Shown piece by piece: positions 1-64,000 of a stretch of DNA of 64,000 nucleotides (the stretch's first letter is position 1; each line of letters begins with the position of its first letter). The notes beneath the pieces are model-generated. The model was not told the origin of the DNA. It ran no database searches and worked only from the letters and a program-made list of their open reading frames with translations. This DNA comes from Methylotenera sp. GTDB lineage: Bacteria; Pseudomonadota; Gammaproteobacteria; Burkholderiales; Burkholderiaceae_C. A program made the position numbers and the translations under genes. The stretch covers positions 1-64,000 of the forward strand of contig JAIPCJ010000005.1 of the NCBI GenBank assembly GCA_021738245.1, read 5' to 3'.

Positions 1-64
1 CGGCAACAAGCCCTGAGCGATGACGCTGGCGGGTGCCACAAGCCGCCCAATCGGCACCTGCGCG

Positions 65-100
65 AAACCCGGCCCCCGCTGCGGTGCCGGGTTTTTTCTT
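65..100 (+). terminator. Rho-independent terminator
   Basis: AAACCCGGC ... GCCGGGTTT stem followed by TTTTTCTT; lies just after a probable upstream CDS stop (GGC AAC AAG CCC TGA at 2-16). Confidence 0.8.
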
Positions 101-164
101 GGCTGAGCCCTGGCGGGCCGTGAGATGGCGCTTGCCGCGGCAGGCGACGGCCGCGCGGCCCTGC

Positions 165-1193
165 TCAGGGATAGAAGATGTTGACGCTGTAGCCGCTCAC
201 GCGCTGGCCGCCGGTCGTGAAGACCAGGCTCAGCGTCTGCTCGGACTCCGCGCCCACTTGTGTCAGTGCCGGGCTCATCGCCTCGGGCCCGATCACGCGC
301 CGTGCGAGAGGCGCCCCATTCGCATCGGTCAGGCTCAGCTCGACCGACGGTGCAGCGACGTCCACCGCGGTCTTGTTGCGCAGGGCGAGGCTGAGCTTGT
401 AGCCGGCACTGCCCACCGGGTTCAGCGACGTGGCGTCGATGCTGAGGGCATCGATGCGTTTCCAGGGCTTGATCTCGCAGCCTGTCAGGCCGCACAGCGC
501 CGTCAACGTGCCGCGCAGCGGTGGGTGCAGCGCGGAGAGGGCATCGCGGAAATGCACCATCACCTGCAGCGACAGCAGCACGGCCAGCAGCACAGACACT
601 ACGCCCAGCGCGAGCTTCACCACCGGGCGGTTCCAGCGCGCCTGGCGCTGCGCACGCCGCATGAATTCGGGCATGTCCGGCGTGTGTGGCGTGTGTGGCG
701 CCGGCCCGCTCTCGGGCTCCGCAGACATCGCCGAGGCGGCCGCGGCATGGGCTGAGGCGGCCTCGACCGCCGCGTCCTGCGATGCGCTGTGCGCGCTCGC
801 GGTGGCTGTGTCGTCATCGACCCAGCGGGGTTCGTGCCGGGCAAGCTCGGTCGCAGGCCAGCCCGTGGGCAGGTCGTCCATCCGGGGCTCGTGCTCCGGC
901 GGCGGCATCCAGGGGGCAGGCGCCTCGAACACCGGCGCAGGCGGCGGTGGCGGCGGCGGAGGAGGGGGCGGCGGCGGGGGCGGTGGCGGTGAGTACGGCT
1001 CGGGCGCGGCCTGGGGCACAAATTGCGGCGGCCAGGGCGGCGGTGCGTCGCGCTCGATGTCGAAGAGCAACTCGCGTGCGTCGAAGATCTCGGCGCAGCG
1101 TCCGCAGCGCACCCAGCCATCGGACACGCGCAGCTGATCCTCCACGATCCGGAAGATCGTCCCGCAGGCCGTGCAGCGTGTGGCGAGACTCAT
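165..1193 (-). CDS. DUF3426 / MJ0042-type zinc-ribbon protein with polyproline tract and one TM segment
   Basis: N-terminal CTAC..CGRC zinc ribbon, 17 consecutive prolines, TM segment, C-terminal DUF3426-like domain; next to prmA. Confidence 0.85.
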   Translation of the reverse strand: MSLATRCTACGTIFRIVEDQLRVSDGWVRCGRCAEIFDARELLFDIERDAPPPWPPQFVPQAAPEPYSPPPPPPPPPPPPPPPPPAPVFEAPAPWMPPPEHEPRMDDLPTGWPATELARHEPRWVDDDTATASAHSASQDAAVEAASAHAAAASAMSAEPESGPAPHTPHTPDMPEFMRRAQRQARWNRPVVKLALGVVSVLLAVLLSLQVMVHFRDALSALHPPLRGTLTALCGLTGCEIKPWKRIDALSIDATSLNPVGSAGYKLSLALRNKTAVDVAAPSVELSLTDANGAPLARRVIGPEAMSPALTQVGAESEQTLSLVFTTGGQRVSGYSVNIFYP

Positions 1194-2095
1194 GCGGCGC
1201 GCTTCGCGGTCATCAGGATCCAGCCGTCCTCTTCGTCGGAGACTTGGAGGCTCAGCCAGGGTGCATAAGCCGCCTTGAGCTCACCCGCCTGGCGACTCAG
1301 GATGCCCGCCAGGATGAGATGGCCGCCGGCCGCAACATGCGCGCAGAGCAGTGGTGCGAGCAGCTTCAGCGGCTGCGCCAGGATGTTGGCGATCACGAGC
1401 GGGTATTCGCCCTGGGCCAGCTCCGGCAGGCCGACGTTGAGCGTCACGCCGTTGGCGATGGCGTTGTCGCGGGAGGACGTGACGGCGGCGGGGTCGATGT
1501 CCACGGCGTCGATCACAGCGGCGCCATGCAGCGCAGCGCCGATCGCGAGGATGCCGGAACCGCAGCCGTAATCGAGTACGCGGGGCCAGCGGGGGCCCGC
1601 TTCGGCGTGGGTGGCGATCCAGCGCAGGCACATGCGCGTCGTGGGGTGGGTGCCGGTGCCGAAGGCCAGGCCCGGGTCCAGACGCATGACGCGCTTGGCC
1701 TGCGGTGGGGCCTCGTGCCAGCTCGGCACGATCCAGAACTCGGGCGTGATCTCCACGGGCGCGAACTGGCTCTGCGTGAGCCGCACCCAGTCCTGCTCAG
1801 GCACGGCCTGGATGGCCTGGACGTGGACATCGGCAGCCCAATCCTGAGCCAGCAGCAGGGTGGCGGCTTCAGTGGCTTCGGGCTCGGAGGGGAAGAGGGC
1901 CTTGACCACCGAGCGGGCCCAGCCCGCCTTGGGCGCCGGCATGCCAGGTTCGCCGAACAAGGCGCGCTCGGCATCGGTGTCGGCGTCGGCGTCCTCGACC
2001 GACACCGCGAGGGCCTCGATCTCCATCAGTGCGTCACTGACGATCTCGACATCGGCCTCGCGGCAGACCAGGGCTAGTTCAAAAAGGTGACTCAT
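1190..2095 (-). CDS. prmA: Ribosomal protein L11 methyltransferase
   Basis: MSHLFELALVC start; SAM motif VLDYGCGSGILAIGA; LVIANILAQPL. Confidence 0.93.
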   Translation of the reverse strand: MSHLFELALVCREADVEIVSDALMEIEALAVSVEDADADTDAERALFGEPGMPAPKAGWARSVVKALFPSEPEATEAATLLLAQDWAADVHVQAIQAVPEQDWVRLTQSQFAPVEITPEFWIVPSWHEAPPQAKRVMRLDPGLAFGTGTHPTTRMCLRWIATHAEAGPRWPRVLDYGCGSGILAIGAALHGAAVIDAVDIDPAAVTSSRDNAIANGVTLNVGLPELAQGEYPLVIANILAQPLKLLAPLLCAHVAAGGHLILAGILSRQAGELKAAYAPWLSLQVSDEEDGWILMTAKRAA

Positions 2096-2188
2096 ACCTT
2101 GTATTGTCCCAGCAGCGGCCGCCGACATGGCGTTGCCATGGCGCTCACGTCGTCGCTGTGCGGGGCGCGGCGTGAGCGGGGTCGGGGG

Positions 2189-3538
2189 TCATCGCTTGTG
2201 GGCGGCCATCCAGCTTTCGAGGTAGTGGATCGAGGTGCCGCCTTCGATGAACTTGGCGTCCGCCATCAGCTCGCGGTGCAGCGGGATGTTGGTCTGGATG
2301 CCTTCGACCACCGTTTCGCTCAGCGCAATCCGCATGCGGGCCAGCGCCTGTTCGCGGGTGTCGCCGTGCACGATGATCTTGCCGATCATGGAGTCGTAGT
2401 TCGGCGGCACGAAGTAGTTCGTGTAGGCATGCGAGTCCACCCGCACGCCCGGGCCGCCGGGCGCGTGCCACATCGTGATGCGGCCGGGCGACGGCACGAA
2501 CTTGACCGGATCTTCCGCATTGATGCGGCACTCGATGGCGTGGCCGCGCATCTCGATCTGCCGCTGCGTGAACGGCAGCTTCTCGCCTGCGGCGATGCGG
2601 ATCTGCTGCTGCACGATGTCAATGCCGGTGACCAACTCGGTGACCGGATGCTCGACCTGCACGCGCGTGTTCATCTCGATGAAGTAGAACTCGCCGTTCT
2701 CGTACAGGAACTCGAACGTGCCCGCGCCGCGGTAGCCCATCTTCTTGCAGGCGGCCGCGCAGCGGTCGCCCACCTTCTCGATGCTGCGACGCGGGATGCC
2801 GGGCGCCGGCGCTTCCTCGATGATCTTCTGGTGGCGGCGCTGCATGGAGCAGTCGCGCTCGCCCAGCCAGACGGCGTTCTTGAAGGTGTCGGCCAGCACC
2901 TGGATTTCCACGTGGCGTGGGTTCTCCAGGAACTTCTCCATGTAGACCTCGGGATTGCCGAAGGCCGCGCCGGCTTCGGCGCGGGTGGTCTGCACGGCGT
3001 GCACCAGCGCTGCCTCGGTGTGCACGACACGCATGCCGCGACCGCCGCCGCCGCCGGCTGCCTTGATGATGACCGGGTAGCCGATGGAGCGGGCGATGCG
3101 CACGATCTCCTTCGGGTCTTCCGGCAGCGCACCTTCGGAGCCGGGCACGCAGGGCACCCCGGCGCGGATCATGGCCTGCTTGGCCGAGACCTTGTCGCCC
3201 ATCAGGCGGATGGATTCGGGCGTCGGGCCGATGAAGGTGAAGCCACTGCGCTCCACACGCTCGGCGAAATCGGCGTTCTCGGACAGGAAGCCGTAGCCCG
3301 GGTGGATGGCCTCGGCATCGGTCACCTCGGCAGTGGCGATGATGGCCGGCATGCTGAGGTAGCTCTGCGCGGAGGGCGCCGGGCCGATGCACACGGCTTC
3401 ATCGGCCAATCGCACGTACTTGGCGTCGCGGTCGGCCTCGGAATAGACGACGACCGACTTGATGCCCAGTTCGCGGCAGGCGCGCTGGATGCGCAGGGCG
3501 ATCTCGCCTCGGTTGGCAATCAGGACCTTCTTAAACAT
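2189..3538 (-). CDS. accC: Acetyl-CoA carboxylase, biotin carboxylase subunit
   Basis: [31 protein letters not shown]-grasp loop; [16 protein letters not shown]. Confidence 0.97.
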
Positions 3539-3551
3539 CAGGAAGTCCTTG

Positions 3552-4025
3552 TCACTCGATCACGAACAAGGGCTGGCCGAACTCAACGGCCTGGCCGTTC
3601 TCGCACAGCACCTTGGTGATCGTGCCGGACTTGTCGGCCTCGATCTCGTTCATGATCTTCATCGCCTCGATGATGCAGATCGCCTCGCCTTCCTTCACGG
3701 CCTGGCCGACTTCGGCGAACGGCTTCGCGTTGGGGCTGGAGGCCCGGTAGAAGGTGCCCACCATGGGCGACTTGACGATGTGGCCGGTTTCGACCGGCGC
3801 GGCGGCCGGGGCGGCCGGTGCAGCAGCGGTCGGCGCGGCCGCCGGCGCGGCGGCCAGCACCACCGGCGCGGCAGGCGCGGGGGCGTACACGGGCTGGGCG
3901 ATTGCGGCGGCAGCCGGGTCGGCCTTGACGATGCGGACCTTGCCGTCGGCCTCGGTGATTTCCAGTTCGGAGATGTTCGATTCCGAGACCAGGTCGATCA
4001 GGGTTTTGAGCTTGCGCAGGTCCAT
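3552..4025 (-). CDS. accB: Acetyl-CoA carboxylase, biotin carboxyl carrier protein
   Basis: [16 protein letters not shown] start; Ala/Pro linker; biotinylation motif EAMKIMNEI. Start trimmed from the ORF track. Confidence 0.95.
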
Positions 4026-4077
4026 CGTGGCTCCAGGCTGATTTGTTGTTGTGGGAAAGAAAGAGACGGCGCCCGGG

Positions 4078-4524
4078 TCAGGCGCCGGCTTCCAACGATT
4101 CGAGGGCGTGGCGCAAGGCCAGGCGATAGCCATTGGCGCCCAGGCCGCAGATGACACCGACCGCCAACTCACTCAGATAGCTGTGGTGGCGGAAGGCTTC
4201 GCGGCGGTGGATGTTCGACAGGTGAACTTCGATGAAGGGCAGGGCCACTGCCGCCAGCGCATCGCGGATGGCGACGCTGGTGTGGGTGTAGGCGGCCGGG
4301 TTGATGAGGATGAAACGGGTTCCGTCGCTGCGGGCGGCCTGAATACGGTCCACCAGCGCGCCTTCGTGGTTGCTCTGGAAGCTTTCCAGGCGGGCGCCGG
4401 CATCCGCTGCGATCTTGCTCAATTCGGCATCGATCTGGGCCAGAGTCTGCGCGCCGTAGACCTCGGGCTCGCGGGTGCCGAGCAGGTTGAGGTTGGGGCC
4501 ATGCAGGACGAGAACTTGCATCAA
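4078..4524 (-). CDS. aroQ: 3-dehydroquinate dehydratase, type II
   Basis: [38 protein letters not shown]. Confidence 0.95.
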
Positions 4525-4700
4525 ACACGTGGTGTCGCTCGGCCCTAGAGGGTTAGAGAGGCACCACTAAATTGAGGAAGGGCGAACTTTACGCGTTTTG
4601 AGGCCGATTTCCCGCGGGATAGGGAAATTCTCAAGTAAATCGCCGTCGGGCCGCTTTTGACGCCCGATGCGGTGCACCTCGGCCCGAGCGCTGACCGGAT

Positions 4701-5237
4701 TCAAGTCTTGGCCAGCTCGCGCAGATCCTCAAGCCGGGTCACCCCCAGGCGCCGCCAGCCGATCTCACCCGCCGTGTCGAAGGCCAGTGAGAAGGGCAGG
4801 CCGCCCGCCGCGTTGCCCAGCTCGCGCACCAGGCCCAGCCCCTTCGGCCCCGCCAGCGCGACCGGGAAGTCCAGCGGCGTCTTCTGAAGAAAGGCCTTCA
4901 CCGGGTCCAGCTGGTCGACGGCCAGCGCCAGCACCTGCCAACCTTGCCCCTTGGCCTCGTTGTAGAACTGGTTGATCTCGGGGAGTTCCTTCACGCAGGG
5001 CGGGCACCAGGTCGCCCAGAAGTTCACCAGCAGGCGCTGACCGCGCCAGCGCGAGACGGCGAGTTCCGTGCCGTCCAGGGCGGGGAAGCGCTGGGCCCAG
5101 AAGTTCTCGGCAGCTGGTGATAGCTGGACAGGTGCTGGATTGAGCGCGCGCCAAGCCAGGTTGCCGGCGATCACCGCGCCACCCGCTGCGGCGCCAACGA
5201 GTAAGGTGCGGCGAGCCAGGGGAGGTTCATGCTTCAT
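4701..5237 (-). CDS. TlpA-family thiol:disulfide oxidoreductase
   Basis: LLVNFWATWCPPCVKELPEI CxxC thioredoxin motif with an N-terminal signal/TM. Confidence 0.88.
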   Translation of the reverse strand: MKHEPPLARRTLLVGAAAGGAVIAGNLAWRALNPAPVQLSPAAENFWAQRFPALDGTELAVSRWRGQRLLVNFWATWCPPCVKELPEINQFYNEAKGQGWQVLALAVDQLDPVKAFLQKTPLDFPVALAGPKGLGLVRELGNAAGGLPFSLAFDTAGEIGWRRLGVTRLEDLRELAKT

Positions 5238-5808
5238 CTAGTAACTTTCGTAGGGCTTCTAGATCGCCGCGCTCGGTCATGCCGCGGGCGTCCGGCTTGA
5301 GGGCGCCGCGCAGGTCGTCGAAGTCCAGGATGGTCAGGCACAGCGTCACCCGCTCGCCCAGTGCCGCGCAGGGCACGTCCAGGATGAGCATGTCCACGCT
5401 GCGGCCGCGCCCGGCGCTGGTCTCGGCCACGTCGAAGCTCAGCCCGCGGTTGAGCAGGGCGATCTCGGTGGCCTTGCTGTCGTCACAGAAGAGCTGCAGG
5501 TGGATGTTGGACAGGCGGGTGGCCGTGCCGCGCCAGACGGCGCCGGTGAGGTGGGGGCGGAATTCGGCGAGCCGGCCCATCCAGGTTGCGGCCACCTCCC
5601 GCAGGGCGTGCAGTTCAGCCGGCTGGGTGTCGGCATGAAAGATCGCGATGTGCTCGCGCACCGCGTCTTCGACCTCATCGTTGCCGGGCAGCGCCGCACG
5701 GGGCAACCCAAGGTCACGGGCGGCGCGTTGCTTGGCCGGCCCCCAGTCCATGCCCTCGTCGACGATGAGGCGGGCAGCGGCGGCCGCGATCTCCAGGGTG
5801 TCAGTCAC
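5227..5808 (-). CDS. Conserved hypothetical protein
   Basis: 193-aa ORF in an operon-like minus-strand run, overlapping tlpA by a few bases; no domain recognised. Confidence 0.7.
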   Translation of the reverse strand: MTDTLEIAAAAARLIVDEGMDWGPAKQRAARDLGLPRAALPGNDEVEDAVREHIAIFHADTQPAELHALREVAATWMGRLAEFRPHLTGAVWRGTATRLSNIHLQLFCDDSKATEIALLNRGLSFDVAETSAGRGRSVDMLILDVPCAALGERVTLCLTILDFDDLRGALKPDARGMTERGDLEALRKLLDEA

Positions 5809-5814
5809 GGGCGG

Positions 5815-6531
5815 TCAGGGCAGTTGGGCGCTATTCATGCGGCCCGCAATGATGCCTGCGCGCCCCATCACGTAAGGGCCGGAGGGTTGTCGCTCAAAGC
5901 GCTTGGGCGCGGGCAGCATCACCGCCAGCCGCGCGGCTTCGAAAGCACCGAGCCGTGCCGCATCGACGCGGAAGTAGTGGCGGGCCGCCGCCTGGGCGCC
6001 GAACAGGCCTTCGCCCCACTCGACGCTGTTCAGGTAGATCTCCAGGATGCGGCGCTTGTCCAGCAGGGCTTCGAGCATCAGCGTGATGACCAGCTCCTGC
6101 CCTTTGCGCAGCAGCGTGCGCTCGCCGGACAAGAACAGGTTCTTGGCCAGTTGCTGGGTGATGGTGGAGCCGCCGATGACCTTGGCCGTGGCCTTGCCGC
6201 GGGCAGCCGCGCGGGCCTGGGCCTTCTCGTTCTTCTGCCAGGCGCCCTTGAGGGCCTCCCAGTCGACGCCGCCGTGCTCGGCGAAGGAGTCGTCCTCGCT
6301 GGCGATGACGGCGCGCTTGAGCGTGGCGGGCAATTGCGCGTCGTCGACCCAGGTCTGCGACCAGGCCACCTGGTGCTTCTCCTTGAGCAGGCGCACCATC
6401 TCGCTGCGCTGGAAGCTGGTGGACTCCGGCGCCAGCACCCGCATCAGCGCGATGCGCCCGGCGAACCACAGCTGCAGGCAGACCACCGCCAGCAGCAGCA
6501 CGGCGAGCAGTCGCAGGGCGTGGCGCATCAC
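5815..6531 (-). CDS. mtgA: Monofunctional biosynthetic peptidoglycan transglycosylase
   Basis: GT51 motifs [43 protein letters not shown]. Confidence 0.93.
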
Positions 6532-7343
6532 AGCGTCGCCCTCAGGGCCTTGAGCACCGGCCGGGTGTCGGGTCGTACGCCGCGCCAGAAGAAAAAGGCC
6601 TCGGCGGCCTGTTCCACCAGCATGCCCAGGCCGTCGCGCGCCTCGGCGCCGTGCGCGGTGGCCCAGTCGAGAAAGGGTTGGGCCTTGGGGCCGTACATCA
6701 TGTCCAGCGCGAGGCTGCCCGGCTTGAGCACCTGGGCGCCGACGGGCGCGGCGGCGCCTGCCAGGCTGGTGCTCGTGGCATTGACCACCACATCCTGTGC
6801 CGCCGGCGCGTCAGCCAACGTGCCAGCCGCCAGTGGCACGCCGAGATGCGCGTGGCTGGCCACCAGGGCTTCGGCCTTGTCGACGCTGCGGTTGACCACC
6901 GTGATGAGGGCCGGCCCCGCGGCGATCAGGCTGCCCAGCACGCCCGCGGCGGCGCCCCCCGCGCCCACCAGCAGCACCTGCAGGCCGGCCAGCGGGCGGC
7001 GGGCATTGCGCTGGATGTCGTTGACGAGGCCGGCGCCATCGGTGTTGTCGCCCACCCAGCCATCGGCGTCGAAGCGCAGGGTGTTGACCGCGCCGCCCAG
7101 TTGCGCGCGCTCGGTGCGGCGGGCGGCCAGCGCGAAGGCATCGAACTTGAACGGCACGGTGATGTTGCAGCCCTGGCCGCCCGCGGCCGCGAAGGCGCGC
7201 AGCGTGGGCTCAAAGCCGTCCAGCGGCGCCAGCAGCCGCTCGTACACCAGCGCCTGACCGGTCTGCTCGGCAAACAGCGCATGGATGGTGGGCGAGCGGC
7301 TGTGCGCCACGGGGTTGCCGACAACGGCGTATCGATCGGTCAT
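6528..7343 (-). CDS. aroE: Shikimate dehydrogenase
   Basis: [40 protein letters not shown]; overlaps mtgA by 4 bp. Confidence 0.94.
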
Positions 7344-8191
7344 TGCTGTCCTGCCAGCGTGGTTTCCAGTTCCTGGTCGCGGGTGAACTTGAAGCGTGAC
7401 GTGATGATCAGCACTTCGGCGCCCTTGAGCATGTCCTGGGTGAAGTTGCCGAAGGGGGCTGCCGCTTCCACGATCGCGATCGCGCGCTTGTCCAGGTTGG
7501 GATTGCCGCTTGGCGAGACGATTTCGGTCTCGATCACGCGCCCCTTGTGGTCGACGTGGATGTTCATGACCAGCTCGCCGTAGAGCTTGCGGCCGCGGAA
7601 GGTCGGGAAGTCACGGGTGCCGCGCTCCTCGATGCGGCGCCGCAGGCCGTCGTAGTACTGGGCGTAGACCACCTCGCGCACGGCAGGGCTGACGTAGCGT
7701 TTGCGCGGCCTGGCGTTTTCGGTGTTCACCCGCTTCTCGATCTCGGCCAGCAGGTCGACCAGCTGGCGGCGCTTCTCGGCCTGGGCGCGCTCGTTGGGGT
7801 CGCTCTTCTCGCGTCGGGGGTCAGGCGGCGGCAGCAGGGCCAGCTCGCGGCGCACCTGCGTGAGCAGCTGCTGTTGCTGTTGCTGCAGTTGCGTGATCTG
7901 GGTGTGGGCGGCCTCGACGGCGTCGCCGGTCTCGCGCTGCCGTGCGGGCGGCAAGGGCGAGGTGGCGCGCCCGGTTTCGGTGTTGCCGCCGCCCGCCAGG
8001 TTGGCCTGCGCCAGCGCGGCGGCCTTCGGGGGCGGCTCGGTGGAGCGCGCATTGACCAGCACCACCTCCAGCGGGGTGTCCTGGAACATCCGGTTGAAGG
8101 TGTCAGGCGCCGCAATGCGCAAGCTCAGCAGGGCGCCGTGGAGGCCCAGCGAGAAGGCGAGGGCGATCTGCAGCGTGCTGAACCGGCGCAT
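7340..8191 (-). CDS. Energy transducer TonB family protein
   Basis: N-terminal TM segment, charged/Q-rich middle, C-terminal TonB-like domain ([34 protein letters not shown]). Start taken at [14 protein letters not shown]. Confidence 0.8.
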
Positions 8192-8192
8192 G

Positions 8193-10235
8193 TCAGCGGG
8201 GCCCGCCTTCTGCCGTGCCGGGGTCGGCGTCGCCGGCATCGTTCACGTCGATGGCCAGGGCCAGCGGCGCGGCGGCGGCTTCCAGCTCGTCGTCATCGCC
8301 CTCGGCTTCTTCAGGGGCGGTGGCAGCCTCGTCCAGGCGCTCGATGAGGGTGGCATGCACGTCCAGCGTCATTTCGTCCAGGCCGGTGATGCGCACCTTC
8401 ACATGGCTGCCGCGCGGCAGGTTCTCGCAGCCCAGGGCCTTGAACACCAGGGGCAGGTCGTCAGCGCGCACCAGGCCGTCCTTCATGACGGCGGCGGTCA
8501 GCTCGGTCGTGGCGTTCTGCTGCAGCCAGCGCAGCGTCCAGAAGCGCTCGATGCCGTTCTGGAAGCCGTTGTAGGCGGCATAGGCCGACTCGAAGGCCGA
8601 GATGATCGAGAAGAGCTGGGCGTCCTTGGGTTTGAACGGCGCGGCCAGCGCGGCCGTGCGGCCGTGCCGGGCGCAGGCAATGATCTGCCACTGGTTGACC
8701 AGGTCCACATAGCGGCGCAAGGGCGACGTGGCCCAGGTGTACTGCGCCACACCCATGCCCGCATGGGGCAGGGCCTTCACGCCCATGCGCACCTTGATGC
8801 CCGGCGCCAGGCTCGCCTGGCTGCGGTAGATGCCCGGCAGGCCCAGTTCGGCCAGCCAGCCGCCCCAGGCGGAGTTGGCCAGGATCATGGCCTCGGCCAC
8901 GATCAGGTCCAGCGAGCTGCCGCGCGCACGCACCGTGATCTCTACCGACTCCGTGCCGTTGGGCGCCTCGGAGCGCTCGCCGGCCAGGCGGAAGTTGTAG
9001 TCGGGCCGGTTGAAGTTCTCGGGCTTGCCGCGCACGACTTCGCGCTGGGCCTTGAGGTGCTTGGCCAGTCGCCAGGTGAATGCCAGCTCGGGCGCGAACG
9101 CATAAGTGGCCGGCGCCTCGCCCGACAGCGTGGCGTCTGTGACGATGCCGTCGAGCTTGTCGTGGCGCAGGTTGCTGGCGATGTGCACCCGCTCCAGCCG
9201 GGTCTCCCGGCCGGTGATCTCGAATGTGGACTCGTCCATCGTGAAGTAGATGGACACCGCCGGGCAGTCGCGGCCCTCGATGAGGGTGTAGGCCTGCACC
9301 ACCTCGTCGGGCAGCATGGTGAGCTTCCAGCCCGGCATGTAGACGGTGGACAGGCGCTCGCGGGCCACCTTGTCGACGGCGGAATCCGGCGTGATCGCCA
9401 GACCGGGCGCGGCGATGTGCACGCCGAACGTGACCGTGCCCGTGCCCAGGCCCTGCACCGACAGCGCGTCGTCGATCTCGGTGGTCTGGGAGTCGTCGAT
9501 GGAGAAGGCGCGCGCCGGGCTCAGCGGCAATTCGTCCTTGATCTCCGGCGCCGTCAGCGCCGGGAAGCCGGTGCCCTTGGGGAAGTTCTCGAACAGGAAG
9601 CGCTTCCAGTGGAACTGGTAGGGGCTGGTGATGGCGCCGGCCGCCTGCAGCAGCTCCAGCGGCGCCTTGTGCGACTGCTTGCTGGCCTCGACCACCGCCT
9701 TGTACTCGGGGCCGTTCTTGTCGGGCTTGAAGAGGATCTTGTAGATCTGGTCCTGGATGGGCTGGGGGCAGCTGCCTGCGGCGAGCTGCTCCGCCCAGGC
9801 TTCGATCTGCAGTGCCTGCTGGCGCTTGCGCTCGATACCCAGCAGCGCGGCCTTGACCGTCTCCTCGGGCGCCTTCTTGAACTGACCCTTGCCGGCGCGG
9901 CGGAAGTAATGCGGTGCGTCGTAGAGGCGGAACAGGGCCGCGGCCTGTTGCACGACGCCGGCCTTGGCGTCGAAGTAGTCACGTGCCAGGTCGGCAAAGC
10001 CGAATTCGCCTTCGGGCGCGAACTCCCAGGCCAGGTCCAGGTCGATGTCGTCGGCCAGGGCGCGGGCGTCGGCCAGCAGCACGGCGGGCGCCGGCTGCTC
10101 GAACTTCAGCAGCACATTGGCGCCCTTCACCTTCACCCGCTTGCCGGAGTCGAGTTCGACCTGCAGCGAGGCATCGGCCTCGGACATCACACGGCCGGCG
10201 AGAAACTTCCCGGCATCATCAAACAGCGCAAACAT
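8193..10235 (-). CDS. RNB-domain exoribonuclease (RNase II/R family)
   Basis: SIDDSQTTEIDDALSV, YTWATSPLRRYVDLVNQ RNB motifs. Start taken at MFALFDDAGKF. Confidence 0.9.
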   Translation of the reverse strand: MFALFDDAGKFLAGRVMSEADASLQVELDSGKRVKVKGANVLLKFEQPAPAVLLADARALADDIDLDLAWEFAPEGEFGFADLARDYFDAKAGVVQQAAALFRLYDAPHYFRRAGKGQFKKAPEETVKAALLGIERKRQQALQIEAWAEQLAAGSCPQPIQDQIYKILFKPDKNGPEYKAVVEASKQSHKAPLELLQAAGAITSPYQFHWKRFLFENFPKGTGFPALTAPEIKDELPLSPARAFSIDDSQTTEIDDALSVQGLGTGTVTFGVHIAAPGLAITPDSAVDKVARERLSTVYMPGWKLTMLPDEVVQAYTLIEGRDCPAVSIYFTMDESTFEITGRETRLERVHIASNLRHDKLDGIVTDATLSGEAPATYAFAPELAFTWRLAKHLKAQREVVRGKPENFNRPDYNFRLAGERSEAPNGTESVEITVRARGSSLDLIVAEAMILANSAWGGWLAELGLPGIYRSQASLAPGIKVRMGVKALPHAGMGVAQYTWATSPLRRYVDLVNQWQIIACARHGRTAALAAPFKPKDAQLFSIISAFESAYAAYNGFQNGIERFWTLRWLQQNATTELTAAVMKDGLVRADDLPLVFKALGCENLPRGSHVKVRITGLDEMTLDVHATLIERLDEAATAPEEAEGDDDELEAAAAPLALAIDVNDAGDADPGTAEGGPR

Positions 10236-10295
10236 AAGCGCGGCATTGTCGTTGATCCTCGGCGTCCTCCCGGCACGCCCTATCATGCCGCGCCC

Positions 10296-11903
10296 ATGAC
10301 GACCCGAGTCCGACTCACCGCGGTTTTGCTCTGGCTGCTGCTCTGGTTGCCGGGGCTCGTCGTGCCCTTCATCGGCCATGGGCTCGGGCCGCTGGAGCAG
10401 GGGGCGGTGCTCGCGCTGTCGCTGTTCGCGCTGCTGTTGCCCCTGCCGGCCTTCAGTCGATTGCGGCATTACTTTTTCGCGCTGACGCCCCTCGCGGTGC
10501 TGGTGCCGCCCTACGTTTTCCTGTGCTTCTATTACCGCAGCGTGCCGGGCGATGTGCTGGTGTCGGCCGCGCTCAACACCGAGTGGCGTGCCACGCTCGG
10601 CCTCGTGCTGGACCAGGGGGCGCGCCTGCTGTGGATCCCGGCCTACCTGGGCGTCTACCTGGGCCTGGCATGGCGGGTGCCGGCCAGCGTGCGGCTGACC
10701 GCGGGCCAGCCCAAGGGCGTGCTGGCGGGCCTGCTGGTCTATGCCGCGGTCGGCATGCTGGGCCGGCAGGATCTGGCGGTGTGGGTGCGCCTGCCGCCGC
10801 TGTTCCAGGAAAGCACGGCCAATCTGGTCTTTCCGGCCAACCTGGCGCTGTCGGTCCAGCGCACGCTGGCCCACCAGCGCACCCTGGCTGAAGCAAACAG
10901 CCTGGCCGGCCGGCCCGCGCCCGGCACGTCCGCGCAGCCGGCGCTCATCGTGCTGGTGGTCGGCGAATCGGTGCGGCCCGACCACCTCGGCCTGATGGGC
11001 TACCCGCGCAACACAACGCCGTGGCTGACGTCCCGCTCGGCGGAATGGCTGGCTTTCCAGGACGTGATGTCCACCGCCCAATGGACAGCCGTGGCCGTGC
11101 CGCAGTTGCTGACGCTGACGGGGCAGCATGGGGTGCGCGGCACGCTCGTGCAGACCTTCACTGAGGCGGGCTTCCAGACGGCGTGGCTGTCCAACCAGGA
11201 GCCCACGCCGATGAGCCGGGCGGCCGATGTCGTCGAGCATTCCCGCCACGACGTGGACTTCCACTTCCGCAAGGACACCGACCTGCTACCGCTGTTCGAG
11301 TCCTTCGTCCGGCAAGGGCGGCCGCGTCAGTTCGTGCTGCTGCACATGATGGGCAGCCACTTCCCGTACGAGGAGCGCTATGAGCGCCACCAGCGCCGCT
11401 TCACGCCGACGCTGAGTGACGCCGGCGTCAGCGGCCACCCGGGCCCGGCGTTCCGCCACGCGACCATCAACTCCTACGACAACACCCTCGTTGCGCTGGA
11501 CCAGTTCCTCGAACGCGTCGTCGCAGTGCTGGCGCGCGAGTCCCGGCCGGTGCTCCTGCTGTACGTCTCCGATCACGGCGAAAACCTGTTCGACGATGAA
11601 CGGCAGCGTTTCATGCATGCCCACCCGGATGCGAGCCGGTGGGATCTGCGCGTGCCGTTGCTGGTCTGGCGCAATCCGGCCTATGAGCGCTGGCGGCCCG
11701 AGGTCTGGCCCGCACTGCAGGCCAGGCTTAGCCTGCCGGTCGGCCACCGGGACGTCGCCCCGACCCTGCTCGACCTCGCAGGCGTGGAATGGTCCGGGCG
11801 CGACGCGTCACACAGCCTCGCGTCACCCACTTATGCCACCCGCCCGAGGCCGATGTTCGACCTGCTCGGCAGGATCGTCGGCGACGCCGACGCGGTGCGC
11901 TGA
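10296..11903 (+). CDS. Sulfatase-family phosphoethanolamine transferase (EptA/MCR-like)
   Basis: N-terminal TM helices; VLVVGESVRPDHLGLMGYPRNTTP; LLYVSDHGENLF. Start trimmed from the ORF track (MTTRVRLTAVLLWLL). Confidence 0.85.
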   Translation: MTTRVRLTAVLLWLLLWLPGLVVPFIGHGLGPLEQGAVLALSLFALLLPLPAFSRLRHYFFALTPLAVLVPPYVFLCFYYRSVPGDVLVSAALNTEWRATLGLVLDQGARLLWIPAYLGVYLGLAWRVPASVRLTAGQPKGVLAGLLVYAAVGMLGRQDLAVWVRLPPLFQESTANLVFPANLALSVQRTLAHQRTLAEANSLAGRPAPGTSAQPALIVLVVGESVRPDHLGLMGYPRNTTPWLTSRSAEWLAFQDVMSTAQWTAVAVPQLLTLTGQHGVRGTLVQTFTEAGFQTAWLSNQEPTPMSRAADVVEHSRHDVDFHFRKDTDLLPLFESFVRQGRPRQFVLLHMMGSHFPYEERYERHQRRFTPTLSDAGVSGHPGPAFRHATINSYDNTLVALDQFLERVVAVLARESRPVLLLYVSDHGENLFDDERQRFMHAHPDASRWDLRVPLLVWRNPAYERWRPEVWPALQARLSLPVGHRDVAPTLLDLAGVEWSGRDASHSLASPTYATRPRPMFDLLGRIVGDADAVR

Positions 11904-11918
11904 CGGCGCCGTCGGGCG

Positions 11919-12521
11919 TCAGGCCCGCAGGAAGGCCGTGAGGCCGGGCAGGTGGTCGTCGAAGTCGGTCAGACCATGGTCGCTGCCCGCCAACACATCG
12001 CCGTCGCAGCCGGCGTAACGGGCCAGCATTTCGCGCCAGTCCAGCAGCTCGTCGCCCTTGGCGATGAGCGCGTAGTAGCGGCTGGGCTGGGTCAGTCGTG
12101 CGGGCGGTGCGAGGGCCGCCAGCTCGGCCACGTGCTCGGCGGTGAAGTCGAACTGCAGCGCGGGGTCGTGCCAGGCGGTCAGGGTGCCGATGTGCCGGGC
12201 GAGGTCCCGCGCGGGGTCCACCGCCGGGTTGAGCACGCCCACCCGCCAGGCCCGGTGGGCCGGGCGTTCGGCCAGCCAGGTGGCGTAGAAGCCGCCCAGC
12301 GAACTGCCCACGACCGCCACACCGGTGGCCGGCCAGCCGGCGACGAGGTCGCTGACCTGCGCCATGGCGGCCTTTGGCGAGGGGGGCAACTGAGGGCAGA
12401 CGAAGGTCAGGCCGGGTTGCTCTGCCGCCCAGGCGGCCATGCGACGGGCCTTGGCCAAGGCGGGCGAGGAACGGAAGCCATGCAAATAGAGCAGATGCGT
12501 GAGATTCATGACGGAAGTCAT
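11919..12521 (-). CDS. YqiA/YcfP-family alpha/beta-hydrolase (esterase)
   Basis: LLYLHGFRSSPALAKA; VVGSSLGGFYATWLAE; GSDHGLTDFDDHL. Confidence 0.85.
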   Translation of the reverse strand: MTSVMNLTHLLYLHGFRSSPALAKARRMAAWAAEQPGLTFVCPQLPPSPKAAMAQVSDLVAGWPATGVAVVGSSLGGFYATWLAERPAHRAWRVGVLNPAVDPARDLARHIGTLTAWHDPALQFDFTAEHVAELAALAPPARLTQPSRYYALIAKGDELLDWREMLARYAGCDGDVLAGSDHGLTDFDDHLPGLTAFLRA

Positions 12522-12621
12522 TGGCGACGTTTGGCGCGACGATGCGACGCGGGCGGACTCGGATTGACGTGAGTTTCGCCCGCCTCCACAGTCGCCCCCT
12601 TTCGTCTTATCCGGTCACACC

Positions 12622-15300
12622 ATGATCCCGATGCCTCGTTCCGCCCTCGCTGCTGCTGCGCTGATCGCGCTGACCAGCCTGGCGCATGCCCAGACGCCTG
12701 CCGCTCCCGCCGCGGGTGCTTCCGCTCCTGCCGCCGCCGCGCCGCGGCCCCCGGTCGACCCGACGGCACCCAAGCCCTTCGCCGACGTCATCAAGGGCGC
12801 CAAGGAGCAGCCGGGTCTGTTCCCGATCTGGCGCAAGGACGAAAAGGTCTGGATCGAGATCCCCAAGGAAGCCTTCAACAAGCCCTTCCTGTTCAGCGTC
12901 AACGTCGCCAACTCGGTGGGCGAGCGCGGCCTGTACGCCAGCCAGATGCTGGGCGATGAACTCGCCGAGTGGCGCCGCATCGGCAACCAGGTCCAGCTGA
13001 TCGCGCTGAACACCAAGTTCCGCACCAGCAACCCCGACAGCAAGCTGGCGCTCGACCAGGCCTTCTCGCCCAGCCTGATCGCCGGCACGCCGGTGGCCAG
13101 CGCCGAGCACCCGGATCGCAAGTCGGTGCTGGTGGATGCCAGCGGCCTGCTGCTCGGCGACATCCCGGGTTATTCCACGCGCCTGGAGATGGCCTACCGC
13201 CTGCCGTTCGCGCCGGACCGTGCCAACTCCTTCATCGAAGCCACGCGCGCCGACCCGCAAATCTCCACGCTGACCTCGCGCATCCACTTCGCCACGGCCC
13301 GCATTCCCGCCCCGCCGCTGACGCCGATGCCCGTGCCGATGCCTTCGCCGCCGCAGGCCACGCCGGACCCGCGGTCCATGTTCTTCAGCTTCGTCTACAG
13401 CTTCCGCGCGCTGCCCGAAACGCCCGCCGCCATCCGTTACGCCGACCCGCGCCTGGGTCATTTCACGGAAAGCTACAGCAACCTGGGCGACGACCTCAAG
13501 GCCAACCCGCGCGTGCACATGGTGGCCCGCTGGCGTCTCGAGAAGAAGGACCCGAGCGCGGCCCTGTCCGAGCCGGTGAAGCCCATCGTCTACTGGATGG
13601 ACAAGAACATCCCGGCCAAGTACCGCGAAGCCGTGAAGGCCGGCATCCTGGAATGGAACAAGGCCTTCGAGAAGATCGGCTTCAAGGACGCCGTGCAAGC
13701 CAAGCAGCAGCCCGATGATGCCGACTGGGACAACATGGATTCGACCCACGCGTCCATCCGCTGGTTCACCGGCGCTGACGTGGGCTTTGCCATCGGCCCG
13801 AGCAACCGTGACCCGCGCACCGGCGAAATCCTGGACGCCGACATCGGCATGAGCGACGTCTTCGGCCGCGGCTCCCGCCGTCTGGCCACTGACGACGTGC
13901 TGGGTCAGTCCGCCCACGACCATGACCACGCCGCCAGCGCCTGGATGGGCGAGCGCAGCCTGCGCCTGGCGCAGGAGCAGTGCAGCTACATGGCCGACCA
14001 GGCCAACGAACTGGGCTTCGCGCTCGACCTGCTCGCGCTGCGCGACGGCATGGACATGAACGGCCCCGAGGCCGAGGCCCTGGCCCAGGCCGTGGTGAAG
14101 GACGTGATCATGCATGAGGTGGGCCACACCCTCGGCCTCAAGCACAACTTCCGTTCGTCCACCACGGTCACGCAGGCCCAACTGCGCGACAAGGCCTACA
14201 CCGAGGCCCACGGCATTTCCAACTCGGTGATGGACTACAACGCCTACAACCTGCCACTCAAGGGCGAGCCCAAGGCCAGCCTGACCAACACCACGCTGGG
14301 GGCCTACGACTACTGGGCCATCGAATACGCCTACAAGCAAGTGCCGGCCGAGCAGGAGGCTGCGGAGCTGGCGAAGGTCGCCGCCCGCTCGACCGAGCCG
14401 CAGCTGGCCTATGGCGATGACTTCGACCAGGGCGTGGGCGGCCCGTACGACGGCTTTGACCCGCGCAGCAACCAGCGCGACCTGGGCGACGACCCGCTGG
14501 CCTACGCCAAGAAGCGCCTGAAGCTCAGCCAGGAGCTGTGGGAGCGCGTGCAGGCGCGCCCGGCCAACCTGGGCGACGACCCGCTACGCAACCGCCGCTC
14601 CGTGGCCGACGCCTTCCGGCAACTCGGCATGACGGCCAACAACGTCAGCAAGTACGTAGGCGGCATCTACGCCGAGCGCGTGGTGCCCGGCGTGACCACG
14701 GGCCCGGCCTTCAAGCCGGTGGACAACGCCCAGCAGCGCGACGCCCTGCGATTCATCGCCAGCGGCCTGCTGTCCAGCGACTCGTTCAAGTTCAAGCCCG
14801 AGTTCCTGGCCACCCAGACGGTCGACTACAACGAATGGGACCGCGGCCTGCCGCTGTCGATCCCGGACGCCGTCGCCGCGCTGCAAGGCCGGGTGCTGGA
14901 TCGCCTGATGTCGCCCAACACCGCACGTCGCCTCATCGAGCAGGCTTCCTTCCTGCCTGAAAGCCAGCGCAAGGGCGCGGTGTCGCTGAACGAGGTCTAC
15001 GGCACGCTGCAGGGCGCGATCTTCAGCGAGCTCAAGACCGGCGCCGAGATCGACCGCATGCGCCGCAGCCTGCAGCGCGAATACCTCAAGCGTCTGCAAG
15101 CCCAGCTGAACCGCTCCACCAACGGCGCCACGGCCTATGCCGACGCCTTCTCGATGGCGCGCTTCCATGCCACGCAATTGGCCAACGAGCTGCGCGTGGC
15201 CTCGGCCAAGCCGGGGCTGTCGGTCGAGACGCGGGCGCATCTGGCCGAGTCGCTGGACCTGCTGAACAGCATGCTCAAGGCCACGCTGACCCGCAGCTGA
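12622..15300 (+). CDS. Secreted zinc-dependent metalloprotease (DUF5117/DUF5118-type)
   Basis: Signal peptide; HEVGHTLGLKHNFRSS zinc site; 892 aa. Confidence 0.9.
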   Translation: MIPMPRSALAAAALIALTSLAHAQTPAAPAAGASAPAAAAPRPPVDPTAPKPFADVIKGAKEQPGLFPIWRKDEKVWIEIPKEAFNKPFLFSVNVANSVGERGLYASQMLGDELAEWRRIGNQVQLIALNTKFRTSNPDSKLALDQAFSPSLIAGTPVASAEHPDRKSVLVDASGLLLGDIPGYSTRLEMAYRLPFAPDRANSFIEATRADPQISTLTSRIHFATARIPAPPLTPMPVPMPSPPQATPDPRSMFFSFVYSFRALPETPAAIRYADPRLGHFTESYSNLGDDLKANPRVHMVARWRLEKKDPSAALSEPVKPIVYWMDKNIPAKYREAVKAGILEWNKAFEKIGFKDAVQAKQQPDDADWDNMDSTHASIRWFTGADVGFAIGPSNRDPRTGEILDADIGMSDVFGRGSRRLATDDVLGQSAHDHDHAASAWMGERSLRLAQEQCSYMADQANELGFALDLLALRDGMDMNGPEAEALAQAVVKDVIMHEVGHTLGLKHNFRSSTTVTQAQLRDKAYTEAHGISNSVMDYNAYNLPLKGEPKASLTNTTLGAYDYWAIEYAYKQVPAEQEAAELAKVAARSTEPQLAYGDDFDQGVGGPYDGFDPRSNQRDLGDDPLAYAKKRLKLSQELWERVQARPANLGDDPLRNRRSVADAFRQLGMTANNVSKYVGGIYAERVVPGVTTGPAFKPVDNAQQRDALRFIASGLLSSDSFKFKPEFLATQTVDYNEWDRGLPLSIPDAVAALQGRVLDRLMSPNTARRLIEQASFLPESQRKGAVSLNEVYGTLQGAIFSELKTGAEIDRMRRSLQREYLKRLQAQLNRSTNGATAYADAFSMARFHATQLANELRVASAKPGLSVETRAHLAESLDLLNSMLKATLTRS

Positions 15301-15322
15301 TCGGCGTTCTTCGTTGCAACGC

Positions 15323-15350
15323 AAGGCCAGCCCCCGGGCTGGCCTTTTTC
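15323..15350 (+). terminator. Rho-independent terminator
   Basis: AAGGCCAGCCC ... GGGCTGGCCTTTTTC hairpin with U-tract after the metalloprotease stop. Confidence 0.88.
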
Positions 15351-15387
15351 ATGGTCGCTACGATCAATCAACCACCAGGAGAACTGC

Positions 15388-15798
15388 ATGGCGGACACCG
15401 CCTCTTTCAACGCTGCCGGCGCACGCAACCTGCCGGGCCATCTCGGCATCGTCATCACCCGGGTCGAGAACGGCGAGGTACATGCCGAACTCCCGGTGCG
15501 CCCTGAACTGATGGCGCCCAACGGCTTTCTGCATGCCGGCAGCGTGGTCACGCTGGCCGACACCTGTGCGGGTTACGGCTGCATGGCCAGCCTGCCGGAA
15601 GGCGCGCTCGGCTTCACGACCGTGGAGTTGAAGTCCAACCACCTGGGCACGGCCCGCGAGGGCACGGTGGCCTGTGTGGCCAAGGCTGTGCACCTGGGGC
15701 GGACGACGCAGGTGTGGGATGCGGTGGTGACGAACAAGGAAACGGGCAAGACGATGGCCTTGTTCCGGTGTACGCAGATGGTGCTGTACGGGAAGTGA
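15388..15798 (+). CDS. PaaI-family hotdog-fold thioesterase
   Basis: GFLHAGSVVTLADTCAGYG; ELKSNHLGTAREG. Confidence 0.87.
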   Translation: MADTASFNAAGARNLPGHLGIVITRVENGEVHAELPVRPELMAPNGFLHAGSVVTLADTCAGYGCMASLPEGALGFTTVELKSNHLGTAREGTVACVAKAVHLGRTTQVWDAVVTNKETGKTMALFRCTQMVLYGK

Positions 15799-15833
15799 AG
15801 GGTGGTTTGTCCGCCGCCGTTGTTGCGGCGTTG

Positions 15834-15890
15834 CCTTTGCCGGGAGCCGTTGCGACTCGGCGCACCGAGTCGAAAGGCTCTCAGCAAAGG
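15834..15890. repeat. Nested inverted-repeat (hairpin) element in a convergent intergenic region
   Basis: CCTTTGC-CGG-GAGCC-GTTG-CGACTCGG-CGCA-CCGAGTCG-AAA-GGCTC-TCA-GCAAAGG: three nested perfect arm pairs (7+5+8 bp). Confidence 0.85.
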
Positions 15891-15940
15891 CATCGGCTCA
15901 ACTGCTGGCGTCGCTGATGCTTCAACGCGCTTGCCAGTCG

Positions 15941-17308
15941 TCAGGCGCGGGCGGCCAACCCCGCCAGCAGCTTCTCGTGAATGCCGCCGAAGCCCCCGTT
16001 GCTCATGCACAGCAGATGGTCGCCCGGCTTCGCGACCTTCACGACGGCTGCCACCAAGGCATCCACATCGGCTCCGACGACGGCTTGAGCGCCCATGGGT
16101 GCCAGGGCCTCCTTGGCGTCCCAGGCCAGGCCCTGCTGGTTGCAGAAGGCGAGGTCGGCTTCCTCGAGCGCCCAGGGCAACTGGGCCTTCATGGTGCCGA
16201 GCTTCATCGTGTTGGAGCGCGGCTCGAAGATGGCGAGGATGCGCTCGGCCGGGGCGATGCGGCGGCGCAGGCCATTGATGGTGGTGCGCATGGCCGTGGG
16301 ATGGTGGGCGAAGTCGTCGTAGACCTTGATGCCGCGCACCTCGCCGCGCAGTTCCATGCGGCGGCGCACGTTCTGGAAGGTGGCCAGCGCCTCGGCTGAC
16401 TGTTCCGGCGTCACGCCCACATGCTCCGCCGCCGCGATGGCGGCCAGCGCGTTGAGCTGGTTGTGCTCGCCGATGAGGCCCCATTCCACGCGGGCCACCT
16501 TCAGGCTGCCGCGCAGCACGTCGAAGGCCTGGGGCTCGCCGCGGGCGCGCAGCATGCCGGCTTCTTCCTTCTTGGCGCCGAAGCGCTGCACCTCGCTCCA
16601 GCAGCCGCGGGCGATCACGCGCTGCAAGGCTTCCTCGCGCGCATTCACCACCAGCCGACCGCTGGCGGGCACGGTGCGGACGAGGTGGTGGAACTGGGTC
16701 TCGATGGCGGCGAGGTCGGGGAAGATGTCGGCGTGGTCGTGTTCGAGGTTGTTCAGCACCGCGGTGCGTGGCCGGTAGTGGACGAACTTGCTGCGCTTGT
16801 CGAAGAAGGCGGTGTCGTATTCGTCTGCCTCGATGACGAAGGGGCGGCCCTCGCCCAGCCGCGCCGACACGCCGAAGTTCTGCGGTACGCCGCCCACCAG
16901 GAAGCCGGGCTTGAGGCCGGCGTGTTCCAGGATCCAGGTCAGCATGGAGGTCGTGGTCGTCTTGCCGTGCGTGCCTGCCACGGCCAGCACGTGCCGCCCC
17001 TGCAGCACATGCTCGGCCAGCCATTGCGGGCCTGACACGTAAGGCAGGCCCGCATCCAGGATGGCTTCCATCAGCGGGAAGCGCTCGCCGCGGGTGACGA
17101 CGTTGCCGATGACGAACACGTCTGGCTTGAGTTCGAGTTGCTCCGCGTCGAAGCCGGTGATGAGCTCGATGCCCAGGGCTTCGAGCTGGGTGCTCATGGG
17201 CGGGTAGACGTTGGCGTCGCAGCCGGTGACCTTGTGGCCCGCTTCGCGTGCGAGCGCGGCCAGGCCGCCCATGAAGGTGCCACAGATGCCGAGGATGTGC
17301 AGATGCAT
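15941..17308 (-). CDS. mpl: UDP-N-acetylmuramate:L-alanyl-gamma-D-glutamyl-meso-diaminopimelate ligase
   Basis: MHLHILGICGTFMGGLAALA; AVAGTHGKTTTTSML; EPRSNTMKLG. Confidence 0.93.
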   Translation of the reverse strand: MHLHILGICGTFMGGLAALAREAGHKVTGCDANVYPPMSTQLEALGIELITGFDAEQLELKPDVFVIGNVVTRGERFPLMEAILDAGLPYVSGPQWLAEHVLQGRHVLAVAGTHGKTTTTSMLTWILEHAGLKPGFLVGGVPQNFGVSARLGEGRPFVIEADEYDTAFFDKRSKFVHYRPRTAVLNNLEHDHADIFPDLAAIETQFHHLVRTVPASGRLVVNAREEALQRVIARGCWSEVQRFGAKKEEAGMLRARGEPQAFDVLRGSLKVARVEWGLIGEHNQLNALAAIAAAEHVGVTPEQSAEALATFQNVRRRMELRGEVRGIKVYDDFAHHPTAMRTTINGLRRRIAPAERILAIFEPRSNTMKLGTMKAQLPWALEEADLAFCNQQGLAWDAKEALAPMGAQAVVGADVDALVAAVVKVAKPGDHLLCMSNGGFGGIHEKLLAGLAARA

Positions 17309-17339
17309 GTCGGGATCGCTCCCGGGGGAGCGCCTGGAT

Positions 17340-18626
17340 TCAGCGCAAGGCGGTGCGCGCGGCCGCGAGGGTGGCGTCGATGTCGGCCTGGCTGTGGGCT
17401 GCCGACACGAACCCAGCCTCGTAAAGGGCCGGTGCAAGATAGATGCCAGCGTCCAGCATGGCGTGGAAGAAGCGGTTGAAGCGCTCCTTGTCGGTCGTCA
17501 TGACCTTGGCGTAGTTCTGCGGCAGCTCCGGCAACAGGAAGAAGCCGAACATGCCCCCCTCGCTGTCGGCGCTGAAGGGCACGCCGTTCTCGGCAGCCAC
17601 CCCTTTCAGGCCGTCGACGAGCTGGCGCGTGCGCGCGGACAGCGCCTCGAAGAAGCCAGGCTTCTGGATCTCGCGGAGCGTGGCCAGGCCGCAGGCGGTC
17701 GCCACCGGGTTGCCCGACAGCGTGCCGGCCTGGTAGACGCCGCCCAGCGGGGCCAGGTGCTGCATCACGTCGCGCCGCGCACCGAAGGCCGCCAGCGGCA
17801 TGCCGCCGCCGATGACCTTGCCGAAGACCGAGATGTCGGGCGCGAAGCCGGGAATGAGGGTGGCGTAGTGAGACTGCGCCGAGCCGAGGGCCACGCGAAA
17901 GCCCGTCATCACCTCATCCAGCACCAGCAGCGCGCCGTGCTTGGAGCACAGGCGGCGCAGCGCGGTCATGAAGGGCACCGAGGCGCGCACGAAATTCATG
18001 TTGCCGGCGATGGGCTCCACGATGACGCAGGCCAGCTCGTGCCCGACTTCGGCAAACGCTGCCTCCAGCTGCTCGACGTTGTTGTATTCGAGGACCAAGG
18101 TGTCGGCGGCGGCGCCGGGCGTGACACCCGCGCTGGTGGGATGGCCGAAGGTGGCCAGGCCTGAGCCGGCCTTCACCAGCAGGGCGTCGGTGTGGCCGTG
18201 GTAGCAGCCCTCGAACTTGATGAACTTCGGGCGACCGGTGGCACCGCGCGCCAGGCGGATGGCGCTCATCGTCGCCTCGGTGCCGGAGCTCACCAGGCGC
18301 ACCTGGTCGATGCTGGGCACAAGCTTGAGGATCTCTTCGGCGAGCTCGATCTCACGCTCGGTGGGCGCACCGAACGAGAAGCCTTCGGTGGCGGCCTTGG
18401 TGACGGCTTCCAGCACGGCCGGGTGGCCGTGGCCGAGGATCATCGGCCCCCAGGAGCCGATGTAGTCGATGTAGCGGCGACCTTCGGCATCCCAGATGTA
18501 GGCGCCCTCGCCGCGAGCGATGAAGCGCGGCGTGCCGCCGACGGCGCGAAAGGCGCGCACGGGGGAGTTCACGCCGCCGGGGATGACGCGGGCGGCGCGT
18601 TCGAAGAGCTCGGTGTTGCTGGCCAT
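17340..18626 (-). CDS. hemL: Glutamate-1-semialdehyde 2,1-aminomutase
   Basis: [46 protein letters not shown]. Confidence 0.96.
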
Positions 18627-18644
18627 GGGTTCAGGTTCAGGTGA

Positions 18645-19592
18645 TCAGTGCATCCGGCGCGGCGTCTTGGGCGGCTGCTCGGGTTCGGGATCGGGTTCGA
18701 ATTCAGGCGGCTCACCGGCGGCCTCGTCGGGCGCGGGCAGGGCCCAGAAGAAGCGGTCGGGAATCACGTTGCCCATGCCGGGGCGAAAGCCCGCGTCCAG
18801 GGACTGGTCGAGGAAGGACAGGGCCTCGCTGACGGCCGAGTGCAGCTCCGCGCCCACCGACAGCAGTGCCGCGAGGGCGGCCGACAGGGTGTCGCCCGCG
18901 CCTAGGAACGCGGTCTCGAAGCGCTCGAACTTCTCGCCGGTGATCGGGCCCTGCGAGTTGGCCAGCACGTTGTCCACGTACTGGTTGGGCAGCTGGATGC
19001 CCGTCACGAGCACGTGCTGGGCGCCCGATTGCGCGGCGGCCACCGCCAGCTCGCGGGCCGAGGGGCTGCGCTCGTTGTCCCAGTCAGGCAGCAGGAAGTC
19101 GGTCATCGTCTTGTGATTGCCGACGAGCACCGCAGTCTGCGGCAGCACCAATTCGCGCAGCGCATCCAGATACTGTTGTTGATCGTCCTCATCGATCCAG
19201 GCGACCGAGGGCAAATAGGTAACCAAAGGTATGTCGGGATAGTCGCTCAAGACCTCCGCGACGGCGCTGACGGCCTCGGCGTTGCCGAGGAAGCCGACCT
19301 TCCACGCGGTGATCGGCACGTCTTCAAGGATGTGGCGCGCCTGCTCGGCAATGGTGTCGGCGTCGAGGTTGTGATGCTCGAAGGTCTCGGCGGTGTCGCG
19401 CAGCACGACGGCGGTCACCACCGGCAGGCAGTGCGCACCCATGGCGGCGATGGTGGCCACGTCGCCGGCCAGGCCACCGGCACCGCTGGCGTCGCTCGCA
19501 TTGAAGGTCAGCACGCACGCCGGCGGCGGGCTTTCTTCCTCGGCTGGGGTGTCGTCGACCTCGGGGTCGGGGCGCAGGGGTGTTGGGCTCAT
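18645..19592 (-). CDS. Divergent ThiD-like (hydroxymethylpyrimidine/phosphomethylpyrimidine) kinase-fold protein
   Basis: FNASDASGAGGLAGDVATIAAMGAHCLPVVTAV; FLGAGDTLSAALAALL; canonical DPVM-type motif not found. Start at MSPTPLRPD. Confidence 0.75.
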   Translation of the reverse strand: MSPTPLRPDPEVDDTPAEEESPPPACVLTFNASDASGAGGLAGDVATIAAMGAHCLPVVTAVVLRDTAETFEHHNLDADTIAEQARHILEDVPITAWKVGFLGNAEAVSAVAEVLSDYPDIPLVTYLPSVAWIDEDDQQQYLDALRELVLPQTAVLVGNHKTMTDFLLPDWDNERSPSARELAVAAAQSGAQHVLVTGIQLPNQYVDNVLANSQGPITGEKFERFETAFLGAGDTLSAALAALLSVGAELHSAVSEALSFLDQSLDAGFRPGMGNVIPDRFFWALPAPDEAAGEPPEFEPDPEPEQPPKTPRRMH

Positions 19593-19733
19593 GGGAGTCT
19601 TGGCGGAACGCGGTCGAAAGAGCTGCCGCAAAGCGTGGAGTCTGCCGCTAAAAGTGCGCTTCTAACGCGGAGCACACCGGCATTTGCCCTCAGCATTGCG
19701 CTCTCGGGCCCTGGCTAGAATGAATCGATTGTA

Positions 19734-19928
19734 GTGAGCAAAACTCTGAGCACCGTGAGCGAACCCAGTACCTGGATGTGCCTGATCTGTGGATGGATCT
19801 ATGACGAAGCAACCGGCGATCCCGACCACGGTATCCCCCCGGGGACGGCATGGGCCGATGTCGACATGAACTGGACATGCCCCGACTGCGGCGCGCGCAA
19901 GGAAGACTTCGAGATGGTGCGCATCTGA
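19734..19928 (+). CDS. Rubredoxin
   Basis: WMCLICGWIYDEATGDPDHGIPPGTAWADV...WTCPDCGARKEDF; GTG start. Confidence 0.95.
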   Translation: MSKTLSTVSEPSTWMCLICGWIYDEATGDPDHGIPPGTAWADVDMNWTCPDCGARKEDFEMVRI

Positions 19929-19989
19929 CGCCGATTCATCGATTGCCGACAGGGCCCGGCCCCGAGCTGAAGTTCCTAGGAGACGACGT

Positions 19990-20379
19990 TTGAACGAGCA
20001 AGTTTCCGGTGCAGGTCCAACCCGCATCCTGGTCATCGACGACAGCAACACCATCCGTCGCAGCGCGGAGATCTTCCTCAAGCAGGGAGGTCACGAGGTC
20101 GCGCTCGCGGAAGATGGTTTCGATGCGCTGGCCAAGCTGGGCGACTTTCATCCTGATCTCGTCTTCTGCGACATCCTCATGCCGCGGCTGGATGGATATC
20201 AGACCTGCGCCATCATCAAGCGCAACCCGCAGTTTTCGGGAGTGCCAGTGATCATGCTGTCGTCCAAGGACGGCCTTTTCGACAAGGCCCGCGGACGCAT
20301 GGTGGGCTCACAGGACTACCTGACCAAGCCGTTCACCAAAGACCAGCTGCTGCAGGCGGTCATCCAACACCGGCCCTGA
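19990..20379 (+). CDS. pilG: Twitching-motility response regulator PilG-like
   Basis: CheY-like receiver (VIDDSNTIRRSAEIFL; VFCDILMPRLDGY; YLTKPF) at the head of pilGHIJ-chpA; TTG start. Confidence 0.87.
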   Translation: MNEQVSGAGPTRILVIDDSNTIRRSAEIFLKQGGHEVALAEDGFDALAKLGDFHPDLVFCDILMPRLDGYQTCAIIKRNPQFSGVPVIMLSSKDGLFDKARGRMVGSQDYLTKPFTKDQLLQAVIQHRP

Positions 20380-20403
20380 GCCTCCTCCCAAGAGAGTATT
20401 GCC

Positions 20404-20769
20404 ATGAGCATCCAAAACATCCTGTTGGTTGACGATTCCAAGACCGAACTGCACGCTCTGTCCGAGATGCTGGTCAAGCGCGGCTACAACGTGCGCACCG
20501 CCGAGAACGCCGAAGAGGCCATGAAGCGCCTGGCCGAGGCCAAGCCCGACCTGATCCTGATGGACGTGGTCATGCCCGGCCAGAACGGCTTCCAGCTGAC
20601 CCGTGCCATCACCCGCGACGAGCGCTATGCCGGCGTGCCGGTCATCATGTGCACGAGCAAGAACCAGGAAACCGACAAGGTCTGGGGCATGCGCCAGGGG
20701 GCCAGCGATTACGTCGTCAAGCCCGTCAAGGCAGACGAACTGCTGGCCAAGATCAAAGCCCTCGGCTGA
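20404..20769 (+). CDS. pilH: Twitching-motility response regulator PilH-like
   Basis: LLVDDSKTELHALSEML; LILMDVVMPGQNGFQ; YVVKPVK. Confidence 0.88.
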   Translation: MSIQNILLVDDSKTELHALSEMLVKRGYNVRTAENAEEAMKRLAEAKPDLILMDVVMPGQNGFQLTRAITRDERYAGVPVIMCTSKNQETDKVWGMRQGASDYVVKPVKADELLAKIKALG

Positions 20770-20779
20770 AGGCTGACGC

Positions 20780-21310
20780 ATGGCCAACAAGACCGCCCTT
20801 CGCGAGCTGCAGCAGCGCCTGGCAGAGCGCATGCAGGCTGCTCGCGAGCAGACGCTGATTGCGAACTGGCTGGCCGTTGAATGCGCCGGCGTGGGCCTGC
20901 TGTTCTCGTTGAAGCAGGCCAGCGAAATCTTCGCGCCGGTGCCCATCAAGCCGGTGCCCTACGCCAAGCCCTGGCTGGCGGGCGTGGCCAACCTGCGGGG
21001 CGGCCTGTTTACCGTGGTCGACCTGGCCGTCTACCTGGGGCTGTGCGAGCCGCAGCCGGGTCGCGCCACCACCGCCCAGACACGCCTGGTGTCGCTGGGC
21101 AGCGACCTGAACCTGAATTGCGCCCTGCTCGTGGACCGCCTGGCCGGCCTGCGCAGTGACGAACAACTGCCTCTGGCGCCGCAGCAACCCACGGGGCCGC
21201 TGCCGCGATTTGCAGGGGCCCTGCGCCGGGATGAAGCCGGGCGCGATTGGCAAGTGATCAATCTCGAGGCGCTGTCGCGGCAGGAAAACTTCCTGCACAT
21301 CGTCGCTTGA
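20780..21310 (+). CDS. pilI: CheW-like protein PilI
   Basis: CheW-like domain (WLAGVANLRGGLFTVVDLAVYLGL) between pilH and pilJ. Confidence 0.83.
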   Translation: MANKTALRELQQRLAERMQAAREQTLIANWLAVECAGVGLLFSLKQASEIFAPVPIKPVPYAKPWLAGVANLRGGLFTVVDLAVYLGLCEPQPGRATTAQTRLVSLGSDLNLNCALLVDRLAGLRSDEQLPLAPQQPTGPLPRFAGALRRDEAGRDWQVINLEALSRQENFLHIVA

Positions 21311-21380
21311 TGCGCATCCATTTCGAAGTTCCGAGCCGCCACGAGTGCGGACATCACACACATTGAAGGACGAGGGTGAA

Positions 21381-23735
21381 ATGAGCCTGCTGGACACAAT
21401 CAGGGGAAAGTCCGAAGCCGACAAGCAGCCGCCGGTGCCGGTGGAAGGCGTCGATACGGCCATCGACTCGGGCAGCACGACGAGCTTCGATGCCACGCGC
21501 AACGCCGACTCGACGCTCGCCGGTTCGGACCTCTATCCGCGCAACGAGGGCTCGTCGATCATCTCGCCGGCCGTGCCGACCGAGCCGGGTCCCAACAGCG
21601 AGTTCGCGCCCAGCAGCACGATGAGCTTTGCCCCCACGACCCAGGCGGCCGATCCGACGGCCATTCCGTCGCTGCCGGCGTCGGGCTCCGACAAGCTGAC
21701 GGATCTCTTCGGTCGCAACCGCCAGCGCGTGCTGACCGGCTTGGTGGCCCTGGGCTTCATCGGCACGTTCGCGTCGGTTTTCCTGGTGGTGTCCAGCTCC
21801 AACCGCAGCGCCGCCCAGGTGCGCGCAGCGGGTTCGGCCTTGATGCACTCGCAGCGGATGGCCAAGTCCGTGTCGGCCGCCCTGGTCGGCAACCCGACCG
21901 CCTTCGCTGAACTGCGCGAGTCGGTTGGCACCCTCAGCGGCGTCGTCACCAACCTGCGCACGGGTGAAGGCGAACTGGCGATTGCGCCGGCCGGCGTGCA
22001 GCCCACGCTGGACATGCTCAAGCCCATGGTCGAGCGCGCCGAGAAGAACGGCAAGATCGTGCAAGCGCAGGAAAAGATCCTGACGCAAGTGGGCCAGGCC
22101 CTGCGCGCCATCAACCGGCAGTCGAGCGACCTGCTGGAAAGCGCCGAGGCGGTGTCCTCGCAGGCCTTGCAGATCGGTGCGTCGGCCGGTGAGGTCTCCG
22201 CGGTCGGTCAGCTGGTGATGTTGACCCAGCGTATCGGCAAGAGCGCCAACGAGTTCCTGACGCAGGAAGGCGTGAGCCCCGAGGCCGTGTTCCTGCTGGG
22301 CAAGGACTTGAACTCCTTCAAGCTGATCACCGAGGCCCTGATCAACGGCAGCCCCGAGCTGCGCCTGAATGCCGCCAAGGATCCGCAGCTCAAGGAACGC
22401 CTGCAGACCCTGCTCAAGCAGTACGAACAGACCCGGACCCAGGCCTCCGCCATTCTGGGCAACCTGCAGGGCCTGGTGGCGGCTCGTGAGGCCCAGACAG
22501 CCATCCTCAACGACTCCGAACCGCTGCGCAAAGGCCTGGAGCAGACCGCCGCCGACCTCGAAAAGTCGGGGGGTGCCGGTTTCGGCCTGTTCGCTGTGAT
22601 GGCCCTGTCGCTGATCTCGCTGGCGATCGGTGCGGTCGGTTTCCTGCGGCTTTATCTGTCTGACCAGGCTCGCCGTGCCGAGCTGGCCGAAGCGCAGAAG
22701 CGCGAGGCCGAGGCTCAGGAGCAGGAAGCCAAGCGCGTGAACGACGCCAACCAGGCGGCCATTCTGCGGTTGATGAACGAACTGGCCAGCGTCGCTGAAG
22801 GTGACCTGACGCAGCAAGCCACGGTGACGGAAGACATCACCGGCGCGATCGCCGACTCGGTGAACTACACCGTGGAAGAACTGCGCAACCTCGTGGGCCA
22901 GGTGCAGGCCACGGCGGCTCGCGTGACGGACACGACCGGTGCGGTCGACCAGACGTCCACCGACCTGCTGGCCGCTTCCAAGGAGCAGCTGCACGAGATC
23001 CGCGCGACGGGTGAGGCCGTGCTCGGCATGGCGGAACGAATCACCGAGGTGTCTGCGCAGGCGCAGACGACCGCCGAGGTGGCGCGTCAAAGCCGTCAGG
23101 CCGCTGAACAGGGTCTGGCAGCGATGCAGAACAACATCGCCGGTATGAACGCCATCCGTGACTCCATCCAGGAGACCTCCAAGCGCATCAAGCGCCTGGG
23201 TGAGTCGTCTCAGGAAATCGGTGAGATCACGGAGCTGATCTCGGACATTACGGAACAGACGAACGTGCTGGCCCTGAACGCCGCCATTCAGGCCGCGTCT
23301 GCCGGTGAAGCCGGTCGCGGCTTCTCGGTGGTGGCGGAAGAGGTGCAGCGTCTGGCCGAACGCTCGGGCGACGCCACCCGCCGGATTGCCGCGCTGGTCA
23401 AGACCATTCAGACCGACACCCACGACGCCGTGGCCGCCATGGAGCGCTCCACGCGCGGTGTGGTGGAAGGTACGCAGCTGTCCGACGCGGCCGGCAAGGC
23501 GCTGGAAGACATCGACAAGGTGTCGCGTCAGCTGGACGAACTGATCGAGCGCATCTCGGCGCAGGCGCAGCAGGAAGCTGAACGCGCCAACGGCGTGGCG
23601 TCCAACATCCAGCACATCTTCGCGGTGACCGAGCAGACCTCCGAGGGCACGCGCTCCACCGCCCAGATGGTGCATGAGCTGTCTCGCTCTGCCGAAGCCC
23701 TGCGGACCTCCGTGTCCCGGTTCAAGGTCGCCTGA
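21381..23735 (+). CDS. pilJ: Methyl-accepting chemotaxis protein PilJ
   Basis: MCP hairpin ITEQTNVLALNAAIQAASAGEAGRGFSVVAEEVQRLAERS; TM segments; RBS-like GAGGGTGAA before ATG. Confidence 0.9.
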   Translation: MSLLDTIRGKSEADKQPPVPVEGVDTAIDSGSTTSFDATRNADSTLAGSDLYPRNEGSSIISPAVPTEPGPNSEFAPSSTMSFAPTTQAADPTAIPSLPASGSDKLTDLFGRNRQRVLTGLVALGFIGTFASVFLVVSSSNRSAAQVRAAGSALMHSQRMAKSVSAALVGNPTAFAELRESVGTLSGVVTNLRTGEGELAIAPAGVQPTLDMLKPMVERAEKNGKIVQAQEKILTQVGQALRAINRQSSDLLESAEAVSSQALQIGASAGEVSAVGQLVMLTQRIGKSANEFLTQEGVSPEAVFLLGKDLNSFKLITEALINGSPELRLNAAKDPQLKERLQTLLKQYEQTRTQASAILGNLQGLVAAREAQTAILNDSEPLRKGLEQTAADLEKSGGAGFGLFAVMALSLISLAIGAVGFLRLYLSDQARRAELAEAQKREAEAQEQEAKRVNDANQAAILRLMNELASVAEGDLTQQATVTEDITGAIADSVNYTVEELRNLVGQVQATAARVTDTTGAVDQTSTDLLAASKEQLHEIRATGEAVLGMAERITEVSAQAQTTAEVARQSRQAAEQGLAAMQNNIAGMNAIRDSIQETSKRIKRLGESSQEIGEITELISDITEQTNVLALNAAIQAASAGEAGRGFSVVAEEVQRLAERSGDATRRIAALVKTIQTDTHDAVAAMERSTRGVVEGTQLSDAAGKALEDIDKVSRQLDELIERISAQAQQEAERANGVASNIQHIFAVTEQTSEGTRSTAQMVHELSRSAEALRTSVSRFKVA

Positions 23736-23763
23736 CCGCTCCGATCCCGAGAAAGCCAGACGC

Positions 23764-26700
23764 ATGGACAGCTCCCTGCGAGACTCCGAACTCCCGGCCG
23801 ACCTCAGCCCGTTGGCCTGGGTGCAGGAGGAATTGCGCCGCTCCCTGGAGTCAGTGCACAAGACCCTGCGCCGCCTCGTTCGCGAGAGTGGTGACAACCG
23901 CGCCACGGCCCTGGGCGGTGAGGCGCCCGCCAGCCAGCCGCTCCAACAGGCGGCGGCTCAACTCCATCAGGTCAGCGGTGTGCTGTCCCTCGTCGGCCTG
24001 CCGGCCGGTGCCAGCGTGCTGCGTGCCGCCGAGGCGGCGGTGCAGCGCCTGGCCGAGAAACCGCTGAGCGTTGAAGCCGCGGCGGTGGACATCATCGAGC
24101 GCGCGGACTTCGCGCTGCTGGCCTATATGGCGCGCCTGCTGGCGGGCAACAAGACCTCCTCGCTGGCGCTCTACCCGAGCTACCGTGCGCTGCAGGATCT
24201 CAACGGTGCCGACCGCATCCACCCGGCCGACCTGTGGCAGTTCGACTGGTCCTGGCGCACCATCCGCGCCGAGGCGGACGTGGCACCGCGCTCGGCTGAA
24301 GCCGTGCGTGCTCCATTCGAGGCCGCGCTGCTGCGCCATATGCGCGAGCCGAGCCCGGCCCACGCCGCCAATCTGTCGGGCCTGTGCGCCGGTCTGGCGG
24401 CGTCGTTGCCGGCGGGCAATTCGCGCACGCTGTGGCAACTGGCGGCCGCGGTGTTCGAGGGCCAGGCCCTCAAGCTCATCGGCAGCGATGCGCACACCAA
24501 GCGCCTGGGCTCCAAGCTGCTGCATGAATTGCGCCGCGTGGGGCAGGGCGATCAGGCCGACGCGGCGCGCGAGCGCCTGGCGCAGGACCTGCTCTTCTTC
24601 TGCGCCCAGTGCCGCATCAGCCGCGGCGCCGGCCCGCGCCTGACGGCCGTTCACGAGGCCTACGGCTTGACCGAAGAGCAGGCGGGCGACTACGAAGACG
24701 CCAGCCTGGGCCGCATCGACCCCGCCTGGGTGGCGCAGGCCAAGCGCCGCGTGCTCGCCGCCAAGGAAAGCTGGTCCAGCGCTGCCGAAGGCGACCAACA
24801 TCGCCTCGCCGGCCTGGACGAGCAGTTTGCGGCCCTGGCTGAATCGCTGACCCGTCTCTTCCCGAGCGGCGAAGTGCTGGCGCAGACGCTGCAACGCGCC
24901 GTTGTCGCGACCCTGCGTTCGCGCACCACGCCGCCGCCCGCGCTGGCGATGGAAGTTGCCACCAGCCTGCTCTACGTCGAGGCTGCCCTGGAAGACGCCG
25001 CCTTCGACCAGCCCGAGCAGGCCGACCGGGTGCGCCGACTGGCACGCCGCGTCGAGGCCGTGGCGCACGGTGAGCCCGCCGAGGCGCTGGAAGACTGGAT
25101 GGAGGATCTCTACCGCCGCGTCTCCGACCGCCAGACGCTCGGCAGCGTGGTGCATGAACTGCGTGCCAGCCTCTCCGAAGTCGAGAAGCACTGCGACGAG
25201 TACTTCCGCAACCCGACCCAGCGTGACCTGCTGATCCCCGTGCCCGGCCAATTGCAGGCCATGCGCGGCGTGCTCAGCGTGCTCGGGCTGGACCAGGCCG
25301 CCCATGCCACCGTGCGCATGCGCGACGAGGTGGACAACCTCGCCAGCACCGAGATCGACTTCAACCGCCCCGGCGCGCGTGACGTCTTCGAGCGCCTGGC
25401 CACCAACCTGGGTGCGCTGGGCTTCCTGATCGACATGCTCAGCGTCCAGCCCCAGCTGGCCAAGCGCATGTTCCAGTTCGACGAGGCCACCGGCCGCCTG
25501 GATGCCGTCATGGGCCGCCGCGAAGGTGCGGTGGCGCTGCCGGACTTCGAGGCCAGCGGCTTCCATGTCGATCTGGAGCCGGAAGTTCCCGCGCCGGCAC
25601 CCTTCGAGCATGAAGCCACGCAGCCGATGCGCGTGGACTTCGCCAGCCTCGACCTGCCTGATCTCAGCCTGCCCGACGTCGACCTCAGCGTGGCCGCGCC
25701 CGCACCCGTCGTGGCGCCACCGCCTCCCGCGCCCGCGCCGGCCCCCGCGCCGAGCGTGGCCGACGACCCGGAGATGCGTGAGATCTTCCTGGAGGAAGCC
25801 GACGAGGTCATTGGCAATGCACGTGCGGCCCTGGCCGCGCTGCACGACCAGCCGACCGACCACGCCCAGCTGACGGTGGTCCGCCGCGCCTTCCACACGC
25901 TCAAGGGCAGTGCCCGCATGGTGGGCCTGGATGCCTTCGGCGAAGGTGCCTGGGCCTGCGAGCAGCTCTACAACGCCCGCCTGGCCGAAGCCACGCCGCA
26001 GGCCGATGGCGCGCTGCTGGCCTTCACGGGCGAGGCGCTGGACTACTTTGCGCATTGGCGTGAGCAGATTGCCGGCAACGAGCCGGGCATGCACACGCCC
26101 GAGCCGGTGCGCCGCAGTGCCGACGCCCTGCGCCTGCAGGGTGAACTGCTGCCGCTGTCCTTCCAGGCGGAGGCTCCGACGGCTGCGCCGGCCGAAGCGG
26201 CGTTCGAGCTGCCGGCTGCCGAGGTGATCGAAACCATCGACCTGTCGCTGGACGCGCCGGGCGAGCCGGTTGCGGTGGCCCCAGAAGTGCTGGTCGAGGA
26301 AGCCGGCGCGCCTGTCGAGCTGCCGTTGCCGGCCGAGATGCAAACGGGGTCTGCGCTCGAGCCTGACTTCGTGCTCGATCTGGAGGCCCCGGTCGTCGCC
26401 GAGCCGCTGCCTCAGCCCGAGGTGGCAGAGGAACTCGACCCGGCGGCCCTGCCGCTGGATCTGGCGGTTGATTTCGACGGCGCCCATGCGCCGACCGAGC
26501 CGCTGCCCCTGCCGGCGATGCCCGACGAAGAGCCCACGCTCGCCAACTTCGGCGTCGTGCTCAACCTGGACGAACCCGAAGCCGCCGAACCCGTCGTGGT
26601 CGACGAGAGTCTCGCGCCGCCGGTGCGCCCGGAGGAGGTCACGCTCACGCTGCCCCGCCTGGTGGTCGACAACGAAGCGCCGGCCGTCGAAGCGGTGGCG

Positions 26701-29700
26701 GAACCCGAGCCCGAGGCCCTGGACCCGGACGAAGGCTTCAAGGTCATCGGCCCGCTGCGCATCAGCATCGCGCTGTTCAACATCTTCCTCAACGAGGCGG
26801 ACGAGCTCTCGCGCAAGCTTTCCATCGGCCTGGCCGAGTGGGCCGCCGAACTCACCGCACCGGTGCCGCAGAGCTGCGAAGTGCAGGCCCATGCGCTGGC
26901 GGGCAATTCGGCCACCGTGGGTTATGAGGACCTGTCGGCGCTGGCCCGGGCTCTGGAACATGCGCTGGAGCGCGCCCAGCGCGCCCTGCGTTTCAAGGAA
27001 GCCGATGCCGAGCTGTTCGTGCGTGCGGCCGACGATATCCGCCGCCTGCTGCACCAGTTCGCCGCCGGCTTCCTGAAGCCCAACGACCCCGACGTCATTG
27101 AGCGCCTGCAGGCCTACGAGCCGGACGAGGAAGACGTCACCACGTCGGCGCCGGGCTTCGAGGACACCCTGCCGCCGCCCCTGGACGAAGCGCCCGCGGA
27201 AACCATCGCGGCAGACCTGGGCGCTGCCGAGACGGTGGCTGGCGACCTGCCGGACGGCTTTGCGCTGGCCGATGCGCCAGTGCCCGCCGAGCCGGCGCCG
27301 GTGCTGGCATTCGAGCCGGAGCCTGTGGCCGAGCCCGAGCCGCAGCCAGTCGTCGACGTGATCGAGGCGGTGCAGCCCGAGCCGGTCGAAGCCCCCACAC
27401 CTGAGCCGGAGGCGCTGGCGCCGGTGGTGCCCGAGCCGCAGGCCGAGCCCGAGCCCGAGCCCGTGCTGGCGGCACCCGCGGTCGAGCCCGAGCCCGAGCC
27501 GGGCCTGCCCGACCACATCGAGCCTGACCTCTACCCGATCTTCGAAGAAGAAGGCCGCGACCTGCTGCAGCAGCTGCATGCTGCGCTGCGCGACTGGCTG
27601 GCCGAGCCGGCTGAAGTCAGCCGCTCCGACGCCTGCATGCGCGCCCTGCACACCTTCAAGGGCGGCGCGCGTCTGGCGGGTGCCATGCGCCTGGGCGAGC
27701 AGGCTCACCACCTGGAATCGGCCATCGAGGCGCTGGTGCACGCCGGCACGGCCGACGCTGTCCAGGTGCAGGCCCTGCAGGACGAGGGCGATGCGCTGGA
27801 GCAGGCCTTCGAGGCCCTGGGCCGCAGCCTGATGGCTGCTGCCCCGGCGCCGGTCGAGCCGCAGGTGGTGGCACCGCCGCCGCCCGCACCCGAGCCGGCT
27901 CCGGCGCCGATCGAGGCGCCCGCGCCGGCGGTCACGGCTCCGGCTCCGGCGTTTGTCGCCGACAAACCCGCCGAGCCGCTGCGCCAGATCGACTGGACCC
28001 GTTTCACCGACACCGCAGAGGTCGAAGCCGCCAACGAGAACCTTGCCATCGGCCAGGCCCTCGTGCGTGTGCGCGGCAGCCTGCTGGAGCGCATGGCCAC
28101 GCAGGCCGGCGAGGTCAGTATCCGCCGCGCGCGGATGGAGTCCGAGCTGGCCCAGATGAAGGGCGCGTTGCTCGACCTCGACGACAACCTGGAGCGCCTG
28201 CGCGCCCAGCTGCGCGAGCTGGAGTTGCAGGCCGAGGCCCAGATGCACATCCAGCAGGAGATGGCGCAGCAGGGCGGCCGCGAATTCGACCCGCTCGAGT
28301 TCGACCGCTATACCCGCTTCCAGGAACTGACCCGGATGCTGGCCGAATCGGTCGGCGACGTGGCCACGCTGCAGCGCTCGCTGGGCCGCAGCGTGCAGAC
28401 CGGCGAAGACGAACTGGCCGCGCAGTCGCGACTGACGCGCGAACTGCAGGACGACCTGCTGCGCACCCGCCTGGTCGACTTCGACAGCATCGGCGAACGC
28501 ATGCACCGCGTGGTGCGCCAGGCGGCGCGCGACAGCGGCAAGCAGGTCAAGCTGGAGATCAGCGGTGGCCAGACCGAACTCGACCGTTCGGTGCTGGAGC
28601 GCACGGCCGGTGCCTTCGAGCACCTGCTGCGCAACAGCGTGGCGCACGGCATCGAGACGCCCGAGGCCCGCTCGGCTGCTGGCAAGGACCCGGTGGGCAC
28701 GCTGCGCATCGACGTCAGCCAGCAGGGCAATGAAGTGCAGCTGAAGTTCTCGGACGACGGCGCCGGCCTGAACCTGTCCCGCATCCGCGAGCGCGGCCTG
28801 CAGCTGGGCCTGATCTCGCCGGATGCCGAGCCGGACGACGCGCAGCTCAAGCGCCTGATCTTCGCGCCGGGCTTCTCGACGGCCAGCCAGGTCACGGAGC
28901 TCAGCGGCCGTGGCATCGGCATGGACGTGGTGCGTGCCGAAGTGGGTACGCTGGGCGGCAGCATCGAGACCACCTCGACCGCCGGCCAGGGCACCAGCTT
29001 CCTGCTGCACCTGCCGCTCACGACGGCGCTGACGCAGGTCGTGCTGCTCAAGAGCGCGGACCAGGTTGTCGCGGTGCCCGCGGCGCTGATGGCGTCGGTG
29101 CAGCGCGTGCCGGTGGAGGCTGTCGAGGCGGCCTATCTGAGCGGCAAGCTGCAGCATGCCGGCCTGGAGATGCCGTTCTACTGGCTGGGTGGTCTGCTCG
29201 GCCACGCGGGCCGAGGCGTGACCCACGGTCGCAACGCCCACGTCGTGCTGGTGCGCAATGCCCAAGCCTCGCTGGCCCTGCATGTCGATGAAGTGATCGG
29301 CAACCAGGAAGTCGTGGTCAAGAACCTCGGCGCGCAGCTCAATCGCGTGCCGGGCCTGGCGGGCATCAGCCTGCTGGCCTCGGGCGATGTGGCCTTGATC
29401 TACAACGTGGTGGCGCTGGCCGATTGGTACGGTGTGGACGCCCAGGCTCGCCTGGCCGCCGCACAGGCCCAGGCTCAGGCACAGGGCGAGGCCCACGTGC
29501 CGCAACAGGCCGCCCCGGTCGTCGACAGTGCGGCACAAGCCCCGCTGGTGATGGTGGTGGACGACTCGCTGACGGTGCGTCGCGTGACGCAGCGCTTCCT
29601 GGAGCGCGTGGGCATGCGGGTGCTGTTGGCCAAGGACGGCCTGGATGCGATGGAACGACTGGCGGGTGACGAATTGCCGGCGGTCGTGCTGTCCGACATC

Positions 29701-29922
29701 GAGATGCCGCGCATGGACGGCTTCGACCTGGTGCGCAACATGCGGGCCGATTCGCGGCTGGCCAAGCTGCCGGTGATCATGATCACCTCGCGCATCGCCC
29801 AGAAGCATCGCGACTATGCGGAGCAACTCGGCGTGGATCACTACCTCGGCAAGCCCTACGATGAGGACTATCTGCTGAGCCTGATCCAGCAGTACACGCA
29901 CCGCGAGGCCGTGGCGGCCTAG
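23764..29922 (+). CDS. chpA: ChpA/PilL-type hybrid chemotaxis histidine kinase (multiple Hpt, CheA-like kinase, CheW-like domain, receiver)
   Basis: Hpt motifs HTLKGSARMVGL and HTFKGGARLAGA; HLLRNSVAHGIE; DDGAGLNLSRIRERGL; C-terminal receiver VVDDSLTVRRVTQRFLE...VVLSDIEMPRMDGF. Confidence 0.93.
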   Translation: MDSSLRDSELPADLSPLAWVQEELRRSLESVHKTLRRLVRESGDNRATALGGEAPASQPLQQAAAQLHQVSGVLSLVGLPAGASVLRAAEAAVQRLAEKPLSVEAAAVDIIERADFALLAYMARLLAGNKTSSLALYPSYRALQDLNGADRIHPADLWQFDWSWRTIRAEADVAPRSAEAVRAPFEAALLRHMREPSPAHAANLSGLCAGLAASLPAGNSRTLWQLAAAVFEGQALKLIGSDAHTKRLGSKLLHELRRVGQGDQADAARERLAQDLLFFCAQCRISRGAGPRLTAVHEAYGLTEEQAGDYEDASLGRIDPAWVAQAKRRVLAAKESWSSAAEGDQHRLAGLDEQFAALAESLTRLFPSGEVLAQTLQRAVVATLRSRTTPPPALAMEVATSLLYVEAALEDAAFDQPEQADRVRRLARRVEAVAHGEPAEALEDWMEDLYRRVSDRQTLGSVVHELRASLSEVEKHCDEYFRNPTQRDLLIPVPGQLQAMRGVLSVLGLDQAAHATVRMRDEVDNLASTEIDFNRPGARDVFERLATNLGALGFLIDMLSVQPQLAKRMFQFDEATGRLDAVMGRREGAVALPDFEASGFHVDLEPEVPAPAPFEHEATQPMRVDFASLDLPDLSLPDVDLSVAAPAPVVAPPPPAPAPAPAPSVADDPEMREIFLEEADEVIGNARAALAALHDQPTDHAQLTVVRRAFHTLKGSARMVGLDAFGEGAWACEQLYNARLAEATPQADGALLAFTGEALDYFAHWREQIAGNEPGMHTPEPVRRSADALRLQGELLPLSFQAEAPTAAPAEAAFELPAAEVIETIDLSLDAPGEPVAVAPEVLVEEAGAPVELPLPAEMQTGSALEPDFVLDLEAPVVAEPLPQPEVAEELDPAALPLDLAVDFDGAHAPTEPLPLPAMPDEEPTLANFGVVLNLDEPEAAEPVVVDESLAPPVRPEEVTLTLPRLVVDNEAPAVEAVAEPEPEALDPDEGFKVIGPLRISIALFNIFLNEADELSRKLSIGLAEWAAELTAPVPQSCEVQAHALAGNSATVGYEDLSALARALEHALERAQRALRFKEADAELFVRAADDIRRLLHQFAAGFLKPNDPDVIERLQAYEPDEEDVTTSAPGFEDTLPPPLDEAPAETIAADLGAAETVAGDLPDGFALADAPVPAEPAPVLAFEPEPVAEPEPQPVVDVIEAVQPEPVEAPTPEPEALAPVVPEPQAEPEPEPVLAAPAVEPEPEPGLPDHIEPDLYPIFEEEGRDLLQQLHAALRDWLAEPAEVSRSDACMRALHTFKGGARLAGAMRLGEQAHHLESAIEALVHAGTADAVQVQALQDEGDALEQAFEALGRSLMAAAPAPVEPQVVAPPPPAPEPAPAPIEAPAPAVTAPAPAFVADKPAEPLRQIDWTRFTDTAEVEAANENLAIGQALVRVRGSLLERMATQAGEVSIRRARMESELAQMKGALLDLDDNLERLRAQLRELELQAEAQMHIQQEMAQQGGREFDPLEFDRYTRFQELTRMLAESVGDVATLQRSLGRSVQTGEDELAAQSRLTRELQDDLLRTRLVDFDSIGERMHRVVRQAARDSGKQVKLEISGGQTELDRSVLERTAGAFEHLLRNSVAHGIETPEARSAAGKDPVGTLRIDVSQQGNEVQLKFSDDGAGLNLSRIRERGLQLGLISPDAEPDDAQLKRLIFAPGFSTASQVTELSGRGIGMDVVRAEVGTLGGSIETTSTAGQGTSFLLHLPLTTALTQVVLLKSADQVVAVPAALMASVQRVPVEAVEAAYLSGKLQHAGLEMPFYWLGGLLGHAGRGVTHGRNAHVVLVRNAQASLALHVDEVIGNQEVVVKNLGAQLNRVPGLAGISLLASGDVALIYNVVALADWYGVDAQARLAAAQAQAQAQGEAHVPQQAAPVVDSAAQAPLVMVVDDSLTVRRVTQRFLERVGMRVLLAKDGLDAMERLAGDELPAVVLSDIEMPRMDGFDLVRNMRADSRLAKLPVIMITSRIAQKHRDYAEQLGVDHYLGKPYDEDYLLSLIQQYTHREAVAA

Positions 29923-29930
29923 GAGAAACA

Positions 29931-30968
<1,038 letters not shown>

Positions 30969-31170
30969 GGCTCGCCCGCTAACAGATCTGTTGCTTGCCT
31001 CACGCAAGCGCTTGACTTTCAGCCCGCCGCAGCCCTAGCCTGCGGGAGTCCTTGCAATGGCGCCGACGAGCTGCCATGCGTGGGCGCGTTGGGAAGCGTG
31101 GGCTTTTGTTGAACACCGCCGGGCCGAAGGCCGGGTGGCGCCCTGGAACGTGCTTTGCCGTGGATCGTGC

Positions 31171-32571
31171 ATGCGTTATTCCTGGCTTCCGCTGGGCCTG
31201 CTGGTCGCAGCCTTCATTGCCTTCATCGGGACGGCGGTCGGTGCGTCGTTGAGCCTGGCGGAGCTGATCTCTCGCGACGGCGAGCGCAGCCAGGCGCTTG
31301 GCACGCAGACCGAACTGCGCCGGTTGATGACCCTTCTGCTGGACGTGGAGACCGGCCAGCGGGGCTTTCTGATCACCGGCCAACAAGCCTTCCTGCGCCC
31401 CTACGAGGACGCGCTGGAGCAACTCAGCGCCACCCGCGCCGCGCTGCGTCAGCGCATCCCGCGCCACAACGCCAACCGCATGACCCTGGCCCGGCTGGAC
31501 GCGCTCATCGACGAACGCCTGCGTCAGGCCCGCACGACGGTGGACAAGCGCCTGCAGCAGGGCGGCGCCTTCACGCAGGACCTGAGTGCCTATGTCGACG
31601 GCAAGCGCGTGATGGATGAACTGCGCTTCCAGGTCGACCAGCTGGAGCAGGAGCAGCAGGCCGCGGTGACCGCAGCCGACAACGCCACCCTCGACGTGCA
31701 GCGGCGCACCACCCGGTTGACCCGCCTGTTGCCCGCCGGCGGCGCGCTGATGGGCGCCGTGGCCCTGGCGCTGATGATGCGCGAGCGACGCCTGCGCGAC
31801 CAGGCCGAGGCCGCGCTGCGAGATGCCAATGCCAACCTCGAGGCCCAGGTCGCCCAGCGCACCGAGGCGCTGAGTCGGGCGCTGTCTCGCATTCGCAGTT
31901 TCGCGGTCGAAATGGACCGCGGCATCGAGGCCGAGCGGCGGCGCCTGGCGCGCGAGGTGCATGACCAGATCGGCCAGGTGGGCACGGCGATCAAGATGCT
32001 GACGATGTCGTTGCGCGCCCGGCTGGCGCCGCAGACCGAGCCGCTGGTCGACGAATTGCAGGCCATGGCCGACGAGGCCATCCGCTCGGCGCGCCAGATC
32101 TCCGCGGCGCTGCGGCCCCCGCTGCTCGATGAACTCGGCCTGGAAGCGGCGCTGGACCACTACCTGCAGACGCTGCAACGCCAGTCGGGCGTGGTCACGC
32201 GCATGGGCCTGGCCGAGCCGAGCCTGCTGCCGTCCGAACAGGCGAGCACGCTGTTTCGCATCATCCAGGAGGCCTGCACCAATGTGCTCCGGCATGCCCA
32301 GGCGCAGAACCTGCGGGTGGCAGGCCGGCCGCTCACGGTGGCAGCCGGCGCGGGCTATGAGCTGGAGGTCATCGACGACGGGCGGGGGCCGGGCGATGTC
32401 CGGCCCGATGCCGCCGGGCTTCGCAACATGCGGGAGCGCGCTGCCCTGGCAGGCGGCACGTTTGACTTCGGTCCCGCACCCGACGGTGGCGCGCGCGTTC
32501 GTGTGTGGCTGCCGGCGGTCGCCCCCCAAACGCTGATCACCCGGACTGACTCCGAGGAACCCACGCCGTGA
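31171..32571 (+). CDS. Sensor histidine kinase, CHASE3-like sensor plus HisKA_3/HATPase
   Basis: Two TM segments; ETGQRGFLITGQQAFLRPYEDAL CHASE3-like; ERRRLAREVHDQIGQ; DDGRGPGDVRPDAAGLRNMRERAALAGG. Confidence 0.88.
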   Translation: MRYSWLPLGLLVAAFIAFIGTAVGASLSLAELISRDGERSQALGTQTELRRLMTLLLDVETGQRGFLITGQQAFLRPYEDALEQLSATRAALRQRIPRHNANRMTLARLDALIDERLRQARTTVDKRLQQGGAFTQDLSAYVDGKRVMDELRFQVDQLEQEQQAAVTAADNATLDVQRRTTRLTRLLPAGGALMGAVALALMMRERRLRDQAEAALRDANANLEAQVAQRTEALSRALSRIRSFAVEMDRGIEAERRRLAREVHDQIGQVGTAIKMLTMSLRARLAPQTEPLVDELQAMADEAIRSARQISAALRPPLLDELGLEAALDHYLQTLQRQSGVVTRMGLAEPSLLPSEQASTLFRIIQEACTNVLRHAQAQNLRVAGRPLTVAAGAGYELEVIDDGRGPGDVRPDAAGLRNMRERAALAGGTFDFGPAPDGGARVRVWLPAVAPQTLITRTDSEEPTP

Positions 32572-33203
32572 GAGTACTCATCGTTGACGACCATCCGCTG
32601 ATGCGTGTGGGTATCAGCCACCTGGTGCGGCAGGAGTGGCCCGACGCCCAGATCGACGAGGCCCCCACCATCGCCGAGGCCCTGGCCCGCATCGGAGCCG
32701 CCCGGCCGGACCTCGTCACGCTGGACCTGTCGCTGCCCGACGCGCAGGGCATCGAGGGCGCCACCCGCTTGCTGCGAGTGTTGCACGGCGTGCCGTTGCT
32801 GGTGCTCAGCCTGAATGCCGAGGCGGCGTATGCCTCCCGCCTGATGCAGATGGGGGCATCCGGCTACCTGCCCAAGGACCGCGCGCCGGATGAACTGCGC
32901 ACGGCACTGCGGCGCTTGTCCGAAGGCGGGCGCTACGTGACGGCCTCGATGGCCGATCACCTGCTCGGCCTGCTGAGTGGCAAGGCACCCGATGCGCTGC
33001 CGCACGAGCTGCTGTCAGCGCAGGAGCATCGCGTCATGCTGCTGATCGCTGCAGGGCAGACACCCGCCCAGATCGCCGAGACCATGCATCTGTCGGTCAA
33101 GACGGTGGGCAGCTACCGGGCGCGCATCCTGGAGAAGGCGGGCTGGGCCAACAACACCGAGCTCACCAAATACTGCGTGCAGCATGGGTTGACCGAGCTC
33201 TGA
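32568..33203 (+). CDS. LuxR/NarL-family response regulator
   Basis: LIVDDHPLMRVGISHLV receiver; LSAQEHRVMLLIAAGQTPAQIAETMHLSVKTVGSYRARILEKAG HTH; 4-bp overlap with the kinase. Confidence 0.92.
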   Translation: MRVLIVDDHPLMRVGISHLVRQEWPDAQIDEAPTIAEALARIGAARPDLVTLDLSLPDAQGIEGATRLLRVLHGVPLLVLSLNAEAAYASRLMQMGASGYLPKDRAPDELRTALRRLSEGGRYVTASMADHLLGLLSGKAPDALPHELLSAQEHRVMLLIAAGQTPAQIAETMHLSVKTVGSYRARILEKAGWANNTELTKYCVQHGLTEL

Positions 33204-33319
33204 GCTGGCCGAGCGCGCCGTGTAGGCAATCTCACTACGCCCGCTCGCGGGTTTGGCGCTGGTGTGCTGACGATATCGGCCGCTGCTGCGGCTGCGTGCC
33301 GAGGTTCACCATGGTGGCC

Positions 33320-34168
33320 ATGAACATCTTTGTCGTCGAAGACACCGTCTCCATCCGCCGCCTGTTGGTCCGCCGGCTGGACAGCATGCCGGGCATGCGC
33401 GTCGTCGGTGAAGCCGCGGGCGAACGCCAGGCGCTGGCACTGATCCGCTGGGCCCGGCCCGATGCGGTGCTGCTGGACCTGTCGCTGGCGCATGGCTCGG
33501 GGCTGAACCTGCTCGGCGAGCTGCGTGCCGGCGGCTACGAAGGACGCATCTCGGTGCTGACGGCGCAGGATGCCGAGGCCTACCGCCGCGCCTGCTTCGT
33601 GGCGGGTGCCGATGCCTTCTACGACAAGGCGAGCGGCCTGGAGAGCCTGTTCGACGACCTCGCTGCCTTGGCCGGTGCGCCCTCGGCGGAGCCGCAGCAG
33701 CGCCCGGCTGTGTACCTGCGTGACGGTCTGACCGGGCTCTTCACGGAAGCGGCATTGCACGAGCGACTCGACCAGGTCGCCCGCTGCGCCTTGCGGGACG
33801 GCGTGGACCTGGCCGTGCATGTGCTTCGCCTGGTGGGCCTGGCAGATCTGCCGGGCGCAGTGGCTGAGGCCGTCGTGCGCCAGGCGGCGCGACGGCTGGC
33901 CGAGGCCGGCGGCGAGGCCGACATCGTGGCCCGCAGCGCGGCCGACCAGTTCGCCATCGTGCAGACGCGGCTCGACAAGGCCGAGCAGGCCGAGCAGGCG
34001 GCCAGCCATGCTCGCCATCTCGCGGGTCTCATGGCCCGGCCGTTCGAGTTTGGCGGGCATCCCTACCGCATGCGGGTTGAGCTCGGCGTCGCGCTGTTCC
34101 CGGCGGATGCCGTCTCGCCGCGCGGGCTGCTGACGCTGGCGGAAGCAACGGCTTTCGGCGTCCAGTAG
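33320..34168 (+). CDS. Response regulator with a C-terminal degenerate GGDEF-like domain
   Basis: Receiver MNIFVVEDTVSIRRLLVRRL...VLLDLSLAHGSG; then DGLTGLFTEAALHERLDQ...VARSAADQFAIVQ at the GGDEF position. Start uncertain (33296, 33311 or 33320). Confidence 0.78.
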   Translation: MNIFVVEDTVSIRRLLVRRLDSMPGMRVVGEAAGERQALALIRWARPDAVLLDLSLAHGSGLNLLGELRAGGYEGRISVLTAQDAEAYRRACFVAGADAFYDKASGLESLFDDLAALAGAPSAEPQQRPAVYLRDGLTGLFTEAALHERLDQVARCALRDGVDLAVHVLRLVGLADLPGAVAEAVVRQAARRLAEAGGEADIVARSAADQFAIVQTRLDKAEQAEQAASHARHLAGLMARPFEFGGHPYRMRVELGVALFPADAVSPRGLLTLAEATAFGVQ

Positions 34169-34184
34169 CCGTCGTCATGAGACC

Positions 34185-35639
34185 CTAAGCGGCAGGCAGG
34201 CCGCGCGACTTGACCACGGCATAGCGGGCCAGCGTGCGCTCCCGGGCGACCGCGTGGTCCACCACGGGGCGCGGGTAGTCCACACCCTGCATCGCCAGCG
34301 GCGCGCGTGTCCAGGGGTCGTGGATGGCCTTGGCATCCAGCCCGGCCAGCTCCGGGCAGTAGCGGCGGATGAAGCGGCCCTCGGCGTCGAACTTCTCGCT
34401 CTGGCTCGTGGGGTTGAAGATGCGGAAATAAGGCTGGGCGTCGCAGCCGCTGCTGCTCGCCCACTGCCAGCCGCCGTTGTTGGCCGCGAGATCGAAATCC
34501 AGCAGCTGCTGTGCGAAGTAGGCCTCGCCACGCCGCCAGTCCAGGCCGAGGTCCTTGGTCAGGAAGCTGGCCGTCACCATGCGCAGCCGGTTGTGCATGT
34601 AACCGGTCTGGTTGAGCTGGCGCATCGCCGCATCGACGATCGGAAAGCCAGTGCGGCCCTCACACCAGGCCTGGAAGAGGGCCTCGGCGCGCGGGCCGCT
34701 TTCCCAGGCGATGGCGTCGTACTCCGGCCGGAAGGCCGCCGTCATCGCATGCGGGTGGTGGTGCATGACCTGGTGATAGAAGTCGCGCCAGATCAGCTCC
34801 GACAACCACACCTCCGCGCCATGGTCGCCGCCCACCATGCGCGCATGCGCGAGTCGCGCCAGCCGGCGAATGGAGATGGTGCCGAAGCGCAGATGCACGC
34901 TCAGGTAGCTCGGCCCCTTGACGGCGGGGAAATCGCGCTGGCGGTCGTAGGCGTCGATGCGGTCCAGGAAGTCGGCCAGCAGGCTCTCGGCACCCCGGCT
35001 GCCCAGGCCCAGGTGAGGCGAGAGCGTCACGGGCTCGAAGCCGATGTCGGCCAGCTCGGGCACACCCCGCGCGAGCGGTGTCGTGGCCAAGGCCGTGGCG
35101 TGGCGGTCGATCGGGTAGCTGCTCAGGTAGAAATCGTTGACCTTGCGCAGCCAGGCGTTCTTGTACGGGGTGAACACGCCGTAGGCGCCGCCCGCGGCGG
35201 TCAGCACCTCGCTGCGCTCGAAGATGACGTGGTCCTTGAAGCTGCGCAGCTCCGCCCCCTGGGCGCGCAACTGATCGGCCACCCGCGCGTCACGCACCAG
35301 CGCTTGGGGCTCGTCATCGTGGTTGATGAAGACGGCCTGCACGCCAAGCTCGGCGGCCAGCCGGGGCAACTCGTCCACGGCATGGGCGTGGCGCACGATC
35401 AGGCTGCCGCCCAGGCGCTGAAGGTCCTCGTCCAGCACCCGCAGCGCGTCGAGGATGAAGGCCACGCGTCGGTCGGCGCGGGGCAGGGCGTCCAGGATGT
35501 CGCGGTCGAGAATGAACACGCAGAACACCTCACGGGCGGTCTTGAGGGCATGGTGCAGGGCGGCATGGTCGTCGGCCCGCAGGTCACGGCGGAACCAGAC
35601 CAGGGCACGGTCCAGGGAGCGGCTGGAAGGCTTGTTCAT
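34185..35639 (-). CDS. phrB: Deoxyribodipyrimidine photolyase / cryptochrome family
   Basis: LVWFRRDLRADDHAALHHAL; WSELIWRDFYHQVM-like; DFDLAANNGGWQWASSSGCDAQPYFRIFNP. Confidence 0.94.
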   Translation of the reverse strand: MNKPSSRSLDRALVWFRRDLRADDHAALHHALKTAREVFCVFILDRDILDALPRADRRVAFILDALRVLDEDLQRLGGSLIVRHAHAVDELPRLAAELGVQAVFINHDDEPQALVRDARVADQLRAQGAELRSFKDHVIFERSEVLTAAGGAYGVFTPYKNAWLRKVNDFYLSSYPIDRHATALATTPLARGVPELADIGFEPVTLSPHLGLGSRGAESLLADFLDRIDAYDRQRDFPAVKGPSYLSVHLRFGTISIRRLARLAHARMVGGDHGAEVWLSELIWRDFYHQVMHHHPHAMTAAFRPEYDAIAWESGPRAEALFQAWCEGRTGFPIVDAAMRQLNQTGYMHNRLRMVTASFLTKDLGLDWRRGEAYFAQQLLDFDLAANNGGWQWASSSGCDAQPYFRIFNPTSQSEKFDAEGRFIRRYCPELAGLDAKAIHDPWTRAPLAMQGVDYPRPVVDHAVARERTLARYAVVKSRGLPAA

Positions 35640-35653
35640 CCCGCCAGAATAAA

Positions 35654-36241
35654 ATGCTTCGCATGCCTGTTGACCGGATCGTCCTGACCAACCAGTTCCT
35701 CATCGCCATGCCGGGCATGGCCGACGAGGCCTTTGCAGGCACCGTGGTGTACTTGTGCGAGCACAACGACAACGGCGCGCTCGGCCTGGTCATCAACAAG
35801 CCCATCTCGCTGACCCTGGGCAACCTCTTCGAGAAAGTCGAACTGAGCCCGCCGGGCGACGGCCTGGCGGATGCGCCGGTCTTCTACGGCGGCCCGGTGC
35901 AGACCGACCGGGGCTTCGTGCTTCACGAGCCCCTGGACGAGCAGGGCGGCCACTACAACGCGACGCTGGCGGTGCCCGGCGGCCTGGAGATGACCACCAG
36001 CCGCGATGTGCTGGAGGCGCTGTCCAACGGCGCGGGCCCCAAGAAGCTGCTGGTGACGCTGGGCTACAGCGGCTGGGCGGCAGGGCAGCTGGAGGAAGAG
36101 ATCGGCCGCAACGGCTGGCTGACGGTGGATGCCGCCCCGGAGATCATCTTCGACACGCCGGTGGAGCAGCGCTACGAGCGCGCCCTCGGCCTGCTCGGCA
36201 TCGACCCGCGCATGCTGAGCGCGGACGCGGGGCACGCGTGA
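35654..36241 (+). CDS. YqgE/AlgH family protein
   Basis: LTNQFLIAMPGMADEAFAGTVVYLCEHNDNGALGLVINKP; start could also be 35663. Confidence 0.92.
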   Translation: MLRMPVDRIVLTNQFLIAMPGMADEAFAGTVVYLCEHNDNGALGLVINKPISLTLGNLFEKVELSPPGDGLADAPVFYGGPVQTDRGFVLHEPLDEQGGHYNATLAVPGGLEMTTSRDVLEALSNGAGPKKLLVTLGYSGWAAGQLEEEIGRNGWLTVDAAPEIIFDTPVEQRYERALGLLGIDPRMLSADAGHA

Positions 36242-36639
36242 TGGCGGCGCGCGTGTCGCCCAACGAGCTTCAGTCCTTTCTTGCTTTTGATTTCGGCCTG
36301 CGTCGCATCGGCGTGGCCTCGGGCACGCGGCTGCTGGGCAGCGCCGAGCCGCGCGGCACCCTCCGTGGCGGTGATTTCGACGCGATAGCCGCCCTCATCG
36401 AGACCTGGCAGCCCGATGCCCTCGTCATCGGCGTGCCTCGCCACCCGGACGGTGCACCGCACGAGATGACCGCCAAGGCGCAGAACTTCGGCCGCCGGCT
36501 GTCGGGCCGTTACCACCTGCCGGTCTTCGAGGTGGACGAGCGCTACACCAGCGTCGAAGCCGAGGCCGAAGGCGCGCACGACGTGGACGCCGCCGCGGCC
36601 GCCCTGATCCTGGAACAGTTTTTCCGAGAACACCCATGA
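36241..36639 (+). CDS. ruvX: Holliday-junction resolvase-like YqgF/RuvX
   Basis: LAFDFGLRRIGVASG; VIGVPRHPDG; VFEVDERYTSVEAEA; starts within the algH stop codon. Confidence 0.92.
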   Translation: MAARVSPNELQSFLAFDFGLRRIGVASGTRLLGSAEPRGTLRGGDFDAIAALIETWQPDALVIGVPRHPDGAPHEMTAKAQNFGRRLSGRYHLPVFEVDERYTSVEAEAEGAHDVDAAAAALILEQFFREHP

Positions 36640-37121
36640 GTGACCTGCTGCTGGACGCCGAGGCCCTGTACCTCGAGCTCAAACGCGGCGTGCAGCGACT
36701 GCTGACGCCCGACACCGCCCTGGTGGGCATCTGGAGCGGCGGCGCCTGGCTGGCCGAGCGGCTCGCGGCCGATCTGGGCGTGGCCTCGGGCGTCATCTCC
36801 AGCGCCATGCACCGCGACGACTTCGGCTCGCGCGGCATGGCCAAGGCCGACCACACCACGCTGCCCTTCGACGTGAACGGTCGCGACATCCTGCTGATCG
36901 ACGATGTGCTCTACACCGGGCGCACCACCCGGGCGGTGATCAACGAGCTGTTCGACTTCGGCCGGCCGGCGCGCGTGCAACTGGCCGTGCTGGTGGACCG
37001 TGGCGGCCGTGAGCTGCCCATCGAGCCCGCCTTCTCGGCCGCGCGCGTGACGCTCGGCGCCGCCCAGAAGCTGCGACTGGCGCGCAGCGAAGACGGTCGT
37101 TTCCGATTCGAGGTGCAGTGA
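36636..37121 (+). CDS. pyrR: PyrR-type uracil phosphoribosyltransferase/regulator
   Basis: [45 protein letters not shown]. Confidence 0.94.
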
Positions 37122-38083
37122 TGCTGTCCAAGCGCAACCCCCAGCTCAACAAGCACGGCGAACTCATCCACCTGCTGTCCATCGAAGGCCTGCCGCGCGC
37201 GGTCATCGAGCAGATCCTGGACACCGCCGGCAGCTTTCTCTCCGTCAACGACCGCGAGGTCAAGAAGGTGCCGCTGCTGCGCGGCAAGTCGGTGTTCAAC
37301 CTGTTCTTCGAGAACAGCACCCGCACCCGCACCACCTTCGAGATCGCGGCCAAGCGCCTGAGCGCCGACGTCATCAACCTCGACATCGCCCGCAGCTCCA
37401 CGGCCAAGGGCGAGACCCTGCTGGACACCGTGGCCAACCTGAGCGCCATGCATGCCGACATGTTCGTCGTGCGCCACAGCGAGAGCGGCGCGCCTCATCT
37501 GATCGCCCAGCACTGTGCGCCGCACGTGCATGTGGTGAATGCGGGTGACGGCCGCCACGCCCACCCGACGCAGGGCCTGCTGGACATGTACACGATCCGG
37601 CACTTCAAGAAGGACTTCCGCAACCTGACGGTGGCCATCGTGGGCGACATCGTGCACTCGCGCGTGGCCCGGTCCGACATCCATGCCCTCAACATCCTGG
37701 GCGTGCCCGAGATCCGCGCCGTCGGCCCCAAGACCCTGGTGCCCGGCGACCTGCGCGACATGGGCGTGCGCGTCTGCCACGACATGGCCGAAGGCGTGAA
37801 GGATGCCGACGTCGTCATCATGCTGCGGCTGCAGAACGAGCGCATGAACGGCGGCATGCTGCCCAGCAGCGGCGAGTTCTTCAAGCACTTCGGCCTGACG
37901 CCCGACAAGCTCGCGCTGGCCAAGCCCGACGCCATCGTGATGCACCCCGGCCCCATCAACCGCGGCGTGGAGATCGCGTCCGAGGTGGCCGATGGCAAGA
38001 GCAGCGTCATCCTGCCGCAGGTCACCTTCGGCATTGCGGTGCGCATGGCGGTCATGGCCATCCTTGCAGGCAATGAGGCTTAA
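37121..38083 (+). CDS. pyrB: Aspartate carbamoyltransferase catalytic subunit
   Basis: [44 protein letters not shown]. Confidence 0.96.
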
Positions 38084-38086
38084 CAG

Positions 38087-39391
38087 ATGAAGATCCTGAT
38101 CAAGAACGGCCGCCTCATCGACCCGGCCTCCAGTCTCGACCGCATCGGCGACCTGGCGATTGCCAATGGCCGCATCGTCCACCTCGGTGACGTCACCGAC
38201 TTCACTGCCGACCGCAGCATCGATGCCACCGGCCTCATCGTCGCGCCGGGCCTCGTGGACCTGTGCGCCCGCCTGCGCGAGCCGGGCCATGAGCATGAAG
38301 GCCTGCTGGAGAGCGAACTGGCTGCGGCGGCGGCCGGTGGCGTGACCAGTCTCGTCTGCCCGCCCGATACCGACCCGACGCTGGATGAACCTGGGCTGGT
38401 CGAGATGCTCAAGTTCCGTGCCCGCAAGCTGAGCCGCTGCCGGCTGTTCCCGCTCGGGGCGCTCACACGCGGCCTGGAGGGCAAGGCGCTGACCGAGATG
38501 GCGGAGCTGACCGAAGCGGGCTGCATCGGCTTCTCGCAGGCTGAGGTAGCGATCAAGGACACCTTGGTGCTGCACCGGGCCCTGCAGTACGCGGCGACCT
38601 ATGGCTATACCGTCTGGCTGCGGCCCCAGGATGCCTGGCTGGGCGGCGGCGTGGCGGCCAGCGGGTCGGTAGCCACGCGACTGGGCCTGTCCGGCGTGCC
38701 GGTGAGTGCCGAGACGGTGGCCCTGCACACCCTCTTCGAGCTGGTCAAGGCCACGGGCGCGCGGGTGCACCTGTGCCGCATCAGCAGCGCGGCGGGTGTG
38801 GACCTGGTGCGCGCCGCCAAGCGCGACGGCCTGCCCGTGACCGCCGATGTGTCCATCAACTCGCTGCACCTGAGCGACGTGGACATCGGCTACTTCGACT
38901 CCGCCATGCGCCTGACCCCGCCGCTGCGCCAGGGCCGCGACCGGGATGCACTGCGTGCGGGCCTCGCCGACGGCACCCTGGATGCGCTGGTGTCCGACCA
39001 CATGCCCGTCACGCTGGACGAGAAGGCCGTGCCCTTCGCCGAGGCCACGCCCGGCGCCACCGGGCTGGAGCTGCTGCTCAGTCTGGCCCTCCGCTGGGCC
39101 CAGGACAGCGGCCTGCCGATGTCGCGCGCCCTCGGCGTGGTGACGGCGGAGCCGGTGCGGGTGCTGGGCGCGGCCCTGGGCTCGCTCGCGGCCAGCGCGG
39201 GCCGGTTGGTCGAGGGCGGCGTGGCCGATGTCTGCGTGTTCGACGCAGGCGCCAGCTGGGCCGTCACCCCCGAGGCGCTTGCCAGCCAGGGCAAGCACAC
39301 GCCCTTCGCGTTCGAGCGCACCGGCTTCGAGCTGCCGGCGCGTGTGCGCTGCACCCTGGTGGCTGGCCACGTCGCCTACGAGGCCGCATGA
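38087..39391 (+). CDS. Dihydroorotase-like protein, probably non-catalytic (PyrC'/PyrX type)
   Basis: Amidohydrolase/DHOase fold MKILIKNGRLIDPAS...GLIVAPGLVDLCARLREPGHE; HxH metal motif replaced by CAR; sits between pyrB and plsC. Confidence 0.85.
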   Translation: MKILIKNGRLIDPASSLDRIGDLAIANGRIVHLGDVTDFTADRSIDATGLIVAPGLVDLCARLREPGHEHEGLLESELAAAAAGGVTSLVCPPDTDPTLDEPGLVEMLKFRARKLSRCRLFPLGALTRGLEGKALTEMAELTEAGCIGFSQAEVAIKDTLVLHRALQYAATYGYTVWLRPQDAWLGGGVAASGSVATRLGLSGVPVSAETVALHTLFELVKATGARVHLCRISSAAGVDLVRAAKRDGLPVTADVSINSLHLSDVDIGYFDSAMRLTPPLRQGRDRDALRAGLADGTLDALVSDHMPVTLDEKAVPFAEATPGATGLELLLSLALRWAQDSGLPMSRALGVVTAEPVRVLGAALGSLAASAGRLVEGGVADVCVFDAGASWAVTPEALASQGKHTPFAFERTGFELPARVRCTLVAGHVAYEAA

Positions 39392-40116
39392 GGTCACTGG
39401 TTGCAGCCGCACGGCTGCTGCGGCTCGTGCCGCATGTGCTGCACGGGCTGTGGATCGTGCGCCGGCGCTTCGAGCTGCTGGGGGCCGCCGAGCGGCACCA
39501 ACTCATCCAGTGGTGGTCGATCAAGACGCTGCGCATCCTCGGCATCCGGCTGAACGTGGCCGGCACGGCGCTGCCCACCGGCCATCTGCTGGTGGCCAAC
39601 CACGTCTCGTGGCTGGACATCGCTGCGGTGCATGCGGTGCTGCCGCAGGCGCGCTTCGTGTCCAAGGCCGATGTGAAGCATTGGCCGCTGGTCGGCGCGC
39701 TTGTCGCCGGAGCCGGCACGCTCTTCATCGAACGCAGCAGCAAGCGTGATGCCCTGCGCGTCGTGCATCAGACGGCTGCGGCGCTGCAGGGCGGCGACTG
39801 TGTCGCGGTGTTCCCGGAAGGCACCACCGGGGCCGGGCCGGAGCTGCTGCCCTTCCATGCCAACCTGCTGCAGGCTGCCGTGTCGACCGACGCGCCGGTG
39901 CTGCCCCTGGCCCTGCGCTGGCACGAACCGGGCGAACGCTTCAGCAGCTCGGCGCGCTTCATCGGCGACACCACGCTGGTGCAAAGCCTGTGGCGCATCG
40001 CCAGCGCGCGCGGCCTGGCCATCGATGTGCAGGTGTTGCCGAGCGTGCCCTCGGCGGGGCTGGATCGGCGGGCGCTGGGCGAGCAGCTGCGTCAGGTGAT
40101 CGCCGCGAGGCTCTGA
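39388..40116 (+). CDS. plsC: 1-acyl-sn-glycerol-3-phosphate acyltransferase family
   Basis: NHVSWLDIAAVHAVLP (NHxxxxD); VFPEGTTGAG; 4-bp overlap with the upstream gene. Confidence 0.88.
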   Translation: MRSLVAAARLLRLVPHVLHGLWIVRRRFELLGAAERHQLIQWWSIKTLRILGIRLNVAGTALPTGHLLVANHVSWLDIAAVHAVLPQARFVSKADVKHWPLVGALVAGAGTLFIERSSKRDALRVVHQTAAALQGGDCVAVFPEGTTGAGPELLPFHANLLQAAVSTDAPVLPLALRWHEPGERFSSSARFIGDTTLVQSLWRIASARGLAIDVQVLPSVPSAGLDRRALGEQLRQVIAARL

Positions 40117-40117
40117 G

Positions 40118-40867
40118 TCAGGCCAGCCAGCGCAGTCCTGTCGACGTCGTTGCGCGAGGCCGGTACTCCAGCCCCACCGCGCCCGCCCAGGCCCGGCTGT
40201 CCAGCAGCGCCAGTTCGGCGGCGTATTCGTCCCGCTCGGGTTCGTGGCGGCCAGCCACGCCGGCCACCTGCACATGGCCCAGCACGCCAAGGTCCAGCGC
40301 GCAGGTCAGGTGGCTCAGGGACTCGCCCTCGGTCACGCGGCAGTGGTAGAGGTCCAGTTGCAGTTGAACGCGCGGCGCGCCGAGTTCCGCCAGCAGCGCC
40401 AGGGCCTGGGCCTGGGTGTGCAGGAAGTAGCCGGGCATGTCGCGCCGGTTGATGGGCTCCACGACCAGCGGCAGCGCGGACTGCTCAGCTGCCCAGCGCA
40501 GGTTGGCCAGCCAGGTGTCGCGGTGGGCCGGCGTGTCCTCCGCCAGGCCCGACAGCAGATGCACCCGCGCGGCGCCAAGGCGGGTCGCGAGGTCCAGTCC
40601 GCGCAGGGTGGCCTCGCGAAAGCGCATCTCCTGCCCCGGCAGGGCCGCAAAGCCGCGTTCGCCAGCGGTCCAGTCGCCGGCCGGCGCGTTGATGAGCACC
40701 ACGCGCAGGCCGGCCAGTGCCGCGGTCAACGCGGCCGTGTCGTGCAGATGGGGCTGCTGCAGCTCCACGGCGGTGAAGCCGTCGGCCCGCGCGGCGGCGG
40801 GGCGGTCGAGGTAGGCGTGCTCGCCGTACAGCCAGTCAAGATTGGCGGCGAAGCGCGCTTCGATCAC
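40118..40867 (-). CDS. Hydroxypyruvate isomerase-like sugar phosphate isomerase/epimerase
   Basis: TIM-barrel AP-endonuclease 2 family: RFAANLDWLYGE; LVVEPINRRDMPGYFLHT; LQLDLYHCRVTEG; GTG start. Confidence 0.87.
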   Translation of the reverse strand: MIEARFAANLDWLYGEHAYLDRPAAARADGFTAVELQQPHLHDTAALTAALAGLRVVLINAPAGDWTAGERGFAALPGQEMRFREATLRGLDLATRLGAARVHLLSGLAEDTPAHRDTWLANLRWAAEQSALPLVVEPINRRDMPGYFLHTQAQALALLAELGAPRVQLQLDLYHCRVTEGESLSHLTCALDLGVLGHVQVAGVAGRHEPERDEYAAELALLDSRAWAGAVGLEYRPRATTSTGLRWLA

Positions 40868-41487
40868 TTGGACTCCGCCACCAGCGCTGGGTTCAGGCGC
40901 GGGTCGTTGTACATCTTGAACTGACGGTAGACCTTGAAATACGCCCGGCCGGCGCGGGCATCGGCCAGCAGCTCGTCGTAGCAGCGGCCCAGGTCGCTGC
41001 GCTGCTGCTGCAGGCGCTCCAGCCGCTCGGCGCAGGCCTGGCGGTGGGCGTCGTCCACGTCCTGGCGCTGCGTCTGCTCGCGCATCGCGGCGATCTTCAG
41101 GCCCAGGATGGAGATGCGGTCGAGCATCGAGCCGGCGGTCTCGCTGTTCAGGCGTGCACCCGGCGGCACGGTCGAGCGGGGCAGGGCGCTGGCCAGCGTG
41201 GCGGGGTCGACCAGGCCGAGGGCGGACAGCAGGAACTCGTCGATGCGCTCGATGGCGTCGTTGCGGGCCTGGTTGTGGCGGTCGATGGCGCGCTTGTTCG
41301 CGACGATCTCGGCGTCCGGCGCCTGCGTGCGTCGGGCCAGGTCTTCCTGCGCCCACAGGCTGCGGTTGTGGAAATGGTTGACGGCCACCCAGCCCTGCAC
41401 GTCGGTCGCCTCGACCAGCACGGGGGGCGAGGCGAGGGCGGCATCCTGCGCGGCGATGACTTCAGCGGAAGAGGGCAGTGCGATCAT
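40864..41487 (-). CDS. DUF4254 domain protein
   Basis: NHFHNRSLWAQEDLARRTQAPDAEIVANKRAIDRHNQARNDAIERIDE...LNSETAGSMLDRISILGLKIAAM; start at MIALPSSAEV. Confidence 0.8.
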   Translation of the reverse strand: MIALPSSAEVIAAQDAALASPPVLVEATDVQGWVAVNHFHNRSLWAQEDLARRTQAPDAEIVANKRAIDRHNQARNDAIERIDEFLLSALGLVDPATLASALPRSTVPPGARLNSETAGSMLDRISILGLKIAAMREQTQRQDVDDAHRQACAERLERLQQQRSDLGRCYDELLADARAGRAYFKVYRQFKMYNDPRLNPALVAESK

Positions 41488-41530
41488 GAATTGGGGTGGA
41501 GAATCCCGCGCCATTTGTAAAGAACTGCCG

Positions 41531-42484
41531 ATGATAGAAGCCCGCCCGCTGATCGTTCGCCTGCGCAACTTCGTGGGCGACACGGTATTGAGCATTCCCG
41601 CACTGCGGCTGCTCGAACGCCATGGCTACGCGCTGGAGCTGCTGGGCAAGGGCTGGGCGCGCGGCCTGCTGGAGGCCGAAGGCTGGCCGGTGCATGTGCG
41701 CCCGGCCGGGCTGCATGACCGCATCGGCCAGCTGCGGGTGATGCGCCGGGAGGCAACGAGGCGCGACCCGGCCTTCGCGGCGCGCGAGAACATGCTGCTC
41801 TTCCCGTATGCGTTCTCGGCCGCGCTGGATGCGCGCCTCGCGGGCCTGAAGCCCGTGGGCCATGCGGGCGACGGCCGCGGCTGGCTGCTGCGCCGTGGCC
41901 TGCCGCGCCGGGACGGCCGGCATACGCTGGTGGAGTACTGGGAGCTGGCCTGCGATTTTCTCGGCGTGCAGGCCGAGCCGCCGGTGGACATCGGCATGCA
42001 GGTCAGCGAGGCTCAGCGCGAGCAGGCGCGGGCGATGCTGGCATCGCTCGGGCTCGGGCCGGGGGGCTACGTGCTGATTTGCCCCTTCGCCAACGGCCGG
42101 GTGGAGTTCCTGGACCGCAGCTGGCCGGCCTTTCCCGAATTCGTGAAGCGCCTGAAGGCCGAAGGGCGGCCAGTCGTCATCGTGCCGGGGCCGGCGGAGG
42201 TGGAAGGTGCCCAGCGGCTCTACCCGGATGCGCTGCGGCTCGATGGCGTCGGGCTGGGCGCCTACAACGCGCTGCTGCAGCTTGCGGGCGTGGTGGTGGC
42301 CAACGACACCGGCCCGGCCCACATGGCCGCCGGCGTGGGCGCGCGGCTGCTGAGCATCTGGGGCCCGGTGGATGCGGCGCGCTGGGCGCCGTGGGGGTCG
42401 AGCGTCACGCTCATGCGACGCGGACCGGGTGAGTGGTCCAGCGTCGATGAGGTGATCTCAGCCGTGGGTCAGGCCTTGCCCTGA
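41531..42484 (+). CDS. Glycosyltransferase family 9 (heptosyltransferase-like)
   Basis: [53 protein letters not shown]. Confidence 0.88.
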
Positions 42485-43212
42485 TTCGCGACGGCGGCAG
42501 CCGCCTTGGCCGCGGCCTCGGCGTCGCCGAGGTAGTAGCTCTTGATGGGCTTCAGGTCGGCGTCGAGCTCGTACACCAGCGGGATGCCGTTGGGGATGTT
42601 CACGCCGACGATGGCGTCATCGGCAATGTTGTCCAGGTACTTCACGAGCGCACGGATGCTGTTGCCGTGCGCGGCGATCAGCACGCGCTCGCCGCCCTTG
42701 ATGGCCGGGGCGACGGTCTCGTTCCAGAACGGCAGCACGCGGGCGACGGTGTCCTTCAGGCATTCGGTCAGTGGGATGTCGCTTGCATCCAGGCCACGGT
42801 AGCGGCGGTCGCTGCGCTCGCTGCGCGGGTCGGTGGCCTCCAGCGCCGGCGGCGGCGTGTCGTAGCTGCGGCGCCAGATCAGCACCTGTTCATCGCCGTA
42901 TTGCTTGGCCATGTCGGCCTTGTTGAGGCCCTGCAGTGCGCCGTAGTGGCGCTCGTTCAGGCGCCAGGCGTGGCGCACCGGCAGCCAGGTGCGGTCCATC
43001 TGGTCCAGGCAGTGCCAGAGCGTCCAGACGGCACGCTTGAGGACCGAGGTGTAGGCGATGTCGAAGTCATAGCCTGCTTCCTTCAGCAGCCGCCCGGCCT
43101 GCTTGGCCTGCTCCACGCCGGTGGGCGTGAGGTCCACATCGGTCCAGCCTGTGAAACGGTTTTCGAGATTCCAGGTCGATTCGCCGTGGCGGATGAGGAC
43201 GAGCTTGTACAT
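42469..43212 (-). CDS. gpmA: 2,3-bisphosphoglycerate-dependent phosphoglycerate mutase
   Basis: [43 protein letters not shown]. Confidence 0.97.
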
Positions 43213-43307
43213 GGCACTCCAGAGAGGGGTTTGAGCGGCTGAAATTGTAGGGAGGCCGCGACGCCGGCCTCCCGCAGTTCCTTCGACTGTGAATCAGTGC
43301 TCATTCC

Positions 43308-43329
43308 TTTCTGACGGAGGCGTCAGAAA
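43308..43329. promoter_or_regulatory. 9-bp perfect inverted repeat upstream of the porin gene (putative operator or hairpin)
   Basis: TTTCTGACG-GAGG-CGTCAGAAA in the gpmA/porin divergent intergenic region. Confidence 0.6.
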
Positions 43330-43401
43330 TGAGTTGGCGACTCGAATAATCCGGGTTTTCCCGATCAAACACGGCCCCCCGCCGAATCAAGGAGTCAACC
43401 C

Positions 43402-44601
43402 ATGATGGTTCACGCACGACATCGTCTGCTTCCCCTGCTGCTGGCCCTCGCGGCCGGCGGCGCTTCTGCCGCCGACGGCATGTTCTCGCTGTCCGGCTTC
43501 GGGACGCTGGGCCTCGTGCGCACCAGCACCGACGACGCGCAGTTCGCGCTGTTCGGCCAGACGCGCGGCGCCGACAAGGACGCCAGCGCCGAGGTCGACA
43601 GCAAGCTCGGCGTGCAGGTCGGTGCCAAGTTCAGCGATGTGTTCTCGGGCACCCTGCAGGTGCTGACCAAGTCCAACGGCAAGGGCAACTTCACGCCGGG
43701 CGTGGAATGGGCCTTCCTGAAGGCCCAGGTCACGCCGGCGCTGTCGCTGCGCGCTGGCCGCATGGGTGCGCCGTTCTTCGCGGTGTCGGACTTCCGCGAC
43801 GTCGGCTTTGCCAACACGGCCCTGCGCCCGCCCAAGGATGTGTATGACCAGGTGCCGGTCAGCCACTTCGACGGCGCCGATGCGAGCTACCAGCTCAGCA
43901 CCTCGGTCGGCACGCTGACGGGTCAGGTGTTCGGCGGCAAGGCCTCCGACACCTCGCAGCGCTACAAGGTGGATGTGAAGAGCCTGGCTGGCTTCAATGC
44001 CACGCTGGAGACGGACGCCGGCCTCACGCTGCGCCTGGGCTATGCCGAAGGCAAGCTGACCGTGGGCAATGATGCGCTGAACGGGCTCGTGGCCACGCTG
44101 CGCGCCACGCCGTTCGCGGCCGTGGGCAACCAGCTCGACCCGAACAACAGCAAGGCCTCCTTCACCGGCGTGGGCCTGACCTGGGACCAGGGCGACTGGG
44201 TCGCCAGCGCCGAGTACACCCAGCGCCGCATCAAGACCTTCCTGGCCGACACCGACGGCTGGTACGTGCTTGTCGGCCACCGCTTCGGTCCGCTGACGCC
44301 CTATGTGACGGTGTCGGAAGCCCGCACGGTCAACAGCAACGTCAACAACACCATTCCCGCGGCGACGCCCCAACTCGCGGCACTGAAGGCCGCCGTGGAC
44401 GGTGTGGTGGAGGGCCAGCGCCACACGCAGAAGACCTTCGCAGTCGGCGCCCGTTGGGACTTTGCGCGCAACCTCGCCCTGAAGGCGCAGTGGGAGAACG
44501 TGCGCCCGGACGGCCGCGGCTATTTCATCTCGCCCACCGCCAACTGGGGCAACGGCAAGACCGTCAACGTGATCAGCGTCGCGCTGGACACCGTGTTCTG
44601 A
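43402..44601 (+). CDS. Outer-membrane porin-like protein
   Basis: Signal peptide ...GGASAADGMFSLSGFGTLGLVRT; aromatic C-terminal Phe (VALDTVF); alternating beta-strand character. Confidence 0.75.
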   Translation: MMVHARHRLLPLLLALAAGGASAADGMFSLSGFGTLGLVRTSTDDAQFALFGQTRGADKDASAEVDSKLGVQVGAKFSDVFSGTLQVLTKSNGKGNFTPGVEWAFLKAQVTPALSLRAGRMGAPFFAVSDFRDVGFANTALRPPKDVYDQVPVSHFDGADASYQLSTSVGTLTGQVFGGKASDTSQRYKVDVKSLAGFNATLETDAGLTLRLGYAEGKLTVGNDALNGLVATLRATPFAAVGNQLDPNNSKASFTGVGLTWDQGDWVASAEYTQRRIKTFLADTDGWYVLVGHRFGPLTPYVTVSEARTVNSNVNNTIPAATPQLAALKAAVDGVVEGQRHTQKTFAVGARWDFARNLALKAQWENVRPDGRGYFISPTANWGNGKTVNVISVALDTVF

Positions 44602-44616
44602 TCAGGAAGCAACGCC

Positions 44617-45039
44617 ATGACTCTCAAGCAAATCTTCTCCGGCCTGGCGCTGGCCTTCCTGGCGCTGGGCGCCCAGGCGCAAGTCGCCGTCGTCGTGAAC
44701 CCCAAGAGCGCTGCGGCCTCGATGACGGCCGACCAGGTCGCCAGCATCTTCCTCGGCAAGAGTGCCACCTTGCCCAGCGGCGCGACCGCAGCGGCGGCTG
44801 ACCAGGCCGAAGGCTCGGCTATTCGCGAGCAGTTCTACAGCAAGGTCGCCGGCAAGCAGGCCGCGCAGGTCAAGGCAGCCTGGTCGCGCCTGGTGTTCTC
44901 CGGCAAGGCCACGCCGCCCAAGGAACTGTCCAGCTCCGCCGACGTGAAGAAGTTCGTCGCGGCCAACCCTGACGCGATCGGCTATATCGAGAAATCTGCC
45001 GTGGATGGCAGCGTCAAGGTCGTGTTGACCGTCGACTGA
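44617..45039 (+). CDS. Small periplasmic PstS-like phosphate-type substrate-binding protein
   Basis: Signal peptide; VVVNPKSAAASMTADQVASIFLGKSATLPSG...FYSKVAGK...NPDAIGYIEKSAV. Confidence 0.78.
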   Translation: MTLKQIFSGLALAFLALGAQAQVAVVVNPKSAAASMTADQVASIFLGKSATLPSGATAAAADQAEGSAIREQFYSKVAGKQAAQVKAAWSRLVFSGKATPPKELSSSADVKKFVAANPDAIGYIEKSAVDGSVKVVLTVD

Positions 45040-45104
45040 AACCTGCGCACCGCAGATGATGGGCAGAGGGCGCGTTACGCCCCGCCCCGCCTTGGAGACC
45101 TCGA

Positions 45105-46619
45105 ATGAATGTGAAGACCCGGATCTGGTTGCTGCCGGCCCTGGCCGCCGCCATCTTTGCCATCGGCATCGTGGTGGTGCTGGTGTTCTCGTCGAAGACC
45201 TCGGACTCGATCCGGTCGGTCGGCCAGGTGGACTTTCCCTATCTGGATGCGACCACACAGTTCGCGGCCCAGCTGGAGGCGCTCGGCGCCACGATTCAGA
45301 GCGCCGTGGCCGAAGGCGAGAAGAAACGCCTGGACGAGGCCAAGGACCGCGCGGCCAGCATCCGCAAGCTGCTGGCCGCCATCAGCCGCATCGATGGCAA
45401 GGCCGACGTGGGCGGTCAGCTGACCAAGAGCTTCGAGGCGTACTACGCGGCGTCCGTCGAGACGGCCGAACTGTTCCTGGGCATGCGGCAGGGTGACCAG
45501 GCCGGTGCCATTCCCAAGATGCAGTCGGCGCTCAAGAAGCTCGAAGGCGAGCTCGCCACCGCGCGGGTCGAGGCCAGCGAGGGATTCGATGCAGGCCTGG
45601 AACGTGCCCACCAGGGGGTTTCTTCCAGCCTGTGGGCGATCGTCATCAGCGGCGTGGTCGTGGTGCTCTGCCTGGGTGGCGGCTCCTTCCTGATCATTGG
45701 CGGCGTGTGGCGCCAGCTCGGCGGCGAGCCGGAGTACGCCCGCGACGTGATGCGGCACATGGCCGACGGCGACCTGTCGCAGGACATCGTCGTCGCCCCG
45801 GGCGCCGAGCAAAGCCTGCTGGCAGCGGTGCGTGACATGTCCAGCGGCCTTGCGGCCATCGTGGCCAATGTGCGGGCCGGCACTGACTCGATGACGGTGG
45901 CCTCGCGCGAGATCGCGGCGGGCAACCAGGATCTGTCGGTGCGTACCGAGAAGCAGGCCGGCTCGCTGGAGCAGACGGCCGGCAACATGCAGACCCTGAC
46001 CGACACGGTGCGCCAGAGCGCCGAGGCGGCCGCGCAGGCCAACCAGCTGGCCGGCTCGGCGGCGTCCGTCGCCCAGCGGGGCGGCGAGGTCGTGAGCCAG
46101 GTGGTCTCCACCATGGACGAGATCAACACCAGCTCCAAGAAGATCGCCGACATCATCGGCGTGATCGACGGCATCGCCTTCCAGACAAACATCCTGGCGC
46201 TGAACGCGGCGGTGGAAGCCGCCCGTGCCGGCGAGCAGGGTCGCGGCTTTGCGGTGGTGGCGGGCGAAGTGCGCTCGCTGGCCCAGCGCAGTGCCGAGGC
46301 GGCCCGCGAGATCAAGGGCCTGATCGGCGCCAGCGTCGACAAGGTCGAATCTGGCGCGCGACTCGTGCAGGACGCCGGCAGCACCATGAGCGAGATCGTG
46401 GCCAGCGTGCAGCGGGTGTCCGACATCATCAGCGAGATCACCGCGGCCTCGGCCGAGCAGAGCCAGGGCATCGGCCAGGTCAACCAGTCGGTGATGCAAC
46501 TCGACCAGATGACGCAGCAGAACGCCGCCCTCGTGGAAGAGGCCGCGGCGGCCGCCACCAGCCTGGAGCAGCAGGCCCAGACGCTGCAGTCGGCGGTCGC
46601 GACCTTCAAGCTCAAGTAA
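45105..46619 (+). CDS. Methyl-accepting chemotaxis protein
   Basis: Two TM segments; [54 protein letters not shown]. Confidence 0.93.
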
Positions 46620-46688
46620 GGCGGCGTGGTCGCGGGGCTTCGGCCTCGCAGATAATCCCGGGCTTCGTCAACTGCACGGGATGCTTGC

Positions 46689-47099
46689 TTGAACTTCCTG
46701 ATCGAGAACTGGTTTCTGGTGGTCGCCGCCGTGGTGTCCGGCGGCATGCTGCTGTGGCCCCTGCTGGCTTCGGGCGGGCAGGGTGCGGCCGTGACGCCCG
46801 CGGAGGCGGTGCAGCTCGTGAACCGCGAGAAGGGCGTGCTGATCGACGTCAGCGAGCCCCAAGAATTCGCCCAGGGCCATGCCGTGGGCGCGCGCAACAT
46901 CCCCTTTGGCCAGCTTGAAGGCCACAAGCAACTGCCCAGCAACAAGGCCCTGCCCATCGTGGTGGTGTGCCCGACCGGTGCACGCGCCGGCCGCGCTGCA
47001 GGCATGCTGCGCAAGCTGGGCTATGAAAAGGCCCGGGTGCTGGCAGGGGGTCTCAAGGCGTGGCGGGAGGCCAGCCTGCCGGTCGAGAAGACCGCCTGA
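46689..47099 (+). CDS. Membrane-anchored rhodanese-like protein
   Basis: LIDVSEPQEFAQGHAVGARNIPFG; VVVCPTGARAGRAAGML. Confidence 0.9.
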   Translation: MNFLIENWFLVVAAVVSGGMLLWPLLASGGQGAAVTPAEAVQLVNREKGVLIDVSEPQEFAQGHAVGARNIPFGQLEGHKQLPSNKALPIVVVCPTGARAGRAAGMLRKLGYEKARVLAGGLKAWREASLPVEKTA

Positions 47100-47111
47100 A
47101 GGAGATTGCCC

Positions 47112-47372
47112 ATGGCCCCCGTCAAGATGTACACCACCCTGGTCTGCCCGTTCTGCATCCGTGCCAAGTCGCTGCTCAAGCAGCGCGGCGTGGATGAGAT
47201 CGAGGAGATCCGCGTCGACCTGGACCCGGCCGAGCGCCAGTCCATGATGGAGCGCACCGGCCGCCGCACCGTGCCGCAGATCTTCATCGGTGACACCCAT
47301 GTCGGGGGGTGTGACGACCTCATCGCCCTCGACCAGAAGGGCGGCCTGCTGCCCTTGCTGCAGGCTGCCTGA
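47112..47372 (+). CDS. grxC: Glutaredoxin 3
   Basis: VKMYTTLVCPFCIRAKSLLKQRGV; RRTVPQIFIGDTHVGGCDDL. Confidence 0.95.
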   Translation: MAPVKMYTTLVCPFCIRAKSLLKQRGVDEIEEIRVDLDPAERQSMMERTGRRTVPQIFIGDTHVGGCDDLIALDQKGGLLPLLQAA

Positions 47373-47433
47373 TTTCAAGCCCGGGCAAGCCCCGGGCGGC
47401 CTGTCACGGAGCCTCGCCCATAATCCGCCTACC

Positions 47434-47464
47434 GCCCGCAGCGCGATGCCTGCGGGCTTTTGTT
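47434..47464 (+). terminator. Rho-independent terminator
   Basis: GCCCGCA ... TGCGGGC followed by TTTTGTTT between grxC and secB. Confidence 0.8.
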
Positions 47465-47488
47465 TGACGCTCCGCTAGAAAGAGTTCC

Positions 47489-47962
47489 ATGGCCGACGAG
47501 ATCCAAGCCGCCCCCGAAGGCACCCCCGTGTTCCAGATCCAGCGCATGTACCTGAAGGATCTGTCGCTGGAGCAGCCCAACGCGCCGCACATCCTGCTGG
47601 AGCAGCAGCAGCCCCAGGTCGACATCAACCTCGCCCTGTCGGCCGAGAACGTCACGGACGGCATCTTCGAGGTCTGCGTGACGGCCACGGTCAACACCAA
47701 GGTGGGCGACAAGACGCTGTTCCTGGTGGAAGCCAAGCAGGCCGGCATCTTCGAGATCCGCAACGTGCCGCAAGACCAGGTCGAAGGCATCCTGGGCATC
47801 GTCTGCCCGCAGATGGTCTACCCCTACCTGCGCGCCATCGTGTCCGACGTCTGCACCCGCGCCGGCTTCCCGCCCGTGCTGCTGACCGAAGTGAACTTCC
47901 AGGCCATGTTCGAGGCCCAGCAGGCCCAGCGCGCCGCCCAGGGCGGCCAGGCCGTCAACTGA
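47489..47962 (+). CDS. secB: Protein-export chaperone SecB
   Basis: [52 protein letters not shown]. Confidence 0.97.
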
Positions 47963-47987
47963 TCGATCACGGCCTCGCCCGTTGATG

Positions 47988-48014
47988 ACGCCCCGCCCCG
48001 TGCGGGGCGTTTTG
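47988..48014 (+). terminator. Rho-independent terminator
   Basis: ACGCCCCGC-cccgt-GCGGGGCGT followed by TTTG after secB. Confidence 0.85.
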
Positions 48015-48034
48015 CTTGGGCGACACTCCTGCGC

Positions 48035-49042
48035 ATGACGACGATGAAGATCAGTGTGCTCGGTGCCGGGGCGTGGGGCACGGCCCTCGCCATCCAGGCC
48101 GCGCGTGCCGGCCATGTGGTGCACCTGTGGGCGCGCGACGCCGCGGCGGCCGACCTGATGCAGGCCAGCCGCCGCAACCAAGCCTACCTGCCTGACAGCC
48201 CCTTGCCGCAGGCCTTGCAGATCGGCGCCGACCTGGGCGCTGCCGTGGCGCATGCGGCCGAAGGCTTGACCATCATCGCCACACCGATGTCGGGCCTGCG
48301 CGGCACGCTGGCGGCCCTGCCCGTGCACCAACGCGTGCTGTGGCTGTGCAAGGGCTTCGAGGCCGGCACGGGGCGGCTGGGCCATGAGATCGCCCGCGAG
48401 CTGCAGCCGGCCATGCGCGTGGGCGTGCTCTCCGGGCCGAGCTTTGCGCAGGAAGTGGCGGCGGGCCGCCCGACCGCGCTGGTGGCGGCGAGTGAGGACG
48501 CGGCGCTGTCTCAGGCAGCGGTCGACGCCTTCCACAGCGAGCGGCTGCGTGTCTACACCTCGGCGGACCCGGTGGGCGTCGAAGTGGGTGGGGCGGTCAA
48601 GAACGTGATGGCCATCGCGGTGGGCGTGTGCGACGGCCTGTCGGGCTCGGCCCCCGATGCGCCGGGGCTCAATGCCCGCGCGGCGCTGATCACCCGCGGC
48701 CTGGCCGAAATGCTGCGCCTGGGGCTGGCCCTGGGCGCCAAGGCCGAGACCTTCATGGGCCTGTCGGGCCTCGGCGACCTGGTGCTCACCGCCACCGGCG
48801 ACCTGTCGCGCAACCGGCGCGTCGGCCTGCTGCTGGCGCAGGGGCTGGCCTTGCCGCAGATCCTGGCCGAACTGGGCCATGTGGCCGAAGGCGTCTACAG
48901 CGCGCCCACGGTGCTGGCGCGTGCCCGCGCCGCTGGCGTGGAGATGCCGGTGACGGAGGCCATGGTGGCGCTGCTTGACGGCCGCGTCAGTGCGTCGCAG
49001 GTGGTGGAGTTGCTGATGGGTCGGCAGGCCCGGCCGGAGTGA
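48035..49042 (+). CDS. gpsA: Glycerol-3-phosphate dehydrogenase (NAD(P)+)
   Basis: [59 protein letters not shown]. Confidence 0.96.
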
Positions 49043-49052
49043 CGCGCCGTCG

Positions 49053-49523
49053 TCAGGCGCCGCCTGTGTAGCCGTTCTGCCGCCAGGCTTCGAACACGGC
49101 GACCGCCACGCTGTTGCTGAGGTTCAGGCTGCGTTGGCCTTCGCGCATCGGCAGCCGCACGCGTTGTCCGGTCGGGAAGCCGTCGCGCAAGGCGGGCGGC
49201 AGGCCTGCCGTCTCGCTGCCGAACACGAGCCAGTCGCCCGGCTGCCACTGCACCTGGCCGAAGGGCTGGCTGCCCCGGGTGGTGAAGGCGAACAGGCGCT
49301 TGGGGTCAGGCGTCTCGGCGGCCAGGAAGGCGGCCCAGTCGGCATGGCGCTGCACGCGGGCGTACTCGTGGTAGTCCAGGCCCGCGCGTTGCAGCAGGCG
49401 GTCTTCCATCGAGAAGCCCAGGGGTTCGATCAGGTGCAGGCTGCAGCCGGTGTTGGCGGCGAGCCGGATCACATTGCCCGTGTTGGGCGGGATCTCCGGA
49501 TGGACAAGGACGATGTTGAACAT
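49053..49523 (-). CDS. trmL: tRNA (cytidine/uridine-2'-O-)-methyltransferase
   Basis: MFNIVLVHPEIPPNTGNVIRLAANTGCSLHLIEPLGF; MREGQRSLNLSNSVAVAVFEAWRQ. Confidence 0.95.
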   Translation of the reverse strand: MFNIVLVHPEIPPNTGNVIRLAANTGCSLHLIEPLGFSMEDRLLQRAGLDYHEYARVQRHADWAAFLAAETPDPKRLFAFTTRGSQPFGQVQWQPGDWLVFGSETAGLPPALRDGFPTGQRVRLPMREGQRSLNLSNSVAVAVFEAWRQNGYTGGA

Positions 49524-49549
49524 GGGGCGGGAGTATCCGCCGCCGGGGC

Positions 49550-50305
49550 TCAACCGTCGCCCGGCTCCGGCGTGCGCGCCACCACCCAGGCCTGCACGCT
49601 CATCACCCCGGCCTGCAGCAGCGTGTCGGCCAGTTCATAGAGGGTGGAGCCGCTGGTCATCACATCGTCCAGCAGGGCCACGCTGGTGCCGCGAAGTCGA
49701 CTGGCGCGCAGCGGCTCGACGGCGAACACGCCGCGCACGTTGGCGGCGCGCTGGTCGAGCTTGAGGCCCGCCTGTCGCTCGTTGTGCCGTAGTCGCAGCA
49801 GCAATTCGGGTTCGCAGCGCAGGCCGCGCCGCCGGGCCAGGGCCCGGGCCAGCTCGTAGGACTGGTTGTAGCCCCGCTCGCGCAGCCGCTCGGCCGAGAT
49901 GGGCACGGGCAGCAGCCAGTCGGGCTCGGTCACGTCGGCGGCGTTGAGCGCGATGTTCAGGCGCTCCAGCAGGCTTTCGCGCAACTCCAGCGCCTGGTGG
50001 TACTTGAAGTGCTGCAGCAGGCCATCCCAGGGGAAGCTGTAGTCGAGCGCGGCGATGGTGCGATCCAGCGGGGGCGGCTCGCGCAGGCAGCGGCCGCATT
50101 GCGGCTGCGGGCGGCCGAGCAGCTCGAGCGGCAGGCGGGCGGCACAAGTCCAGCAGCGGGGCTGCGGGCGGGCGTAGAGCGCCAGGCAGCTTTCGCAGAT
50201 GGTCTGGTGGCTCCAGGCGCGGCAGACCGCACACTGGCCGGCGCAGCGCAGCAGCACTTTCTCGATCAGTGCGGGCTTGTGGGCCGGCAAGGAGCGGTCT
50301 GGCAT
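49550..50305 (-). CDS. comF: ComF-family phosphoribosyltransferase
   Basis: Cys-rich N-terminus; ERGYNQSYELARALARRRGL; VALLDDVMTSGSTLYELADTLL. Confidence 0.9.
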   Translation of the reverse strand: MPDRSLPAHKPALIEKVLLRCAGQCAVCRAWSHQTICESCLALYARPQPRCWTCAARLPLELLGRPQPQCGRCLREPPPLDRTIAALDYSFPWDGLLQHFKYHQALELRESLLERLNIALNAADVTEPDWLLPVPISAERLRERGYNQSYELARALARRRGLRCEPELLLRLRHNERQAGLKLDQRAANVRGVFAVEPLRASRLRGTSVALLDDVMTSGSTLYELADTLLQAGVMSVQAWVVARTPEPGDG

Positions 50306-50328
50306 GGCCTCAATATACTGACCGGCCC

Positions 50329-51252
50329 ATGAATGAGCTGCACCCGACCCCTAACTTGAAGCAGGGGCCGCGGCCTCAGGATCTGGATGCGGCGGCCCTG
50401 CGTCACCAGGCTCGCCGGTTGGCCGGGGCCGACTCAGCGCCCTGGCTGCATGCCGAGGTGGCCGCGCGCATGGCAGAGCGCCTGGGGTACATCAAGCTCA
50501 AGCCGGCCCGGGTGCTGGATGTGTCCGCGGCGCTGGGTGACAGTGCCGCGCTGCTGCGCCAGGCCTACCCCGAGGCTGACCTGCTCTGGCACGAGGCCAA
50601 TCGTGATCTGGCCGCTCGCGCCGAGGCCGAGCGGGCGCCGGGGTGGTGGCGCCGGCTGCGCGGCGGCGGCTCGGGCCGCGTCGAGGCGCTGCCAGCTCGG
50701 CCCGAAGTTGACCTGGTGTGGTCCAACATGGCGCTGCATGCCTGCGCGGACCTGCCGGGCTTGCTCGCGCAGTGGCAGGGGAGTCTCGCGGTGGGCGGCT
50801 TCGTGATGTTCTCCTGCCTGGGGCCCGACAGCTTCGTGGAACTGCGCCCTCTCTATGCCCGCAACGGCTGGGGGCGGCCTGCGCCGGACTGGTGGGACAT
50901 GCACGACATCGGTGACCTCGTGCTGAAGGCGGGCCTGGCCGATCCCGTGATGGATCAACAGCGCCTGCGCCTCACGTGGGCCAGCCCCGAGCGTCTGTTG
51001 GCCGATTTGCGGGCCCTGGGCGGCAACCTGTCTCCGCTTCGGTTTGCGGGCCTGCGCGGGCGGCAATGGCGGGCGCGGCTGCTGTCCGAACTCGAATCGC
51101 TGCGTGATGCGCAGGGCCGTCTCGTGATGACGGTCGAGGTGGTCTTCGGTCACGCGTTCAAGGCCGCACCGCGGCTGGCTGTCGCGGCCGAGACAGTGGT
51201 GAGCGTCGATGCGATGCGCGCCAAGCTGCGCGAGGGGCGATCAGGTGGGTGA
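50329..51252 (+). CDS. SAM-dependent methyltransferase (BioC-like)
   Basis: VLDVSAALGDSAALL; VDLVWSNMALHACADLPGLLAQWQGSLAVGGFVMFSCLGPDSFVELR. Confidence 0.8.
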   Translation: MNELHPTPNLKQGPRPQDLDAAALRHQARRLAGADSAPWLHAEVAARMAERLGYIKLKPARVLDVSAALGDSAALLRQAYPEADLLWHEANRDLAARAEAERAPGWWRRLRGGGSGRVEALPARPEVDLVWSNMALHACADLPGLLAQWQGSLAVGGFVMFSCLGPDSFVELRPLYARNGWGRPAPDWWDMHDIGDLVLKAGLADPVMDQQRLRLTWASPERLLADLRALGGNLSPLRFAGLRGRQWRARLLSELESLRDAQGRLVMTVEVVFGHAFKAAPRLAVAAETVVSVDAMRAKLREGRSGG

Positions 51253-51314
51253 TTTCCCGGGGTGACCCCAGGGAGAGCAAGGACCCTCGTGGGATAAACT
51301 CTTGCGCCGCATCA

Positions 51315-51339
51315 AGGACAGATTGAATCGGTCTGTCCT
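51315..51339. promoter_or_regulatory. 8-bp inverted repeat in the cox operon leader region
   Basis: AGGACAGA-ttgaatcgg-TCTGTCCT about 70 nt upstream of coxB. Confidence 0.55.
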
Positions 51340-51408
51340 CCTCACGGACCTTGCGCAGCAGATCGGGCTTGCCGGCCTGGTTGCAAGCCCCGCACCATTA
51401 AGAACCAA

Positions 51409-52602
51409 GTGACAACCATGACGATGATGAACGCACGAGTGCAGAGCGCCTCACGCGCTTGGGGCCGATGGGCCGCAGCGGCGGCGGCCCTGGCAGCGGG
51501 TCCGGCCCTGGCGGTGAATGACCTCAAAGGCGGCCCTGGCGTCAATCAGATCAATCTGCCCGAGCCGGTGACCACCATCGCGCGCGACCAGATGTGGTTG
51601 CACAACTTCATGCTGATCGTCTGCCTCGTCATCTTCGTGGCGGTGTTCGGCGTGATGTTCTATTCCATCTTCAAGCACCGCAAATCCAAGGGTGCGGTGT
51701 CGGCCAACTTCCACGAAAGCGTGGCCGTCGAGATCGCCTGGACCGTGGTGCCCTTCCTGATCGTCATCGGCATGGCCCTGCCGGCCACCAAGGTGGTGGT
51801 CGCGATGAAGGACACGACCAACGCCGACCTCACCATCAAGGCCACCGGCTACCAGTGGAAGTGGGGCTACGACTACATCAAGGGCGAAGGCGAGGGCATC
51901 GGCTTCCTGGCCACCCTCGACACCGAGCAGCGCGAGGCCTCCAACTCGGGCAACCCGCAGCCGGTCGACAACTACCTGCTGAAGGTCGACAACCCGCTGG
52001 TGGTGCCGGTCGACAAGAAGGTCCGCATCATCACCACCGCCAACGACGTCATCCACGCCTGGATGGTGCCGGCCTTCGGCGTCAAGCAGGATGCCATCCC
52101 CGGCTTCGTGCGTGACACCTGGTTCAAGGCCGAGAAGGTGGGCGACTACTACGGTCAGTGCGCCGAGCTGTGCGGCAAGGAGCACGCCTACATGCCCATC
52201 CACGTGAAGGTGGTGTCCGCCGAGGACTACGCCAAGTGGGTCGACGGCAAGAAGAAGGAAATGGCCGCCAAGGCCGATGATCCGAGCAAGGTCTGGGCAC
52301 AGGCGGCGCTGGTGGCCCGCGGCGAGAAGGTCTATGCCGCCAACTGCGCGGTCTGCCACAAGCCCGACGGCAAGGGCGCCGGCCCGATCAAGGCACTCGA
52401 TGCCTCGGCCTTGGTCCTGTCTGACAACCACCTGGAACAGATTCAGGTGCTGCTCAACGGCCGCATGGACAAGGGCATGCCCGCCTGGAAGCAGCTGAGC
52501 GACACCGACATCGCCGCCGTGATCACCTACACGAAGAACAGCTGGTCCAACAAGACCGGCCAGACCGTGCAGCCGGCCGAGATCGTCGCCGCCCGCAAGT
52601 AA
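51409..52602 (+). CDS. coxB: Cytochrome c oxidase subunit II with fused C-terminal cytochrome c domain
   Basis: CuA motif [18 protein letters not shown]; heme c motif [15 protein letters not shown]. Confidence 0.95.
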
Positions 52603-52630
52603 TCGCGAACGCCGAACTAGAGGTAATCCC

Positions 52631-54277
52631 ATGAGTGCAGTGCTCCCACCCCACGGTGTTCACGGCGGCCACGCTGGTGACCACGCCCACGACGATCATC
52701 ACGACCACCATGCACCCACCGGCTGGCGCCGCTGGGTCTTCGCGACCAACCACAAAGACATCGGCACGCTGTACCTGCTGTTCAGCTTCACGATGCTGAT
52801 GATCGGCGGCATCCTGGCGCTGTGCATCCGCGCCGAGCTGTTCAAGCCGGGTCTGCAGTTCTTCAACCCCGAGCTGTTCAACCAGTTCACGACCATGCAC
52901 GGTCTGATCATGGTGTTCGGGGCCATCATGCCGGCCTTCGTCGGCTTCGCGAACTGGATGATTCCGCTGCAGATCGGCGCCAGCGACATGGCCTTCGCGC
53001 GGATGAACAACTTCAGCTTCTGGCTGATGATTCCGGCGGCCATCATGCTGGTGAGCAGCTTCTTCATGCCCGGCGGCGCGCCTGCTGCCGGCTGGACGCT
53101 GTACGCGCCGCTGACGCTGCAGATGGGCCCGTCCATGGATGCCGGCATCTTCGCGATGCACATCCTCGGCGCGAGCTCCATCATGGGCTCCATCAACATC
53201 ATCGTGACCATCCTCAACATGCGCGCCCCGGGCATGACGCTGATGAAGATGCCGATGTTCTGCTGGACCTGGCTGATCACCGCCTACCTGCTGATCGCGG
53301 TGATGCCCGTGCTGGCCGGCGCCATCACGATGACCCTGACCGACCGCCACTTCGGCACCGCCTTCTTCAACCCGGCGGGCGGCGGCGACCCGATCATGTA
53401 CCAGCACATCTTCTGGTTCTTCGGTCACCCCGAGGTCTACATCATGATCTTGCCGGCCTTCGGCATCATCAGCCAGATTGTGCCGGCCTTCGCCCGCAAG
53501 CGCCTGTTCGGCTATGCCTCCATGGTGTACGCCACGGCCTCGATTGCCATCCTGTCCTTCATCGTGTGGGCCCACCACATGTTCGCCACCGGCATGCCGG
53601 TGACGGGCCAGCTGTTCTTCATGTACGCGACCATGCTGATCGCAGTGCCCACCGGCGTGAAGATCTTCAACTGGCTGGCCACGATGTGGCGCGGTTCGAT
53701 GACCTTCGAAGTCCCGATGCTGTGGGCCGTGGGCTTCATCTTCGTGTTCACGATGGGTGGCTTCACCGGGCTGATCTGCGCGATGGCGCCGATCGACATC
53801 CAGATCCAGGACACCTACTACGTCGTCGCCCACTTCCACTACGTGCTGGTGGCCGGCTCGCTGTATGCGCTGTTCGCCGGCGTGTACTACTGGGGTCCGA
53901 AGTGGACGGGCGTGATGTATTCGGAGCTGCGCGGCAAGATCCACTTCTGGGGCTCGCTGATCTTCTTCAACATCACCTTCTTCCCGATGCACTTCCTGGG
54001 TCTTGCCGGCATGCCGCGTCGCTATGCCGACTACCCGATGCAGTTCACCGACTTCAACCAGATCGCGTCCATCGGCGCCTTCGGCTTCGGCTTCATGCAG
54101 GTGTACTTCTTCCTGTTCGTCGTCGTCCCGATGATGCGCGGCAAGGGCCAGCCCGCCTCGCAGAAGCCCTGGGAAGCCGCCGAAGGCCTGGAGTGGGAAG
54201 TGCCGTCGCCGGCGCCGTTCCACACCTTCGAAGAGCCGCCCAAGCTGGACGCTTCGGCGACCCGCATCGTCGCCTGA
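52631..54277 (+). CDS. coxA: Cytochrome c oxidase subunit I
   Basis: [58 protein letters not shown]. Confidence 0.98.
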
Positions 54278-54287
54278 GGAGCAGGTC

Positions 54288-54401
54288 ATGACGCCTGAGC
54301 AGCGCAAGGCGAACCGTCGGCTGGGCCTGATCCTGCTGACGGTGGCCCTCGCCTTCGGCGTGGGCTTCATGGTCAAGATGGCGATGTTCGGCAGCCACTG
54401 A
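54288..54401 (+). CDS. Cytochrome oxidase small assembly protein (37 aa, single TM)
   Basis: ATG..TGA encodes MTPEQRKANRRLGLILLTVALAFGVGFMVKMAMFGSH; precisely between coxA and ctaG; absent from the ORF track because of its size. Confidence 0.85.
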   Translation: MTPEQRKANRRLGLILLTVALAFGVGFMVKMAMFGSH

Positions 54402-54402
54402 G

Positions 54403-55005
54403 ATGCAGTTCCTCGCCGCCCTGCGCCGCGACAACCGCCAGCTCCTTGTGAAGCTGGCTGTCATCGTGGCGCTGATGTTCGGTTTCGGCTATGCCCTCGT
54501 GCCGCTGTACAAGGCGATCTGCGAGGCGCTGGGCATCAATGTGCTGTCGCTGTCCGAGCGGCAGACGCAGCTCGCCGACAAGGGCGTGGCCAACGGCAAT
54601 GGGCAGATCGACTACAGCCGCAGCATCACGGTGGAATTCGACACCAATGCCCGCGGCCCCTGGGACTTCAAGCCTGCGGTGCGCCACATGACGGTGCACC
54701 CCGGCGAGCTGAGCCAGGTGATGTACGAGTTCCGCAACAAGCAGGACCGCACCATGGCCGCGCAGGCGATCCCGAGCTACGCGCCTATGCAGGCCAGCGC
54801 GCACTTCAACAAGCTGGAGTGCTTCTGCTTCAACGAATACACGTTGAAGCCGGGCGAGAGCAAGCAGTGGCCGGTCGTGTTCGTCATCGACCCCAAGCTG
54901 CCCAAGGATGTGAAGACCATCACCCTGTCCTACACCTTCTTCGAAGTGGCGGGCAAGGGCGGATTCAAGGTCGGCCAGGCGCCCCAGAAGGCGGGGGCAC
55001 TGTGA
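54403..55005 (+). CDS. ctaG: Cytochrome c oxidase assembly protein CtaG/Cox11
   Basis: YALVPLYKAICEALGINVL; FNKLECFCFNEYTLKPGE. Confidence 0.96.
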   Translation: MQFLAALRRDNRQLLVKLAVIVALMFGFGYALVPLYKAICEALGINVLSLSERQTQLADKGVANGNGQIDYSRSITVEFDTNARGPWDFKPAVRHMTVHPGELSQVMYEFRNKQDRTMAAQAIPSYAPMQASAHFNKLECFCFNEYTLKPGESKQWPVVFVIDPKLPKDVKTITLSYTFFEVAGKGGFKVGQAPQKAGAL

Positions 55006-55244
55006 CCAAGCCCGGTGCAGATCTGAAGGAGGCGGTGGGCCGCAAGGCATCCATCGGCCAGACGATCTCAGCCGTGGCCTGGAGTTTTTTCGGCGTGCGC
55101 CGGGGGCGGGACCATGAGAACGACATGGCCAAGCTCAATCCGGTGCATGTGTTGATTGCGGGCGTGCTTGGCGCCGCCCTGTTTGTATTGATGCTGGTGC
55201 TGCTGGTCCGTTGGGTCATCAGCAGCGGCGTGGCGGCAGCCTGA
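55002..55244 (+). CDS. DUF2970 membrane protein
   Basis: AVAWSFFGVRRGRDHENDMAKLNPVHVLIAGVLGAALFVLMLVLLVRWVI; GTG start overlapping the ctaG stop. Confidence 0.85.
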   Translation: MTKPGADLKEAVGRKASIGQTISAVAWSFFGVRRGRDHENDMAKLNPVHVLIAGVLGAALFVLMLVLLVRWVISSGVAAA

Positions 55245-55291
55245 CGGCGGCCGCAACAGAGTTCAGAACGAGCGAGAACTAGGAGAACGAC

Positions 55292-56176
55292 ATGTCGGCA
55301 GCGGCAACCCCGGGCAAAGCCCCGTACTACTTCGTCCCAGGACCTTCACGCCATCCGGTGATGGCCGCCATCGGTCTGTTCTTCGTCATCCTTGGTGCCG
55401 GGCAGTGGATCAACGGCCATGGCTGGGGCATGTACTCCCTGCTGGGCGGCCTGGCCTTCTGGGCCTTCGTGCTGCAGGCCTGGTTCCGCGATGCCATCGG
55501 CGAGAGCGAGGGCGGCCTTTACAGCGACCGCATCGATGTCTCGTTCCGCTGGAGCATGGGCTGGTTCATCTTCTCGGAGGTGATGTTCTTCGCCGCCTTC
55601 TTCGGTGCGCTGTACTGGGCCCGTGTGTTCTCGGTGCCGTCGCTGGGCAGCCTCGAGAACTCCCTGCTGTGGCCTGACTTCAAGGCTATCTGGCCGAGCA
55701 CGGCCGCTGGCTTCACCGCTGCGCCGGGCGGCACCGTCGAGGCCTTCAGCACGATGGGCCCCTGGCCCATCCCGACGATCAACACCGCGCTGCTGCTGAC
55801 CTCCGGCATCACGCTCACGATCGCCCACCATGCGCTGATCGCCGGCAACCGTGCGAAGACCATCACCTGGATGTGGATCACGGTGCTGCTGGGCGCCACC
55901 TTCCTGGGCTTCCAGGCCTACGAATACCACCACGCGTACTCCGAGCTGAACCTCAAGCTCAGCTCCGGCATCTTCGGCTCCACCTTCTACATGCTGACCG
56001 GCTTCCACGGTTTCCATGTGTGCGTGGGCGCGCTGATGCTGCTGTTCATCACCATCCGCCTGATGAAGGGCCACTTCACGGCTGACCGCCACTTCGGCTT
56101 CGAAGGTGCGGCCTGGTATTGGCACTTCGTCGACGTGGTGTGGCTGGGCCTGTACGTCGTCGTCTACTGGATGTGA
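55292..56176 (+). CDS. coxC: Cytochrome c oxidase subunit III
   Basis: YYFVPGPSRHPVMAAIG; GFHGFHVCVGALMLLFITIRL; WYWHFVDVVWLGLYVVVYWM. Confidence 0.97.
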   Translation: MSAAATPGKAPYYFVPGPSRHPVMAAIGLFFVILGAGQWINGHGWGMYSLLGGLAFWAFVLQAWFRDAIGESEGGLYSDRIDVSFRWSMGWFIFSEVMFFAAFFGALYWARVFSVPSLGSLENSLLWPDFKAIWPSTAAGFTAAPGGTVEAFSTMGPWPIPTINTALLLTSGITLTIAHHALIAGNRAKTITWMWITVLLGATFLGFQAYEYHHAYSELNLKLSSGIFGSTFYMLTGFHGFHVCVGALMLLFITIRLMKGHFTADRHFGFEGAAWYWHFVDVVWLGLYVVVYWM

Positions 56177-56197
56177 CCGGCAGACCTCGCCATGAAC

Positions 56198-56225
56198 AAG
56201 CGCCGCAGACGCGGCGCTTTTTTTG
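56198..56225. terminator. Rho-independent terminator between coxC and the convergent small membrane gene
   Basis: AAGCGCCGC-agac-GCGGCGCTT followed by TTTTT on the + strand. Confidence 0.88.
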
Positions 56226-56227
56226 TG

Positions 56228-56452
56228 TCAGCTCGGGCGGACGGGCAGCCCCGTGGGCTGGATCCAGCCCAGCTTCCAGCTGAGCAGGATGATCAGGAAC
56301 AGCGCCACCGACAATGCCACCCGCAGCGCCAGCGCGCGGGCCATGTTGGGGCTGCGCCGCGCGTCGCCGCGGCCTTTGCGCAGCATGAACACGCCCGCGG
56401 CCCCGAGGGCGCCGAGGATGCCGATGAAGGCGATCAGGAAGACGAATTTCAT
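56228..56452 (-). CDS. Twin-transmembrane protein (DUF2909-like)
   Basis: 74 aa with two TM segments: MKFVFLIAFIGILGALGAAGVFML...ALALRVALSVALFLIILLSWKLGWI. Confidence 0.8.
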   Translation of the reverse strand: MKFVFLIAFIGILGALGAAGVFMLRKGRGDARRSPNMARALALRVALSVALFLIILLSWKLGWIQPTGLPVRPS

Positions 56453-56482
56453 GCGACCGGATTATCCGCGGCGCTGCCTGGC

Positions 56483-57190
56483 ATGACTTTGCGGCGCTGG
56501 CTTGTCCTGGTCGCGGCGCTGCTTGGCGTCGCGCTGACCGCCCGCCTGGGCGTGTGGCAGCTCGACCGAGCCGACCAGAAGCTCGCGCTGCAGGCCGCCA
56601 TGGCGGCTGAGGCCGCTCGTCCGCCCCTGGCCGCCGCTGACCTCGGCCCGGCCACCCCGCTGCACCGCCGCGTCGTGCTGCGGGGGCAGTGGCTGCCCGA
56701 ACGCACCATCTGGCTCGACAACCGCCCCATGGACGGCCGCGCCGGCTTTTACGTGGTCACGCCGCTGCGCCTGGCCGGCCGTGGTGACAGCGTGCTGGTG
56801 CAGCGCGGCTGGGCGCCTCGCGACCCCGCCAACCGCACGCATCTGCCGCCGCTGCTCACGCCGCCGGGTGAGGTCGAGATCACCGGTCGGCTGGCCGCTT
56901 CGCCGTCGCGGCTTTATGAGCTGGGCACCGGCGAGGCCGGGTTGATCCGGCAGAATCTCGACTCGGCGGCCTTTGCAGCCGAAACCGGCCTGGCGCTGCT
57001 GCCCCTGACGGTCATCCAGACCGACGGCACCGAGGATGGTGGCCTGCTGCGCCACTGGCCGGCGCCGGATCTGGGCCTGCAAAAACATTACGGCTACGCC
57101 TTTCAATGGTTCGCGCTCAGCGCGCTGATCCTCGCCCTTTATGTCTGGTTCCAACACCTCCGCCCCCGGCTCCGCCGCCAGCAGCCCTGA
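56483..57190 (+). CDS. SURF1 family cytochrome oxidase biogenesis protein
   Basis: ARLGVWQLDRADQKLAL; TIWLDNRPMDGRAGFYVVTPL; KHYGYAFQWFALSALILALYVW. Confidence 0.93.
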   Translation: MTLRRWLVLVAALLGVALTARLGVWQLDRADQKLALQAAMAAEAARPPLAAADLGPATPLHRRVVLRGQWLPERTIWLDNRPMDGRAGFYVVTPLRLAGRGDSVLVQRGWAPRDPANRTHLPPLLTPPGEVEITGRLAASPSRLYELGTGEAGLIRQNLDSAAFAAETGLALLPLTVIQTDGTEDGGLLRHWPAPDLGLQKHYGYAFQWFALSALILALYVWFQHLRPRLRRQQP

Positions 57191-57845
57191 GCCGCTGAGC
57201 TTCACGGTGCACAGCCAGCCCGACCCGCGCGCGCTGGGAGAGCCCCAACAGCGGGCCGGCCGGCTGCGCATGTTGCTGGTGCTGGCCGTTTGTGCGGCGC
57301 CGGTCATTGCGTCGTACTTCACCTTCTACGTCATCAAGCCCAAGGGTTCGGCCTATGGCGAGCTGATCACGCCGACGGTGCAGCTGCCGGCCAATCTGCC
57401 GCTGACCGACCTGCAGGGCCAGCCGGTGGCGGCGGAGTCGCTGCACGGTCAGTGGCTGCTTGTGGCGGTGCAGCCTTCAGCATGCGATGCAGCCTGCGAG
57501 CGCGAGCTCTTCGTGCAGCGGCAACTGCGCGAGATGCTGGGCAAGGAGCGCGACCGGGTCGACAAGATCTGGCTCATCCCTGACAACGGCACGCCGCGCC
57601 CCGAGGTGCTGGCGGCCGTGCGACAGAAAGGCGTCGAGGCGACGGTTTTGCGGGTGCCGCAGGAGGCCCTGGCCGGCTGGCTGAAGCCGGCCGAGGGCAA
57701 GACGCTGCGTGACCATTTCTATGTGGTCGACCCGCTCGGCCGCTGGATGCTGCGTGCCCCCGCCGACCCCGATCCCAAGAAGTTCCAGGGCGATCTCAGC
57801 AAGCTGCTCAAGGCCAGCGCCGGCTGGGACAACCCCGGTCGGTGA
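57141..57845 (+). CDS. Membrane-anchored thioredoxin/Sco-like hypothetical protein in the cox assembly cluster
   Basis: TM segment then LTDLQGQPVAAESLHGQWLLVAVQPSACDAACERELFVQRQLREMLGKERDRVDKIWLI; CxxxC. Start codon uncertain. Confidence 0.75.
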   Translation: MSGSNTSAPGSAASSPEPLSFTVHSQPDPRALGEPQQRAGRLRMLLVLAVCAAPVIASYFTFYVIKPKGSAYGELITPTVQLPANLPLTDLQGQPVAAESLHGQWLLVAVQPSACDAACERELFVQRQLREMLGKERDRVDKIWLIPDNGTPRPEVLAAVRQKGVEATVLRVPQEALAGWLKPAEGKTLRDHFYVVDPLGRWMLRAPADPDPKKFQGDLSKLLKASAGWDNPGR

Positions 57846-57851
57846 GTTGCC

Positions 57852-58928
57852 ATGGAAGACGTCCTTCTCCCTCTTGGCCAGGTCGCTGCCATTGGCGGCG
57901 CGGTCGCCATCGGGCCGCTGCTGTGGTGGCGCCAGCGCTCGCGCAGCAGCACGCCGGCCGGCCGACTGCGTGCGCTGACGCTGCTCACGCTTTTCCTGAC
58001 CTTCGACCTCATCGTCTTCGGCGCGTTCACCCGCCTGACCGACTCCGGCCTCGGCTGTCCCGACTGGCCCGGTTGCTACGCGTCGGCCAGCCCCTTCGGC
58101 GCGCGCGAGCACATCGACGCTGCCCAGGCCGCGATGCCTACCGGCCCGGTCACCCACGGCAAGGCCTGGATCGAGATGATCCACCGCTACCTCGCCAGCG
58201 GCGTGGGCCTGCTCATCCTGGTGATGGCCGCACTCAGCTGGCGGCTGCGACGTCGGGTAGGCGAGGCGGCGCCATCGCCCTGGCTCCCGACGCTCACGTT
58301 GGTCTGGGTCTGCGTGCAGGGCGCGTTCGGCGCGCTGACGGTCACGATGAAACTCTTCCCCGCGATCGTCACGCTGCACCTGATGTTCGGCATGGGGCTG
58401 CTGATGCTGCTGGCCTGGCAGCATGAAGCCTATCGGCCGCAGCCCATTCAGGTCTCGCCGACGCTGCGCCGCGCGACCGCCGTGGTGCTCGTGCTGGCGC
58501 TGATGCAGGTAGCCCTCGGTGGCTGGGTCAGCACCAACTACGCGGTGTTGGCCTGCGACGAGTTCCCCACCTGCCATGGGGGCCAATGGTGGCCGCACCT
58601 GGACTTTGCGCAGGGCTTCCAGCTGTGGCGCGAACTCGGCCAGCGGGCCGGCGGCGGCTATCTCGGTTTCGAGGCGCTTGCGGCCATCCACATGGCCCAC
58701 CGCATCGGCGCGGCGGTTGTGTTCATCGCCCTGCTGGCCCTGGCCTGGCGCCTGTGGCAGCCGGCGCGCTGGGCCTCGCGAGGCCTGCTGGCGGTTGCTG
58801 GCTGGCAGTTCGCCTCGGGGCTGTCCAACGTCGTGCTCGACTGGCCCATCGTCGCCGCCCTGGCCCACACCGCCGGCGCCGCCGTGCTGCTGGGCCTGCT
58901 CACCACCTTGCTTGCGCGCCTGAGATGA
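57852..58928 (+). CDS. ctaA: Heme A synthase (CtaA/Cox15)
   Basis: GAFTRLTDSGLGCPDWPGCYA; EMIHRYLASGVGLLIL; ALGGWVSTNYAVLACDEFPTC; AIHMAHRIGAAVVF. Confidence 0.95.
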   Translation: MEDVLLPLGQVAAIGGAVAIGPLLWWRQRSRSSTPAGRLRALTLLTLFLTFDLIVFGAFTRLTDSGLGCPDWPGCYASASPFGAREHIDAAQAAMPTGPVTHGKAWIEMIHRYLASGVGLLILVMAALSWRLRRRVGEAAPSPWLPTLTLVWVCVQGAFGALTVTMKLFPAIVTLHLMFGMGLLMLLAWQHEAYRPQPIQVSPTLRRATAVVLVLALMQVALGGWVSTNYAVLACDEFPTCHGGQWWPHLDFAQGFQLWRELGQRAGGGYLGFEALAAIHMAHRIGAAVVFIALLALAWRLWQPARWASRGLLAVAGWQFASGLSNVVLDWPIVAALAHTAGAAVLLGLLTTLLARLR

Positions 58929-59095
58929 AACTGCCCCTCGCCCAGTCTTGCCTCGCTGAACGCGGGCAAGCCCAGTCGGTCCCCCCAGGGGACGGCGACG
59001 CTTGCCGGCTTGACCGGCAAGCTCATCGCCCTCCGGCCCGGCTCGGGAGCAGCCCAGCGCTCGGCCCGAAAACAGTCAAGGTGACAGACAACTGA
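58925..59095 (+). other. 56-aa ORF bridging ctaA and ctaB (possible small ORF or structured spacer)
   Basis: ATG overlaps the ctaA stop (ATGA); stop at 59093-59095 is 1 nt before the ctaB ATG; contains a GCTTGCCGG-cttga-CCGGCAAGC hairpin at 59000-59022. Confidence 0.4.
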
Positions 59096-59096
59096 T

Positions 59097-60002
59097 ATGG
59101 CTTCCACGTCCACCGCCAGTGCCCTGGTGCACAGCCCGCGCTGGCAGCAGTTCTACCAGCTGACCAAGCCCCGCGTCGTCCAGCTCATCGTCTTCTGCGC
59201 GGCCATCGGCATGGCCCTGGCCGTGCCGGGCCTGCCGAGCCTCTCCCAGGGGCTGACCATGCTGGCCGCCATCGCCGGCATCTGGCTGGTCGCCGGTGCG
59301 GCAGCGGCCTTCAACTGCCTCATCGAGGACGGGATCGACGCCCGCATGAAGCGCACCGCCTGGCGCGCGACTGCCAAGGGTGAGCTCAGCCGGCCGCAGA
59401 CGCTGGCCTTCTCGGCGCTGCTGTGCGGCATCGGCATGGTCATCCTGGGCGTCTACGTCAATGTGCTGACGATGTGGCTGACCTTCGCCACGTTCGTGGG
59501 CTACGCGGTCATCTACACCGTCATCCTCAAGCCCATGACGCCGCAGAACATCGTCATCGGCGGCGCCTCCGGGGCGATGCCGCCGGTGCTGGGCTGGGCG
59601 GCCCTGCGGGGCGAGGTGGGCTTCGAGGCCTGGCTGCTGTGCCTGATCATCTTCCTCTGGACACCGCCGCACTTCTGGGCCCTGGCCCTGTACCGCGCCG
59701 AAGACTACGCACGCGCCGGCCTGCCCATGCTCCCGGTTACCCACGGCAACGACTACACCCGGTTGCAGATCCTGCTCTACACCTGGGTGCTGTTCGCCGC
59801 CACCTTGCTGCCCTACCTGACCGGCATGAGCGGCTGGTTCTACCTGGCCAGCGCGGTGCTGCTGGGGCTGGGCTTCTGCGGCTATGCCTTCCGGCTGTGG
59901 CGCCGCTATTCGGAGATGCTGGCGCGGCGGACCTTCTGGTTCTCCATCTGGCATCTGTCGCTGCTTTTTGCGGCCCTCCTGATCGACCACTACATCGCAT
60001 GA
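59097..60002 (+). CDS. ctaB: Protoheme IX farnesyltransferase (heme O synthase)
   Basis: [56 protein letters not shown]. Confidence 0.96.
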
Positions 60003-60604
60003 CCACCCGCCGTTTCGCCCTGGCCGCCGTGACAGCACTCGCGGCCCTGACCCTTGCCGGTTGCCAGAAGTCCGGCCCCGAGAAGCAGGCCTTCAAGGGC
60101 GTGGACCTCACCGGTGCCGAGTACGCGCGCACGCTCAACCTCACTGACCAGGACGGCCGCGCCCGCTCCCTGGCCGACTTCAAGGGCAAGGTGGTGGTGG
60201 TGTTCTTCGGCTACACCCAGTGCCCGGATGTCTGCCCCACGACGATGGCTGAAGTGGCCGAAGTCAAACGCTCCCTGGGCGCCGAGGGTGACAAGGTGCA
60301 GGGCGTCTTTGTGACCATCGACCCCGAGCGAGACACCGCCCAGCTGCTCCAGGCCTACATGGCCAGCTTCGACCCGACCTTCGTTGCGCTGCGCGGCAGC
60401 ATCGAGCAAACCCAGGCTGCGGCCAAGGAGTTCAAGGTCTTCTTCGCCAAGGTGCCCGGCAAGACGCCCGAGACCTACACCATGGATCACACCGCGGCGA
60501 GCTTCATCTTCGACAAGGCAGGCCGCGTGCGCGTCTACGCCCGATATGGCTCGGGCGCGCAGGCGCTTGCCGACGACATCAAGCTGCTGCTCGCGGAGCA
60601 GTAG
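59999..60604 (+). CDS. SCO1/SenC-family copper chaperone lipoprotein
   Basis: Lipobox [53 protein letters not shown]. Confidence 0.95.
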
Positions 60605-60612
60605 CACCACCC

Positions 60613-60669
60613 CCTACGGCCTGCGGCCGCCCCCCCAAGGGGGCACACCCGTAGGACCGGCGTAGCCGG
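60613..60669. repeat. Compound hairpin, extragenic-repeat-like element
   Basis: CCTACGG[...GCCCCC-CCAA-GGGGGC...]CCGTAGG followed by CCGGC-GTA-GCCGG, in the SCO1/rpoH spacer. Confidence 0.6.
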
Positions 60670-60692
60670 ATCCTCGGGTGTCGCTGGATGAA

Positions 60693-60717
60693 CAAAGCCC
60701 CGCAGAGCGGGGCTTTG
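60693..60717. terminator. Bidirectional terminator-like hairpin between convergent SCO1 and rpoH
   Basis: CAAAGCCCCGC-aga-GCGGGGCTTTG: 11-bp arms. Confidence 0.85.
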
Positions 60718-60737
60718 TACTGTGGGGCTGGCTGCAA

Positions 60738-61655
60738 TCAGGCGGCTTCGGTCAGCGCCTTCTTCATCTTCTTCATCGCGGCCACCTCGATCTGGCGGAT
60801 GCGCTCGGCCGATACGCCATATTCGGCTGCCAGCTCATGCAGGGTCATGCCGCCGGAGGCGTCGTCGTTGACCTTCAGCCAGCGCTCCTCAACGATGCGG
60901 CGGCTGCGCGGGTCCAGCACATCGAGTGCGCGCTGGATGCCGTCACCGGCCAGCTCGTCACGGGCGCGCGCTTCGATCACGCGGGTCGGCTCGTGGCTGT
61001 CATCGGCGAGGTAGGCGATGGGCGCAAAGCTCTCGCCGTCGTCGTCGGTCTGGGGCTCCAGGGCCACGTCCCCGCCGGACAGACGGGTTTCCATCTCCAG
61101 CACTTCCTCGCGCTTCACGTTCAGCTCGCGGGCGACATGCGCCACCTCGGCTTCGCTCAGCGTGTTGCGATGCGTCTGGCCCTCCGCCTGCTCGGCCTTG
61201 AGCTGATGCTTCATCGAGCGCAGGTTGAAGAACAGCTTGCGCTGGGCCTTGGTCGTGGCGACCTTGACCATGCGCCAGTTCTTCAGGATGTACTCGTGGA
61301 TCTCGGCCTTGATCCAGTGCATGGCGTAGCTCACCAGGCGCACTCCCTGGTCAGGGTCGAAGCGCTTGACGGCCTTCATGAGGCCGACATTGCCCTCCTG
61401 GATCAGGTCGCCCTGGGGCAGGCCGTAGCCGACGTACTGGCGCGAGATGGAGACAACCAAGCGCAGGTGCGACAGCACCAGACGGCCGGCGGCTTCGAGG
61501 TCGCCCTTGTCGCGCAGGCTGCGGGCAGCGGAGGACTCCTCCTCCGCCGTCAGCAGCGGCAGGCGGTTGACGGCGGAGATGTAGGCGTCCAGATTGCCCA
61601 GCGAGGGCACCAGGGCCCAGGGGTCGCGGACGGCAATGGCAGAAGAGGCAGACAT
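60738..61655 (-). CDS. rpoH: RNA polymerase sigma-32 factor
   Basis: GDLIQEGNVGLMKAVKRFDPDQGVRLVSYAMHWIKAEIHEYILKNW; RpoH box QRKLFFNLRSMK; C-terminal HTH VSAERIRQIEVAAMKKMK. Confidence 0.97.
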   Translation of the reverse strand: MSASSAIAVRDPWALVPSLGNLDAYISAVNRLPLLTAEEESSAARSLRDKGDLEAAGRLVLSHLRLVVSISRQYVGYGLPQGDLIQEGNVGLMKAVKRFDPDQGVRLVSYAMHWIKAEIHEYILKNWRMVKVATTKAQRKLFFNLRSMKHQLKAEQAEGQTHRNTLSEAEVAHVARELNVKREEVLEMETRLSGGDVALEPQTDDDGESFAPIAYLADDSHEPTRVIEARARDELAGDGIQRALDVLDPRSRRIVEERWLKVNDDASGGMTLHELAAEYGVSAERIRQIEVAAMKKMKKALTEAA

Positions 61656-61702
61656 CGTATGAATCCTTGCGTGACCGCAGCGACAGCAGCTGCGATGCGC
61701 AA

Positions 61703-61732
61703 ATATTAGCACTCTGACTTGGCGAGTGCTAA
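61703..61732 (-). promoter_or_regulatory. Putative sigma-70 promoter of rpoH coinciding with CIRCE
   Basis: On the minus strand, TTAGCA (-35-like, 61727-61732), 18-bp spacer, TAATAT (-10-like, 61703-61708). Confidence 0.5.
61706..61732. promoter_or_regulatory. CIRCE element (HrcA operator) upstream of rpoH
   Basis: TTAGCACTC-TGACTTGGC-GAGTGCTAA: exact match to the CIRCE consensus TTAGCACTC-N9-GAGTGCTAA. Confidence 0.95.
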
Positions 61733-61822
61733 GTCAGACGATGCCTCATTTGGAATGCATTGTTCCTGCGGCTGGAACAGTGGGCGGGCGCTAACTTAAG
61801 CGCGCGGCGCCCACCCCGCCGG

Positions 61823-62323
61823 TCAGTCGACCAGCCCGAAATCGGGGCTGGTGATCATGGCTTCGATGTCCAGCAGAATGAGCATGCGCTCGCCCAGCTT
61901 GCCCAGGCCGGTGATGAAGCGGGCGTCCATGGCCGCGGGCACTTCGGGGCGAGGCTTGATCTCGTCGACGCCCAGTTCGAGCACGTCGGACACCGAGTCC
62001 ACCACGATGCCCACCACGCGGCCGGCCACGTTCAGCACGATGACGACCGTGAAGGCGTTGTACTCGCCGCTCTGGCCCAGGCGCAGGCGCAGGTCCAGGA
62101 TGGGCACGATGACGCCGCGCAGGTTGACCACGCCCTTCACGAAGTGCGGCGCGTTGGCGACCCGGGTCGGCGGCTCGTAGGAGCGGATTTCCTGCACGCG
62201 CAGGATGTCCAGGCCGTATTCCTCTTCACCGATGCGGAAGGTCAGGAACTGGCGGCCGTCGGGGCGTGCCAAGGCCTGCACGGCCTGGGCACCGCTGCTG
62301 GGAACAAGGTCGGTGGAACTCAT
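61823..62323 (-). CDS. cheW: CheW-like chemotaxis coupling protein
   Basis: QFLTFRIGEEEYGLDILRVQEIRSYEPPTRVANAPHFVKGVVNLRGVIVPILDLRLRLG. Confidence 0.94.
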   Translation of the reverse strand: MSSTDLVPSSGAQAVQALARPDGRQFLTFRIGEEEYGLDILRVQEIRSYEPPTRVANAPHFVKGVVNLRGVIVPILDLRLRLGQSGEYNAFTVVIVLNVAGRVVGIVVDSVSDVLELGVDEIKPRPEVPAAMDARFITGLGKLGERMLILLDIEAMITSPDFGLVD

Positions 62324-62357
62324 CGGGCGCTGTGATTGGGTTGGAAGGGATCGGCCG

Positions 62358-64000
62358 TCATTCTGCCCGCTCTGCCTCGGCTGGCGGCGCCAACAATTCA
62401 TCGACGAGGGCCAGGAGCTCGCGGATGTCCAGCGGCTTGGTCAGGTAGTGGCGGGCGCCAGCCGCCCGGGCTGCGGCGATCTGTTCAGGCTGCGCATTGG
62501 CCGACACGACGATGACGGGCAGGGCCAATCGGAGCTCGGCCAAGGCATGCAGCAGGTCTTCGCCGTCACCGTCGGGCAACTGCCAATCGAGCAGGAGCAG
62601 GGCCGGCGGTCGGGTGCGCAGGGCCTGCAGCCCGGCCGCGAGCGTCGGCACGGTTTCCAGCTCGATGCCGGGGCGCTGCTCCACGATGCCGCGCATCACC
62701 TCGGCGTTCATCGGGTTGTCTTCGACATAGAGCACACGCTGACGCGGCACCGCATGCCGGTCGGCGGGCAGCTCGGGCGCACCTTCGGCGCTGGGGATCG
62801 AAGGGGTCTCGGCGGCCGTCAGGCGCAGCACGAAACAGGCGCCGGGGCCGTCGGGCACGGCCTCGGCCCGCAGGCTGCCGCCCATCATCTCGGCCAGCCG
62901 CTGGCTGATGACCAGGCCGATGCCGGTGCCGGGCAGGCCGGTGCTTTCACGCCCCAGGCGATTGAAGGGTTGGAACAGCGCGCCGCGCTGCTCGTCGGTC
63001 AGCCCGATGCCGGTATCGCGCACGGCAATCTCCACCCAGCCGGGTTGCGGGCAACTGGCCGTGAGGCTGATGCTGCCGCCCGCGTGGTTGTACTTGACCG
63101 CGTTGCTCAGCAGATTGGTGAGGATCTGGGTCACGCGCGTCGCGTCACCCATGATGCTGGCGGCGCCGGCGTCGATCCGCTGGCTGATGGCCAGGCCGCG
63201 CTCGCTGGCCTGGCCCTGCACCAGGGCCAGGGCCCGAGCCAGCAGTGGTGGCAGGTCCAGCGGCTTGAGATCCAGCCGCAGCGAACCCGATTCGATGCGC
63301 GACAGATCCAGCGTGTCGTTGATCATCTCCAGCAGGTGCCAGCCCGCCTGAGCGATCTGCTGGGCGCGGTTGCGCTGCGCGGGGGGCAACGGGGCGCTGG
63401 CGTCCATCTGCATCAGCTGCGTGAAGCCCAGGATGGCGTTCATGGGCGTGCGCAGCTCATGGCTCATACGCGACAGGAACTCGTTCTTGGCCTGGTTGGC
63501 TGCCTCGGCAGCTTCGCGGGCGCGGTCGAGTTCCTCGATGCGGAGTTGGTCGGTGATGTCCTCGACCACGCCCACCAGCCGGTGCGGGCGGCCGTCACCC
63601 CCGCGCAGCAGGCTCACCAGGACTCGGGCATGGGCGATGCTGCCGTCCGGGCGCAGGTAGCGCTTGAGGCGCCGGTAGAAGGGGATCTCGCCTCGCATCA
63701 GGCTGCGGCCCAGACGGATGTCCTCGCGCCGGTCGTCGGGGTGGGTGATATCGATGGAGCGTTTGCCCAGCAGCGCCTGCGCCGGGTAGCCGACCAGCTT
63801 GCAGAACTGCGCGTTGACCTCCTGGAAACCGCCGTTGAGGTCGGCAAAGGCGATGCCGATGGGCGCCGTCTCGAAGATGCTGCGAAAGCGTTGCTCGCAC
63901 TGACGCAGGGCCTGCTCACCTTCGGTGCGGTTGGCGATTTCACGCTCGAGCGCGGCCGTCCGTTCCTGCACCAGGGCCTCGACATGCTGGGTGCGGCCTG
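62358..64000 (-). CDS. PAS-containing hybrid sensor histidine kinase with C-terminal receiver (truncated at the window edge)
   Basis: PAS FRSIFETAPIGIAFADLNGGFQEVNAQF; MSHELRTPMNAILGFTQLM; GTGIGLVISQRLAEMMGG; receiver VLYVEDNPMNAEVMRGIV. The frame stays open to base 64000 (RTQHVEALVQERT), so the true start is outside. Confidence 0.92.
   Translation of the reverse strand, partial: GRTQHVEALVQERTAALEREIANRTEGEQALRQCEQRFRSIFETAPIGIAFADLNGGFQEVNAQFCKLVGYPAQALLGKRSIDITHPDDRREDIRLGRSLMRGEIPFYRRLKRYLRPDGSIAHARVLVSLLRGGDGRPHRLVGVVEDITDQLRIEELDRAREAAEAANQAKNEFLSRMSHELRTPMNAILGFTQLMQMDASAPLPPAQRNRAQQIAQAGWHLLEMINDTLDLSRIESGSLRLDLKPLDLPPLLARALALVQGQASERGLAISQRIDAGAASIMGDATRVTQILTNLLSNAVKYNHAGGSISLTASCPQPGWVEIAVRDTGIGLTDEQRGALFQPFNRLGRESTGLPGTGIGLVISQRLAEMMGGSLRAEAVPDGPGACFVLRLTAAETPSIPSAEGAPELPADRHAVPRQRVLYVEDNPMNAEVMRGIVEQRPGIELETVPTLAAGLQALRTRPPALLLLDWQLPDGDGEDLLHALAELRLALPVIVVSANAQPEQIAAARAAGARHYLTKPLDIRELLALVDELLAPPAEAERAE

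Follow-up and report, generated by a model that had tools for sequence, protein, structure and literature searches.

The window analysed here, a 64,000-nucleotide stretch of a Methylotenera sp. contig, carries the gene for the heat-shock sigma factor sigma-32 on its minus strand. This rpoH gene (60738..61655; 305 aa) was identified by profile match, scoring 391.5 bits with TIGR02392 (cut-off 323.1) and also matching NF005143, and no second rpoH was found in the genome. Its ATG (61655-61653) follows a Shine-Dalgarno sequence, AAGGA (61664..61668, minus strand). Further upstream on the same strand, at 61706..61732, lies a perfect 9-N9-9 inverted repeat that matches the consensus of CIRCE, the HrcA operator (TTAGCACTC-N9-GAGTGCTAA), with 0 mismatches. 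Read along the minus strand, the region runs TTAGCACTC-GCCAAGTCA-GAGTGCTAA, then TAT, then 47 nt that include AAGGA, then the rpoH ATG. An earlier note made from the sequence had claimed a perfect CIRCE about 50 bp before rpoH, and both parts of that description hold: the element is the only one in the 64 kb at up to three mismatches, CIRCE never appeared in 100 shuffles of the window, and the distance to the ATG is exactly 50 bp. A longer open reading frame begins at a GTG inside CIRCE; it is unlikely to mark the true start of rpoH because the Shine-Dalgarno sequence and the relatives favour the ATG.

The neighbours of rpoH are signalling genes. On the same strand, 167 bp upstream, is a cheW-like gene (61823..62401, minus strand; 193 bits with the PRK10612 model, short of the cut-off of 260), itself preceded, again on that strand, by a PAS-histidine kinase-receiver hybrid protein (62358-63998) cut by the window end. 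The gap that separates rpoH from the cheW-like gene holds, at 61740-61830, the inverted repeat TGTTCC-N7-GGAACA and a GC-rich hairpin, GGGTGGGCGC...GCGCCCGCCC, which lacks a T-run and is little better than shuffled sequence (z -1.34).

An intact, full-length hrcA is present on contig 55 of the assembly (4.64 Mb in 243 contigs, 92% complete), where it scores 309 bits with TIGR00331 against a cut-off of 197. The earlier note had made its reading depend on such a gene, and the genome also places the two remaining CIRCE sites where HrcA operators are classically expected. Only three sites occur genome-wide at up to three mismatches: the one at rpoH, one at groES-groEL on contig 170 and one at a second groES on contig 218. 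This genome apparently contains two groES(L) operons. Both groES genes show CTTGAA...CCCTATAAT, a sigma-32/sigma-70 promoter, followed about 10 nt downstream by a CIRCE with one mismatch (L003:1501-1909 and L002:41-452, on different contigs). The grpE-dnaK operon, on contig 143, has no CIRCE in the same search; upstream of grpE (L322, about 834-859) stands CTTGAAA-N13-CCCCAT, a consensus sigma-32 promoter as judged by the consensus given in PMC545781. Because CIRCE marks groES and rpoH while grpE has a sigma-32 promoter without CIRCE, the predicted wiring has HrcA controlling groESL and rpoH, and sigma-32 controlling grpE-dnaK and groESL. From these motifs we infer a hierarchy that would lead from GroEL-HrcA through rpoH to DnaK. 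At up to three mismatches hrcA itself has no CIRCE in this genome. Several distant relatives (L225, L162 and L104, from genomes G082, G026 and G066) have an extra CIRCE some hundreds of bases before hrcA, which suggests HrcA autoregulation in those relatives but not in the Methylotenera genome.

The earlier note had also staked its reading on conservation in relatives, and the element proved widespread. Among rpoH loci from named genomes, 78 of the 80 close relatives have a CIRCE upstream (at most two mismatches), mostly 35-80 bp from the gene. One of the two exceptions is cut by a contig end (L081). The other, Allofranklinella schreckenbergeri (L083:900-1201), has hrcA but lacks the rpoH CIRCE; GGAACTT is retained there, with TCCAG 16 nt further on. 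Across Burkholderiales the element precedes 49/57 rpoH genes at the same threshold, and across the class, sampled mostly as one genome per family, 94/129 at up to three mismatches; 1850 shuffled upstream regions gave a best match of four mismatches, once. Other classes of the phylum had none (0/15). The arrangement recurs, then, in most sampled families of the class (Gammaproteobacteria as defined by GTDB, which includes the beta-proteobacteria) but not in E. coli, which was not among the control genomes with an hrcA match. Presence of the element also follows presence of the repressor: in the class sample 86 genomes have both hrcA and the rpoH CIRCE, 28 neither, 6 hrcA only and 9 CIRCE only (Fisher p=5.6e-15, in a test that ignores shared ancestry, with sampling mostly at one genome per family). 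Of the nine genomes in which hrcA was undetected, four are 62-85% complete and five are 97-99% complete. The rpoH site combines three properties expected of an HrcA/CIRCE regulon member: the operator consensus, an hrcA in the genome and a location, conserved in relatives, within a heat-shock gene's promoter region.

Where does the operator lie relative to the promoter? The earlier note had described a TTAGCA/TAATAT pair with an 18-bp spacer inside the element. The pair is there as described, and its -10 box (TAATAT, 61708-61703, minus strand) turned out to be conserved on one side of the palindrome. As a pair, however, the two boxes agree with consensus at only 8 of 12 positions and fall under the promoter scanner's threshold. 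The candidate -35, TTAGCA (61727..61732, minus strand; 4/6), is weak and lies inside CIRCE, so that its signal cannot be told apart from conservation of the operator. When upstream regions were aligned on CIRCE, the sole strongly conserved block was the element plus a 3' extension, A29 and T30, retained in 97% and 100% of close relatives and in 79% and 93% of the wide sample, respectively; their counterparts beyond the 5' arm showed no conservation in the same alignments. The extension completes TGC-TAANAT which, with its leading TGC, forms an extended -10. The pattern TANNNT spans the end of the 3' arm at 210/221 rpoH sites versus 2/20 groES sites (p=1e-17), and at the mirror side of only 15/221 rpoH sites. 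Conversely, CTTGA lies upstream of CIRCE at 17/20 groES sites versus 9/221 rpoH sites. The hallmark of a sigma-70 -10 box, conserved A2 and T6 at a fixed distance, is therefore found at the rpoH CIRCE, and this one-sided conservation supports the view that the 3' arm, with three further bases, doubles as the extended sigma-70 -10 of rpoH (TGC-TAATAT, 61703..61711, minus strand). HrcA bound at rpoH should then directly block RNA polymerase, because the operator arm is the -10 box itself. Counting about 7 nt past the -10 predicts a transcription start at 61695..61697 (minus strand) and a leader of about 40 nt that would exclude the operator.

Another motif, absent from the earlier note, emerged from the wide alignment: GGAACTTT at -15 to -8 is paired with TCT(C/A)A at 8-12 over a distance of 16 bp. 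This is the sigma-E (ECF02) promoter pattern GGAACTT-N16-TCTMA, and in most families it makes a candidate sigma-E promoter whose -10 would be supplied by the CIRCE 5' arm and loop. We scored GGAACTT-N15-17-TC(T/A)NA near CIRCE out of 11. Pairs reaching at least 9 accompany 68/94 CIRCE sites in the class, 37/48 in the order and 42/79 in close relatives, where shuffling of flanks and loop predicts about 3, 1.5 and 2, respectively; none of 20 groES sites has one. In Comamonadaceae both boxes are displaced together by 4 bp (GGAACTT from -11, TCNNA from 12), as expected of a functional promoter. The boxes were not found at the rpoH of the window, where the best score was 7/11 at an unrelated place and the GGAAC of the upstream inverted repeat lacks a -10 at the right distance; the Roseateles-, Rubrivivax- and Methylibium-like loci nearest to the window likewise lack them. 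Comamonas testosteroni (L036), by comparison, carries the two sigma-E boxes as well as CIRCE, and Roseateles (L006) resembles this genome in having the sigma-70 promoter only. This genome does encode an RpoE-like sigma factor (L318, G000:C81:14035-14592; 227 bits, slightly short of the 236 cut-off). We dropped the idea of a sigma-E promoter that as a rule persists after CIRCE is lost, as the signal was weak: 3/28 genomes without hrcA and CIRCE have boxes at a score of at least 10, with 0.25 expected. We give an even chance to a broader scenario, in which the ancestral rpoH promoter in most families of the class would have been composite: the HrcA operator would supply two -10 boxes, that of sigma-E from its 5' arm and loop and that of sigma-70 from its 3' arm, and the E. 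coli state, which lacks HrcA but retains the sigma-E promoter and has an RNA thermometer, would be derived. The overlap would allow a single repressor to gate two inputs into sigma-32, one from envelope stress and one from housekeeping transcription.

To explain these results we propose that the sigma-70 promoter of rpoH has a genuine HrcA operator superimposed on it, through which GroEL-dependent HrcA gates rpoH, a reading that we hold with high confidence. The earlier note had placed HrcA over the rpoH promoter, and the intact hrcA, the conservation in close and distant relatives and the one-sided conservation of the -10 all speak for it. The operator and hrcA are seen directly in the genome, the fusion with the promoter is argued from conservation and regulon membership is assigned by motif. 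As we infer it, HrcA would occupy the site and repress rpoH in the following sequence. In Caulobacter, HrcA requires GroESL for folding and binding (PMC8119881). At normal temperature free GroESL would keep HrcA folded, and HrcA on CIRCE would block RNA polymerase. Once GroEL is taken up by unfolded proteins, HrcA would lose activity and rpoH would be derepressed. Sigma-32 would transcribe grpE-dnaK from its consensus promoter free of CIRCE and boost groESL from the sigma-32/sigma-70 promoter that carries one. The rise in GroESL would finally refold HrcA and shut rpoH off.

HrcA could bind as proposed and still matter little, with rpoH levels set mainly by read-through, translation or sigma-32 stability and CIRCE acting as a minor modulator. 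In E. coli, control of rpoH is mostly exerted after transcription. Here no canonical terminator turned up in a T-run scan of the interval that separates rpoH from the cheW-like gene; the latter could be a source of read-through, in which case expression would be partly HrcA-independent. Yet the operator and -10 are strongly conserved with little else upstream, which suggests that the promoter matters, and folding of the 5' mRNA (259 nt) gave no sign of unusual stability or support for an E. coli-type RNA thermometer (z -0.64 against shuffles, a weak test, as the z-score is blind to specific pairing). We consider a minor role for CIRCE unlikely.

An alternative is that CIRCE works as an mRNA hairpin affecting rpoH stability or translation, since inverted repeats can fold in RNA and CIRCE, lying past the groES promoter, would be transcribed in groESL leaders. 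At rpoH, however, the -10 in the 3' arm puts the operator upstream of the predicted start, where this promoter would leave it untranscribed, and conservation past one end of the palindrome is unexpected for a hairpin; such a role therefore seems very improbable. Harder still to credit is a chance origin of the palindrome, or its survival as a relic unconnected with HrcA: a few genomes do retain CIRCE with hrcA undetected, but chance did not produce it in shuffles, its coupling to hrcA is strong and it is conserved across families. An HrcA operator that serves at once as promoter would explain this strict conservation.

The textbook picture of sigma-32 control comes from E. coli, an organism without hrcA. 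Should HrcA gate rpoH across most of the class's families, the HrcA and sigma-32 regulons, usually drawn as separate, would be better seen as one hierarchy with GroEL as its thermometer. The scheme also suggests, in directly testable form, how heat could induce sigma-32 in organisms with no known RNA thermometer. The bare finding of a CIRCE before rpoH may be known already; a 2003 survey by Permina and Gelfand is said to cover CIRCE regulons in beta- and gamma-proteobacteria and may already list rpoH. Neither the fusion of operator and -10 nor the overlap with sigma-E boxes nor a link with hrcA across the class came up in the literature searched, where the composite rpoH promoter appears to be undescribed.

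The principle is in any case not new, since Rodionov et al. (2004, PMC545781) predicted a CIRCE, likewise perfect, at -51 from the rpoH start codon of Geobacter sulfurreducens. That prediction concerns a single species of a different GTDB phylum, and the part of the paper available to us discusses neither promoter fusion nor sigma-E overlap. An ECF02-type promoter before rpoH is also familiar: the GGAACTT... sigma-E promoter at Bordetella bronchiseptica rpoH (fam) works in vitro and follows a pattern known for E. coli rpoHP3 (PMC3490749), with boxes also present in most relatives across the class. The fam paper does not mention HrcA or CIRCE, whereas CIRCE and the sigma-E -10 overlap in the relatives sampled here; the window differs in lacking the boxes. 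A third parallel is class I regulation of groESL, where operator and repressor are the same as at rpoH and feedback through GroEL is assumed. The difference lies in placement: in this genome and in 20 relatives the groESL CIRCE sits just downstream of a CTTGA/TATAAT-type promoter, whereas the rpoH CIRCE overlaps the very -10 box of its promoter.
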